From: Heterostelium album PN500
Lineage: Eukaryota; Evosea; Eumycetozoa; Acytosteliales; Acytosteliaceae
Reading direction: 5' to 3'
DNA: 64,000 bases
Assembly (NCBI RefSeq): GCF_000004825.1
Contig: NW_008805063.1
Coordinates: 1,364,857 to 1,428,856, forward strand
This document shows positions 1-64,000 of the stretch, in pieces; the first letter of the stretch is position 1, and every line of letters starts with the position of its first letter. The translations under genes were made by a program, and so were the position numbers. A model generated the notes under the pieces. It saw only the letters and a program-made list of their open reading frames with translations. It had not been told where the DNA came from and ran no database searches.

Positions 1-217
1 TAATAGAGACAATCTAAAGAATGGACACTCTGATATATTCGAACCATTCAATGATAATAGTCAACAGCAAGTTGTTATTCCAACGATAAGGGACACCAAC
101 TATATCGAAGAGTTTACACCATCGACCTCCTATGTTAAGAGAGGAAATCCACATATATCAAATCATTTCCATTCCTCGAGCTTTATCAACAATGAAGGTG
201 GCAGAGGTAATTCTTAA
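1..217 (+). CDS. C-terminal end of an unidentified gene (5' truncated by window edge)
   Basis: An open frame enters from the left edge at base 2 and runs for 71 codons to TAA at 215-217. The tail is polar and rich in Asn, Ser and His, for example FEPFNDNSQQQVVIPTIRD and NEGGRGNS at the end. No domain can be recognised in this stretch. It reads plus, facing the B-box gene that ends at 429, so the two genes converge. The frame has codon-like composition and no internal stop, which supports it as a real last exon, but its function cannot be inferred. Confidence 0.6.
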   Translation, partial: NRDNLKNGHSDIFEPFNDNSQQQVVIPTIRDTNYIEEFTPSTSYVKRGNPHISNHFHSSSFINNEGGRGNS

Positions 218-428
218 ATCCATCACATAAATGTCACTTTTTAATAAATATTTATACCGACTTCATTTTGGAGCACAAAAAGCTCCAAACATATACAAAG
301 TTTGTTTACTTTTATTAACTTTAAATGCACAACTTTGATTTAATAATAATATAAAAACTATTAATTTGATATTATTTGGAGGATATGGTTGTTAAGTGCA
401 CTTCTTGCTATTATTTTTAAAATTGTTA

Positions 429-1777
429 TCATTCTTCTTCTAGATCTTCTAAAAGAACTTGATCTTTTTCAATTTCATAAGTATTGATGGTTGCTGTCAC
501 CATTATGGTGTTCTTTTCTGTGACGCTCTTGTAAAAGTCTTGGATTGCCATGAAATCAGTCAAACCAAAACCTATCGACTCTTTATAGCAATAATTTAAA
601 AGATGTGATTTGGAACCAATCTCCAATTGAAATTCAACATTGACCGGTTTGACATAGTCAGCCAAACATAAAAAAACACTAATCCATTTATTACTATCTT
701 TATTGAAATTCTTACTGATTTGAAGCTTCCTATATAAATAGATAATTTGTTTTTATATATTAATAAATCTCTTTATATTTCAACTTTAGAATTATTTGAT
801 TAGCTTAGTTACCATGTATTATCTAATAAAACGAAAGTATCACTATAGGAGTTTGGTTCATTTTTAGTGGGTACTTTGATTTCGACTGTTATCTTTGAAT
901 TGAGTACTTGTTCAACGAACTTGTTGATTCCATCTTTAAAGCATTTGATCTTGTTGTTCATGATTGGCTCCACAGGCTTTGCTTTCAAATACTTTGACTT
1001 TTGATAGATCTCTTGGTGTGATCGCATTTCCTCCATCAAATTGAAAGGATCCGGTCTTTTATCCTTCATTTTCGATGTGATATCTCCACTTTTAAAGTTG
1101 ATAATTGGTACATAGATTGGTTCATCACTATTCACTGAAACAGTTGTATAAACACTATTATCAGTCAATTTTAAAATGTCACCTTTCGTTGAATACTCAA
1201 TTGAACTATCAAGAATCTCTAATTCTTCATTTTCATTATTATCACCATCCTTACTACTATTACTATTATTATTATTTGTTGTTTGATTATCGTTATTTTT
1301 GTTATTATTATTACTATCATTATTATTATTCATCCATTTATTTATTCTCCAATAATGAATGATTTCATTATACATTGTCTTTAGTGATTCCATTGACTTT
1401 TCGATTTCATCTTCTATTGGTTTGCGAAGTTTGTACTCTTCAAGTCTGAGTTGTTCATAGATATCTTTGAATACCGATGTGATTTTACCAACCTGTTGCT
1501 GTAGACTGTAGGTTGTCTCTGCGTTTTCTCTGAGTTGCTTCATCAAGTCTTTGAATCTGCTATCGATGATATTTTCCTTTCTCAAATAGGTATCTAGTGA
1601 AGCATTCGAGAATATATTGTGTTTAAAATGAAGATCTGTGATATCATCAATTGAATAAACATATTGATTGCAATCCAAACACAAAACACGATTAAAATCA
1701 TTATTATTTATATTTGATTTACAACTACTACATTGTTGATGTTGTTCATTATTATTATTATTATTTTTATTATCCAT
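429..1777 (-). CDS. B-box-type zinc-finger protein of the dictyostelid family, two exons
   Basis: The N-terminus carries a B-box-like knuckle: CSSC near residue 16, CLDC after NRVL, then H..H in the segment DLHFKHNIF. Coiled-coil-like sequence follows (residues about 70-140), then an Asn-rich linker and a C-terminal region of unknown fold. The long first frame appears to stop at 809, but a donor GTAACT lies in its last codon. I place an intron at 730-812 (acceptor TATATAG), which continues the frame in phase to a stop at 429-431 and adds the segment starting KLQISKNFNKD. Many dictyostelid proteins share this B-box plus coiled-coil layout. Binding partners are unknown. Confidence 0.72.
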
Positions 1778-1920
1778 CTGACGAGTTAACTTCGAGTAAA
1801 AAGAACATACTCCACTTCCTCTTTGTCCTACACAAAAAAAAATGTAACTTTTTTTTTTTTAAAAATTTAATTCATTTATTAATTTTGTTTTAACTTTTGT
1901 CATTTTTATTAATTTAAAAG

Positions 1921-3081
1921 ATGAATGAAAGAGATATAGATACAGATACATTGAATCATAAAGTATTTACTTTACACAATGAGAATCAATTCTTAAACAA
2001 AAGAATACAATATTATATTGATGGTAAAATAAAAACTTTAGATCTTTGTTTAAAACTTACTAAAAAATACTTTCTTCATTACATTTGTAGTAAATCAAAT
2101 GTTAGTAAACTTGGTTTCACAATTCAAAAAGTCTATTATGTTATACAATGAATATCCTACTGTTATTAGTAATTTAGAAAAGAAACTATCTGATTCAAAA
2201 GATGAGAATCAACATTTATTAAATGTATCCTTTTATTTTACTTTTATTTTATTACTTTTTTTATTAACTAATAATTATAATAATAGAAAGTTGAAACTTT
2301 AACAAAGTTCTATCAAGATAAATCTATTGAATTAGAGTCGCATATGAATCAACAAACAAAAACAAATCAAGAAACCATTGAAAAGTTGCAATCAATGATA
2401 GAATCAATCTCTAACGATTCAATGTGCCAATCGGTTGATCTTCAACACAAAATATTGGATCTAAAAGAACAAAATGATGAATTATCTGATTTTAATAAGA
2501 AATGTAATGTATTTTTAATATTTAAACTAAATAATCTATTCTATTTAATTTTTGTATAATATTATTAGTTTTAGAAAAAGAAATACATTATAAAGAATTG
2601 ATTGAGATTAAAATCAATGATATAAAGTCATTGAATGAATCTAAAAGATTAGCAAGTGAAGAATTAATGAAAAATGATATAAAAGTAAGTAAAAAGAAAT
2701 TTGTTATTATTTTTTTAATCTATTAGTTTTGATTGTATAATGATATGATATTATTAGATTCAAGAATTAGAAAAACAATTATCCGAACATTCTAGATGTC
2801 ATTCACAATTAGAATCACTCAAGAAGCTATCTGCCTCTCAAAAAGTATGTAAAGAAATTCATTCATTTAAAAGTATTTATTTGGATTGTTGATTCATATT
2901 CTTCAAATACAAATAGCAAAACTATGAAAAGCAAATTGAAGATTTAAAGAAACGATTAGATGAATCAAATAGTTTGTATCTTAACAACAATACATTGAAT
3001 TACAACAACAAAAGACCAGCAACATCCTCTTCATTTATTTCAAATAGTACATCTTCTACTTCATCAAAACTTTTTAAATAA
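1921..3081 (+). CDS. Coiled-coil protein of unknown function, six exons
   Basis: Six short exons join in phase: 1921-2023, 2091-2224, 2287-2503, 2569-2684, 2758-2844 and 2917-3081. All have GT donors and T-rich TAG acceptors, giving about 273 residues. Almost the whole protein is heptad-like and charged (SNLEKKLSDSKDENQHLL, ESLKKLSASQK, IEDLKKRLDE), predicting a continuous coiled coil. A Ser/Thr-rich tail ends SSTSSKLFK. No catalytic domain is visible. The third donor had two options, and only the one inside the Asn-Lys-Lys codon run keeps the frame open. It diverges from the B-box gene to the left. A cytoskeletal or scaffold role would be a guess. Confidence 0.68.
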
Positions 3082-3178
3082 TTAAATACTTTACAATATT
3101 GTTATACCTCACACAGTTCATTATTAAATAAAGAACCATTCAATATGTTTTAAAAAAAAAGTTAGTTTGTTTTATTTA

Positions 3179-5924
3179 TTATACAGTTGATTCGGATTTT
3201 GATTTCAATGAATCATATTGATCGGTGAGTGAAGCGGTGGCCAATTGTGATTTGATCCACTTGATTGCTTTGATAACGATTTGTTGCCATTGAGTCTTCT
3301 TGTCGGTGAAATCCTTGTTGAATTTAGCAACTACCAAGAGTGTGAACCAAACGTTTGGAATGGCTGCGAGTTCATCTGGAACCTTGGAGGAGGTGGCGAA
3401 TGGCAATGGACCATTCCAACTACCGTTGGCATTCTGCATACGAATCAAATCCATCATCAAGTTACCGGTGGATGCAAATGTCTTTGGCTTAGAGATTGAT
3501 CCCGACTCTGCAGATGCAAATGACAATGGAACTGCTGATGAAGATGGTGCAGGTGGTGGTCCACCAGAAGAAAAATCACGTTTTTCTGCTCTTTCATAGG
3601 TTTTCTTCTTTCTTGGATTCTGATTTTTTCTTCATCTTCTTATCTTTGGATGGCGAAGAGAAAGCAATTGATTGTTGTTGTGGAGCACTACGCAACATTC
3701 CACCATCATCGGAAGATCCACTTGAAGCATTTTCTTCTTCGTCGTCGTCATGGTCATCGAAGCAGTCATCCATTAACGAATCGATTGTTGATGATGATGA
3801 TGATGATGATACTGATGACATAGGACTGATAGCTCCTCCTTTAGCACTCAAACTTCTAGAGTTGGTGACACTTGACTTTCTGAGCACTTGAGGCATTCCT
3901 CCACCACGACCACCACCACCACCAGGTGCAGCACGTCTACGTATTGGTCCACTCAAAAGGTCATCATCATACAACTCAACTTGTTGTTTTTGTTGTAAAA
4001 CATTGACTGTCTTCATGGTTTCTTCAATTGGTGTTTCCGATTCTGCGATGACGACAAACGAGGTGTGGTTGGAAACCAAGTTGTACTTCTTACCGAGTGC
4101 AACAATTTGCTCCTTGTGTGAGACTGTCTTTCGAGATTTCTCTTCCTCCTTCTCCAAATCGGCGATGATCAAGTGTGCTGTTAGAGTTTGGAGTGAGCTT
4201 CCACTGGATTGGGCCTGTGAGAAGTCCACGGCGATTTCATAAGTTAACTTCTCACCGGTTGGACCGTCGGCTGTTATAACAATGTTCTTGATCAACGATG
4301 AATTGGATGGAATCGAATTGACAAGTCCACTGATAATCATTCTCTCTTTGCTGTAGATTGGACGAACAACCTTTGGTGCCTGAATAACATCCAAATCTGC
4401 CCAATCCACCTTGATATTAGAGATAATTGGTTCCATAGCAATCGACATCAACTTCATAACACGATTCTCCATCTCAGTGTTGGAATCAATGAAATCATAG
4501 TATCCTTTACATGATTTCGAAAGACCAACAACCAAGTTTCTATCTACACCAGATCCAATTCCAAGAGTGAAAATTCTAGTTGTCAATGAATCTTTTCCAG
4601 CCAAATCAATAGTTCTATCACGATCTGAAATCTCACCATCAGTTACTATTGGAATTCAATATCGAATTAGTTAGTTAACTACTAAAATTATAAAATTTGA
4701 ATAATTTATAAAAAGAAAATACTTACAAATAAATAATTGTCTTGGATATTGTGGATCATAAGCTTGTGCAAAAATTGCTTTCAATGGTGCGTACAATTCA
4801 GTTCCACCCAAGTTGGCATCGATTTTCGAGATGTATGCACTTGCACTCTCAAGAGTGGCATCGGAATAGATCTGTGAGGTTGGGAATAACGATTTGTGTG
4901 ACGATCCAAACAACCAGATGTTGAACTTTGACTTCTCAGTGAGAGATCTCATGAGGATTTCCAGTGCCAACTTTGCCTTTTGAATTTGTGAACCCGACAT
5001 GGAACCTGAACAATCGATCAAGAAAATGAATTCAGAGTGTTGATCTACATCCTCTGGTGTGACAGTCAGTGTTGGATAGAAATTGAGACCAACTGCATAC
5101 TCTGCTGGTGTGGTCTCTGTTTTCTCAATGAAATACGATGGCTTTTCTTGGTCTGCTTTTGGCTTGATTGAGATAATGATATTCTTCTTGACACCTTCTT
5201 TACTCGATAGTTTAACGGTTGCTTTGTTATCGGTGATCTGTTTATCGGCAGAACTCCAATCGTCGACTGCAATCGATTGGATTTGACTGGAGAGATTCAC
5301 TGTGAGATTCAATTTGAAATCAAACTTCTTGTCGGGGAACATGAATCTGTGCAAACAAAAGTGGAGATCTTCGAGGTGTGTTCCAATCTCAGAGACAGTG
5401 GTGACACTGACAGTGACTTCCTTTCCTGGTGGAATGTTTCCGATGACGGTGGAGAATGTTCCAGAGCTGTTTTTCTCGACGAGGAACGCTTGGTTACCGC
5501 TGGCAATGGCATCGTCGTATTTCTCTGCGGCAGCTTGACGCTCTTTGATCTTGGCAAACAGCACCTTACCGTCGTAGGTAACAACGAATTTATTGACGGC
5601 GGCGTAAGGTGGCAATGGCATTTCGTATTTAGCTTCGACCGGTGTAGTTGAATCGTTCTTGTATTGCTGAGTCATTACGGTGGTGACAGTGGCGTCGCTG
5701 ACAACGGCATCGACTTGGTAATCTGTCAGTTGGAACACCGCTTGATTGGTAATCTTGGGAGCGATCAAACCACAACAACGCCTGACCTGATTACTCTCCA
5801 AACGATTGAAAAACAGTGAATAACTTGCATTCTCTGGTACTCCATTATCCTTCTTTGAAGATATAGTTGAAGTAGATGTGGAGGTAGATCCTCCAGTGAA
5901 TCTATTTTTTATTGATTGAAACAT
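3179..5924 (-). CDS. VIT plus von Willebrand A domain protein, with an apparent frameshift near the 3' end
   Basis: The first exon (5924-4727) begins MFQSIKNRF. It encodes a VIT domain (about residues 45-175, ending in the PPGKEVTVSV region) and the start of a VWA domain with an intact MIDAS signature DCSGSMSGS. An intron at 4646-4726 joins it in phase to ILTDGEISDRDRT. The VWA domain finishes there, and a Gly-rich, then Lys/Glu/Ser-rich tail follows. The tail frame stops at 3594, while clear coding continues in another frame (TYERAEKRD to LIRMQNANGSWNGP, stop at 3179). No GT lies between the two frames, so an intron is unlikely. Either a one-base indel in an A-rich stretch is real or it is an assembly error. 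VIT/VWA proteins of this layout are a recurrent dictyostelid family of unknown role. Confidence 0.82.
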
Positions 5925-6994
5925 AACTATTTATTATTATTCAATAAAACTAACTAACTAATTTACAAACAAACTAATTATTACTATAATTATACTACTA
6001 ATTTACAAACTTTCTAAATATTTTTTATCTTTTAATTTAATTTTAAACTATTTATAATGAAAATAATTACTTTTGGAAAATCTTTATTTATATTGTTTTA
6101 ATTTTAATTTGGTGCAAACAAATTGCCTAAAGAAGATTTTTTAAAATCAAGAATTTTTTGAAAAAAAAAAAAACCTTTTTTTGTTTAAAAATTTTCAAAG
6201 ATTGGGTGCATTTTTTATTTTGTTGGAGCAAAACCAGAAAAATTTGTGAATGACTTGTGTTAAAAAAAATAGACAAATAAATATTTGTAACGATACCAAT
6301 TATGAGTGTTTTAATCATATCAACCAACTGATCAAATTATACTTTATCTAATAGATTCTGAAAAAATAACAATAGTCTGTCAAAATAACAAAGAAAAAAA
6401 AAACAAAAAAATTTTATATTATATATTTTTTTGACACTCGAAACGAAGATATTCAATTAATCCAAAGAGAAGACAAATGGTCATCACTATTCAATAAGCA
6501 ACCAACTGCGACTTTGAAAGTGACACAACAGAATAAAAGTGGTTATTCGCAAGCAAAGCACATCAGTTGAGAAGTTCCTCCAATCGAAGTACAAACCTAT
6601 CGACTCTAACACCACCACTCTTTAGAATACCACTATGAGAAGACTATTGTTAATCTATTATAATATTAAATATCTTTTCTTAATATATATATAAGATTTA
6701 AGAACATAAACTCAAAAAAGAAAAGGTTACTTTTTTTTTAAACAATTAAGTCAGATCTAAAATTTTCTTCCACCTTCTTATTTTAGATTGATTTTGATTG
6801 ATGAAATTTTTTATCTGAAAAAGTATGAGGTATTTTTAGATAAAAAAGGTTTTTTGATTTTTGATTTTCTTTTTTGGGTGATGGTTTTGATATCAATCAA
6901 CAGTTTTTATATTATTTGCTTTTTTGTTAAATTGAATCAACATTTAAATATATAATATATAACATAAGTATATAAACTTTTTTTTTTTAGATAA
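5925..6994. other. AT-rich intergenic region between divergent genes, with a GC-richer island
   Basis: This gap separates the starts of the VIT/VWA gene (minus) and the kelch-BTB gene (plus), so it should hold both promoters. Oligo-A and oligo-T runs dominate. From about 6430 to 6640 the base composition is more balanced. A short open plus frame there reads like coding (KVTQQNKSGYSQAKHIS) without a start or any partner exon. I see no recognisable family in it. Confidence 0.5.
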
Positions 6995-8658
6995 ATGTCT
7001 TTTTTAGATGGAGGTAATGGTTTGTTAGATGATTCTATTACTATTGGATCCGACAAGTTAAATGAATGTTGGGAAAGTGTTATGGTCTATGGGAGAATAC
7101 CTGTTCCAAGACATGCTCATTCATGGTAAATAATAATAAGTTTGATGAATCACATCAACCGAATCGAAAGAAATAATAATAATAATAATAATAATATTGC
7201 TATTAGTACTTTGATAGGTGATACTATATGGATATTTGGTGGATACGGTTTGGGTGGTGTACATCTTGGCGATTTGAATAGATTCGATATTCTCACTGGC
7301 CAGTGGCATCGTATAAAGACAAGTGCGAAAATCAATGCGAGACACTCACACACTGCCGTGGAGTACGGTGGATGTCTATGGGTGTTTGGTGGCATCGGAA
7401 AGGGATCCGATGACAATGTCTATAACGATTTGTGGATGTTCTCACCGGCCACCGATCAGTGGACACAAATAACACATCGTGGTAACTACCATCCTGAACC
7501 GCGCTGGGGACACACCGCACTCGTTATAGGCGATTCAATGTATGTCTATGGTGGCATGAATTTCTCGTTCTTCAACAACGTGATTCGATTCGACTTTAAA
7601 ACACAGGAGTGGAATCATCTGCAGGTTCGAGACAGCCAGATCTCGCCGGTTCCGCATGGACGCCAGTACCACGGAATGGCGGCGATCGGCAACAAGCTGA
7701 TCATAGTCGGTGGCTACGACGGACTGGTCTGTCCGAACGACATGTACGAGCTGAATCTCGACACGATGGTTTGGCGTGGAATCATGGCGGCCAACGGCAG
7801 ACACGTCATTCGTCGTGGCGCTGTAACGCTCTCTCAGAACGGAGTGATCTATCAATTCGGTGGGCGAAACAAGAATCTTACAGACTCGCTCTTTCAATTC
7901 GATACGGAAACACTCACTTGGAGTGAACTGCTACTCGATGATCGACCTTCCAAGAGACAGTTTGCAAGCGGTGTCATACATAACAACTGTTTATATATAG
8001 TGGGTGGACAGAGTGATTACAATGAGAACGATATCTACCGATATCAACTTGATAGAAAGAAAAACAATCAACCATCATCATCATCATCGCTATCATCTAC
8101 CAAACAACTATCATTGAATTTCGAGACATTAGTAGATAATCCTATTTTCTCTGATATCAAATTCCTAGTAGAAGATAAAATTATAAATGCACATAAAGTA
8201 TGTTTTATATATATATAGACTATTATTTTATTTTGAATGTTATGTTTTACTAATATTATTATTATTACTATTGATTTTTTAAACAAAAAAAAAAAAAATA
8301 GTGTATATTATATTCTAGAAATCAACATTTTAAAGCAATGATAACAAGTGGAATGAAAGAAAGTACAGAAGATATCATTACAATATCGGATGTATCATAT
8401 GAAGCATTCAAAGCGATCATACATTATATATATACTGGACAATTACACTTTCACCAAGTCGACATTCTGGAACTGCTCTCGTTGTCTGACCGATACCTCA
8501 TCGACGATGTCAAACATCAATGTACTAAATATTTAATCAATCACATCAATTCCAATCAAACCAACTTGGCATCTTTGAAAAGTATAGCAGAAACCTTTAA
8601 TCTATCGGATCTATTGAAAAAGATATTAATAATAGAAGATAATAAAATTAAAGAATAA
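6995..8658 (+). CDS. Kelch-repeat protein with C-terminal BTB domain, three exons
   Basis: Exon 1 starts at ATG 6995 and ends at 7125. An intron at 7126-7206 joins HAHS to CTLIGDTIWIFGG, a typical kelch blade edge, and removes a stop that would follow directly. Six kelch-like repeats follow (WVFGGIG, YVYGGMN, IIVGGYDG, YQFGGRN, YIVGGQS). The C-terminal BTB domain is split by an intron at 8198-8301 in IFSDIKFLVEDKIINAHK/CILYSRNQHFKAM. Kelch first and BTB last recalls LZTR1 and the dictyostelid RngB relatives, which act as substrate adaptors of cullin-3 ligases. That role is inference. The middle of exon 2 is much more GC-rich than its surroundings. Confidence 0.85.
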
Positions 8659-8774
8659 TGATATAATGAGTTTGTTATGTTTTCAAAAAAAAGATTTATT
8701 TAAATTATATTGTTGCAAAAAAATAGATTAGGTTGGTTGGTTGTTTGTTGTTGTTGTAAGAGTTGATAAAGATA

Positions 8775-8805
<31 letters not shown>

Positions 8806-8811
8806 ATTCAT

Positions 8812-11054
8812 TTATTCGGATTTCTTCTTCTTCTTATCTTTGGCTGGAGATTCTTCTTCGTGAGAACGTTTCTTGTCCTTCTTGCTGCTGCTCTTCTTTT
8901 CTTTCTTTTCACTCTCATCGTCGGATCCCTTCTTCTTGCTGCTGCTCTTCTTTTCTTTCTTCTCTTCCTTATCTTCCTTCTTGTCCTTCTTGCTACTCTT
9001 CTTTTCCTTCTTTTCACTCTCATCGTCTGAATCCTTCTTGCTGCTCTTCTTGCTGCTCTTCTTTTCCTTCTTCTCCTCCTTCTCGTCGTCAGAGTCAGCC
9101 TTCTTCTTCTTATCCTTCTTCTCTTCCTTCTTCTCCTTCTTCTCCTTCTTTTCTTTCTTCTCTTCGACCTCGCTGTCGGATGAGTCGGCGACAACCGACT
9201 TCTTGGCTGGAGTTGCAACTTCCTCTGGAACGACTGGTTGCTTTCTGGCTGGCTCGGCTGCCTTCTTGACTGGAGTGTCAACGGACATGCTGTCACTGTT
9301 GTTATTGTTGTTCTCACCACTGTAGTAGACATAGTTTGATTGCCAGTCGGAAGGAGTGTTCTCATTTGGCTTTCCAAACTTGTCCAACTTTCCGTCTCTG
9401 ATCATCTCCTTCTTGACCTTGGCCTTTGGACCGAGACCCCACTTGACTGGGTAGACATCTCTGTCCATGATGACTCTCTTGATGGTGGCAACGACACCGT
9501 GGTCGCACGACGACAACGAAGCGGTAGTCATCTGAGCGATACCGATAGCGATAGCTTCACCCTTGGTGGTAATCAAAACGACCTCTTCGTTGACTTCGAT
9601 GTCCTGTTCGTATCTCAACAAACCTGGAATCATCAACTTGGCACCGTAGCAGATGGCGTTGATAGCGGAATCCTTGACGACGATACGCTTGTAGTTGGTG
9701 AGAACGGCTTCCAATGGCTGGATGACACGACGCAAGTAGGTCTCATCCTTGTTGTTGTCGTACTCGTATTGAGCGTCCTTGATATCGTGCATGGTGACCA
9801 TGTTGGACTTCTCCGACATGATACCGGAACGGACACGACGCAACTCTTGCATGTGACCACCGACACCGAGCAACAAACCGATGTGAACACACAGGGTACG
9901 GATGTAAGTACCGGCTTCACAGTCAACCCAGATCAAACCGAGATTACGCTCGGCGTCGTACTCGAGCAACTTGGATTGATGGATGGTACGAACTCTCAGT
10001 CTCTTCTTGACGGCCGACTTTTCTGGTGGACGTTGGAAGAGTGCACCGGTGAGTGTTCCGACTGCCTTGGCGAGATCGTTGGTGTCGTCGATGGCGCTGT
10101 GTAGACGCACGATACCCATATACTCCTTACCGGCACCCTGTTGTGACTTGACGAGACGAGTGGCACGCTCGATACAAACGATCAAACAACCGGTTACCTT
10201 TGGATCCAAAGTACCAGAGTGACCGGTCTTCTCGACCTTCAAGATGTTCTTGACCCACGAGACGACTTCGTGAGACGATGGATTCGATGGCTTGTCGAGA
10301 TTGATGATACCATATCTAACGTAATCCTTGATTGGTCTCTTCAATGGTGAGTTACCACTTGGAATTGGTGTGTAGTGACCGGTTCTAACCAACAATTGGT
10401 CGTAGTTCTTCAAGAGAAGTGGCCATTTCGAGGTATCGAGAGCTGGTGTCTTCTCTGGCTTGATCGAGTATTCCTTCTCTTCAGTGTTGGAAGATGATGA
10501 GGATTTTGATTTCTTTTTATCTACAAATAAATAAATTTAAAAAATAATAATCAAATTAATAAACAATTAAAAAAATAAGCTATTTTAAAACAACTATTAG
10601 ATCCATATCCCATCTTTTTAAAAAACAAATGAAAATCATATTCGTTCAATTCCACACTAAATTATTATAAACTGGAATTTGAGTTGAAATTGAATTGAAT
10701 TGAATTTTTGGTAGTATCTAATAAATGCAATCCCAAACAAACAAAAACTATGTAACTGTATGATTATGATTAATTTTTATCCATTTTATCCAAATCAAAA
10801 AAGAAAAACTATTATTATTCCTTCTGCATATTATTGTATGAAATTGTAATTTCTGTGCTGAATTAATGTGCCTAATTTTTGTATTATTGATAACACTAAC
10901 TTATTACTACTATTTTTTTTTCTTTTCTTTTATTTATTTTTTTTTTTTTCTTTGTTTGATCTTAGTGACTGAATATGCTGTATCGGTTTGTTTAAAGATG
11001 GGAATTGGGAATCTATAGATTGTTTTTCTTTTTCTATTTCTTACCTCCAGACAT
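8812..11054 (-). CDS. nola4: Dyskerin / Cbf5, H/ACA snoRNP pseudouridine synthase
   Basis: Dyskerin catalyses pseudouridylation of rRNA and snRNA within H/ACA particles in the nucleolus. Exon 1 is tiny (11054-11045, coding MSG plus one base). After a 524-nt intron, exon 2 from 10520 reads DKKKSKS then [20 protein letters not shown], the conserved dyskerin N-terminus. The catalytic Asp lies in [12 protein letters not shown], about residue 109. The TruB domain is followed by a PUA domain (about residues 265-340). The tail of roughly 150 residues is built of KKEKK and SSKK blocks typical of the nucleolar lysine-rich tail. The total is about 572 residues, near the family's usual 500-580. Exon 2 is GC-rich with strong codon bias, suggesting high expression. 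Confidence 0.95.
10521..11044 (-). other. Long first intron of the dyskerin gene
   Basis: Donor GTAAGA follows ATGTCTGGAG, and the acceptor TTTGTAG precedes ATAAAAAG. The exons join in phase to give MSGDKKK. At 524 nt it is five to six times longer than most introns here. Parts of it (10600-10760 and 10830-11000) are less AT-rich than normal introns. I looked for C/D or H/ACA signatures on both strands and found no convincing pair. Confidence 0.75.
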
Positions 11055-11455
11055 TATTAATAAATATCAATATATAAATAATTAAATAAATATTAACAAT
11101 CAACTATCAAGCTAAAAAAATGATAAAAATCGATTGTCTTAATAAAAATTCGATTCGTTTGTTGTGAAATTTTTTTTATTTATTTTTATTTTATTTTTTA
11201 AAAATTCAACAAACGAAAAAAATTTTTGCAATGAGGTTGGATGTAAAATACTAGTAACGTTTTAAAAAAATGTGCACATTAATTTAATATTATTATTATG
11301 ATTATTATTATGTTTTATTTGAAAATTTAATTGGCGATATTAATATATACATGATTATAATATATAATTGGAAAAACACAGGAAAGAATTTACAAAATGG
11401 GATTGATTTTTAACATTCAACTGTTCTTCAAAATAATGATTATTATTTGTTTGTC

Positions 11456-12225
11456 TCACTTTTTGCTTGCTTCAGTAACGATTGCAGTGTATTTTGAGCT
11501 TGTTTTACTGTTATCTGTTGATGATGACGACGATGATGAGGATGATAATGATAATGGTACCGATACTGGTGCAGAGGAGCTCTTATTTGGTGTAAGAGGT
11601 AATACTGATTTCATTGAATCATTATTGGATTTGTTTGTTGTTGTTATTGATTGAGGTACCGATGATGATGTTGTTGCTGCTGTTGAAGTCAATTCACTTG
11701 GCGGTACATATTGTTTTGGTGTAAAAGTTCTATAAACTGCGAATGAAATCAATCCAAATGTTAATGCAATACCTATTTTTAATGTGATGATATAAGATTA
11801 ATGTTAGTTTTAAATGATCATTAAATATTATAAAAATTATTATTATTTATTTTGTTGTATACAATACCCCATGCATATCCACTCATCTTTAAGAAACCAC
11901 GATAGAATTCATTGATTTGAAATTTAGGTGATGGCGAATTTGCATTCGAATCGATCGGTCTGTTCTTAAAGAAATCACTCAGATTCTCAGCTACTTTGTA
12001 GGCACCATCTACATTCTTCTTGACATTTAGAGTATCGAAAAGTTTTTCTTTGTTGTTGCCGCCACCGCTACTACTCTTTGTTTGATTATGACTTTCCTTG
12101 TATTTTTGTTGATTATGACTTTGTTGCTCTTCGAATTGCTGTTGGTTCTTTACTCTATCTTTATTCATAAGATTATCCAATCTCTTTTTTGCATCTGCAC
12201 CTAAATCCTCTAATTTTTTAGACAT
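11456..12225 (-). CDS. Small protein with one transmembrane segment, unknown function, two exons
   Basis: Exon 1 (12225-11868) codes MSKKLEDLGADAKKRLD followed by a polar region with a short Gly/Ser linker. Exon 2 (11772-11456) continues in phase after a 95-nt intron. The junction restores SGYAWGIALTFGLISFAVY, one hydrophobic segment of about 19 residues. The rest is Ser/Thr/Pro-rich and ends TAIVTEASKK. No signal peptide is visible, so the protein probably inserts by its single central segment, with about 115 residues before it and about 90 after it. I do not recognise a family. It converges with nothing nearby and lies just downstream of the Fanzor-like gene on the same strand. Confidence 0.7.
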
Positions 12226-12453
12226 TTATTTATTTATATCTTTAAATAATATTATTTGTTCAATTATTTATTATTAATAATTGAAAGTAAAAAAGGAATT
12301 AAAAAAAGTTGTTGTTGTTGTTGTTGTTGTTTTAATTAAAACACAACAATACTATTTAAAAATCACCATTTTCATTTTTGATGTTCAACAATCACACACA
12401 CAAATACGTTTAATATTTTACACAAAAAAAAAACACAAAGTAAATATTATCCT

Positions 12454-12501
12454 AATTAAAAATTTATTCTATGTTAATTAATTAAAAATTTATTCTATGT
12501 T
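12454..12501. repeat. Tandem pair of a 22-bp direct repeat
   Basis: Two identical 22-bp copies lie at 12454-12475 and 12480-12501 (core TTTATTCTATGTT), separated by AATT. They sit in the 3' flank of the Fanzor-like gene, about 125 bp beyond its stop. A local replication slip is the simplest explanation. Confidence 0.8.
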
Positions 12502-12624
12502 ATTTTTGTTCTATGACAAAATATCTCTCTACAATTTCAAAAAAATAAATAATAAATAAATAAATTAGTAACTACGATTTTTTTTTGATTTTTCGTCACA
12601 CAAACTTACCTGATAAAATAATGA

Positions 12625-15600
12625 TTATTTATCAGCGAACAAATAATTATCGACGGATTCCTTACCCGTAGTTGATTCACTTTTTTTTTTCATCAGCAGT
12701 GTGAACCTTGATTCATTGTTTGAATCTTGAATTTGACGCATACCCACTAATAAGATATTACCAGCACCATTTACGTCACGATTGATATAGACTGCTTCAC
12801 CATCCTCCAAGATGTACATCAGTCGAGTGTATCTCAGCTTTGACTCTGTTTGTTGACTATTGGGTGACCAAGATGTATGTTTAATATAGTTTTGCACCTT
12901 TGACTTTTCATAGTGTGATTTGTTCATCAAATAGATCTGCTCATTTTCAATGAGCTTTGGAGCAAACATCTAAAATACAATTATAAAAAAAAAAAAAAAA
13001 AGTAATACATATTAGTTAAATTTAAAAAAAGGTAAATATATATTTTAATAAATAATTACAAACCTTGGATGTATTATATTCATCTACGATGAGTAGGTCA
13101 ACCTTAACACCAGCAACTGAGAAAATATACTTTTGAAGAGACTCTGTTTCCTTGGAAATGTATGGTGCACTGGTTACTCCTTTCATACCTTTGACATACC
13201 CAAGGTGTCCAGGACCATTACCATAGACTAAATAAAAAAAAAAGTATTAGTTTGTTAGTGAAATAAAAAACAATTTAAAATTGATATTTACTAAATATTT
13301 GTCTCAAAGCATATCGTTCAGCCACTTCTTTGTCGTAAAAGACAGACTTGATTTCATTACAATTGTTGCAATGTGCCAACCATACACGATCTCGATCTTG
13401 GAATGCCTCATCTACATAATAGTTGTTGTATATTCCACAGTTCTTGCATTTCCACTTACGTCCTATTAAAAATAAAAGAAAATAATTAGTTTTAATGTAT
13501 GATTAAATTATTTATCATTTTACTTACTTTTTCATTTTCCTCTTTTATCTTTATCTTTGTCTTTGTCTTTATCTTTGTCTTTATCTTTATCCTCTTTCTT
13601 CTTTCTTCTTCTTCTTTTCCTTCTTCTTTCATCCTCCACCTTCTTCTTTCCTCTACTTCTTTTTCTACCTTTTTTTCTATCTTTCTGTTTCTCTTCTTCC
13701 TCCTCCTCTTCCTCTTCATCTTCATCTATCTTTCTTCTCTCTTCCTCTTCTTCTTTCTTCTTCTTTTCTTTTCTTTCTTTATCTATGAAATCGAGGCATA
13801 GCTTGCATGTCTTGGTTACTTTACCACTTTTGAAAAATACAGGAACTGTTCCCAATGGTTGATCCTTATAAACTGAATCGTGTCTACGGTTTGCACATTT
13901 GGACTTATCTGTAGGAGTTGTTGGTGTAGTTGTTGAAGATGTTGTAGTTGGAGGTGTGATTGTAGTTGGTATAGTAGTTGCCGATGATGTTGTTGTCGTA
14001 GAAGTTGTTGTAGTTGATGGTGTGCTAAATAATTTAGATGATTTTGTTGTTAGGAATGGTCCTAATATCTTTTCCCAACCATTAGCTTTCTGAAACTTGT
14101 CTCGGAACCATTCCTCGATATCCACCAGGAGCTCATGAATATCTGTATTTCCACTGGACCTTCCGTACTCGACAATCGGAAACAGTTGCTTAATGAATTT
14201 CGTCATTCTTTTCAGCCAATATGGGATGTTGAATTCGATATTCTTTAGCATTTCTACATATATACTTATTATTATTATATGTACATCATTGATTTTGTTG
14301 GTATGAGTACGCTTTCTATTAGGAAGTGATTGTGGGGGTGGATATGGTAGAAATTCATTGGGATATAGTTTATATAATTTATAAAGTGCGAGTTGGAAGT
14401 TGTAGTAGTTGATTTCTTGTTGCTTATATTTATAATATGATTTTCCTCTTAATTTCATTTTCTTTTTATCATCGTTGTCATCGTCGTCATCATCATCATC
14501 ATTATTATTATTATCTTCATATTCTAATATACTGAATCTATTATTACTATTAATACTACTACTACCAATGCTACTACTACTACCTTTACTTGTACTAATG
14601 TTATTATTCTTGTTGTTGTTGATATTTATTATATCGTTGATATCTCCTGTCTTCTTTGCTTTTTCTTCTCCAATTTTTCTATCCACGGCCATGATTGCGT
14701 GATTAAAAATTCTTCTATTCCTCCAATTCATTGCTATTTTTCTCCTCTGTAGAGATCTTAGGTGTTGTTCTGTGAATTCTGGTCCACCTCTGACAAGTTT
14801 ATATTCTGCGAAAGTGCTATAGTTCTCGTGACTATATCTAAAGTCTATATATATCTCGTAGGTCTGAATTGAAAGAATATCGTTCTCTTTGGAAGCTATT
14901 GTTTGACAAATGTATAAGTAAAAGTTTTTTTATATTTTAAAAAAAAAATTTTTGAGTCAATACATACATTTCAGAGAAGGAACATTATTTTCAAACTCTA
15001 ATAGCTTTGGACCCAAGTTCCTTTTTCTTTTGTAATTGGTGAAGCTAGATCCGGTGTGATATCTGTGACTTTTACTTTTGAGAACCATTACAGAATCCTT
15101 GAGGTCTTTGCAATGTTTCTCACCATCAAAATTATACTCTAACTGCTTGTTTAGATATAGATTTTTGAATGGAGATGGATCTACTGCCACTGGACACTTT
15201 AATTTGACAGGACAATTTACAGTTAGCTTACTGCTGCTTTTGGTATTATCTGTTGACTCTGAAATATATATATTTAGATTTAAAAAAACAATTAGTAAAC
15301 CATTGAGTCATTGATTGAAAATATTGTATTATTAATTTGTGCTTACCGCTTTTAAAAGAATAATTGAATGTTACAGCATCGGTCATGTAGTGATTCACCT
15401 CTGATAGTTTCTTTCCACACAACTTATTCAACTTTTGGAGATTTAACCATTGATCCACATCCTTTGGTTTATACAATAATAACTTTAGTTCATATCTATA
15501 GTATTTTAAACAAAATAAATTAATATTAAAAAAAAAAAAAAAAAAAAAGAAATTAATTTGTATTCTTACCCTTTGAAAATTGGCAGCAAAGAATAGTGGT

Positions 15601-18600
15601 AGGAGGCGCTATAGTCTAGGAGTTTCTTTTCAAATGATTTCCAGTAATGCCTTGGTATCTTTGGTACATTAGGCGATCTCGGCTTCCTAGGAATCCAAGG
15701 CTTTTCTTTTTGAAGGAAAAGGTTTCGCTTTCTACCTAAAAACTCTTTCTCTGTCTCTGGTTTGTCTACAGTAGGCGCTTGATCGTTTGCTACTTGGTCA
15801 GGTACTCGTACTCGATACACCGGATACTCTCGGTATTGGACTGGTACAAGGTCGGAATCAGATGAATCATCGGACGATTCAAGATCTGAATAGCTTAATA
15901 AAGTATCGTCAGATTCATTATCAGAGACCACTGATAGTTGATCAGGGATTATCATACTATCAGAGACTGACAATTGATTGGATAATTCTGATAGTTGATT
16001 GGAGCCTGATATTTGGTCTGAGACTGAGGCTATCAATTGACCTGACACTGGCAATTGATCTGAGACTGCTACTATATCAGAGACTTTATCCGAGATTACT
16101 ACTTGATATGGCACTATCTCTAGATCCGAGTCTGATAAATACATAGAGTCAGGATAAAGACCGTCTACTGCCTCATGGAAGAACTTGGTCAAGGAAGGAC
16201 TTAGAGATGAGGCATGATTGGTAGCAAATATTCTCTTTACCTTTCCACCGATTGAAACCAAGAGTTTAAAATTCCAAAGTTGTTGCTCGACTACATGTAC
16301 CGGTAACTTGTGGTTTTTGATAAGATTTGACAAAATGATTAGGTCTCTTTTACCAGATAAAATAATGGTCGGTGGACTTTGATATTGCAGTAACCATAAT
16401 AAGTGTCTTTCCAACAGTGGGTCAAATACATAGCCAATATCATAAATGGACTTTACCATCATAGGCCAGAGCTCGGTCCATGAAAATGAACAATGACCAT
16501 TCATGTAGCGGGCAAGAGCTGACAAGTTCAAAGCAGTTTCAGATTTCAATCTCTCTTCAGCTGGACAGTTTGGTTCAATTAATGGTGATAACATTGGGAG
16601 AAGATTCACACAATACGCTTCACCACCATGACAAAGATAATCTTCTGACGGTTGAATTGGAGGGATAATGGAAGGACCTAATACTCCTCTAGCCAAAAGT
16701 TGATCGATATCAAGGTTTCCACGTTCTAGCTCTTCCTTTAAGAATGAAATGAAATCCTGTTTCATTAGCTGTTCTTTGGATAGGAACACAGTGGCAGAAC
16801 CTTTGCTGGCACGAGGTTTTGTGGTTTGCGGTTCATGGTCTACTTCGTAGGGAGAGAGTGTAACTATAAGTACATCTGGAGTTGTATTAGAATTGATTGG
16901 TTGTCCATCGATTGGGTTGATAAATAAATGTTTAAGGACCGGTAGATTGATTAATTGATTTAATTGTTGTATAAATAATTCTGTTCTTTCCATATATTGA
17001 TTCCTTGTAGTGGATCTATCATAAAAGTTGTCGAGATGTTTGATAAACTCTTCTATTGCTTCTTCAATGAATTGTGTCTTGTATTGATTTTCTGGCATAT
17101 CCAATTTTTCTAATTGTTGATAGAGTATACTAAAATCTGTTTCCGCTTTGCTTGACTTGAAAAATTGGTGTCTCTTTTCAAAACCTTGTTTCAATTGTGT
17201 GATCAATGGAGTATCTAAATGAAAAGTAAAAAAAAATTATTAGCAAAAATTAAATAAAAAAAGATGTGTGTGATTGATTTACCATTATCAAAGATAGACT
17301 GAGCTGGAGCATCAAGCATGATCTCATCGGTTGGTTGATGAGAATTGCAATTCTCGGAAGCACGAATATTCCAATAGGAATATTCCTCAAGCTGTGGATC
17401 CATAGCCAGAAAGTACCCGAATGGTCTATCTACTTCGTGTAGAAATTTACTGATCTTGGTAAAGTAGTCCGAACCATAGAACCCATGACTCGTAGTTGGG
17501 AAATCCTTGTAAATATCAAACCGTTGGAGTCGCTCTAAAATCCTAGAACAATCGTTTAAAATATCATTTGAAATATTTTTAAAATCTAAAAAAAAAAATT
17601 GTTAAAAACAATTAAAAAATTGGAATTTAATTTAAATATTTACCTTTATCTATCTCCAATAGAAATTTGTATAGATAAAAAGATTTGGTAAGATCACAAT
17701 CCAATATATCTTTATTCTTCATTACAACTTTTAAGCATCTGTTAAAAAGATGATCGAGTCCCAACTCTCTATGCTTTGATGTGGTTTGAAATTTAGATAC
17801 TTGTTGGAAATCGTATTCCCTAAAATACTGAATAGATTCTTTATGGTAATAAAAAATTAATAAATAAATAATTTAAATAAATATATCTATTTTTTCATAC
17901 CAAAAGTCCAATCAAGTTGATTGATTTTATGTTGAAAAGCTGGATCGGTTTCTAGATATAATATCATTCTCAAAATAGAATTGTGATCAATCCAGTGGTG
18001 AGCTTTTAGTTGATTCTCACTACATCTGTTGTAGGTTTTAACCAACTCTTCATATTGTTTCTTTGACAAAAATCCAATCTGAAATTAAAGAAAATGAATG
18101 TTAACCACTATCAAAGTTTGTTATTTTTAATTTTTTTTATATCTTACCAAATGATATTCAGAAAGAAATCTTAGAATATCTGAATTATTATGGTTGTTGT
18201 TTTTTATATTGAAGATTTCTTTTAGAAATATATTTAGTTGTTTCATGATATGATTCAACATTAACATAATATGAGAGTTGAAGTGATTCATTATTGCAGT
18301 GGTGAATTGACTTGTCATATGATCTGTTGTTGATTTGAATAGATTATTATTATTATTGAGTTCATTATTGATGTTGTTTCTTTTCATGAACTCTTCTATA
18401 TCTTTTTTAATAAGTTGTCTATAGGTAGTAAAAAAAAATAATTAAAATTAGGATGTGCAATTATATGTTTTAACTTTTAAACTTTAAAAAAAAGCATTGA
18501 ACATTGTTGTTAAATTTTTTTCAAAAAAGTTACATACTTTGATTTTTTTAAATTAAAATCCCTTTGAATATTGAAATAATCGGACCTGTTCTTTTCTCTG

Positions 18601-18953
18601 TATAATTTATCTTGAATTATTTTTTCTGTTACATATTCTTTTCTTTGCAATAATCTATATATACAATATACAACTATATTATGATTTAATACTAAAAATT
18701 TTGTTGGAGAATATTCATTAAAAATAACTTTTATATCTTTTCTATCTCGTAAGGAGCCATCTATAAATGATTTAAATTTATCTATTGGCTCCCTACCAAT
18801 CAAGTGATGATTTTTGAGTAAAAAGATATTTAAAAATAATGCAAATATTGATTCTACATCACGAATAAAAATACTATTTTCAAAAAATATACTTTTTAGA
18901 GTTGAATCTGAAATTATATTATTGAAATGAGTAAACTGTGTGGTAAATGACAT
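12625..18953 (-). CDS. Fanzor-like (TnpB/OrfB family) RuvC nuclease gene, 12 exons, with one in-frame TGA
   Basis: Twelve exons join with GT-AG sites in one consistent phase: 18953-18538, 18418-18148, 18078-17901, 17838-17644, 17585-17283, 17214-15570, 15495-15347, 15258-14968, 14895-13528, 13462-13292, 13227-13064 and 12969-12625, about 1831 codons. The C-terminal part shows the TnpB/Fanzor pattern: motif I VAVDPSPFKN (Asp about 1079), then SKSHRYHTGSSFTNYKRKRN; YGNGPGHLG..KGVTSAPY; motif II IVDEYNTSK (Glu about 1712); motif III INRDVNGAGNILL (Asp about 1782). Fanzors are eukaryotic RNA-guided nucleases related to IS605 TnpB. Oddities: a TGA at 13532-13534 just before a donor; no cysteines between motifs II and III, where a zinc ribbon is expected, although CKNC and CNNC pairs (about 1611-1640) precede motif II; low-complexity K/E/D tracts; and about 1050 residues before motif I with no recognised domain. 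The 5' exons could belong to another gene, but phase and spacing favour one. Confidence 0.72.
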
Positions 18954-19310
18954 TTTGATAATTATATAAAGATATCTATTGTGAGAATAAAAATTAAAAA
19001 ATATTATAATTGAAAGAATGAAATATATATAATAAATAAATAAAAAAAAAACAAAATAAAATAAATAAATAAATAAAATAAAATAAAATAAAAACTATAA
19101 AACTACATGTTGTGCTATTAGATAATTAAAAAAACTAAAAAAATAAAAACTTAAATGAGAAAGAAAAGAGATAATAGTACAAGTTTAAAACTAGAATAAC
19201 ATTGTTTGATGTTTATTCGAACAATAACTAGAAAGAAAATTGGAAAAGAATATTCCAAAATAAGTAAAATATTTAAGATAAATATATCTATAAACTATAT
19301 ACAATAAATA
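18954..19310. other. Upstream region of the Fanzor-like gene
   Basis: This stretch is dominated by A-rich simple sequence, including short runs of AAATA and AAAT at 19035-19092. No open frame or structured element is visible. It should contain the promoter of the minus-strand gene. Confidence 0.5.
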
Positions 19311-19500
19311 TTATCTGTCGAATTTGCAACACACACACAAGGATATCAAACAACCATCGTAAACAAAAAAATATTATTTGTAGAATTTGCAACACACACA
19401 ATCCCGATGTCAAACGACCATAGTAAAAATTAAATTTGCAACACACACACAACCCTGATATCAAACAACCATAGTAAAAAATATTTGATTTTATTTGCAA
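19311..19500. repeat. Minisatellite, three-plus units of about 60 bp, copy A
   Basis: Units at 19311-19373, 19374-19430 and 19431-19490, plus a partial unit, share TTTGCAACACACACAA, then GATATCAAACAACCATAGT. A second array at 23574-23730 matches unit for unit: first unit with TATCTGTCGAATTTG, second with AATCCCGAT. The whole block was therefore duplicated, not just one unit. Flanking bases on both sides also show weak similarity. Confidence 0.85.
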
Positions 19501-20794
19501 CTCCCCTTCCTTTTTTTCTAAAAGTTAAATATACTATATTTTTAATCTTACCTCTCAATTGTGATGATTCATTGGATAACAACAAAAATCGTGATTTGCA
19601 GACCACTATGTTTTTACTTGTTTTGTTTAAACTTTTTAGGACGTCCTAAAAAGGAGCCAAACCTGTTAACACATTGAATAACTAAAGTCATAAAAAAAAA
19701 AATACAAATGTGCTATGGTTTTGTCCAAAAACTAAAAAATGGAAAAAAAAAATTTTAAATCATAGAGAAGTTCACATTTAAAAAACAAAGATTTTTTTTC
19801 GATCTAATTTTCACAACTATTTTCTGGGATTTATTTTTTGAGTTGAAAAAATCGGTTTTTTTGTGTTTTATTATGACTTAAGTTAGGCTCTTCGGACTTT
19901 TTTTTTTTTTTTATAACTAAAGTTCGTGGTTTTCGAACATAAGTCACAATTCAAATTTTTTTACGTTCTCAAATTTCAATGATTTGTTCAAAAAAAAAAA
20001 AAAAATTAAACAAAGGTACAAAAAAAAAAATTAAACAAAGGTACCTCTTCATTTAAATAAATTGTTACAATCAAACAGGATACCTTTTAATTGAGACACA
20101 TGATGAGTCTGGCATTCAATGTACTTCAACCATTGATTAAAGTGATTTTGTAAAGAAATTCCCATTTTTATCTATGTAGGATTATTTAATAAATATATAT
20201 ATAACAATTTTCAATCATAAAATTCACAAATAAAATAAAAATAATAGTCAGGCCATATTGGAGCTACACAATGATATGAGAACCAAAGAAATGTACTTCA
20301 ATCTCAACAATCAATCGATCTACTAACTATATCATTTAGAACTCGTCAAATGGCCAAGTGTTAATTACACTATGGAATGAATCAAAAAAAACAGCAATTT
20401 TCGAATGATAAATGACTGCATCGAAATGTAGGATCTACATTACAGCTATGTTATATGCTATCGGTAATGATCATTTCGAACAATAAAGTGGTTGCAAGAG
20501 ACAGAACTGAGCAATCAAGTTTGAAGCCCCTTAACTTGAAAGTATAAATCTAACTATCATCATCTATTACCTTATATGTATTTAAAAACAGTGTAAAAGC
20601 ATAGTTGTAACAAACAACCACAGGCGAATTCATTCAACAGCTCACCCAACCATGGTTCTCATTCATGTACTGTATAAAGTAAATTTATTTACATTACTAT
20701 CTGTTTATAACTTTTTTATGATAAACTATTGTTTATTTTTTTTTTTCAATGTTAACATATAAAATAATTGAAAAAGATAAAAATATAAATCAAT
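19501..20794. other. Gene-poor region with a 22-bp palindrome and homopolymer runs
   Basis: No gene is supported here. It holds a perfect 22-bp palindrome at 19632-19653, an imperfect inverted repeat at about 19869-19951, a short direct duplication at about 19992-20043 (TTAAACAAAGGTAC), and a 38-codon minus-strand frame from ATG 20166 that resembles a lone first exon (MGISLQNHFNQWLKYIE) but has no downstream partner. From 20220 to 20690 the sequence is somewhat less AT-rich, without a usable frame. Confidence 0.5.
19632..19653. repeat. Perfect 22-bp palindrome
   Basis: The half-site CTTTTTAGGAC is followed directly by its exact reverse complement. The GC-rich centre (AGGACGTCCT) stands out in very AT-rich DNA. 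It could be a protein-binding site or the end of a lost element. No second copy occurs in the window. Confidence 0.85.
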
Positions 20795-21636
20795 ATGACA
20801 GATACAAACTCTATCGATTCTTGTGATAGTTGGGAGTCACAACTTACTCAGTTATCACCTCGTGCGCTAGAGAGACAGAATACCTTAAAGCAAAACAATA
20901 ATCAAGATAAAAGATTAGAAATATTCGATCAATCAGAACAATTGAATAATATTATTAACGAAAACAATAGCAATAATAATGATAGTGGTAGTAATAGTAA
21001 TAGTGGTAGTAATAGTGGTAGTAATAGTAATAGTAATAGTAATAGTGGTAGTAATAGTAATAGTAATAGTAATAGTAATAGTAATAGTAATAGTAATAGT
21101 AATAACATACACTAGTACCTCAGAAATCGTGAATAACTTTTAAATATGATTTGATCTTTTTCAAGAATACAACATCTGAAGTGGGTGAGTCTCATGAACA
21201 ATTTGAGAGAGACAATTCATTACATGAGCAACAACAAACGCAATTGGAGAAAGATATAGAAGAAACAAATGAAAAAAGATTTGCTTTGAAATTACAAGAG
21301 CAATATATAGTGCAACGAGAATTACAACAACAACAACAACAATTACAACAACAACAATTACAACAATTACAACAATTACAACAATTACAACAACAAAGTA
21401 ATAGTATTAATAATAGTGATATCAATAATAATAATCCAAAACTAGTCGAAGTAATTAAGTCTATCAATGATACATTTTATAGAGTATGTTCAGCTACGAA
21501 AGAAGAGTATGACAAAGGTTTCAAAGAGTTAGAGGATAGGTACTATATAAAAATTGGACGTGCATCTGTTACCAGAGAGAATGAGATTCAAAGAGTGAAA
21601 GAATTATACAGTTACTCGACCAACAAGCACCCATAA
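20795..21636 (+). CDS. Asn/Ser- and Gln-rich protein of unknown function, probably two exons
   Basis: The first part starts MTDTNSIDSCDSWESQLTQL and runs into a (Ser-Asn)n tract encoded by AGTAAT repeats, then meets a TAG. A second open stretch begins near 21170, is coiled-coil-like and Gln-rich (QLEKDIEETNEKRF, then poly-Q), and ends SVTRENEIQRVKELYSYSTNKHP with TAA at 21634-21636. An intron must join them, but the junction is ambiguous: each AGTAAT repeat offers a GTAATA donor. Pairing one of these with the acceptor CTGAAG at about 21180 keeps the frame open. No domain is recognised. Repeat length in the donor region may vary between strains. Confidence 0.55.
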
Positions 21637-21999
21637 TAGTAATATCAATAATAATATTTTTGATATGATTGTTGTTCATTTACTGTAAATAAATAAAATG
21701 TTAATAATTTGATCGTACTCTCTAAGTAATCTCTTCATTTCTGTAAATAACCTCATTAAAATGTAACTTTAAATCATGATGGTTTTGGTGATCATGAGTT
21801 GGGTGATTTTGATAAAGGAGATTCTGATGTGTTGTTGTTTCTTTTGTGTAGTCTTTTTTTTGTTTTTGTTTTTGAAATTGTTCTTGCTCTTGCTTGTAAC
21901 CATAAATCGAATAAAATAAAAAAAAACCACTCAGATCACATTAACCCCACTAATTTTTAATTTTTACTTTTTTTTTAAAATTAATGCCCAGGCGAAAGT

Positions 22000-22510
22000 T
22001 GTTGGGAGCAGGTTTTGTTTTGTGATTGCGTACTGAAGCTGTAGAAACAACAATATTGTGGTGTAAAGGTAGGAAATGGTATCTTGAAAGAGCACATGTT
22101 CATAAATTACAGGCACTGGATGGTATTCTAGAAGATAGAGATGTTGTATATTATTGCTGTTGATTAAAAGTAAAATAGTATGTTGGTGTCGATTCCATTG
22201 CCATTTGTGGTTTCTCTTACGATTTCATCGGTCTCTTCCACAACTAATTCCTCTTCTTGTCGGGTTCTACTATAGTGGTATACTACTTGCTGTTTGACTT
22301 CTTCCTATACTTGACCAACTACTGTTTCGCGCATTGATCATCCCATACATAACTGTTGGTCGCTGCTGCTATGGGTAGTTTATGCTATCATTGTTGTTGT
22401 TTTGTAGTTGTAGAAGTAGAGGCTGGTACTTGAAACCACTAGATGATCCTGTCCTTGTTAATGGACTACTTGGTTTGACATTGCCTTTAGATTCAATTTT
22501 CTGGAAATTA
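22000..22510. pseudogene. Decayed coding fragments of unknown origin
   Basis: On the minus strand, from about 22510 down, the sequence reads like coding in pieces: IESKGNVKPSSPLTRTG, then RPTVMYGMINARNSSWSS, then RTRQEEELVVEETDEIV, with stops and frame changes between them. On the plus strand at 22044-22180 a separate piece reads CKGRKWYLERAHVHKLQALD. Base composition is clearly less AT-rich than the flanks. No family can be named, and nothing suggests a working gene. Confidence 0.45.
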
Positions 22511-22864
22511 TTATAGATAATCAAATTATTAATAGGATAAAATATAATCTAGATTAATTTATAAAAATTGTCAATTATATTAGATCATAGATACATTTAT
22601 ACTATAATCTACTTACTTTAATCAGATGTAGAATCAAATACTCTACTGCTTTGTAAAATATAACTATTCGTAATGTTACAATCATACTGAGAACTGTATT
22701 TATAATTTGTCGATTATTTATCATCAGTTCACATTGAATAATATACTTTGATATAAAAGATATATATTATAAACAATAAAACTTGCTGATCATATTTGTA
22801 TTTTTGACAAAAATAAAAAAGAATTTTCTTTGATAGCAATGGTTTAACAAAACAAAACTGGCTG

Positions 22865-22880
22865 TAAACCCCGGGGTTTA
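22865..22880. repeat. Perfect 16-bp GC-core palindrome
   Basis: TAAACCCC is followed by GGGGTTTA, an exact inverted pair whose core is eight consecutive G/C bases. Such a run is rare in this composition. Its role is unknown. Confidence 0.8.
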
Positions 22881-23050
22881 AAATTATGTTATCTTACAAT
22901 GTTAAACTAGAATTAAATGAGATCGAGCCCATCATTGAGTTCAAAGATTATAGATTTAAAACTTAATATACCGATTAAGTTTTCTAATAAATATGAATAG
23001 AGACATTTAAAAAAAAACCTTTTTTTTATTAAAACAAATATTGATTTATT

Positions 23051-23401
23051 TTATTTATTTAATGGAATTTCTTCAATATATAGAAAATTGATACCTTCTT
23101 TTATTTTATTATACAATTCAGGATAAAGGATAGGATACAGGTTATAACTACGTTCCTTAAAGTATACATCAAGAAGTAAAGTTGGAAACATTTTTTTGAT
23201 TTCGCCTAATAAAGACCAACTTTCAGTTGAAATAACTAATTTTTTAAGGGCTGTGAATTTGCTAACATATTCAAAGAGATTGTTTAATTGAATGTGATTT
23301 TCTGATTTGATATCCATATATAAAACTTGAATGTTGTTGAATCTGTAGATTGAGGTCGTTTTTGCCAGGTCTAGTATATAAACCATTGTTTCTAAAAACA
23401 T
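23051..23401 (-). CDS. Short orphan reading frame, possible fragment of a larger dictyostelid gene
   Basis: The frame of 116 codons begins MFLETMVYILDLAKTTSIYRF and contains leucine-rich spacing (VSKFTALKKLVISTESWSLL) like the final repeats of an LRR or FNIP-type protein. It ends LYIEEIPLNK. The sequence just before ATG, TTTTTAG, could equally be a splice acceptor, in which case this is a last exon whose upstream exons are missing. No coding lies upstream until 24008 on the other strand. I regard it as either a small gene or a remnant. Confidence 0.4.
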   Translation of the reverse strand: MFLETMVYILDLAKTTSIYRFNNIQVLYMDIKSENHIQLNNLFEYVSKFTALKKLVISTESWSLLGEIKKMFPTLLLDVYFKERSYNLYPILYPELYNKIKEGINFLYIEEIPLNK

Positions 23402-23573
23402 TAAAACTATTTAATAAATCTATTATATTTTAGTAAAACTAATAAAAAATAATTTTTAAAAATAAAAGATTATAGTTCTTGATAAAAGAATAGAACAAGT
23501 ATAAGAAAATGAAAAGGTGTTCATTCTTATTAAAGTCCAAAAATTTAGTAATCTATTTATTCTAAAAAAAACA

Positions 23574-23730
23574 TTATTATCTGTCGAATTTGTAACACAC
23601 ACAATCTTGATATCAAACAACCATAGTAAACAAAATAAATATTATTTGTCGAATTTGCAACACACAATCCCGATATCAAACAACCATAGAAAAAATTAAA
23701 TATGATGTTTTTAATTTGTAACACACATTT
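23574..23730. repeat. Minisatellite, copy B of the 19.3-kb array
   Basis: Two full units and one partial unit match the array at 19311-19500 in the same order and orientation, with shared unit-specific differences. The copy lies about 175 bp upstream of the orphan frame at 23401, while copy A lies about 360 bp upstream of the Fanzor-like start. Both therefore sit 5' of a minus-strand frame. Confidence 0.85.
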
Positions 23731-24007
23731 TGATGAAAACTTTTTTATCTAAAAAAGGTTAATTATATTTTTTTAAAATCATTTTATTCTTGATTATTTG
23801 TGGTATCAATTTAAAATTGTTTTATCGTTGGTAATGATGTTTGTTTCAATGAATTGTTTTGGATTTTGCAAATACTTTGTTTTGAAACTGTATATCATGT
23901 TGGTTTAGTTTTAATTATTAAGATCCAAAATTCTTTTTTTAAACTATATTAATATCTTTTGTTTTGTTGATCTAGATTCTTCAAAAAATTAAAGTTTGAA
24001 TAACAGA

Positions 24008-25826
24008 ATGAATAATAATAAAATATCTAGATATCATCAATCAAGGAATCCTATATACTCCTCTTTAAGTAGTTTAACAAAGACAATTAGTACAAATTAT
24101 AATATTAATCAATTCCAACAAGACAATCAGACAATAGATAGAAATAATAATCATGTTTCAAAAATAAAAGAAAAATATAGTAGTACAATACAACACTACA
24201 ATGTTGGATCAATACAAACTAATTTTACTAAATCCATTCCCCGACCTATTGAAAAGACTTGTGTAAATACATTGGACAATTTAATACTTGTAGAAAGAGG
24301 GTGACTTTGAATATTATTAATATAACAATTCTTTATTTTTAAACTAATATTTTTTTGTTTTTATTTAAAAAAACTAGTTTTAAAAATATAGGAAATACTT
24401 GTTACATGAATGCAGCTTTACAATCTCTATTTGGAGTTCCACATTTTGTAAAAGATTTAAAAGGAAATTCGTAAATATAAAGCTTTTTTTTTTTTTTTTT
24501 TAAATTTTAAAGTATTTTTTTTATTTACTTTTACTTCAATCTATAGAAATAATGAATACCTTAAAAAGACAATAGAGAAAAAAGTATTTATTCCAAACTT
24601 TTAAATTTAATAGAGATGAAAGAAATCTATTTGGTAAGAGGTTCAACTGGAATTGATACCAAACCTTTCAAATATCTTTTGGATCAAAAAACTAGAGCTT
24701 TTAAAGGTAGTGAGCAACAAGATTCTCATGAATTCTTATTAATATTGACGGATATCCTGGAAGAGGAGTTAAAGGAGACTCTGAAGAAAGAGAATGAAAT
24801 TTTGGAAGCAAAGCGAAAAGAAAAACAGTTAGAGAATAAGATACCCGTGAACATTAAAGACAACAACAATGACAAAAACAATGACAACAACAATGACAAC
24901 AACAATGACAACAACAATGACAACAACAACAACAATAACGATGAAACAATTAATAACCAACTTATTAAATCACCACAACCTTTGGACATTCCAAAGTTAC
25001 TCTTATCAATCTGTCCAATCACAAAGAATTTCAGATCGACAATTCACAACATTTTCACTTGTATAAATTGTAAAGTTATATCAGAAAACAATGAAATGTT
25101 GACAATTATTTCATTGGAAATTCCTACACATTCACCGTATGTTTATATTTTTCTAAATATATATTTTAAAATATTTATAAAATTTTGTTATTTCTTATTT
25201 AATATCTTACTTTTTTTTTGAATGTTAGATCGGAAACCTATAATATAGAGAAACTTTTGGAAAATTATTTAAAGGAGGAAACCATTTATAGAAATTGTAA
25301 TAAGTGTTCTCACGATAAATCATCAGTTACCAAATACTTTTCAGAGACACCGAATGTCTTGGTTTTGCATTTGAAACGATTCAAACAAAACGATGACCAG
25401 ACATTTAGAAAAGACTCTTTGTCTATTCCTCCAATGGAAACTATCAAAGTTACCACGATTTTACAAATTGATGATAATTTTCAACAACCAAAGGTTAATG
25501 TTACAACAACAACAACTACTACTACTACAACAACAACAAATATTACTACCAAAATCAACAATATCAGCTCAACTAAATCGAAAGAATTACCAAACAACAC
25601 TATTAAAAAGAAAACTACCGAACAGAAATTCAATTTACAGAGTGCAATTCAACATATAGGTAGTATGGATTTTGGACATTATGTTTCATTCGTTAAAGGA
25701 AATAATGAGTATTGGAAACTCTATGACGATGAAAAAGTTGTTACTGATATTCGATTCATTGATGTATATGATAGATTATTAAAAGATGGATATGTATATT
25801 TCTATACAAAAGAACAGCAACAATGA
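24008..25826 (+). CDS. Ubiquitin carboxyl-terminal hydrolase (USP family), four exons, with one apparent frameshift
   Basis: The product removes ubiquitin from proteins. Exon 1 (24008-24300) is an Asn-rich leader. Exon 2 (24378-24470) carries the cysteine box GNTCYMNAALQSLFG. After an intron, the sequence reads NNEYLKK and then continues in a different frame as DNREKSIYSKLLNLIEMKEIYLV, a typical USP segment. The break lies at the A-run 24563-24567 and no intron fits. The frame then runs through QQDSHEFLLILTDIL, an Asn/Asp-rich insert, CINCK and CNKCSH zinc-knuckle pairs, and the His box HIGSMDFGHYVSFVK, ending at TAA 25824-25826. All catalytic elements are present. Either the A-run is miscounted or the gene is newly broken. 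Confidence 0.85.
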
Positions 25827-26329
25827 TTTGAATATAGCCATTTAATTTGATTTTAAATAAACTAAAAAAGTTGTAGTAATAATATTATCATTAATTTTAT
25901 TTTTGTTTGACTAGAATACATCTCAATAGAAATTCTAAAATCCTTCTCCTCAAGTTCTTCATATTCTAGTGGATATGAGTATTAGAAATGTTATTTATTA
26001 TTTGAACTTTTTTTTGGGTTGAAACTTATGAAGACTAATTAATACCAACTGAGCTGTTCAGCCAAACATCTTATTTTTTTAAAGGTTAAATAAAAATAAG
26101 TTGTTTTGTATTCAAATAACTATCAATTTATATCTTAATATATCTCAGTAGTAACTACTTTCTATTCTAAATTTAACAAGTTTCAGAAATTAAATGGATT
26201 TTCTGACTTGCAAAAAACAATTCAAATTTAATTCAAAAAAAAAAATAAATCTTTAATCATTGTTAATCAATTAATTTAAATAATATTTGTGAATTTTAAA
26301 TGATTATTAGTAATTATAGATATAAAAGT
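25827..26329. other. AT-rich intergenic stretch
   Basis: I see no frame or structure here beyond A/T runs. It follows the ubiquitin protease stop and leads into the relic region. Confidence 0.5.
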
Positions 26330-26986
26330 ATAATATTTATATCAACATTGTTGTTGTCGATGCTGCCTCCTCATCGATTCCTCGATGTATTCTAGATCAA
26401 AGAATCACCAATGATAAATACTCGATGGATTGTACAACACACAACCAATACAATGTTATGATATGTCCATCGATCACAGCATGTTTATCAGGTCAAGCTC
26501 AACAATTCGGAACTTACAATATCTTGGTTAAAGATGGTGTCTATGATTGGGTTCAACCCACCTCAATCTCTTTGAGTAACGATCTATTCATCAACATCAA
26601 ACCATTCAATGTATCTTCAGGTGTTTCATTCAAATGTTATGTAAGTAAAGAAGATTCTGTTCAAAATTAAAATAATTTAATTAAAATGATTATTTTTAAA
26701 ATAACTACCAACTAATAACTATTTATATTGTTAATAGGATAATTATTTCTTAAATATAGTAACAGATTCCCAAATTAGAGTCAATATTTCAAGTATTGAA
26801 CTTGATTGTGCAAGATATGAAGAGTACATTCTTAGAAGAAGTTCTATCTATATGAATGGTGATATTAACAGAATTTCCCAACTCAATCTCCGGTTGCAAA
26901 TTGAGTTTGGAAATTCTGTTATTCTCTCAAATAAAATAAAATGGTTTATTCACTTTAAAAACAGAAAAATATTAGATAAAAATTAA
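26330..26986 (+). pseudogene. Fragment of a secreted or cell-surface protein gene, no start codon visible
   Basis: A plus frame opens at about 26330 without ATG and reads INIVVVDAASSSIPRCILD, then YNVMICPSITACLSGQAQ and LSNDLFINIKPFNVSSGVSF. It splices at GTAAGT (26642) to an exon at 26739 reading NYFLNIVTDSQIRVNISS, and ends at TAA 26984-26986. The Cys and beta-rich pattern resembles dictyostelid extracellular-matrix or adhesion repeats. The first half of the gene is absent. The last exon contains the near-perfect hairpin at 26866-26921. It may be a truncated gene or one whose 5' end was replaced. Confidence 0.45.
26866..26921 (+). ncRNA. Candidate hairpin RNA, 22-nt arms with one mismatch
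   Basis: Arms at 26866-26887 (starting TAACAGAATTTCCC) and 26900-26921 pair at 21 of 22 positions, with a C/T mismatch. The loop is 12 nt (CTCCGGTTGCAA). Arm and loop sizes resemble a small-RNA precursor. It lies inside the last exon of a decayed gene, so it could also be a chance local inverted duplication. Confidence 0.4.
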
Positions 26987-27889
26987 GCACATCAATAATA
27001 ATAAATAGTATTTTGGTATTACTTACAATGATACTTTGATCCATATCTATCACCTCGAAACTGATTAAAGGGAATGAATAGATGACACTTTTATAATTTT
27101 TTTTTATTTTACTCACTATCAGAATAGATGTTTATCAAATTAATACTATTTTTATCACATTTTACTACTTTTAGTATTGGGTGAGGGTTGTAGAGTATTT
27201 ATTTGAATAAAAATTTTGTATTGTAATAATTTTTTTTATTTATATACTTTTTTTATTTAGCTACCAGAAAGAAATGGTAATGAAAGAGGCCTTGAAGTCT
27301 AAAGGAGGAGATAAGAACACAGTCAGTGAGATCAATGTCAAGTTTGTTTAAATAGTCCTCAATTTTGAATAGAGCCAATCAAAGTTGCTTCAACAGATTT
27401 CAATTGTAAATCAAAGAGTATCTTTGATATTGGTAGTACATATTATTGTTAATAAGTTCAAATTCTAGAATTCTTGCATTCAATTGCTAGCAGCCTACCT
27501 CTGTGGAAAGCAACCTCCCACAACTTTTAGCTCCATTCACCAGTCAACCTATTATTAATACCACAGGCAAGGAATGTCTTCGACAGAATTTGGTTTATGC
27601 GTTCACGCAGTAAGTATTAAATTGTTTTTTTTTTTTTTGAAACAAAGCATGGTTTATTAATTTTCTGTTTTCAAGAGAATAAATCATTAGTATTGACTTT
27701 AATATATCTAGAATTTGAACTTATAAATAATAATATGTAAATAATTAATCAAATAGAGTTGTATTCAAAAAAGTATTTAAATATATACAAACAAATAATA
27801 AACGTTCTCTTTATTCAAATAAACAAATTTAACTTTTAATATATAACTTGTTATACATAATGATGTTTTCGTATAGAAAACAATTAGTG
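26987..27889. other. Intergenic region with further coding relics
   Basis: Short coding-like pieces occur on the plus strand: FGITYNDTLIHIYHLETD near 27010, an exon-like piece after a TTTAG at about 27260 (EMVMKEALKSKGGDKNTV, then a stop), and one at about 27485-27610 (PQLLAPFTSQPIINTTGKE). None connects to a start codon. I cannot tell whether they come from one former gene. Confidence 0.4.
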
Positions 27890-30064
27890 TTAGTTGTTAT
27901 TCTTTTTCTTTTTCTCTGGTTTAATTTGTGGACCGAACAAGTTATCGATTGGTCTTAACTCCCAGCAGTAAATCATGTTGTTTTCATGTATGGTGATTAG
28001 CATATAGGATAGATCGTTCATGTTCGGTTCGACACCACCGTATGTATTGACTATCACTTTGACGATCGGTGATGTGTCAGTCATTGGAATGGTTGCCAGC
28101 GGTTGGGCGAGATGGTCGGCCAGCTCCTCCTTGGTGGGGAACAAATCACCGGTGCATCGGTGTGACATTGCATAGACTTGCAGCTCTCGATTGCCACCTT
28201 CACAATCGTTGGTCACATAGATTTGGTTGTACGTGGAAACAGAGTATTTCAAGTTGGTAGGATCGACCGGTGTAAAGTGAACGTTGCCTGTGTAGTTGGT
28301 CGGTCGTTTAGGTGGTTCTGGTGGGTTGGCATTGTTTACGATCTGATCGAGAGTGTTGGAGTTGAAAAGATGATGATTACCTCCATTGATTAGTTGACCG
28401 TTGTTGCTATTGTTGCTTTCAAGTTGCGGTGTTTTCAGCGAGTGGAAATGGAGATATTGGAATGTTTTGAATTTGAGTATGTCGTAGTAGGGACTGGTGC
28501 GGAACTGGCTGTTTGCTGTGATCGGATGGTGTACTGAGATGCATCGGGTTGCATGCGGGTTCGTTGTGTTTGTGTATTTATACTGCCAGGTCTTTGTTAG
28601 GTTGGATTTGGTGATTGCCGTGATGAACAGACCTTCGTTGCCACCGGTAATCAGTATCTTTTCGATGGGATCTGCGCGGGATGTCACCTGTTGTGAAGCG
28701 CCAAACACATAGGGATCGGTTCTTCTTGTGTTTCGGAATGCCAGATAGACGGTCCCGTCGAGCATTCCCATGGCCATTGCCATTCTGTGGTTGTTCATCT
28801 GCTGAATGTGAATCAATGAGATTGCAGTGATGACACTGGCATGCTCGCTTTGTGGCACGTTCCTCTGGAGGTTACCGACCGATACCATCTCTGGATCGTC
28901 TTCAATTGGCGATGGATCGGAAAGACGTTTCTTCTCCTTCTGAACGATCGCTTCGGAGACATAGTTTGTAACGTTGAATACCACTTTACTGATTCTATAG
29001 ACTTCATCTAGACTCCAATCCCAGTTGTCTCTTAGATTCTGTTTCAACTCCATTATAACACCGTCTTCACATCCGATATATAGAAAGTTATCGATATCTG
29101 CAACTACATAGATGAGACGATTTACATTGAACATCTTCATTGGTATACTCGTACCGACATTGTCTTGTCCAACTTCCATGATTGTCATTTTTCCAACTTT
29201 TGATAGCAATGCTAAATAATGTCCATTCACCAGAAAATGTGAGAAATGTATAAAATGATCGATAACAATCATATGACAAAGAGTCTTAAAGAGTATAAAA
29301 AAAAATTAGTATTTATCTACTTTAAATAATTTAGGTAAATATAATACTAACAATTGTAGATTTATATAATAAATGGTCGACTTTTAATTTCCAAATTTGT
29401 AATTCTTTTGAGTTTGAAAAAGCACATATAATGATATTATTTACTTCATTATAGCTATTCTTTGAGATTGACATTCCCATTCCATTTAATTGTTCAAAAG
29501 GTAATTCAAGTTGATTCATTAATATCCAATGATATGTTAATCCTTTATATCTGATGTTTTAGGAATTGTTGTTGTTGAAAAACAAAAGTAAGTAACATGT
29601 TATTCCTAGCTTGGTATTTAAAGAAATAAACAAACTTACACCCAAACTTGAACATTTCGATTTTCATATGCAATCACCAAGATGTTTGCTTTTGAAACGG
29701 TCCAAGTTATATTTGAATCCAATGTTTCGATATTGGTTATAAAATATTCACCACCACCATGATTGACTGGATCGAGTAGCTCTGCAAGTGGCCGAATACC
29801 ATAAAAGTCAGCTTCAACTAGGAAACGACCAAGCTGACCACGAGTGTATTGATTGATATTGAAATGTCCAGTTCTCAGATAACTGAGAATATCTCCAAAC
29901 AAATCGCCATCTCTATCGATAAAATAGTGTCCATCACTATCTGTTGCGTTTCCACAGTCTCCATTGAGCAACGCCCTGAAAAATGTCGACTGAGAATTCA
30001 GTGAATCTTTAGTCGTAGTATATTTTGAACCTCCAACATTTAGTTTTACAATATTATTTGTCAT
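27890..30064 (-). CDS. KCTD3/SHKBP1-like protein: N-terminal BTB (T1) domain and WD-like propeller, three exons
   Basis: Exon 1 (30064-29640) starts MTNNIVKLNVGGSKYTTTKDSL, a T1-type BTB domain with the classic LNVGG opening, FFRALLNGD and LFGDILSYLRTG. Exon 2 (29549-29352) and exon 3 (29284-27890) continue in phase after introns of 90 and 67 nt, the second with a GTTAGT donor. They encode beta-propeller-like sequence: IICAFSNSKELQIWKL, FLYIGCEDGVIMEL, MGMLDGTVYLAF, YMLITIHENNMIYCWEL. A BTB domain followed by weak WD repeats is the architecture of KCTD3 and SHKBP1, adaptor proteins whose T1 domains oligomerise. Function in amoebae is inferred only. The basic tail ends KPEKKKKNNN. Confidence 0.85.
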
Positions 30065-30718
30065 AATCTTCTTGAAAAAAATAAATAAAATAAAATAAAA
30101 AATAGATATATAAAATGATTTGAAATATTATGAACTGTTGTTGATTATAATCTGATGATCAATTAATTAATTAACATAACATACTACACACAATAAAATT
30201 ATTTTTTATTTATTTTAATCTTGATTTTTCAGAGGTGTTGGGAGGTAAGGTGGGTGATTGCTTTAAGTGATTTAATTTTAAGTGAAAAAATAGATAATAA
30301 ATACGAGATTTATAATGTGAAGTATGAAAGAATTATTCGAGATATGAGATGAATGATGAAATGAATAAGGTCTTACTTCCATATTTATATAAAAAGTGTA
30401 AAATAAAGTCAATTTCTTTTTATTTAAATATTTTTATCCCATTCTCTTAATTTTTCTTTAATTGGAAGTGTCATAATAACAAAAACTGTTTAATTTATTT
30501 GTTTAGTCGTTTTGTCAAAATTTTTATTACTAAAAAATGAATTTTTTTTTTTTTTTGATTAATTAAAAAAGTTTTCTTATGAATGGTGGTTTTCACACTT
30601 TCATTTGAGTGTTCAGGCGTAACACCAAAAATAAATTCTGATTTTTTAAAATTTCTAAATACATTAATTTTTTTTTTTTTTTATTTGTCAGAATTTTAGT
30701 TTAGTTTACTTAAATTGG
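30065..30718. other. Divergent intergenic region with homopolymer runs
   Basis: This region separates the starts of the KCTD3-like gene and ccbl and should hold both promoters. It has long T runs at about 30541-30556 and 30669-30681. A weak nested hairpin can be drawn at 30583-30631 (TGGTG with CACCA, ACACT with AGTGT). No gene is visible. Confidence 0.5.
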
Positions 30719-32197
30719 ATGTTTAGGAAATCAATAAAATTGATGTCGAATTACATCTTTAAACCTAGTGCTCAAACTGCCTCTTTTGGACCAACAGTAT
30801 GGGTTGGTATGTATTGTATTACAGAACAAGAAACAAAGTTAAATTTCTTTGTTTTCTTTATTATTGTTGTTGTTGCTATTGAGTAGTAAAATATATAGTT
30901 TTGTTAATTTTTGAATGAATCAATCATTTCTTTTCTTTTCTTTTCTTTACTGATTGATATTGTAGAGTTCTCACCACTCGCTGCAAAATATAAAGCTATC
31001 AATTTGGGACAAGGATTCCCAGATTTCGAACCACCTTCGTTTGTGAGCGAAGCATCGATCAAGACAACTGAATCCGGTGGGTTCAATCAGTACGCGCGAT
31101 CCGCTGGACATCTGAGACTGGTCAATGCAATCTCCACTGTATATTCACCGTTGTTTGGACGCACTCTCGATCCGATGACTGAGATCATGGTGAGTGTCGG
31201 TGCCTCCGAGGGTCTGTTCGTTGCCATCCAAACGATTGTCAACAAGGGCGACGAAGTCATCTTGATCGAGCCATTCTTTGATATCTACACTGGTGCCGTG
31301 ACAATGGCAGGTGGTCAAGCAAAGTGCATATCACTGCGCGAATACAAAGAGGATCGCAAACCTGGCGAACAACGATCTTCACGTCACTGGAAGTTGGATT
31401 GGAGCGAGTTGGAATCGGCTATCACCGACAAGACAAGACTTATCATTCTCAACAACCCACACAATCCAACTGGAAAGGTTTGGTCGCGTGAAGAACTGCT
31501 GAAGTTCTCAGAGATCGTTCAGAAACACCCGCATCTCACAGTGATCAGCGATGAGGTGTACGAGTGGATGACCTACGACGACGCAGTACACACTCGTATC
31601 GCCACTCTACCAGGAATGTACGAGCGAACCATCACAATTGGCAGCTCCGGAAAGACCTTCAGTATCACCGGGTGGAAGGTAGGTTGGATCATTGGACCAC
31701 GCGCTATTGTCTCTGCCATCTCGATGAGTCACCAGTACGTACCGTTCAGTGTGTCCACTCCACACCAGGAAGCGGTTGCAATCGCTCTCGAGCAGGTCGA
31801 ACAACGTAACTACTTCCACGAGCTGAGGACAATGTACCAGGCGAAGCGTGACAAGCTGGTCGGTGGATTGCGTGCAGCCGGCTTGGATCCGGTCGTACCG
31901 GAAGGCACCTACTTTGTTATGGGTGACACCAGCAACATCAAGCTGAGTGGTGATCAAGGACAGAACACCTCACTCACAGGAATGGGACTAAACTTGCGTG
32001 ACTGGAATGTTTGTCGTTGGCTAACAACCGACATTGGTGTAGCATCGATTCCACCCAGTGCTTTCTACAGTGAAGAGCATGCCAAAGAAGGTTTCAACTA
32101 TGCTCGTTTCTGTTTTTGTAAAAAAGATGAAGTATTAGATAGAGCTAATCAATCTCTATTGAAACTTAAAGATCACAACAATAACAATCAAAAATAA
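30719..32197 (+). CDS. ccbl: Kynurenine-oxoglutarate transaminase / cysteine-S-conjugate beta-lyase, two exons
   Basis: This is a PLP-dependent class I aminotransferase that converts kynurenine to kynurenic acid and can cleave cysteine conjugates. Exon 1 (30719-30806) codes MFRKSIKLMSNYIFKPSAQT and ends SFGPTVWV. A 159-nt intron joins it in phase to EFSPLAAKYKAINLGQGFPD, the conserved KAT opening. Later landmarks are NNPHNPTGKVW, SDEVYEWM and the Schiff-base lysine in GSSGKTFSITGWKVGW. The protein is about 456 residues, normal for the family. The N-terminus is basic and could be a weak mitochondrial signal, or translation may start at the internal Met 9. The exon is GC-rich. gcvP follows in the same orientation. 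Confidence 0.93.
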
Positions 32198-32916
32198 TTA
32201 TTCTTTACAACCTCTTTTTTTTTTTTTTTTTTTTTCAACTTTCCAATCAATTCAACTTTGATCAAATTATGACTAATTTTATATTAAGAATGTAGAAATC
32301 ATATGAATAAGTGTTAGAATCAACATATAATATTATGACCTTTCGTAGAAAAGTTTTGGAACTGAAATTTATTTGTTTGGATTTGTAAATCGCGCCCAAT
32401 CGTGTCAAAAAAAAAAAAAAATCAAGCGAAAAAAAAACTATGCTCAAAAAACATAAAAAAAAAAAACTGGTGAATCATAAAACTTCACCACATACCCCTC
32501 CAATTGATTCGTTTCTATTTTATTTTTCATGTGCATTTAGGGTGGTGAAGTTTCGTTTCAACAGAGAGTCATATTATGTGTGTTGATTTTTTTTTTTTGG
32601 CTTTTTTTCAATTCAAATTTGAAAAAAAAAAAAAAACCTAACACTATCATTCAAATTTGGATTAGAGTCGTGTCATTGTACTCTTTAGCAAAGTTATTTG
32701 TAGTTGTTGCTGCTGTTGGTAATACATTCAACCTAATATATTTACAATTTTATAATTGTATATTAGATAGATTTGTTACTGTTATCTCTAATACTTTGTT
32801 GTTGTTTGTTTTGTTTGTAATAATATATATTAGCAATTTTTCTTAGTTGTTGTTTTTTTATTGCTTTTATTTCATATATAAATTCATTCACACATACACA
32901 CACAGGTCAAATAATA
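32198..32916. other. Intergenic region between ccbl and gcvP
   Basis: It contains T- and A-runs and a 12-bp inverted repeat (AAACTTCACCAC at 32480-32491 with its complement at 32542-32553, a 50-nt gap). Apparent reading frames here are low-complexity and not convincing. The promoter of gcvP should lie in the right half. Confidence 0.5.
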
Positions 32917-35900
32917 ATGTTTAGATTAATTTCACAAAAAGTAGTCACCACAACTGTTGGAAGAACCACTGCTTCATCAACTTTGAAGGTTCGTCAGTTC
33001 TCCTCTTCTACTACTACTACACAATCTATCAATGTCGTTGGAAGCAATGCTTCGGTGTTCACAGCACTCGATACATTCCCACGTCGTCACATCGGTCCAT
33101 CCGACGAAGAGATCAAGTCGATGTTGAAGGAGATCACCACCTCCAAGCAGTCCAAGGTCACCCCACAATCGCTGGACCAACTCATCGACTACACCGTGCC
33201 AAGCTCCATTCGTATGCAACGTGATCTCGACATCGAAGGCAACAAGATCAAGGGTGAGTTTGAGATGCTCCAGGAGTTCCGTGAGCTCGTCAAGCAGAAC
33301 AAAGTGTTCCGTTCGTTCATCGGTATGGGTTACTACGGTTCGATCACTCCACACGTCATCCAGCGTAACATCCTCGAGAATCCAGGTTGGTACACTCCAT
33401 ACACTCCATACCAAGCCGAGATTTCTCAGGGTCGTTTGGAGTCGTTGATCAACTTCCAAACGATGGTGTCGGATTTGACCAAGTTGCCAATGGCCAACGC
33501 TTCGTTGCTCGACGAGGGAACTGCCGCCGCCGAAGCAGTCACCATGTGTATCAACATCTCCAAGACAAAGAAGACACCGGCTTTCTTGATCGATCGTCGT
33601 TGTCACCCACAAACCATCGATAACATCCGTACTCGTGCAGAGCCAAAGGGTGTCAGAATCGAGGTCGTCGACTTCAAGGATTTCGACTACTCCAAGGGCG
33701 ATGTTGTCGGTGTGCTCGTACAGTATCCAGCGACCGATGGTTCCATCTCTGACTATCGTGCTCTCACCCAGAAAGCACATGAAAATAACGCACTGGTTGT
33801 TTGCGCTACCGACTTGATGGCGTTGACCATGTTGACACCACCAGGAGAATGGGGTGCCGACATTGCCCTTGGAAACTCTCAACGTTTCGGTGTTCCACTT
33901 GGATTCGGTGGTCCACACGCAGCATTCTTTGCCACCTCTGATAAATACAGTCGTCTTCTTCCAGGTCGTATCATTGGTGTCTCCAAGGACAACGCTGGAA
34001 ACAAAGCCTATCGTATGGCACTCCAAACTCGTGAGCAACATATTCGTCGTGAAAAGGCAACTAGCAACATCTGCACTTCACAAGCATTACTCGCAAACAT
34101 GGCTGCCATGTACGGTGTCTACCACGGTCCAAAAGGAATTAAACAAATTGCACAAGCAATCCATAAGAAGTAAGAAGAAGAAATAGAAAAAGACAGATGA
34201 AAAAAAGAAGATAATAGTTTTAGTTTTAACTAACAAATTTGTTATTTTCTTTAGGACTATGATTTTAGTTGAAGGTCTACTTAATCTTGGATATGCAGTA
34301 AAAGATACAGCCTATTTTGATACAATCAAGATTAGAACAATGGAAAAGACACAAAAGGTTATTGATGAACTCGAAAAGAGACAAATCAACATTAGAAAGA
34401 CCTGCGATCAAACTGTTTCGATCTCTTTGGATGAGACTGTCACTTTGAAGGATGTGATGACAATTTTCGAGGCATTCGCTGCTGCCGCCGGAAAGAAGGT
34501 CGATTTCACTGCTGAGCAATTGGAAAAGACCGTTGCCAACAAGTCTGCTATTCCAGCCGAGTTGACTCGTCACTCTGAGTTTATGACTCATCCAACTTTC
34601 AACAAGTATCACAGCGAGACAGAGTTGCTTCGTTACATTCACCGTCTCCAAAAGAAGGATCTTGGTCTGACCACCGCCATGATTCCATTGGGATCGTGCA
34701 CCATGAAGTTGAATGCCACCGCCGAGATGTACCCAGTTTCATGGCCAGAGATCAACTCTATCCATCCATTCGTACCATCTTCACAGACCGTTGGATACCG
34801 TCAGATGTTTGACTCGATCGCCAAGTCACTCGCCGAGATCACTGGATTCGCCGGAACCTCTTTACAACCAAATGCCGGTTCCCAAGGTGAGTATGCCGGT
34901 CTCATGGTTATTCGTGCTTACCTCCGTTCAATTGGACAGGAGAATCGTGACATTTGTTTGATTCCAGTGTCTGCACACGGAACCAATCCAGCTTCCGCCG
35001 TCATGGCCAACATGAAGGTCGTGGTCGTTGCATGCGACGAATTTGGTAATGTCGACCAAGCAGACTTGCGTGCCAAGGCTGAGAAACACAAGGACAATTT
35101 GGCTGCACTCATGATTACCTATCCATCGACTCACGGTGTATTCGAAGAGGGTGCCAAAGAGATGTGTGCTTTGATTCACTCGCTCGGTGGTCAAGTCTAT
35201 ATGGACGGTGCCAACATGAATGCTCAAGTCGGTTTGTGTCGTCCAGGTGACATCGGTGCCGATGTTTGTCACTTGAATCTTCACAAGACCTTCTGTATTC
35301 CACACGGTGGAGGTGGTCCAGGTATGGGTCCAATCTGCGTCGCCAGTCACCTCCTTCCATTCCTCCCAGGTCACTCTGTAGTTCCAAACGTCGGAGGTCA
35401 ACACGCTATCGGTGCCATCTCTGCCACTCCATGGGGATCCAGTTCAATTCTCCCAATTACCTACGTCTATCTCCAGTTGATGGGAGGTGTCGGATTGAAG
35501 CGCGCCACTCAGGTCGCCATTCTCAACGCCAACTACATGGCATCGCGTCTAAAGGACCACTACAAGATTCTCTACACTGGATCACACGGTCTCGTTGCAC
35601 ACGAGTTCATCATTGATTTGCGTGATTTCAAGGAGACCACCGGTATCCAAGCTGAGGACGTTGCCAAGCGTCTTCAAGACTATGGATTCCACGGTCCAAC
35701 CATGTCATGGCCAGTTCCAAACACCCTCATGATCGAACCAACCGAATCGGAATCGAAATACGAGTTGGATCGTCTCTGCGATGCATTGATTTCAATCCGT
35801 GCGGAAATCGCTGAGATCGAACAAGGCAAAGCCGATCGTAACAACAATCTCCTCGTAAACTCACCACACACCGAAGCAGTGATCACCGCCGACACATGGG

Positions 35901-36046
35901 ATCGTCCATACACTCGTGCACGTGCTGCCTACCCATCACCATCCACCAGAGAATCTAAATTCTGGCCATCGGTTGGTAGAGTCGACAACGTCTTTGGTGA
36001 TCGTAATTTAGTTTGTTCATGTCCACCACTTACTGATTACCAATAA
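32917..36046 (+). CDS. gcvP: Glycine dehydrogenase (decarboxylating), P-protein of the glycine cleavage system
   Basis: The P-protein decarboxylates glycine with PLP and passes the aminomethyl group to the lipoyl H-protein in mitochondria. Exon 1 is 32917-34169. An 84-85 nt intron at about 34170-34254 joins IHKK to [15 protein letters not shown] in phase. The total is about 1014 residues, a full single-chain P-protein. The first 40 or so residues are basic and Ser/Thr-rich ([18 protein letters not shown]), a good mitochondrial presequence. Landmarks are [32 protein letters not shown], and the PLP lysine in [18 protein letters not shown]. Codon use is strongly GC3-biased, implying high expression. 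Confidence 0.97.
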
Positions 36047-36977
36047 AATCAATCGATCGAAATATAATAAATAATAATAAAAAAAAACACATAAATTAAA
36101 AATATCGGTTGTTGAATAATTTATTCACATCTTTCTTCACTTTATTTTATTAATTGAACTAATTCTAGAATAGTGTAGAATGGTACTCAAACATCAAATA
36201 TGATGATATAGAAAGAAAAGTAGTCTGAGATAACTTTGGACAGCCAAAGTTCATGTAAGAGATCATTCAACGAGCCAGACGCAATCATCATCGACAACGA
36301 ATGAATAACCTTCAACTAGTGAAAAACAACTATAAAATTGAGAAAGTTAAAAAATCAACTGGTAAGTAACAATCATCTTTTTAATTTTAATCATGAAGAC
36401 TGACATAAAAATTCTGAAATAGGTGTAGGTTTAATATTGATGAAGCATTGCTCTGATAGGGTAAGTTTTCTGCAAAGATAATGGGATAAAGTCCAAGTGA
36501 AAGTCAAACAAATAAATTGTCTCAACTATAAGTTTCATCTTTGAATACATTTCTTTCTAAATAACTCTCTAATTTTTAATTATAATTTATGTTTTCAGAA
36601 TTACTCTTAACGATCCGAAATAAACAGATCATTTGCCTATGATTCATAACTTTGAAATGATTATGTCATAAAGAGATGTTATTTATTACATCCCATTGAT
36701 GAACTATATTAATATTTGTTGTTCAAGAATATTCATAAATTAAAAGGATCTTTTTATTGATGTTTGCACAATTTCAGTTTTTTTTTCACCAAAATTTAAT
36801 TAATTTAGGTGGGTTATAATTTTGACTGATTTTTTTGAATTAATTTCAACCTACAAAAAGATTTATTAAAAAAAAAAGATCATTAGTTTTTCATCTTTAA
36901 ATTCATTCACAGATATTAGTAATTTATATATATTATATATTAAATAGTCAACAGTACTTTGTAACAATAAAATAATA
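36047..36977. other. Intergenic region with an exon-like relic
   Basis: At about 36265-36465 a plus-strand piece reads RNHHRQRMNNLQLVKNN to KVKKSTG, followed by GTAAGT, an acceptor TGAAATAG and a second piece VGLILMKHCSDR ending at GTAAG. This looks like two consecutive exons, but no start or further exons are found. The rest is AT-rich. Confidence 0.4.
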
Positions 36978-38374
36978 ATGGATTCAATTGAAACAAATGT
37001 TGTTAATAGAGAGATTGAGTTGCATCAGCAGCTGAAACATCTAGATTGCATAGGTTTCGATATGGATATGACAATTGTAAGATATAAGAATCTACCATTT
37101 TCACAACTTGTGTATTCATGTCTGTTGGATCATCTCGGACCTATATTCCCACATTTAAATAAAGTAAGTGTTGTTTGATTATCAATCATAAAAATTATGA
37201 TTTGTAAGTACTTACGAATTTCGTTTCCCAATAGACAAAATTCGATATCGATCAAGTACATCGTGGTGTGATTGTCGATACTGTAACTGGTTATATGTTG
37301 AAATTGGACAGTCAGAAGCATGTGTTGAAAGCGTTCCTCGGTGACTTGCAAATTAGCAAGGAGAAAATCAATGATATCTACCACGCCGATGTCATCCCCG
37401 AGAATCGTCCGTTGGCTCAATTCAGTGGTTCAAACAACGGTCGTTTCTTTGTTTTGAACTCATTCTTTGAGTTGCCACTGACTCCACTCTGGATCGGACA
37501 TATCAACCATTTGGTAGCAGAGTCGGGTGTTCCCGATGGAACCGGCTACGACCACGGCGAACTCATGCGCTTCCTCAAGGAAGCGGTTGTCTCTTTCAAT
37601 CACAGTTTCGGAGATTTCTACAACTCCCGCTATTTCCGTGAGATTCGTGAGGATCCCGGTAAGTTTGTGCACCGCGCCACCGACGCGTGTATCGCGTGGC
37701 TAAAGGATCTGAAGAGCAGAGGTTGTCGCGTCTGTCTCATCACCAACTCCAAGTCAGAGTACACTCATCTCCTAATGACCTATGCATATGGACCGGATTT
37801 CCAGTCGATCTTTGACATTATCATTGCCGACGCAAAGAAACCAGAGTTCTTTAGAAAGCCAGCGAAATTCTACGACCTTGGTGGAAATTACTTCCCCAAG
37901 GAGTTGACCGAAGAGATGTTGGTGGACGCCGTCGAGTTTAACACACCGACTGTCTATCACAATGGAAGTGTGCAGACGCTGATCGAAGCGGTTCGTCGTC
38001 ACTCCAACAAAGAGAATATCTCGTTCTGCTATGTCGGTGATCATTTAATTGGCGACGTCAGTGCCCCGAAGCAACATTGCAAGTGGATGACCATTGCCAT
38101 CGTCGAGGAGATCGAAGACGAAGAGGAAATCGTTGTACTCCAGAAAAAGACAGCCGGTTTCGAATCAAAGGGAATCGGTAAGAACTATGAGTGGGGATCA
38201 TTCTTTTGTTTCAACGATCACAACGCCGGAATCTCTAGTGAAACATTCTGGTCCTACGTAATTCGTCACAATGCCGACATTGCACTCTCTTCTGTCGAAA
38301 CCCTTGCAAAATATTTCAACGATGATAAATTTGATAAACAATCACTTAAACCTTGTTCAATAGTATATAATTAA
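36978..38374 (+). CDS. HAD-family 5'-nucleotidase domain-containing protein (NT5DC1-like), two exons
   Basis: The N-terminal part carries HAD motif I, GFDMDMTIVRY, with the two expected aspartates. An intron at 37164-37234 splits it from TKFDIDQVHRGVIVDT. Later segments match the IMP-specific 5'-nucleotidase/NT5DC group: YHADVIPENRPLAQF, CLITNSKSEY (motif II region) and FCYVGDHLIGDV (motif IV with GD). The length is about 441 residues, fitting the NT5DC1 size. The likely activity is hydrolysis of a purine nucleotide, but substrate specificity cannot be read from sequence. The second exon is GC-rich with well-used codons. Confidence 0.88.
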
Positions 38375-38544
38375 ATAATTGCAATTTAAATAAACAGTCA
38401 TTCATATGCACATTCTCTTTATGTGAAAAAATAAAATAAAATAAAAAACCAAATTTGGTCAAGCAATTATGATCACAATCAAAATTCATTTTCAGTGATC
38501 AAACATTTATCTTTTTTTTTTTTTTTTGTAAATATTATTATCAA

Positions 38545-39279
38545 ATGTTATCATCAATTTCAAAAAATATATATAGATATAGTAGTAGTAGTAGTAGAAC
38601 AGTTAATAGTTCTACATTGATTAGAAATAATCATGTTTTTAAAAATAGTTTAGTTAGTCAGTCGATTTCAATGAATGTTGTTGGTGGTGCTGTTGTTGGA
38701 AGATGTAATTACTCAAAGAAGAATAATGATCTTGAAAATGTCAATCAGATGCAAGAAGAATTGAAAAAGATGACACAAGGAATGTCGGTAGAGGAAATCA
38801 ATGCAGAGATCAAGAAGAAAGAAGAACAATTGAGACAACAGAAGAATAACAATTCACAAGATAAATCATCATCAACAACCGATAGTGATGCTACTGATGA
38901 TGCATCATCGAAAGAAGCAGCCAGCGATAGTAAACTTAGAAAGGAGATATTGGTCATTGGTTTGTGTGCAGTGTTGGCAGGTGTTGTATTCGTAAGAGAC
39001 TACAAGAGACAATCTGCAGCGACACACGATTTCAATATCGCTTGGGACAACCTAAAGACACTAGTCGACAAACGTGATAACCTCTTAAAGTCAAAGGAGA
39101 CACTCATCGCCAACATCACAGATGCCGTCACCCGTCAAAATCCATCGGCAACACCAGAACAAGTCAAACAACAAATCGAATTCATTTTGAACAACATATT
39201 AGTAGAGAACAAAGAGATTACAGAAGTATCGCTACCATCAAGTTCCGATCAACAAAAGAGTAAATATGGAAGAATTTAA
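38545..39279 (+). CDS. Probable mitochondrial protein with one membrane segment, single exon
   Basis: This is a 244-residue intronless frame. The N-terminus (MLSSISKNIYRYSSSSSRTV) is Arg/Ser-rich without acids, a typical mitochondrial presequence. A charged, coiled-coil-like stretch follows (VEEINAEIKKKEEQLRQQK), then a Ser/Asp linker. One hydrophobic segment, ILVIGLCAVLAGVVFV, at about residue 135-150 is followed by a soluble C-terminal part ending DQQKSKYGRI. No family is recognised. It converges with the decayed B-box gene, with a TAGA microsatellite between them. Confidence 0.72.
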   Translation: MLSSISKNIYRYSSSSSRTVNSSTLIRNNHVFKNSLVSQSISMNVVGGAVVGRCNYSKKNNDLENVNQMQEELKKMTQGMSVEEINAEIKKKEEQLRQQKNNNSQDKSSSTTDSDATDDASSKEAASDSKLRKEILVIGLCAVLAGVVFVRDYKRQSAATHDFNIAWDNLKTLVDKRDNLLKSKETLIANITDAVTRQNPSATPEQVKQQIEFILNNILVENKEITEVSLPSSSDQQKSKYGRI

Positions 39280-39313
39280 GAATAAAAACAACAAAAACAA
39301 CATTTATTATACA

Positions 39314-39335
39314 TAGATAGATAGATAGATATATA
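39314..39335. repeat. TAGA tetranucleotide microsatellite
   Basis: About four TAGA units followed by TATATATA lie between two convergent genes. Similar tracts occur at 41734-41757 and 46799-46829, also between convergent genes. Confidence 0.8.
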
Positions 39336-39351
39336 TATTTTATTGTTATTA

Positions 39352-40321
39352 CTATTTGTTAATTGAAAAAGAAAAAGATCCACCACACCATCTTCTACGA
39401 TATTTATCATCGAGATCGAATGGTTGAGATCGTTTCGATTCAATGCAGTAGATAAAGTCACCATGATCTACACCACCCAATGAGTCACTTTCGATTGCGC
39501 GTTGAACTGAATGAATCTATTGTCGGAAGTATATATATAGAAATTACCTATGTCATCGTGACAAGCTGACCACGGTAGAATTTCTGTCAGTTCAAATCCT
39601 TCATCGTGATCGGCTGTGTTTGTAGGACTTGTTAGATTGATTTCAATCACTCGATTACTATTGAATGAAATCTAATAGAGAATAGATATGATCTAAACCA
39701 TCGTAGCTAGCTGATATATAGAGATCTGTATCAATACCCTCCATCACACCGATATGGCTAATCGATTTTGTCTTTATTGAGAATTTGCACCATTTGTTTG
39801 GATGGTATAGCCCACCGAATAGATAGATGTATTTACCAACGGTAATCATCGATTGGTAGGTATCATTGAATCGATAGCTATCAATGTTATTCAACTCTTT
39901 GGTTGTAAAGAGTTTGCTTACATTGATCAAAGTTACACCTTGAGTATGTGTCGATACAGTATATGATTTCCTATCATCATTGAGTTAGATGTTTTGGTAT
40001 TTTCATTAAAGTAATCGATTGTTTTATAATCGATTGTAATTGATCGAATTTGGTTTTACCATTGTTATTTTATATTCATATTTGATTGTTTCTGTTGTTT
40101 CTGTTGTATCGTTATTGTCGAACAATGTTTGATAATTGTTTTTTATAAAATGTACTAATGATTTTTTTATATCCCATATATGTTCATAGAATCCCTTATG
40201 ATCAATAACATAATTATGATTAATTAAGCATCTTATACAAAACAAACTAGTGAATGTGATCACATTTATAACAAATAAATTCTAGTTGTCTTTGATGTGG
40301 TTGGTATTTAAATAATGTCAT
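39352..40321 (-). pseudogene. Decayed B-box and kelch-like gene of a dictyostelid family
   Basis: From ATG at 40321 the frame reads KYQPHQRQLEFICYKCDHI and then, in another frame, LFCIRCLINHNYVIDHKGF, together a B-box (C..C, C..C, H..H). Kelch-like sequence follows: TYQSMITVGKYIYLFGGLY, SNRVIEINLTSP, NFYIYTSDNRFIQFN, and SLGGVDHGDFIYCIESKRS, ending at TAG 39352-39354. The pieces lie in different frames, with about five one- or two-base breaks and no introns that could explain them. Order and spacing are as in an intact member. Decay is the likely reading, although clustered sequence errors cannot be excluded. Confidence 0.6.
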
Positions 40322-40895
40322 TTTATTTTTTTAACTTTATAAAATTACATAATTCTACATCTAGTATTAAGTATAGTAAAGAAGAAGTATTATATTATCG
40401 TTTAAACTGTCGATTTTCTTCTGGAACTGAATATTTTGTTTTTGGAGAGAGTTGACTCGATCATTTATGTCTTTCGATCGGAGTGCACCTAGCTAAAGAG
40501 TGATACAGATCCAGGTGTCTACTGAAAAAAATCTAATATAATAAATAATATTAATAACGCATTCAGTGCTATTCTATTAAATAATAATAATATTATATAT
40601 TCAAAATACATGTTATAAAACATAAATAAGTATACTTAATTATTTTAGTTTACGTCATATTCCAAAGACTACTAATTTATTTGATATATTCTGGAAGATA
40701 TAAATGATTGAGTCAACTCTCTCCAAATCGACAGTTTATAATAGCAATAACAGACAAGATAAATTTAGCAAATAAAAAAGAGAAACATGAATATTCAAAG
40801 AAAGATTTAAATAATAATACTAGATGTAGTAAAAAAAAATTTTTTTAAAAAAATTTTTAGTTTGTAAACTTTTTTTTTTTTTTTGTTAGTGATTC
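40322..40895. other. Divergent intergenic region filled by a MITE-like element
   Basis: The gap between the decayed B-box gene and the G-patch gene is almost entirely the inverted-repeat element at 40355-40829. A long T-run precedes the next start codon. Confidence 0.6.
40355..40829. mobile_element. MITE/foldback-like DNA element with 15-bp perfect terminal inverted repeats
   Basis: The 475-bp element begins CTACATCTAGTATTA and ends with its exact complement. Inside lie two more paired blocks in the right order: AAACTGTCGATTT (40404-40416) and GGAGAGAGTTGACTC..TCATTTAT (40444-40470) match the complement of 40696-40737, where the two blocks are directly adjacent. About 27 bp therefore separates them only in the left arm. 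If the outer C/G pair is ignored, TA flanks both ends, as in Tc1/mariner target duplications. It has no coding capacity. Confidence 0.72.
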
Positions 40896-41149
40896 ATGAA
40901 TAATCATATAAAGAATAGATTTATATTTAGTGGATATGACGATCAATCGAGTGATTATAATGATTTAAACAATGAGCAATCTTGTAGTAATAGTAATCAC
41001 CAAGAACTAATAGAATCAGGTAGATTAGCAAGTGACTTCTATCGGGAACAAATTGCAAAGCGTCAGAGCAATGATCTTCTATTCAACCCAACTCTTAAAA
41101 GAATAGAAATGTATGAAGCTAAATTACAAAATCAAACTAGAACAACAAC

Positions 41150-41191
<42 letters not shown>

Positions 41192-41699
41192 TACTACTAC
41201 AATAGAAATAAATAATAGTGATAGTAATGTTAAAGATATCAAAGATATTATGATACACTTTTATCATTGTGAAAGTTGTAATATCGATGTATCTATCGAT
41301 TTAAAGCAAGAGCATATCACATCAACAGTTCATTTATTAGCTAGCAACGTTATTGGCACACCAAAGAATCATTTTCATATCTCTCAGCGAAATAGAGGTT
41401 ACAAGTTGTTGACAGAGAAGTATGGTTGGGATGAAGAACAAGGTGGTCTAGGAAAAGATAATCAAGGAAGACTATATCCTCTATCGACATCGTTGAAGCA
41501 TGACAAGAGTGGTATAGGTAATCCCACCAGCAAGTTAAAAGTAACTCATACTGCACATGACATTTCAATGTCAAAGCAAAGTTCTAAAACAAGAGCAGGC
41601 CGCAGTGGTGGAAGAAGAACAAAGAAATCAAAGAAATTAAAACAACAACAGCAACAACAAGAAAAATCAAAGAAAATACAATCATTTAATCAATTATAA
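40896..41699 (+). CDS. G-patch protein resembling GPANK1, single exon
   Basis: The frame of 267 residues starts MNNHIKNRFIFSGYDDQ. An Ala run encoded by GCA repeats (about residues 88-99) precedes a small zinc-finger-like motif, YHCESCNIDVS..H..STVH. The G-patch follows: RGYKLLTEKYGWDEEQGGLG with KDNQGRLYP and KSGIG. The basic tail has a Gly/Arg cluster and a Gln run. G-patch proteins bind RNA or stimulate DEAH helicases. The order FxGYD, zinc motif and G-patch matches GPANK1 without clear ankyrin repeats. Nuclear location is inferred. Confidence 0.8.
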
Positions 41700-41733
41700 A
41701 ATGAGTAATAATGTAATAATGTATGTAAAGTAA

Positions 41734-41757
41734 AATAGATAGATAGATAGATAGATT
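41734..41757. repeat. TAGA tetranucleotide microsatellite
   Basis: Five TAGA units lie between the convergent ends of the G-patch and NmrA-like genes. Confidence 0.8.
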
Positions 41758-41792
41758 GTACATTTTATTAAGAATTTTGCTAACATGTTAGT

Positions 41793-42731
41793 TTAATAGT
41801 TATTCTTTTCTTTGAAATCTTGGAAACTTTCACCTTGCCATTTGGTAGCTTGAAGGAATTGCTCCCAGGTTCTTTGGTTGGCACTGTGAAGTTTGGGTGG
41901 ATTCTTCTTGAGTACCGATGGATTCTTGACGGAATCTACCCAGTGTTGATAGAGTACAGTACCAACATATTGGTATTGTGGACTTGCGTTGAAACCGCTG
42001 GCTTCCAAGTACTGCTCGAGTGTCTGGACACGATAGGTTGCTTTGTGACCTGTGACACGCTGGAATGTCTCTGCAATCTGTGGACCGGTAAGTGATTCCG
42101 TTGCCACTGTCAGCGCGACACGATTGTAGACCGCTGGATTCTCGAGGAACTCTACAAACACCTGGCCTGTAGCGGTGTATGGATCGACGTAGGGAGTTGC
42201 GATGTCCGCCTCGATTGGCGAAGCAAATACGAACGATCCATCCTCTTGTTTCTTTGGTGGTGTAAACTCAATCAAATTGGAATAGAAAAACTGTAGATAC
42301 ATTGTGGAAACGTATTTAAGTGGGAGATCTTCAATGTACTTTTGAATGGCAGTCTTTCCGTTCTCGTCGACTGGCGCGTCGGTCATTGAGACGATGGCAT
42401 GTTGGACGTTTGCTTCTTGTGCGGCATCGGCTTGTGTTTTCAAGGCAGCAAATTCGACATCTCTGAAATTTGGGACCACTGGTGGGATTGCTGGACGAAC
42501 AACAAATGCTGCGTACGCACCACTGAATGCACTGACCAAACTGTTTTTATCCTTAAGGTCGGCCTGTACAACTTCGACACCGCTCTCGACCAGCTTCAAA
42601 GCCTGAGGAGTATCCAAAGTTCTGCTGGTAAGAGCTCTAATTGAATAGCCACCATTATTTCTCAAACTATTAATAATACTCTGACCTTGCTTACTGAAAG
42701 CTTGTGATACAACAACTAATTTCTTTGACAT
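41793..42731 (-). CDS. NmrA-like NAD(P)-binding family protein, single exon
   Basis: This is a 312-residue intronless protein starting MSKKLVVVSQAFSKQGQSI. Beta-alpha-beta Rossmann organisation is clear: IRALTSRTLDTPQAL, VEVVQADLKDKNSLVSAF, GAYAAFVV, HAIVSMTDAPV. NmrA/HSCARG proteins bind NAD(P) without strong dehydrogenase activity and often act as redox sensors. The usual glycine-rich loop (G..G..G) is degenerate here, with only the last glycine kept in SQAFSKQGQ, so nucleotide binding may be weakened or altered. GC-rich codons suggest good expression. Confidence 0.85.
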   Translation of the reverse strand: MSKKLVVVSQAFSKQGQSIINSLRNNGGYSIRALTSRTLDTPQALKLVESGVEVVQADLKDKNSLVSAFSGAYAAFVVRPAIPPVVPNFRDVEFAALKTQADAAQEANVQHAIVSMTDAPVDENGKTAIQKYIEDLPLKYVSTMYLQFFYSNLIEFTPPKKQEDGSFVFASPIEADIATPYVDPYTATGQVFVEFLENPAVYNRVALTVATESLTGPQIAETFQRVTGHKATYRVQTLEQYLEASGFNASPQYQYVGTVLYQHWVDSVKNPSVLKKNPPKLHSANQRTWEQFLQATKWQGESFQDFKEKNNY

Positions 42732-42959
42732 AATAATGCTATAAAATATTTTATTTTTTTAAAAAAATAATCTAATATTAAATAATTAATTTTTGTTTTC
42801 TTTTTTTAATTTTTGATTTGTTTAAACCAAACTACAAAACACTTTTTATAGTTTGTCCAAAATTGTGACTCACTGAAGGGCAAACAGCAAAAAATCAAAC
42901 ATTTTTTTGAAATATCTATTTTTATTTTTTTCAATCTAAAAATAAATCAACATAAAGTT
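42732..42959. other. AT-rich upstream region of the NmrA-like gene
   Basis: It contains A/T runs only. It should carry the promoter of the minus-strand NmrA-like gene. Confidence 0.4.
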
Positions 42960-43325
42960 TATGTCATTTTTAATGACTCATTTGATCTTTTAATCTAAGG
43001 AATATTAATTGATGTAAGGTTATTTTACACAGTTATATGAATGTAGATACATTCTAATATTGTTCCTTTAGTAAAAGTAAACATCAACATTAGATAGATA
43101 GTTTTTAGCAAAATTTCCAATTTTACCCCGATAATTTAATTAATTTTTTTACCTAATTTATGACCAACAATGGTTACCACCAATGGTCAATATTATACCG
43201 ATGGCAATGAACAATCATTGAATTGAATAATGTTCATATACCAACTGATGTTCGTCTTTCTTTAACGGAGAATAAAATACTTGTGATTATATGTTTGTGA
43301 AAAAGAGGTAAAGTAATGAATTTAA
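42960..43325 (+). pseudogene. Decayed copy of the promoter and first exon of the adjacent beta-mannosidase gene
   Basis: Sequence from about 43168 to 43310 matches beta-mannosidase exon 1 and its donor (44105-44252) closely, for example ATTATACCGATGGCAATGAA and TCATATACCAACTGATGTTC. Upstream, TACCCCGATAATTTAAT (about 43123) and ACTCATTTGATCTTTT (about 42978) match the beta-mannosidase promoter at about 43870-43925. The copy has small indels, and its frame meets a stop after about 17 codons. It is a tandem partial duplication of a host gene, about 930 bp upstream of the original. Confidence 0.8.
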
Positions 43326-43756
43326 TATAGAAATCGGTACTCAAATACCAGCTTCAATAGAAGAGAACCAGCTACTAAAAGTGAGTCCATCATCAATCCT
43401 TTGTATTTCGATCAGTATCCAATGTTCTACACTCCAAGTGAGCTAAATTCCGAGGCTGAACTGGACAATTTCAATGGAAGCATCTCTGGATTCTATTGTA
43501 CTGAGATAACAATTGCTATGGATCCAAACACTACCCCCCTTTTGTTTGAGCACCCTGAGAGCTTTTTCATACATTTCTTTGACATCTATGGATTACCTAT
43601 TGATAACACACCGGTTCCAACACCTGATACTTCAGTTGAGACACCAACAAAACAAGATACTGATGTGGAGATCAAACATTCAAAAGTGATACAAACAAGT
43701 CCATATTTATTTAGAATCAAGATTGATAACCAACTAAAAAAAATCCCAAAAAATTA
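43326..43756 (+). CDS. Orphan exon-like frame downstream of the decayed beta-mannosidase exon
   Basis: After an AATATAG that could be a splice acceptor, an open frame reads YSNTSFNRREPATKSESI, INPLYFDQYPMFYTPSELN and TPLLFEHPESFFIHFFDIY, ending KIDNQLKKIPKN with TAA at 43754-43756. It has no Met near the start. It sits exactly where exon 2 of the copied gene would be, yet does not resemble beta-mannosidase. It may be the last exon of a chimeric gene using the copied promoter and exon, or an unrelated relic. The product is unknown. Confidence 0.4.
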
Positions 43757-44041
43757 ATAATAACTAAATCTAATTTTTATAATAAACTTTATCTAATTTA
43801 ATTAATATTGTTTTCTTTCTTTTTTTTTATAAACCAAAAACAAAATAATTCTTTTAAAGGTTGTTTTACTGACTCATTCGATCTTTTTTTATCCAGAGAG
43901 TTTTTAGCACTACCCCGATAATTTAATATTAATTTTTAAATGATATGATGATCATCAAAGGTTTTATTTTATTTAATTTTTTTTTCATTAAAATCATTGT
44001 TACCTTTGTATTTATACAACTTTAATGTTGAATAAAGTAGT

Positions 44042-46717
44042 ATGAAGATAATTGAATTTGATAAATTAGAGTGGAAATTAACACAACTAAATAGAAGAAA
44101 TCTTGTTGTCAATGGCAATGGTCAAGATTATACCGATGGCAATGAACAACTCATTGAATTGAATAATGTTCATATACCAACTGATGTTCATCTTTCTTTG
44201 ATGAATAATAAAGTCATACCTGATTTATATGTTGGTGAAAAAGAGGTAAAGTAATATACAAATAAAAAAGAACAATCATATATTCATTCAAATAAATTTA
44301 TTGGAATATAGTTAGAATATAGATGGATTTCATTATCTGATTGGCAATTCTCAACAACATTTCAGTTGGACCAACATACTATAGATCAAGCTCTACAAAT
44401 TGATTTGGTTTGTGAATCAATAGATACCATTGCAACCATCATTATAAACGAGCGTGTAGTTGCCAATGTTGAAAACCAATTCAGACTTTATCGATTCAAT
44501 GTTAGCTCTTTTCTAAAGGTTGGAACCAATCGCATTGAGATCAATATTTACTCACCGGCTGTCTATTGTAAGAAGAAAGCAGCCGAATGTTCCTATGAAA
44601 TTCCACTCTGGGAATATCCTAATGGTATTCATCACCGAAATTTCATTCGCAAGAATGGTTGTCATTTCGGTTGGGATTGGGGTCCTTGCTTCTGTCCTAT
44701 GGGTATCGAGAAACCAATCAGACTGGAGGTAATGGCCAAGGAAATAACCATAAGAAATCTATTGGTCGAACAGAAACATCTGGAAAACAATCGAGTGGAA
44801 CTTGAGCTGACTATTGATATTTTTGCGCCGACTGCCATCACTACACCGTCGGTCTGGTCAATTGAAGTTGTCGAATACTCGAATGAAAACAACAGTCCAA
44901 TCCAAAAAATCGATCAACCAACCGTTGCATTTGTCACTGATTCCACTGCCTATGGTCATTCAAAGCTACATGCCAATAAAATACTCTTTAATCCTAAACT
45001 TTGGTACCCTGCTGGTTATGGTAAACAATTCCTATACGAATTGTTGGTATATAGAGATTCAGAGGTGTTGGCAAAGCGTAGAATCGGTATTAGAAATATG
45101 AAGATTGATACCTCCGATGGACAATTGACTATTGTTGTAAATGGACAAAGAATATTTGCTCGTGGTGCCGATTGGATTCCTGCGGATACCTTCTTGACGC
45201 GAATCAGTGAAAAAAGATTGCGTGCACTCTTGACTAGTACGGCGGCTGCCAATATGAATTGTCTACGTGTATGGGGTGGAGGTATTTACGAATCCGCTAG
45301 CTTCTACAATCTATGTGATGAACTTGGTATTCTCATTTGGCAAGACTTTATGTTTGCATGTGCACTCTATCCTTCGAACAAAGAGTTCCTCGACAATGTA
45401 AAGCATGAAGTCGAAGATCAAATCCATAGAATCGGACATCATCCATCGATTGCACTCTGGTGTGGAAACAATGAAAACGAACAGGCATTGGCAGTTTGGA
45501 AACCATCAAAGGATAATCCACCTCGCTATATCATCGACTATAGCAAGCTGTATATTGAGACTATCATGCCTTCTCTTCAACGAATGAAACCCTCTGCCTT
45601 CTTCCTACCGAGTTCTCCTACGAACGGAGTGAATCAATGGGGTGACCCCAATGAAGATGGACGTGGTGATCAACATTGTTGGTTGGTTTGGCATAGTAAT
45701 AAACCATTCACTGAGTATCTCAAAGTTAAGAGTAGATTCCTCTCTGAATTTGGATTCCAATCGCTACCAAGAGAAGCTGCACTTAGACAGGTCGTTGGAG
45801 AGGATCAACTCAATATTACTTCACCAGAGATGGAAGGTAGACAGAGATCACCAACACCAGGTAACAATGGTTTGCTTCAACACACTGCACTTCACTTTAG
45901 AGTTCCCAATTCATTTAAGAATCTTTGCTATACTACTCAAGTACTACAAGCAATCTCCATAAAGACTGGATGTGAACACTGGAGAAGACTGTCACCTTAT
46001 TGTATGGGTACTCTCTATTGGCAATTGAACGATATTTGGGTTGGACCATCTTGGTCATCGATTGAATTCGACGGTACATGGAAAGCACTCCACTATTTCG
46101 CAACTAGATTCTACAACCCACTTTTACTTTCAATGTTTGTAAATGAACAATCGGAAGTAGAAGCTTGGATAACCAACGACAGTAACATTAGTTATGAATG
46201 TAATTTACATTTGGAAATGTGGAATGTTGCAAACGCACAGAAAACATATGAATCAGTGGAACAAGTTAAATCGACAGAATTTACAAATGGAAAAGTAAAC
46301 ACAGTTAAAGTAAGTGATTTATTTAATAACTGTTGTAAACCGGATGCATATGGAAGACAAAATCAATTCCTCTATGCATATATGGAAAAGGATGGAAAGA
46401 AACTGGCGGACAACACCTATTTCTTTGGACCATATAAATATTTGAATCTAAAGCCATCGGGAGTAACCATTAAGAGTATCCAAACCATAGAGCAATCAAG
46501 AGTATCAACTATTGAAATCGAAACCAAGGAAATTGCTTTGTTTGTTTGGGTAGAAGCATCGGTAGCCGGTAGATTCTCTGACAACGGATTCCTCCTATTC
46601 AAATCGGAATCTAAATCCATTGAATTCTATCCGGATTACACCAATAATAATGATTTAAATCAAAACGACAAACCATTAGAATTTAAGGTTTACTCCCTTT
46701 ATGAATCTTATAATTAA
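44042..46717 (+). CDS. Beta-mannosidase (GH2 family), two exons
   Basis: The enzyme hydrolyses terminal beta-linked mannose from oligosaccharides. Exon 1 (44042-44245) and exon 2 (44312-46717) join in phase across a 66-nt intron, giving about 869 residues. The GH2 layout is complete: jelly-roll domain (EYRWISLSDWQFSTTF), Ig-like domain, then the TIM barrel with RGADWIPADTFL, LRVWGGGIYES and WQDFMFACALYP. The acid/base Glu lies in WCGNNENEQA and the nucleophile Glu in FLSEFGFQSLP. There is no obvious signal peptide (MKIIEFDKLEWKL), unlike lysosomal homologues, so the protein may be cytosolic or use another route. A decayed copy of its 5' end lies upstream. Confidence 0.93.
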
Positions 46718-46798
46718 ATAAAATTTTGATAAACAAACGGTTGTGTTGAGTTGGTTTGGTTTGGTTGGTACCATTTATTTTTAAAACCATGGTACTAT

Positions 46799-46829
46799 TC
46801 TATTATCTCTATCTATCTATCTATCTATT
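46799..46829. repeat. ATCT (TAGA complement) microsatellite
   Basis: About six ATCT units lie between the convergent ends of the beta-mannosidase gene and the next gene. Confidence 0.8.
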
Positions 46830-46850
46830 TCTATCTGAAAATTTTAATAA

Positions 46851-47892
46851 CTATACGGTATTAGTTAGTTCATGTGGAGAGGGTGCTTGTGTTGGTGATT
46901 TCTGTTGTTCTTGATTCTGTTGCTGTTGTTGTTGTTTCAAGAGTTCTTGTTGTTGTTTTTGCTGTTGTGCAGCTTGTTGTTGCTTTTGCTGTTGTGCAGC
47001 TTGTTGCTGTTGATTTACAGATGTTGTTTGTTGCGTAGTTTGTTGTACAGTTTGTTGTTGTTGTTGAACGACTTCCTTATCGATTAACTTTCCTTTTGCA
47101 GTGAGATATCTCAGAGCATGATATTTAAATAACGATGGATACTGGTTGAAATTACGATGCAGTGCCAGCACGCCTTCGTCTTTCTCGAGTAGCAAGTCTA
47201 TCAGTGCATTCTCTTGGGCGCTGGTGAGACGTGCAGTCTCCTCGACGACGCCACTGCCTATAGTCTTGCCGAGTCGGTGAACAAACTGAATGGCTTGATC
47301 CAACTTTAACAACTCCTTATCCTTTATATCGAGAGTGACATTACGTTTAGGTATCGGTTCGAATCTAGACCAGAAAATTACACCACCGTCCGGAACCATC
47401 TTTAAATCACGATTCTTTGAACAGGGTTCTGTGAAATGTGGTGGTGTCCACCTCGAAATAAACTTTACATCTGAAGAATCCATTTGAACTCCTGGAAATA
47501 GTGCTGGTTGATGTTTTAAAATCTAGATCAATCACTATTATTAGTTTATAATTATTCAAAGCAATGTTGGTTGAATTTCTATCAATACTAACTTCATTCT
47601 TTAATCTATTTATATTATTAGTTCTAACAATGATTGATACCATCTCACCATCGGGGTATTCAATGGTTCTAATCAACTTTCCAAAGACATATGTTTTTAT
47701 ACCATGAAATACAATTGAAGCACCCTTTAATAAATATAATTTTAATATATATCTCTATATTAATGATATAACAATTTATTTTTATTGTATACTTACACCC
47801 ATATATCTCCAACCACCTTCAATAAAAGTGATAGCAGGTACAGCCTTTGCAACTATTGCACCCATAGCAAAAAATACCCATGATCCTGTCAT
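46851..47892 (-). CDS. Membrane-anchored protein with Gln-rich tail, three exons, unknown function
   Basis: Translation starts at ATG 47892 with MTGSWVFFAMGAIVAKAVPA, a hydrophobic N-terminal segment that could be a signal anchor. A GTAAGT intron (about 47715-47797) leads to GASIVFHGIKTYVFGKLIRT. A second intron with a GTTAGT donor (about 47524-47592) leads to ILKHQPALFPGVQMDSSDVK. The C-terminal domain (about residues 85-240) is soluble, with LTSAQENALIDLLLEKDEG and YPSLFKYHALRYLT. It ends in Gln-rich repeats. I do not recognise the family. An overlapping longer frame across the second intron is excluded because only the spliced form gives a continuous domain. Confidence 0.65.
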
Positions 47893-48398
47893 TTTAGTCT
47901 ATTTATATAATATATTTGATATATATATATATATTTACTATTAATAATAATAGATTATAAAAACAAAGTTCACTTTTAATGCTTAAATTATGAATCTATC
48001 ATTTAAACTACAGCCTAATTAATTAAACAAGTGATGATGGATTTAGTCATCATTTCAAAAAAAACAAAAAAAATTAAAAATAAAATAGAAAAAATGACAT
48101 AAGCAATAGTTATTTTAATTAGATCTTTTCGATATCAATTTTGTTATTACTTTAATTACATATCTTTATTGAAAGAAGACAAGTGTTTTTGAAGTTTTAA
48201 AAAACAAAATGAACTAATTAATTAGTCGTTCACTTTGTTGATTTTGGGTATTGTTATTATTACTTTTTTGGGTAGAGGTTGATTTTGATCGATATAATCT
48301 TAATATACTGTATTTAAATAGTGTGGTGAATGATAAAATGTTGTTGTTGTGTTGTTGTTATGATGATATTATTACTATTGGTTGTATTGATTGGATGT
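47893..48398. other. AT-rich intergenic stretch
   Basis: The region lies between a gene start (47892) and a gene end (48399) on the same strand. It contains poly-A/T and a GTT-rich segment near 48340. I see no gene or stable structure. Confidence 0.5.
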
Positions 48399-49214
48399 TT
48401 ATTTTGGTTTGATTGTTTGTAATACACCCTGGAATCCAGCCAACAATGGATTCTCTGATTTCTCTATCTTATTTTGAGTTTCATAATTTGATACAACAAT
48501 ATTTGGATTGGTTTCCAACACCAATCCACCCATTACTATTTCATCTAATATATAATGAACCTAAAAACAAACAATAATTGTTATATTAATAAACTTTTTA
48601 AATTGTGCACAACAACAACAACCAGCAATCATCCGATCCGATTACTGCTATCTCTATATTCGAATGAGACATACCTTATCAATATGGAAAATCAAATGTA
48701 ATTCACAAACATTTTCAAAACCTATTATTGTTATTTATTTAATATAAATTAGTATACTATTAAAACAACAAATAATAACTTATCAATAATAGATTATTGT
48801 TTTGTAAACATACATTTATCAAGAGTCTCTACAAAGGTTTGAATAAGATCGATCATAGATAATTCACTCTCTGATGAATCGACAACGAATATAAAATAAA
48901 GTGTAGCATAATGTCTATAGATGATCTTTGTGTCTTTATCGAAAATATCTTCAACCTCTAAGAAATTGCATGCACGATCCGATCTCTTTGATACCAATAA
49001 GAATAGATCTCTAATTATCTGTTGTTGTTTCTCTACACTCTTTTATATTATATGAAATTATCGTTAATTATATGTAAATAAAGTGTAATATATAAACCAC
49101 CTCTAAACCTAGATTAAAACTAAAAACATTAAACTAAACACCTACAACATGTTCATAAAACTTTGTTAATCTGGCTTTACCATGATTATTTATAATAAGT
49201 ATTGCTTTTATCAT
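48399..49214 (-). CDS. ap3s1: AP-3 complex sigma subunit, four exons
   Basis: This is the small subunit of the AP-3 clathrin-type adaptor, which sorts cargo to endolysosomal compartments. Exons join in phase to give about 167 residues: MIKAILIINNHGKARLTKFY, then EKQQQIIRDLFLLVSKRSDR, NFLEVEDIFDKDTKIIYRHY, FIFVVDSSESELSMIDLIQ, CFENVCELHLIFHIDK and YILDEIVMGGLVLETN. It ends GFQGVLQTIKPK. The Leu-Val-Ser-Lys-Arg and CNF features fit AP-3 better than AP-1 or AP-2 sigma. Introns carry GTAGGT and GTATGT donors. Length and order are normal for the family. Confidence 0.93.
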
Positions 49215-50309
49215 TGCTATATCTATGTATTTTTTAATAAAGAATATATTAAAAAGATCTGACCAGCTGGGTGTTTTAAGTTTTTTAAAAAAAAAAAAAA
49301 AATAGTTTTGAAATAAAATAAAAAAAAAAACTTTTAATTTGATTTTTCTGTTTAAAAATTGTTTATTTTTCTTTCATTTCCACTTTAAAATATTCAATTG
49401 ATTTGATTGTTTATTTATTAAACAACAAAAGGTTATGGTTTAGGTGGTTGTGGGTCGTCGCAGGGAAGTTGTAAACATCATCTATTTGACAATGTTTAGG
49501 AAATGCTTTGTTTCACTGTGATTGCTGTTGCAAGCACAGATCCACTAGTTTTGCGAGTAAGCTGTATAGCTTGCCTCTTCTTCCGCGGCGGACGACTATT
49601 GCTAATTGACAGTAGGATAAATTTCATTTTCGATGTAGCACAATCCCGTTTATGCAGCCTATTCCATGTCTAATCAATTGACATTGTTAACTTAAAAGCT
49701 TCTTGATAGGTTTTGTTTTCTTTATTAATGGGATTGATTCTTAATGTTATAAATAACAAAATCAAAATAAAACAAATATTAAATCTGTTAAAAAAAACAG
49801 AAAACCCAATTTTTTAGTGTGAAGAAAATAAAATTATCTAATTTTTTTTTTTTGTTTGATTTTCAAAGTTCTTTTAATGTTACAACAAAAACAAAAACAA
49901 CAACTAAAATAAAAATAAAAAAATATTAAATTTATTATTATATTGGTAGACTGTATAGAGCTGTTTAAATATCATTGTTAATAACTATTGTAACTACTTC
50001 TTCAAATACTATTGTAGAGAAACAAAGTGAACTTCATAATTTCCTTTTCGAACACAAACCCAATCACTTTAAACAAATATATTTTTCTTTTTTTTTTTGC
50101 CACATCATTAAATTTATTTTTCATGTTTTTGATAACTTTTAGACTGACATAAATCACAAATAAATATATTTATTAAGATTTAATTTATATTTAATCATGT
50201 CAAATTGTCAGTCAAAGTCAAATTGAGCGAGAAGAAAGTGGTAAAGTGTGATATAAAAACAAATTGTTGTTGATTTTGGAAATTAAAGTTTGGAATTTTT
50301 AAATCCAAA
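49215..50309. other. Intergenic region with a GC-rich island
   Basis: Most of it is AT-rich with A/T runs. An island at about 49440-49690 is far richer in G and C (GGGTCGTCGCAGGG, CTTCCGCGGCGGACG). On the minus strand it holds an open frame of 57 codons (49496-49669), including SNSRPPRKKRQAIQLTRKT. It could be a coding relic or a structured RNA. No identity is apparent. Confidence 0.5.
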
Positions 50310-51082
50310 AAAGGAAATATACCCTACCTTCAATGGTGGATCTATCTCATTTTTTAACAAAACCTTTGGTGCAGCTTATGGATAGGAGTAATGGTTTCTA
50401 TTCATTTAACTATATACCAATGCCAACCATTTTAATTGGAGAATCCAGCTGTCTAGGTGGAGATGGATTCATATCAGTTAACAATCCAAGATCTGATCAT
50501 GTCTACAAGTTATTCACTGATTTCGAGAGTTTATATGCATTGCCTGAATTTGGACAAAAAACTACTAATAACTTTACAAATTTGTATCCTGGACAATACA
50601 CCCTTTCCATTTCCAACAGAGATAGATATATGTGCGAAAATACTATATGACAGTTTATAAATTCAAAGGAATTCTCAACTGAAGCTAATATAATCAATCA
50701 ATGTGTTCAAGGTACCAATGGAGTTGTCAAACTTTCAAGTTTCTATGGTGGTGATATCTATACAATCAATGGAACAGTGTACAACACCAACAATCCATCC
50801 TTACCACCTGGATTCTATCTTATCAATGTCACCATGGGTTCAGGAACATGTAACACTACTTTAGGCAATGAAGTTACAGTTGAAAAAAGTATTATTAGTT
50901 CAAGCATCAGCTCATCATCATGTGAAACCATTCACATCTCTACAAGTGCACCACTCAGCAATAATTTTAACCCGCCAAGAAAGTTTTGTATTGAAAATTT
51001 AAGTTTTTTTTGTTATTTTGTCCCTGTTCGAAATTTAATTTATAAGTTCTTTTTTATTACTAATCTGAATCATTTTTTTTAA
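50310..51082 (+). pseudogene. Decayed cell-surface or extracellular-matrix protein gene fragment
   Basis: The plus strand reads EIYPTFNGGSISFFNKTFG in one frame, then in another FNYIPMPTILIGESSCLGG, NFTNLYPGQYTLSISNRDR, a stop, and then SFYGGDIYTINGTVYNTNN, PGFYLINVTMGSGTCNTTLG. Two breaks are evident. PGQYTLSI and PGFYLINV with paired cysteines are typical of the repeated beta-sandwich modules in dictyostelid surface proteins. No start or transmembrane anchor is present. It resembles the fragment at 26330 in character. Confidence 0.6.
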
Positions 51083-51371
51083 AATAATTAATAAGAACTT
51101 TAGTAATATGAAAATTTTATTATTTAATCAATTCCTATTTATTTTTTGGTAATCACAGCAAAATGAAACTGATCGAAAATTAAACAAAAAAAAGGTTTGT
51201 TTGGAATAGTTAATTTGTTAAAGCATGGAAAATAACAAAAAAATTTATTTGGAACTATTAGAAACAAAAGATAGAAAAAAAGAGTATAATACAGCAAATA
51301 ATAATCAACCTTAATCATAGTATCTTTTTCATCTTCATCTGATACAAGCAGTATAAAAATAATAATAGGAG

Positions 51372-51578
51372 AATCAGGTTTATCAAAATGAAGTGAAAGT
51401 CTCTTTTTTAATCAAGATCGAAACAAACTTGGAAACTTCCAACTCTAAGCGATGTCCCTCATCCTTAGAAATTCCGTGCCACTCATGTTCTCCTGGTTTA
51501 ATAGAAATTCATGATTTGTCTGAGAGAGAAATCATTGATCTTATTAAATTAGGAGATTCAGATTGGATATATAATTGA
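51372..51578 (+). CDS. Short orphan frame, possible last exon
   Basis: After GAATCAG, a possible acceptor, the frame reads VYQNEVKVSFLIKIETNLE, then KRCPSSLEIPCHSCSPGL and HDLSEREIIDLIKLGDSDW, ending at TGA 51576-51578. No upstream exon can be joined with confidence. It converges with the ARM-repeat gene. The clustered cysteines may bind metal. Function is unknown. Confidence 0.35.
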   Translation, partial: NQVYQNEVKVSFLIKIETNLETSNSKRCPSSLEIPCHSCSPGLIEIHDLSEREIIDLIKLGDSDWIYN

Positions 51579-51719
51579 ATAAACAGTTTGAAATATTTTT
51601 CCTCTTTATTTAATAGAATCAAGATTTTATAATTTATCTATCAAAAAAAAACATCACATACACTTTTCTCAATAAGAAACAAACAATCAAATACAACTTG
51701 ATTGATTTATTTTATTTAT

Positions 51720-53606
51720 TTATTTATTTGTAACAGAGAAACAGGTATAATCTTTTTCAAAATCAATACCCATACCAAAATCCTCAAAAAGAGCTTGGGA
51801 AAAAGCGTTAAGCCTAGATGTTGATAATCTCTTGTGGAATCTATGTCTTTTAAATCTCGATTGAATTTCCAATTCCGGTCGAGAATCAGACATACTCAAC
51901 AAGCTTGCCATTACCTTGTACAATGGGAAAAAACTATAGGCTCTTTCATATTTACCAATCTCAAATAATTTGATGAAGAAATCGATAGCATCCAGGTCGA
52001 CTATTAACAATTTGGTATAATCGTAAATCTCCGATTCTATTATATTTGTAAATATAAATTCTATTTCCTGATATTTTAAATTAGAATTAATGTTTCTTCT
52101 TTTTTTTTTTTTTTTTTTGATTTGTTTTCACAATAAAGATCGATAGTTACTCTTAATACGGTTGATTTAAATTCAGTTAGATTTAGGTTGATTATAAACT
52201 TTAATATACCAGAGTCGATGACCAGTTTGATTTGATCCTGTGTTCCACACGCAATGTTTGATGTTGCCCAAAGTGAAACACGGACCACTTCCATGTCTTT
52301 AACACTCTGAACTACACTTGCCAAATATGGAAACACTCCGAAATCCAATACAGTTTGTGTTTGTAAATCACTTCCTGATAGTAAATCACCAATAAATGTA
52401 AGTGCTGGTAACAATTGCCTGTTATTTTTTAAAAAGAATAATAATTTTAGTAAAAAGATATCAAACATCTATATTTTTAACTAATCTATCTACATTTTTA
52501 TAGGACGATCATGTTCCAGAAATTTAAATAATCTTGGAAATACTTTGTATTGCTTTACCAAATTGATGATACCATGTAGGTAGTCGACGTTCGAATAGGT
52601 GTTCTTTGCAATGAAAACCAATCCACTGAGTGCTTCTTTAATGATCAAAGGATTTGATGAATCCAAACTATCTGATATAAATTTAAAATATCTGCTAACC
52701 TAAAATTTATATTTTTGAATGTAGATTATTTAGTTAATCTATTATTCATTCATTCCATTCATTCCTATTCATTCTTCTGTAAGAATTTAAATATACATAC
52801 CAAAATCATTGGTGGTCTTGGAGAATATAATGAAAAGTTTGCAAATAACCAAAGAATTGCAATTCTAATCGATTCAATTGTGCTCTCGCTCGAATCACCG
52901 ATTCTGTTTATAACCCTCAGCACTGATGATATCAAAGTGGCATTCATTAATTCATCTCGCAACTCTGTCGATTCACCAACAATATTTGACAGAGTAATTA
53001 AAATATATAGTACAACCTGAATATTAGGTGATTCTAAAAAGTTTAACCTAACAAGTGTTTATGTTTAGTTTACGAATATATCAAACATTAATGTTTAAAT
53101 AAACATCATCATCATCTTTACTTACAATATATCTAAACCACCATCTACTATCAATTTTCTGCAATCATTAGCATCACCTTTAGATATCTAAAAACAAATA
53201 TATATTACGATTGTTGTTTCTTTGTTAATATTAATAAAGATAAATAGATAAAGATAGATAGATTAATTGACAGAGGAATGATTCTAATACATACTATTCT
53301 TATTGTTCTAGCACTTTGTATCTGTATTTCTGTTGATCCATTGCATAGTAGATTATAAACTCTTGGTATCAAACCCATTGATAAATATTTATCGGTCATA
53401 TCATTCTTAATTTCATTTTTAAATATGGTTAGAAACACTTTACAAACTATCATGATATGAATTTCACATACAAATATCAATGCTCTTATATCTTCAAGAG
53501 ATTCTAAAATTAATTTCTCATCTTGAGTATATAGCTTTTCTATTGTCTCTTTAAGATGATCACGGGCATTTAAAGTAACACTAAGATCTATTGTATCTGA
53601 ATCCAT
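51720..53606 (-). CDS. Divergent importin-alpha-like armadillo-repeat protein, about six exons
   Basis: Exons joined in phase give MDSDTIDLSVTLNARDHLK, SMGLIPRVYNLLCNGSTEI, ISKGDANDCRKLIVDGGLDI, FLESPNIQVVLYILITLSNI, AILWLFANFSLYSPRPPMIL, GLVFIAKNTYSNVDYLHGI, LLPALTFIGDLLSGSDLQTQ, VSLWATSNIACGTQDQIKL, and finally EIEFIFTNIIESEIYDYTK. The order and the W..SN and W..AN positions are those of importin-alpha ARM repeats. There is no basic IBB domain at the N-terminus, and several ladder Trp/Asn residues are replaced. It is probably a fast-evolving paralogue that may not carry classical NLS cargo. The C-terminus (SRFKRHRFHKRLS) is basic. Confidence 0.7.
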
Positions 53607-53930
53607 CTTTATATAAAACTTTAATAACTATAACAATATAATTTACATGAAAAAATAATCAGTTTTAGAGATCTTTTTTTTTTTTAATCAATATTTCATG
53701 AATTGCAAAAATTGGGAAAACAAAAATTCTAATAAAATTAAATTGCTACTCATAATAATGGGAACTTACCAATTTGCAATATATAGAGATAAATAGTGAA
53801 TCAAATGAAATTATATGATTGATCAATGCATTTATTAGGAAAAAAATAATTTTATTTTATTGTTAAAAAAAAAGGTACCAGTTTTTTATATTGGATTATT
53901 ATTATTATTGTTATTAATGTTAATGTTGAT

Positions 53931-56900
53931 TTAAGAAAGATGGAAAGATGATTGACCTTCTTTCATTGCGTATATAAGCTTTGTTTTCATAATTTCTTTG
54001 GTGGTGTAATCTGGAAGTTTGATATAATTTGTACATGACATGACACTAAGTAATGAATCGTCAGCAGATGCCGGTGGGTTGTTGTGCTTCTTTACGATGG
54101 TGAGTCTAGGGTTGAGACCCTTGAAGCCTTGGATCGGAAGGTGTGGACTACCAGTGATGAAAAGGAGGAACTGTTTTCTTTCGTCCGGTGTGAAATTAGA
54201 GAGAATCTTAAAGAAGTTCTGAACGGCAATACTCGAGTTGGTGTATCCGTGGTCACACTTGGTACTCTCCATCAATGAATCCACTGTCCAATCGTTATCG
54301 GAACCTGTCAGTGAACCACACAACAACGATTCAACCTCCTGTATCGAGAATGGACCGAGTGAAGTGAGAGGGAAGATCTGATTGAATCCCTCTTTGAAAG
54401 CATCGATCTGCTGAATCACACCGGAATATAAAAAGTTCATTACCACCAAATTCAAATATTCCTCCAAATTATTTAATGTAACATTAATATTTGTTCCATT
54501 TTCCTAGTTTAAAACAAAAATAATTATTATGTTAATATAATAAATCTAGTTAATTAAATCAATCTTATTAAATAACTCTTACTTTAAGTTCCCAATTTGG
54601 ATAACCTGGTAAAACAAAATCTAAACATAAATCTTCGATTGTGGCACCATCAATTCTAAGTTTGGAAATTTCGGTTTGTTTTTCTTGAGTGCTCAGCTGA
54701 GTGTTGTTGTTGATATCTTTCATCTTGAGAACTACTTTGTAAAGACTGGCAAGTGAATTGTAAAGGGATGGTGCAATAATTTTGAGATCCTCAAACGATA
54801 GATCCTTATTGGTCATATATTTATAAAATGGCTTTGAGAGTGGAAGATCCACCAGTCTCTGATCGAAAAATGCTTTGGCAACAAAGGTTCCCAAGAATTT
54901 AAAGTAGTCGAGAATCTTCTTTGGCACGGTGCCAGGAATCAGTGGTTTGGGGAACAATCCACCGGCATTATATACATAAGGTGAGGTGCTGTCAGCATTC
55001 GCGACCAAACTCTCAGAGTCGCAGTACCAGAGATTCAAATCTTTTCTCTGCACCTCACGAGACACCAATGTGAAGAACTCCAGGGTTGGACCCAATCCAG
55101 TACCGACCTCGCCAAAGTACTCAACCTCCAAGATTGATTTGGTCTTTCCGTACAACTCCATCACCTTGACGGCAGAGTCCAATATACGGTTTCTATATAT
55201 TCTAACCTTTTGACGCTGGATTCTACCGACACGCACCTCTCCTTGTTGGCCACTTCGCGAATCGTGTGTCTGGCGAATGAGATCCTGACGTTGTTGGAGA
55301 GTGGACAGAGCTCTTGCAATGCCAAACGAGGTGGAGTAGAAGAATAAACGCTTACACTCGAATGGGAAGAGGAATGGACAATAGGTGAGTAGTTGCTTGC
55401 ACCAATCGGGAAGTGCACCACCACACAGTGCCAATGGATCTTGAAGCTGACGCATCACCTTGGCAGTGAGTTTCTGTGAAACAAACTCTGTCTGTGATAT
55501 GTAGTTCTTGTCGAATGCATAGGTCGACTGTAGAGTATGACTAAAGTTCAATGTATATAATATTCTGAGTAGTGATATAATCTCGTAGGTGGTATCGTTC
55601 GATGACAGCGGGAAGGTGTGTCCTTCTTCGAGGAAACTGACAACACTCGATTCACCTAAATTTTTAATCGATGGTTTGGTTGTGGTTGCTGCGAGTTGTT
55701 GTGAGTTGGGTTGCTCAATCTCTGACGGTGTCAAATAACGATACTTCAAGGTGTGAGTACCTTCCCATAATCTATTAGTTGGTATTGAACCTTCATTGGA
55801 TTGATCGATACCATACGAACTATTATTGTTGTTATTATTGTTGTTGTTATTGTTATTGGCGACCAAAAGTGAACTTGATGATTTTGCAATCTTTTGAACA
55901 GCTTGGAATATGGTGAAACTTGGAAGAAGTCGTTGTCCATCTACAAAGATTGCCAGCTTTGGTGCTGGTCCTGAAGAGCCTGGCTGTACACTTGATGAAG
56001 ATGCTGTCAAAGGTGTTTGTGGTGGGGTTGTAGACATTGGTGAGTTTGGTTGCACATGTGAGGAAGATGATGCAGAGGAGGAGGAAGCCAATGGAGCAGC
56101 ATTACTACTGCTGCTGCTGCTACTGGTGGTTGTAGTTGTGGTGGTGGTGGTCGATGTGTTGCTGGTTGGCACTGGAATGGTGCCAGATGAGGAGAGTGAA
56201 GCATCGCTGACTTTTACATCGTGGACAGGCTCTGTTTCTCCTTCGTTTACATCTTCGTTGTTTTGCAACAACTCGTCGTCTTCGTAGTCGTCGTGGTAGT
56301 CTTCATCGTCGTCTTCATCCTCCGATTTCTCTTTGATGCTAGTCGACGAGTGGATTGGTGTCGATGATTTCGGTGAGCTGCTGTCAGTCTTGGTTGGAGT
56401 GGTCGGAGTGGCGTCGGCCTGTTGCTTCTGAATGACACGTGATGTCAAGAACTCCTCGATCGCTGTGATAGTAGCAAGTGGTTCGATCAACACGACATTC
56501 AGTGAGTAGTCTTTGAGTGAATCGTCGGAACCTTCTTTGACCAACTTCAACTTGAATGGCTGTGCGAGGTATTTCAATCCAGAGCTGGTTCCACCGACCT
56601 CATTGATGTTAATTGCGAAACGCTCAACTTTGGTCAGTGCATCGTGCAACTTTTGGACCAACAGTGAGAGGAGAATGGTGTGACTGCTCGACGGTTTGAT
56701 AGGAGAAGAGGAAATAGTTCGATTCTCATTCTTGTATGGCACTAAAAACACCCTACAGAAACACTCTACATGATTCTTGACGTCGCCACGAGTCAAATAG
56801 GAGAGGATGCTCGATACCAGACCACTGTGGAGGAACTCGAATGCAGAGACACCCTCCTTTGTGGTGAGACAAGCACTGATCTCTTGAAGCACCTCTATTC

Positions 56901-59737
56901 CAGCCTCGTTGTAGCACCTGTACAGACGGTCACTCAGATTCTTGAGTGACTTCAACTCGTCAGTTGAAAGACTGTCGACATTGGTGAAATCCTTTGATGA
57001 AAGATATTTCTCTTTGAATTTACGTGCTTCCTTACAAACAAATGATTTCATGTCGTCGGGTGGCGACGATGTGCTGCCTCCGCTTGTTACCGATGTTGTA
57101 GTTGTGGTAGTGGTGGCAGTCAGTGGCGATTGAGAAGGTACCGACGATGACGGTGTGTTTGGAGGGAATTGCATTGGTGAACCAACAAAGAATGAGTTTG
57201 CGCCAAATGGAGAGCTGGCCAGAGGTGGTGGGATTCCACGTTGTGGAGTGGTCGGAATCGAGATGGGAATGGAGCTAGAGGAAGAGGAAGAGGCATGCGA
57301 TTTCGATGGTGACGATGATTGTCCTGTGATGCCAGCACTCGATTGCTGACTCTCTGTATTTAGAATTGGCTCGAGCTTGGAGAGACGATCGATCTCATAG
57401 ATGACACCCTCACGCTTAAAGTAGCGCTCAAAGATCGATGGTAGTTTCTCGAGCATCATCTCTGAGATCTTGAGGGCGTTCGACACGATGGTCATATCAC
57501 GCGAACCAAGCAGACCAGCCAAGAACGAACTGAATGCAAAGTGTTTCAACAACTCGGTCAACATCTCCGGTGTCGAAAAGTAGAGAATCTTGCAGATGGA
57601 ACCGAGACACTTGTAACGAACGGCTGGATTCACAGTGGAAGTGAACATCTCCACCAAGACTATAAACAATCCTTTACCTAGATTGTTAAGGAGCTCTGGT
57701 TGCTCACGGTAAATCTCGATTCTGGCATCCTCTTTCTCGCCAGCGGATTCACGCTTCTTACGAAGTGACCGCTGACCGGTGGAAGCGAGTGCACTAAATT
57801 CTGCGGGAAGTGGCGGTAGTAACTCATTGATCAACGACAAGATCTCATAAGACTGTTGATTGGAACGACTCATTGAACTGGCATCACTGTCCGATGGACA
57901 CAATATCGATTGTATAATATTGGCAATACTCTCTTGAAGTACTACACGTGTCAAGCTTGGACAGCCATGACAGATATTCGATAGGATTCTAATGATTTGA
58001 GTGTATGTAGTTGCACTGAGTGTAATAGTGCTTGTATTCATTCCACTTAATATTCTAACTAAATGTGTAATCAATCCATCGCTAGTTATTGTTTGTAATT
58101 TTGTTTCTGAATCATAGAAACTATCTACCAATCTAGAAAAACATAAACAAACCAGTTCTAAAACTATAATGTTTAAAAAGAAATAGATATATTAAATGTT
58201 AGAATTAATTAATTATTATTATTTTACTAATAGAAGTTAGTTATTACCTTTTGCATCAGAATAAGTTAATAAATTTGATAATATTGGAATGCTGTCTTTG
58301 ATCATCTCGAAACAATCTTGTGGAATCTGACGACAGATGTTGGCAGCGGTGGATAGCGCCATACGCTGGACGCCAGTGGAGAAAAAGTCAAGATAAGAGA
58401 GAACTGCCATCAGACCACCGGCACGAAGCACAGCGGTTGGCTGTTCCAGTGAGATTTTCTCGAGAGTCTGGAGTGATTGCTCTGCCAGATCTATATATTC
58501 GATTGAGAGAAGTTTGCCAATGAGTGTGACGATACCTTGATGGCTGACGACGGACGACACCGAGCCGGGTAGCGCCTCAATCATGTTGGACATTGCACGA
58601 CAGGCCAGCAACATCATCTCGGGGTTGTGCTCCATATTCAGTAGATTTACGAGTGCCGGTGCAAACGAATCCGATGGAAATCCAGCCATTGTATCCTCAG
58701 TAGCAATCGAGAGAAGTTCGCACAACTCGATGAGCGACTCCATCTGTGACGACTCATCGTCACTCTTGAGACCAGAGAGAATCTGCTTCAAACGCGAACG
58801 ACCCTCTATCAGTGTATTTATCAATCCTTCCCGTGAACCACCTCTGAAACCCTGTGAATTGGCGAGTTCATCCATCAAAGCACCTGTAATACCTCTCATT
58901 AAACCTTGTAGCGATGTAGGTGGTGATGTCAAATTGTTATTATTGTTATTGTTGTTGTTATTATTATTAGTGTCTTCTTGTGAAGATGACAAGGTTGTTG
59001 TTGTTGTACTGGTAGTAGCCATAGATTCATCCTTGTCATCCATCATTGAACTATCGATGTTGTCTTCCATTTCCTTTGATGCTGATTGCTTCTTTGATGT
59101 CATTCTCTTTTTTAATGGTTGATGATTTATCTTTTCCTTTGATGCCTCTGCTGTTGTGGTTGGACTAGCTTTCTTTCTCTTTGATAAAGCTGGTGATTTT
59201 GAAGGTGTTGTTGTTGATGTTGTAGTTGTAGTTGTTTTCTTTGATTTACTTGGTGTTCTAAAATAAAAAAAGATATTAGTAATATAATTTATAAATTGTT
59301 TACAATTATTCAATATACACTTACTTTGATTGTTTCTTTGATGATGAAGATGGAGATGATGATGATGATGATGAAGTGGTAGTAGTTGTAGTTGTAGTAG
59401 TTGATTCTGAACTATTATTATTATTGTTGTTGTTGTTGTTGTTATCGGTATCTAGTGAGGATGATGATAATTTGGCAGATGCATTAGCCGCAGCGATTTG
59501 GGAACGAGTTCTGATTATTGAAACAAAAGGTGATGTTGGTGTTCCAGGAACTGCACTAGTTGATGATGATGGTGATGGTGATGTTGATGTTGTAGTTGTT
59601 GTTGTGGTTGTTGGTGTATTGCTATTGTTATTGTTATTTTTGCTTTTAGATGTTGATTCTGAAGTTGTTGATGATGAACTTTTATTGTTCTCTTCAATGC
59701 CGCTGCTGCTAGATTTCCGTTTCTTCTGTCTGTCCAT
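53931..59737 (-). CDS. HECT-type E3 ubiquitin ligase of the TRIP12/UFD4 class, four exons
   Basis: Exon 1 (59737-59325) is Ser/Thr/Asn-rich. After introns, exon 2 (59257 to about 58243) has an ARM-like region with SREGLINTLIEGRSRLKQIL and LIELCELLSIATEDTMAGF, the TRIP12/UFD4 signature. Exon 3 begins at 58163, earlier than the open frame with Met suggests: the segment VLELVCLCFSRLVDSF is coding and restores the phase. It contains large low-complexity inserts and most of the HECT domain (LEVEYFGEVGTGLGPTLEFF). Exon 4 ends the domain, with the catalytic Cys in SVMSCTNYIKLP and FHLS at the end. The total is about 1,900 residues. TRIP12/UFD4 ligases act in the ubiquitin-fusion degradation pathway. 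Confidence 0.92.
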
Positions 59738-61002
59738 GCAACACTATATGTAGGCACTGTCTATTTCTTCAATATAGGATAAAATTAACTTTTCCTTTTT
59801 ATGATTATTTTTTATCTTTTCTACTCTGAATCCAATCGACAATTCCAACGTTGTTTACAAGAAGGAATATTAAATTAGATAGATAAAGAATAAAATAAAA
59901 AATAAAAAAAAAGAAAAGAAAAGAAACCAAAGTACTGCTTTTTTGTTTGTTTTTGTTTAGTTTTGTTTTGTTTTGTTTTTCTCTATAAAAAAAAATTGAT
60001 TATTTAAAATTGAAATTAATATTTGATTTGTATAATATCAACAATATAAGTATGTATGTAATGTATGTATTTATTGATTATTAGAAAGAAGATAATGCGA
60101 ATAGATAAGATAAAATAGATTAAGAGAATAGTAGTTTAGATATTCGAGTCAAGTCAAAGTTTAAAGATTATACTTAAAGTATAATAAAAAGTGTTTTTGT
60201 TATTAAATAGTGAATGTTGATCTTGATCTTGATGATTATGATTATGATTATTACATGTGACGATAACAAGACAAAAGATGAAAGAAAAGATATAATTATC
60301 AAAGTAAATACTTTTTTTTTTTTTTTTGAATGTTGTTTAAATTGAATAATATATTAGTTGAACTTTTTTTAATTAATTTCCAACTTTTTTTTTATAAAAA
60401 CAAAAATTACAACTATTATGGTTTTTTTTTTTATGCGATAGACTGTTTATTAAATAGATAAATAAGTTAATTAAGTTATTACTTTTAAAAAAATAAAAAA
60501 TACTATTTATTTATCTATTCTTTTTTTTATTTTTTTACTTTGATGCGAAAAACAAATTATTTATTTGTTTTTATTATAAAAAAATAAAAAACTTACTCGT
60601 TTTAATTAAAAAATACTTGAATATATAAATAAACAGAAATAGCACAACACAATCGAAACATACACAATATAATTATGCAAAATTTTGCAAAAAAATTAAA
60701 ATTAAATATTTGTCTTTTTTTTTTTTTTATTTCATTCAAGTTCAAATCTAATCAATTTTATTTGTATAAAAAAAAAAAAAAAATTTAATAAACATAAATA
60801 TATATATATTTACAAATGACTTTATAACTTTTAAATAATTTCTAATTTTTTTTATTTTTATTTTATTTTTTATCTTTTTTTATTTTATCTTTTTTTTTTT
60901 TTATTTTATTTTTTGAAAGAATAATTTTAAACTTTTTATCCTTTTTGATTGTTTTTGTTTATATATATTGTTATTATTGATTATAATTATTATTGATTAT
61001 TT
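59738..61002. other. AT-rich intergenic region with homopolymer runs
   Basis: No gene is visible in these 1.26 kb. It contains A-rich purine tracts (59897-59930), GTTTT repeats, long T-runs and TATGTATG repeats near 60049. It is upstream of the HECT gene and downstream of the kinase, both on the minus strand. Confidence 0.5.
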
Positions 61003-62925
61003 TTATATGTTTGTGTTAAAAGGAGGTACGCTATTGAGGAATGGATGATTCAAACAGTCTCTGGCGGTAGCTCTCTTCTCTGGGTTGTAATTGAGCATCG
61101 GTAGGAGGAACTCTTCGAATTCCGATGCCTCGCGGTGTGAGAATTTGTACTTCTCGGTGAGCACGTTGTATAGTGGCCACTGAGCACTGAGCTTGGTGAT
61201 ACGTCGCAGTTCACCCTTGTGGTTGAAGTACTCTTTGGAGCGTGACGACAAGCTGGTGATCGATCGTGGGAATCGACCGAGCAGCTCGATCATCAGTGCG
61301 AGATGATCGTCGGATTTATCAAAGGACTTGCCAGACTTTGGTTTGAAGAGGTGGTCGCCCGTCGCCAACTCGAATGCCATGCACGCCGCACTCCAAATAT
61401 CGACTGGAGTCGACCACTTGCCACGAACGATTGCCTCGGGCGAGCGATACTGTCTCGTTTGAATGTCGTCTGTAAAGTGACGATCGATCCAACAGCCGTT
61501 GCCCAGATCGACAATCTCCACCTCTGGATAGTGTGTCTCTGTCAGACACTCACTGCTCTTTGTATTATCGATAACAAAAGACTTTCCATTGACAAAGTTC
61601 AAATTGGAGTTACTATTACTATCCATATCAATATCATTATCAACATTGTTGTTGTTATTGCTGCTATTTCTTATCTTTTTAAGATCATCCTCTCCATTCC
61701 CTTCAATATCTCTTGGATGTGTAGTGTTGCTGCTACTACCACTCTTGTGACTACTGCTACTCTTGTTGAGTGAAGATTCTCTTGAGAGTTGCCGTTCTTT
61801 TGAAGTTGTAGATAAACTATTGCTGTTACTGCTGCTGCTGTTGTTGTTGCTTGTTGTTGTTGTTGTGGATGGTGGTGAAGTCGATGAAATAGTGGAGGAA
61901 GTTGGTGAAGTCGATGTTGATGTTGATGTCGATGCCGTCTCTGCTGTGACAGACGACAAATTTGAAGTTGTTGATGATTGCTCTTGTTGTTGTTGTGCTT
62001 GTTGCTGTTGATGTTGTTTGTTATTGTATTTATAAAATCCATATAGTTGACCCCATGTGAAATCCTCAGAGTGCGTGTCGAACGACTTGCAGAGAAGTAC
62101 GTTCTCCGGCTTGAGATCGGTGTGTATCACCTTGCACTTGGTGTGAAGATGGTCCAGTCCGATGATGACCTGTTTCATGATCGATTTGACGAGCGTCAGT
62201 GGAATGCCTCGATAGCGGTAGTGTTTGATGAGATCGAGCAAGTTGTTTCCGAGCACTTCGAAAACCATGCAGACATGACGGCCGTGCGGTCCCTTGTGTA
62301 TGAAATGATCGAGTAGCGTCGCCACTGTGTGCGTGCCGGCACTGGCAGTGAGCAGCTGGATCTCGTCCTCGGCGGTCTCCGTGTAGGACTTGGCGCTTCG
62401 CACGATCTTCAACGCGACGTTTCGCTTCGAGTCACGATCGAGACAGAGCCACACCGTCGAGAAGTGACCCCAACCGAGTTTGTCGATCACCTGGTAACGT
62501 CCGTTGAAAACGTCGTCTTTGCTCACCGGATGATAGCCACCCACCTTATAGTCGAGTATACCTTCATCGTCGGACTGCGACTGCGGTAAGTAACATATTT
62601 TCTCTACCGCCATTGTGACGTCGCCACTACTGCCAGTGGTAGTTGCTTTCTTTTTCTTTTGTTGACGTTTCTTTGTTGCTGCTGCTGTTGTTGTTGTTGG
62701 TATCGATCCACCACTGTTGTTTAGAACGGAACTTGACGATGATCCCGATAGAGTTGTTCCTACAGAACTACTGCTACTACCAAGAGTAGTGGTAGTGTTC
62801 ATAGAAGTTACAGAACCCCCACCACCACCAATCGATGTTCCCAACATTGTACCTGTTGAAGTTGTCGAAGAATTACCTCCACTTCCACCACCACCTCCAA
62901 GTGTAGTTCCACCTAAAGAAGTCAT
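61003..62925 (-). CDS. sky1: SR-protein-specific kinase (SRPK family)
   Basis: SRPKs phosphorylate Arg-Ser repeats of splicing factors. This is a 640-residue intronless frame. A Gly/Ser/Thr-rich leader precedes DEGILDYKVGGYHPVSKDD, the SRPK-specific entry. Kinase motifs are DKLGWGHFSTVWL, VALKIVRSAK, IHTDLKPENVLL, DLGNGCWID (DLG as usual in SRPKs) and TRQYRSPEAIVRGKW. A spacer of about 165 residues, rich in Ser, Gln and Asn, splits the kinase lobes between ENVLL and the DLG motif, as in other SRPKs. The ending RDCLNHPFLNSVPPF is standard. The kinase halves are GC-rich while the spacer is simple sequence. Confidence 0.93.
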   Translation of the reverse strand: MTSLGGTTLGGGGGSGGNSSTTSTGTMLGTSIGGGGGSVTSMNTTTTLGSSSSSVGTTLSGSSSSSVLNNSGGSIPTTTTAAATKKRQQKKKKATTTGSSGDVTMAVEKICYLPQSQSDDEGILDYKVGGYHPVSKDDVFNGRYQVIDKLGWGHFSTVWLCLDRDSKRNVALKIVRSAKSYTETAEDEIQLLTASAGTHTVATLLDHFIHKGPHGRHVCMVFEVLGNNLLDLIKHYRYRGIPLTLVKSIMKQVIIGLDHLHTKCKVIHTDLKPENVLLCKSFDTHSEDFTWGQLYGFYKYNNKQHQQQQAQQQQEQSSTTSNLSSVTAETASTSTSTSTSPTSSTISSTSPPSTTTTTSNNNSSSSNSNSLSTTSKERQLSRESSLNKSSSSHKSGSSSNTTHPRDIEGNGEDDLKKIRNSSNNNNNVDNDIDMDSNSNSNLNFVNGKSFVIDNTKSSECLTETHYPEVEIVDLGNGCWIDRHFTDDIQTRQYRSPEAIVRGKWSTPVDIWSAACMAFELATGDHLFKPKSGKSFDKSDDHLALMIELLGRFPRSITSLSSRSKEYFNHKGELRRITKLSAQWPLYNVLTEKYKFSHREASEFEEFLLPMLNYNPEKRATARDCLNHPFLNSVPPFNTNI

Positions 62926-64000
62926 TCTTTACTGCTTTCTTTCTTTAATCTAATTATAGTTTTATATTTATATTTATAATCAAACTATTATATAATTATT
63001 TCTATGCTTTTTTTACTAAAACAATCTAGTAAACTGAAAAAAAAAAAAAAAAAAACTATTGTTATTCGATTCAAAAAAAAAATTGATAAAATTGAAAAAA
63101 AAAAAAAAAAACACTTGAATTTTTTAAATAATTGTTCAATTTAAAACAAACAAAAAAATATAGTGATATTGTTAGAAATAAATATTTATAAGATTAATAA
63201 ATATTAAATGAAAATATTTTCAAAAAAAAAAACAAAATCAAACGAAATAATTATCTGATAAATCAAATTTTAGTTTTAATAATTTAAAAAAAACAAAAAA
63301 TTAATGTAAAAAAAAAAACACATAATTTTTTGGTTTTAGTTTTTTGTTTTCTTTTCCAATCTCAAATGAACAAATTGATTTCTTTTTGAATTTGAATTTA
63401 TCAAAACATTTAAAAAAGGTGCCAACATAAAGATTAATAGGATAACGTTATTTATTGGTTTTTGGATTTTTATCAAAAAATTGTCACAATGAAAAGGTTT
63501 GAATCTGATGATGATGATGTGTTTTTCAAAAAAAATCGGATATTTATAAATTCACCTAAAAGCACATTTTTTGATCACTTTTTTTTTTTTTGTTTGATTT
63601 TTTCTGATTTTCTATTTTTTTTTTTTTTTTGATTTTTTGATTTTTTATTTTGTCTTATCTCTTACATCATCACCTAAAAAGAGAAACACTCTTCTTCTCT
63701 CTCTTTCTTTTTCATCTTTTTTTTTTTTTTTTTGTTCCACCAACAAACATCAAACAACACGTCGCTCATTCCACTTCCTCAAAATTTCATCCACAAAACC
63801 AACCAAACTAACTATCTATATTTATTTCTATCTATCAAAAATATATCTTCTTTTTTTTATTTTTTAGTAAAAGAAATTTTTCATAGAAAAAAATAGAATA
63901 GAATAGAATATATATTTTTTGTTTGTTTGTTATTATTTTATTTTATTTTTATTTGTTGGTGACAATCCGAATCGATCTTTATTTTGATCAAATCTTTATA
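62926..64000. other. AT-rich region upstream of the SRPK gene, to the window edge
   Basis: It has long A and T runs (63038-63055, 63719-63733) and pyrimidine-rich DNA at about 63685-63735. Open frames here are low-complexity and lack a start in a believable context. I see no gene. Confidence 0.5.

Follow-up and report, generated by a model that had tools for sequence, protein, structure and literature searches.

The gene at 12625..18953 on the minus strand of the window (the whole 64,000-nucleotide stretch of DNA analysed here) encodes Fanzor1-like catalytic motifs and contains an in-frame stop. In the reading that we prefer, and hold with reasonable but not high confidence, it is an old and probably non-functional copy of a multi-copy, transposon-borne family of Fanzor1-like genes in a dictyostelid genome, in which subfamilies A–D lack the zinc finger and have a ribbon upstream. 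Judging from its motifs, the ancestral protein would have been a RuvC-type nuclease with a triad of Asp, an alternative Glu and Asp. By analogy with studied Fanzors, it would have carried an RNA from the element end and used its RuvC domain to cut a DNA site matching that RNA, and the cutting could have aided retention or persistence of the element, as published for other Fanzors. The RNA-guide step is inferred by this analogy; no guide-RNA structure was found at the 3′ ends, and none of five element 3′ ends folded better than expected (z from −1.14 to 0.90).

When the last 226 residues of the window protein were searched against the whole genome (39 contigs, 32.9 Mb), at least 38 matches were obtained at E ≤ 10 and at least 30 at E ≤ 1e-3. 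The latter fall in at least about 21 loci, window included, when two places 3 kb apart on contig C16 are treated as separate. The copies compared were sorted into subfamilies A (the window gene, L009, L010 and fragments), B (L011, L012), C (L019, L020, L021) and D (L022, L023, L024, L034 and fragments). Two bridge sequences, L085 (subfamily E) and L086 (subfamily F), were found through weak matches to PF07282.

Gene model and in-frame stop of the window copy

By six-frame reading and exon joining, 12 exons were joined in phase on the minus strand from 18953 to 12625, giving a frame of 1832 codons (final stop counted) interrupted by introns of 58–119 nt, all GT..AG. Exon 1 (18538..18953) begins with the start codon at 18953, and exon 6 (15570..17214), a large part of the N-terminal region, matched no Pfam family above the cut-off. 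The RuvC-I motif VAVDPSPFKN lies in exon 8 (14968..15258), and exon 9 (13528..14895) holds the bulk of the RuvC insertion, including low-complexity and Lys-rich stretches. Exon 10 (13292..13462), which precedes the catalytic Glu, encodes a zinc-ribbon-like CxxC...CxxC motif whose first Cys codon is at 13448. The G motif GNGPGHLG..KG..P and the RuvC-II Glu in DEYNTSK (13081) follow in exon 11 (13064..13227), and the RuvC-III motif NRDVNGAGNI (Asp at 12777) and the stop codon in exon 12 (12625..12969). Directly after the stop stands GTAAGT, as in the relatives; in this 3′ flank (12500..12624, minus strand), the element terminus common to the relatives is not recognisable.

The initial annotation had placed VAVDPSPFKN, GNGPGHLG...SAPY, IVDEYNTSK and NRDVNGAGNI here, with Asp, Glu and Asp, and all are encoded at that place and in that order. 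Its twelve exons in one phase were likewise recovered, but its open frame of about 1831 codons was not: codon 1604 is a TGA (13532..13534, minus strand), four bases before the end of exon 9, so that no such frame exists with the exon-9 join. Downstream of the TGA come the zinc ribbon, the catalytic Glu and the final Asp, and the protein would therefore be cut off before them unless the transcript were spliced otherwise. The exon-9 donor is GTAAGTAA. In the relative L009, exon 9 has no stop and ends at a GTAAGT donor of equivalent place and phase.

Other splicing is conceivable. Two upstream GT donors (13668 and 13656) would skip the TGA in phase and leave a single open frame, of 1784 or 1788 residues, so that the window copy could still be functional and serve the element or the host. 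We regard this as possible but doubtful. The two alternatives, GTAGAA and GTAGAG, fit the donor consensus less well than the exon-9 donor, and it is the donor beside the TGA that is common to L009. Comparison of the window gene with L009 gave low dN/dS values from the ribbon to the end (224 codons; 0.225 by NG86, 0.147 by YN00) and around RuvC-I (154 codons; 0.197 by NG86, 0.287 by YN00), and 0.304 by NG86 in one of three further segments; dS was high, however, and not valid in the other two, and values between families also reflect selection before insertion. The window protein retains 30 of the 31 columns that are invariant in the other four aligned sequences. Against this, with B as the outgroup, 23 changes fell on the window branch and 8 on that of L009 (51 unresolved). 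This excess, the TGA and the lack of a terminus together suggest a gene copy that is old and under relaxed constraint. Its in-frame stop probably leaves the window copy disabled or decaying, as judged from the sequence.

Catalytic motifs and a zinc-ribbon-like module

In the window protein the first Asp of the triad (D1) is residue 1079 (base 15181), the Glu residue 1712 and the last Asp (D3) residue 1782, with spacings of 633 residues from D1 to Glu and 70 from Glu to D3. When this protein was shuffled 20000 times, DP[GSA]..E[YF].TS..RD.N turned up in order in 6 cases; motif order is therefore unusual, though by itself not decisive. The complete triad is found in each of subfamilies A, B, C and D, which are mutually 24–45% identical in the ribbon-to-end region. 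The form [DN]E[YF]NTS[QK] occurs in all five aligned sequences (window, L009, and one each from B, C and D), and the window's DEYNTSK agrees with the alternative Glu described directly before [TS][TS] in Fanzor1 (PMC10711439). The RuvC-I triplet is DPS in the window, L009 and B, DPA in C, DPG in D and F, and DCG in E; the same paper describes it as ‘near exclusively’ DPG. Subfamily C also has N-E instead of D-E. An upstream RD.N match in C was considered as its RuvC-III and rejected, as it sits in another exon.

The distance between RuvC-I and RuvC-II sets A–D apart. Several hundred residues, including low-complexity stretches, separate the two motifs in these subfamilies, and the 633 residues of the window lie outside the Fanzor1 spacing D-X(125,275)-[TS][TS]; from D1 to Glu there are 162 residues in E and 150 in F. 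A RuvC insertion as such has a precedent in PpFz1 of Parasitella parasitica, whose FRI domain is about 100 residues long and has been reported from no genera other than Parasitella and Rhizopus (PMC11423790). In the window protein, the 633 residues from D1 to Glu include a zinc-ribbon-like motif. Most Fz1 proteins are given as 600–700 residues long in the same source.

The zinc finger is the second difference. Exon 12 spans the place where a Fanzor finger is expected, with no Cys ahead of the Asp, and no C4 finger lies between RuvC-II and RuvC-III in any of the five sequences of A–D (Cys between Glu and D3: one in B, none in the window, L009, C and D). The X(5,50) that the Fanzor1 pattern places between finger and RD accordingly has no counterpart in them. 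Instead, [KR]W[KE]CxxC...CxxC precedes the G motif in all five, with exactly 72 residues from its last Cys to the Glu. This departs from the C4 finger that Bao and Jurka (2013) describe as strictly conserved (PMC3627910); another source attributes a zinc finger to ‘many’ TnpBs and Fanzors (PMC10711439). In SpuFz1 (D383, E541, D606) the Glu also stands immediately ahead of the finger region, and its Glu-to-D3 spacing is 65 residues vs. 70 in the window (PMC10432273, PMC11423790), but SpuFz1, unlike the window protein, has a CCCC zinc finger (PMC10432273). The window's RuvC-III is an RD.N...NI-like motif as in TnpB, whereas in TnpB some 50 residues separate the Glu from the finger behind it (PMC10711439). 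The initial annotation mentions neither the in-frame TGA, the 633-residue spacing, the lack of Cys between Glu and D3 nor the CxxC...CxxC motif before the Glu.

Subfamilies E and F differ again. In E, ECYTSK is followed by HxxC and, 121 residues on, by a CxxC beside RuvC-III in ...CRCCGHFYHRDKNAARNIL; because the Cys/His pairs are this far apart, only the RuvC-III-side half of a finger is clear. A published search pattern allows 12–18 residues between finger pairs (PMC10711439). In F, the region between Glu and RuvC-III contains no CxxC. One genome thus holds a series in which the finger is half or whole (E), absent (F), and absent with a new ribbon (A–D).

At the level of sequence, A–D form an architecturally new variant among Fanzor1-like genes; a narrow literature search returned no publication on fingerless dictyostelid Fanzors. 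The zinc-ribbon-like module in the RuvC insertion, if it binds zinc, may take over the functions of the finger. It is a further step, and one that we think rather unlikely, that a Fanzor branch moved its zinc module, with the ribbon replacing the finger in A–D, and remained an active RNA-guided nuclease of near 1800 residues. If the A–D proteins were active, the finger of TnpB, Cas12f and Fanzor could go or move while the triad is kept. Conversely, the proteins could descend from Fanzor and no longer be RNA-guided nucleases, serving for example as DNA-binding helpers of a transposase, with a triad that is structural only. The missing finger, the large insertions and the lack of a detectable guide-RNA-like structure would fit such a role, as would DPA and N-E in C, but the retention of D, E and D in all four subfamilies despite their divergence does not, and we consider it unlikely.

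Family copies, element ends and transposase partners

Several relatives of the window gene occur as near-identical copies. Within subfamily A, L009 and L010 are 98% identical across a 7489-base alignment and have a common 3′ end; a further 410-base piece, 95% identical, derives from another coding sequence, of which it is a fragment. No matching target duplication was found for this pair. The subfamily C copies on contigs C14 and C25 are about 14.5 kb each and 98–99% identical in five large aligned pieces. Recent copy pairs elsewhere differ in 10–20 of 780–1483 codons, without stops in the aligned codons, and have exonic indels of 1–24 bases, plus one of 123, some of them not multiples of three. 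The C14 copy of subfamily C is out of frame in the RuvC-I region, and the copies on C21 and C25 are open. Given the indels and the broken C14 frame, the mobile families are therefore partly decayed too.

The 3′ ends of the relatives share a conserved block that, by eye, resembles an intron (GTAAGT ... ACTAAT, a T-rich stretch, AG), with AATAAA and then the element end behind it. The terminus TCAAGAGAATAAATC has 44 exact occurrences in the genome (reversed control, none). One of these, at window position 27671, lies beside a separate, degraded subfamily-C remnant outside the gene, whose 3′ terminus (27667..27685, plus strand) has one mismatch to TTTTTCAAGAGAATAAATC. In both subfamily C copies examined (C14, C25), AAAT adjoins both ends, and these letters, being identical in the two copies, may be part of the element itself. 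In D copies, however, the 3′ terminus is followed by AAAT (L022, L024), ATTT (L023) or AATT (L034).

On the opposite strand of subfamily C elements lies an ORF that reads by eye as a DDE transposase and has no Pfam match. It has 15 matches in the genome: eight places that are 97–100% identical and cover 224 or more of its 244 residues, and a remainder of fragments or distant matches. Every one of the eight near-intact copies is accompanied, 8–17 kb away and on the other strand, by a Fanzor-like match. For five of them this partner is a protein match, to C (contigs C14 and C25), D (C17 and C8) or B (C12). For the other three it is an E partner with a weak PF07282 match (contigs C4, C14 and C2; E from 0.0018 to 0.0072), of which the one on C4 (L085) was read and the others were assigned because they have the same 168-codon frame at the same distance. 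Of all these pairs, only those of subfamily C were followed from one end to the other as a single element. Within the parts compared, the C14 element is 96% identical to that on C17 over 1989 columns in the 5′ half and 99% identical to that on C12 over 1304 bases. The transposase of the B, C, D and E elements is putatively of the Sola2 type, a label taken from the published description. These elements match, by description, the Sola2-Fanzor1 chimeras PPa-1, 4 and 5 of Polysphondylium pallidum, which have a 5′ half in common and duplicate AT-rich 4-bp targets (PMC3627910): a near-identical transposase half goes with different Fanzor halves (B, C, D, E), next to candidate AT-rich 4-bp targets and imperfect inverted ends. 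The agreement makes P. pallidum the likely source species. With eight transposase copies near four different Fanzor-like subfamilies, partner exchange in chimeric transposons becomes directly testable. Subfamily A, to which the window gene belongs, differs from PPa-1, 4 and 5 (PMC3627910) in that the regions examined contain no transposase, and the 64 kb of the window gave no transposase match.

The initial annotation viewed the gene as host-resident and possibly domesticated, which would make it a host gene kept for a cellular task. Its long open exons, and the lack of a recognisable terminus or nearby transposase, are what one would expect of such a gene. The in-frame stop, the faster change on the window branch (23 v 8) and the matches in at least about 21 loci all speak against it, however, and the mobile relatives have the same gene structure; we consider domestication very improbable. 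Size, which had been offered as a sign of domestication, loses its force, because the gene of the mobile subfamily C also appears to span about 6.7 kb and a large gene thus looks like a family trait.

Relationship to Fanzor and TnpB

Direct comparisons with known profiles did not reach significance. A significant TnpB/Fanzor profile match, which the initial annotation had proposed as a check, was not obtained: the window protein matched PF07282 at E = 0.0048 over 12 residues (17.5 bits vs. a cut-off of 26.3), and three of the five aligned family members matched it at E ≤ 1. In a PDB profile search with the window family, the best match was an unrelated G protein (E = 0.054), with TranC next (E = 0.18), neither significant. 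Comparison by hhalign with four TnpBs from viral contigs aligned only 15–16 columns and was likewise not significant. Wider searches recovered no relatives: family-pattern scans gave 135 stretches in viral contigs and 123 in bacterial and archaeal genomes, none confirmed as a relative, and phages had no match to the family. Canonical-motif scans of the viral contigs found TnpBs and unrelated proteins in the frames read, and none callable as Fanzor1.

The relationship emerged through subfamilies E and F. E matches PF07282 at E = 2.2e-5 (25.0 bits, below the 26.3 cut-off) over the last 18 of its 60 positions only, and F at E = 0.0011. When a profile of the A–D cores (insertion left out; C sequence from L019) was aligned by hhalign with one of E and F, 152 columns matched at a probability of 93.2 (E = 2.9e-7, score 56.3), and the best of 100 column-shuffled controls scored 22.3. 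Leaving out C lowered the probability to 63.7 and the score to 40.5 (best shuffled control, 20.1). Ranks of single profiles were marginal: among 10003 targets E came first and F third, and the two changed places when C was left out. In the reverse test, the E and F profile was run against 12506 targets with a C sequence from L021 that crosses a broken frame; the window sequence of A and C ranked first and second, ahead of all shuffles, with the second ahead of the top shuffle by 0.3 bit, followed by B (74th), L009 (86th), a TnpB (128th) and D (1091st). Gene structure gave a further link: a phase-0 intron after TS[KQR] is common to A–F, and a phase-1 intron before the G motif is present in A–D and F and absent in E.

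On these sequence comparisons, the window family is likely homologous to Fanzor by way of the bridge to E and F. The Fanzor assignment of the initial annotation is therefore upheld indirectly, by this bridge and the published Sola2-Fanzor1 elements, but not by direct profile matches. Chance motifs in an unrelated protein, which the weak direct scores might suggest, are a very improbable reading, given a motif order that is rare in shuffles and conserved across subfamilies, the introns in common with E and F, and the profile match between the two groups.

Transposase copies and their Fanzor-like partners

Eight near-identical copies of the transposase, an ORF read by eye as DDE type, lie close to Fanzor-like genes of four different subfamilies, B, C, D and E (contig positions C2:94056, C4:1305449, C8:191460, C12:6975, C14:1788, C14:390100, C17:524885, and C25:975243). 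Apparently, a single transposase half is retained while its Fanzor-like partners are exchanged among elements. Within subfamily C, the frame of the RuvC-I region is broken in L021, on contig C14, and open in L019 and L020, relatives of L021 that are 98% identical to it.

Ends and internal repeats of related elements

At the 3′ ends of one locus from each of subfamilies A to D (L009, L012, L020, and L022, respectively), the stop codon is adjoined by a GTAAGT-like donor, and branch-point, T-rich, and AG motifs lie immediately inside the element end. Judged by these motifs, the arrangement looks like a 3′-UTR intron.

The recent subfamily-A copies L009 and L010 (98% identical) carry a 54-nt inverted repeat (L009 8060–8213; L010 804–903). 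The segment between its arms has opposite orientations in the two copies, as if it had flipped. Both also contain the same truncated piece of another coding sequence (L009 8225–8609; L010 384–791), located at the far end of the copy, away from the Fanzor 3′ end. This piece had no match in a Pfam search, and may have arisen by capture or by segmental duplication.

Other features of the window

Positions 27481–27685 (+) contain the decayed remains of one end of a subfamily-C element; they are 87% identical to C14 over 123 bases, and the shared terminus is also present. A ubiquitin-specific protease gene occupies 24565–25826 (+; PF00443 in two pieces, E = 8.6e-7 and 4.6e-18). Finally, window pieces 13993–15153, 23970–24791, and 26255–26887, which include parts of the Fanzor1-like gene and its flank, recur rearranged at a second locus, L030 (C39:104000–112500), with 84–94% identity.
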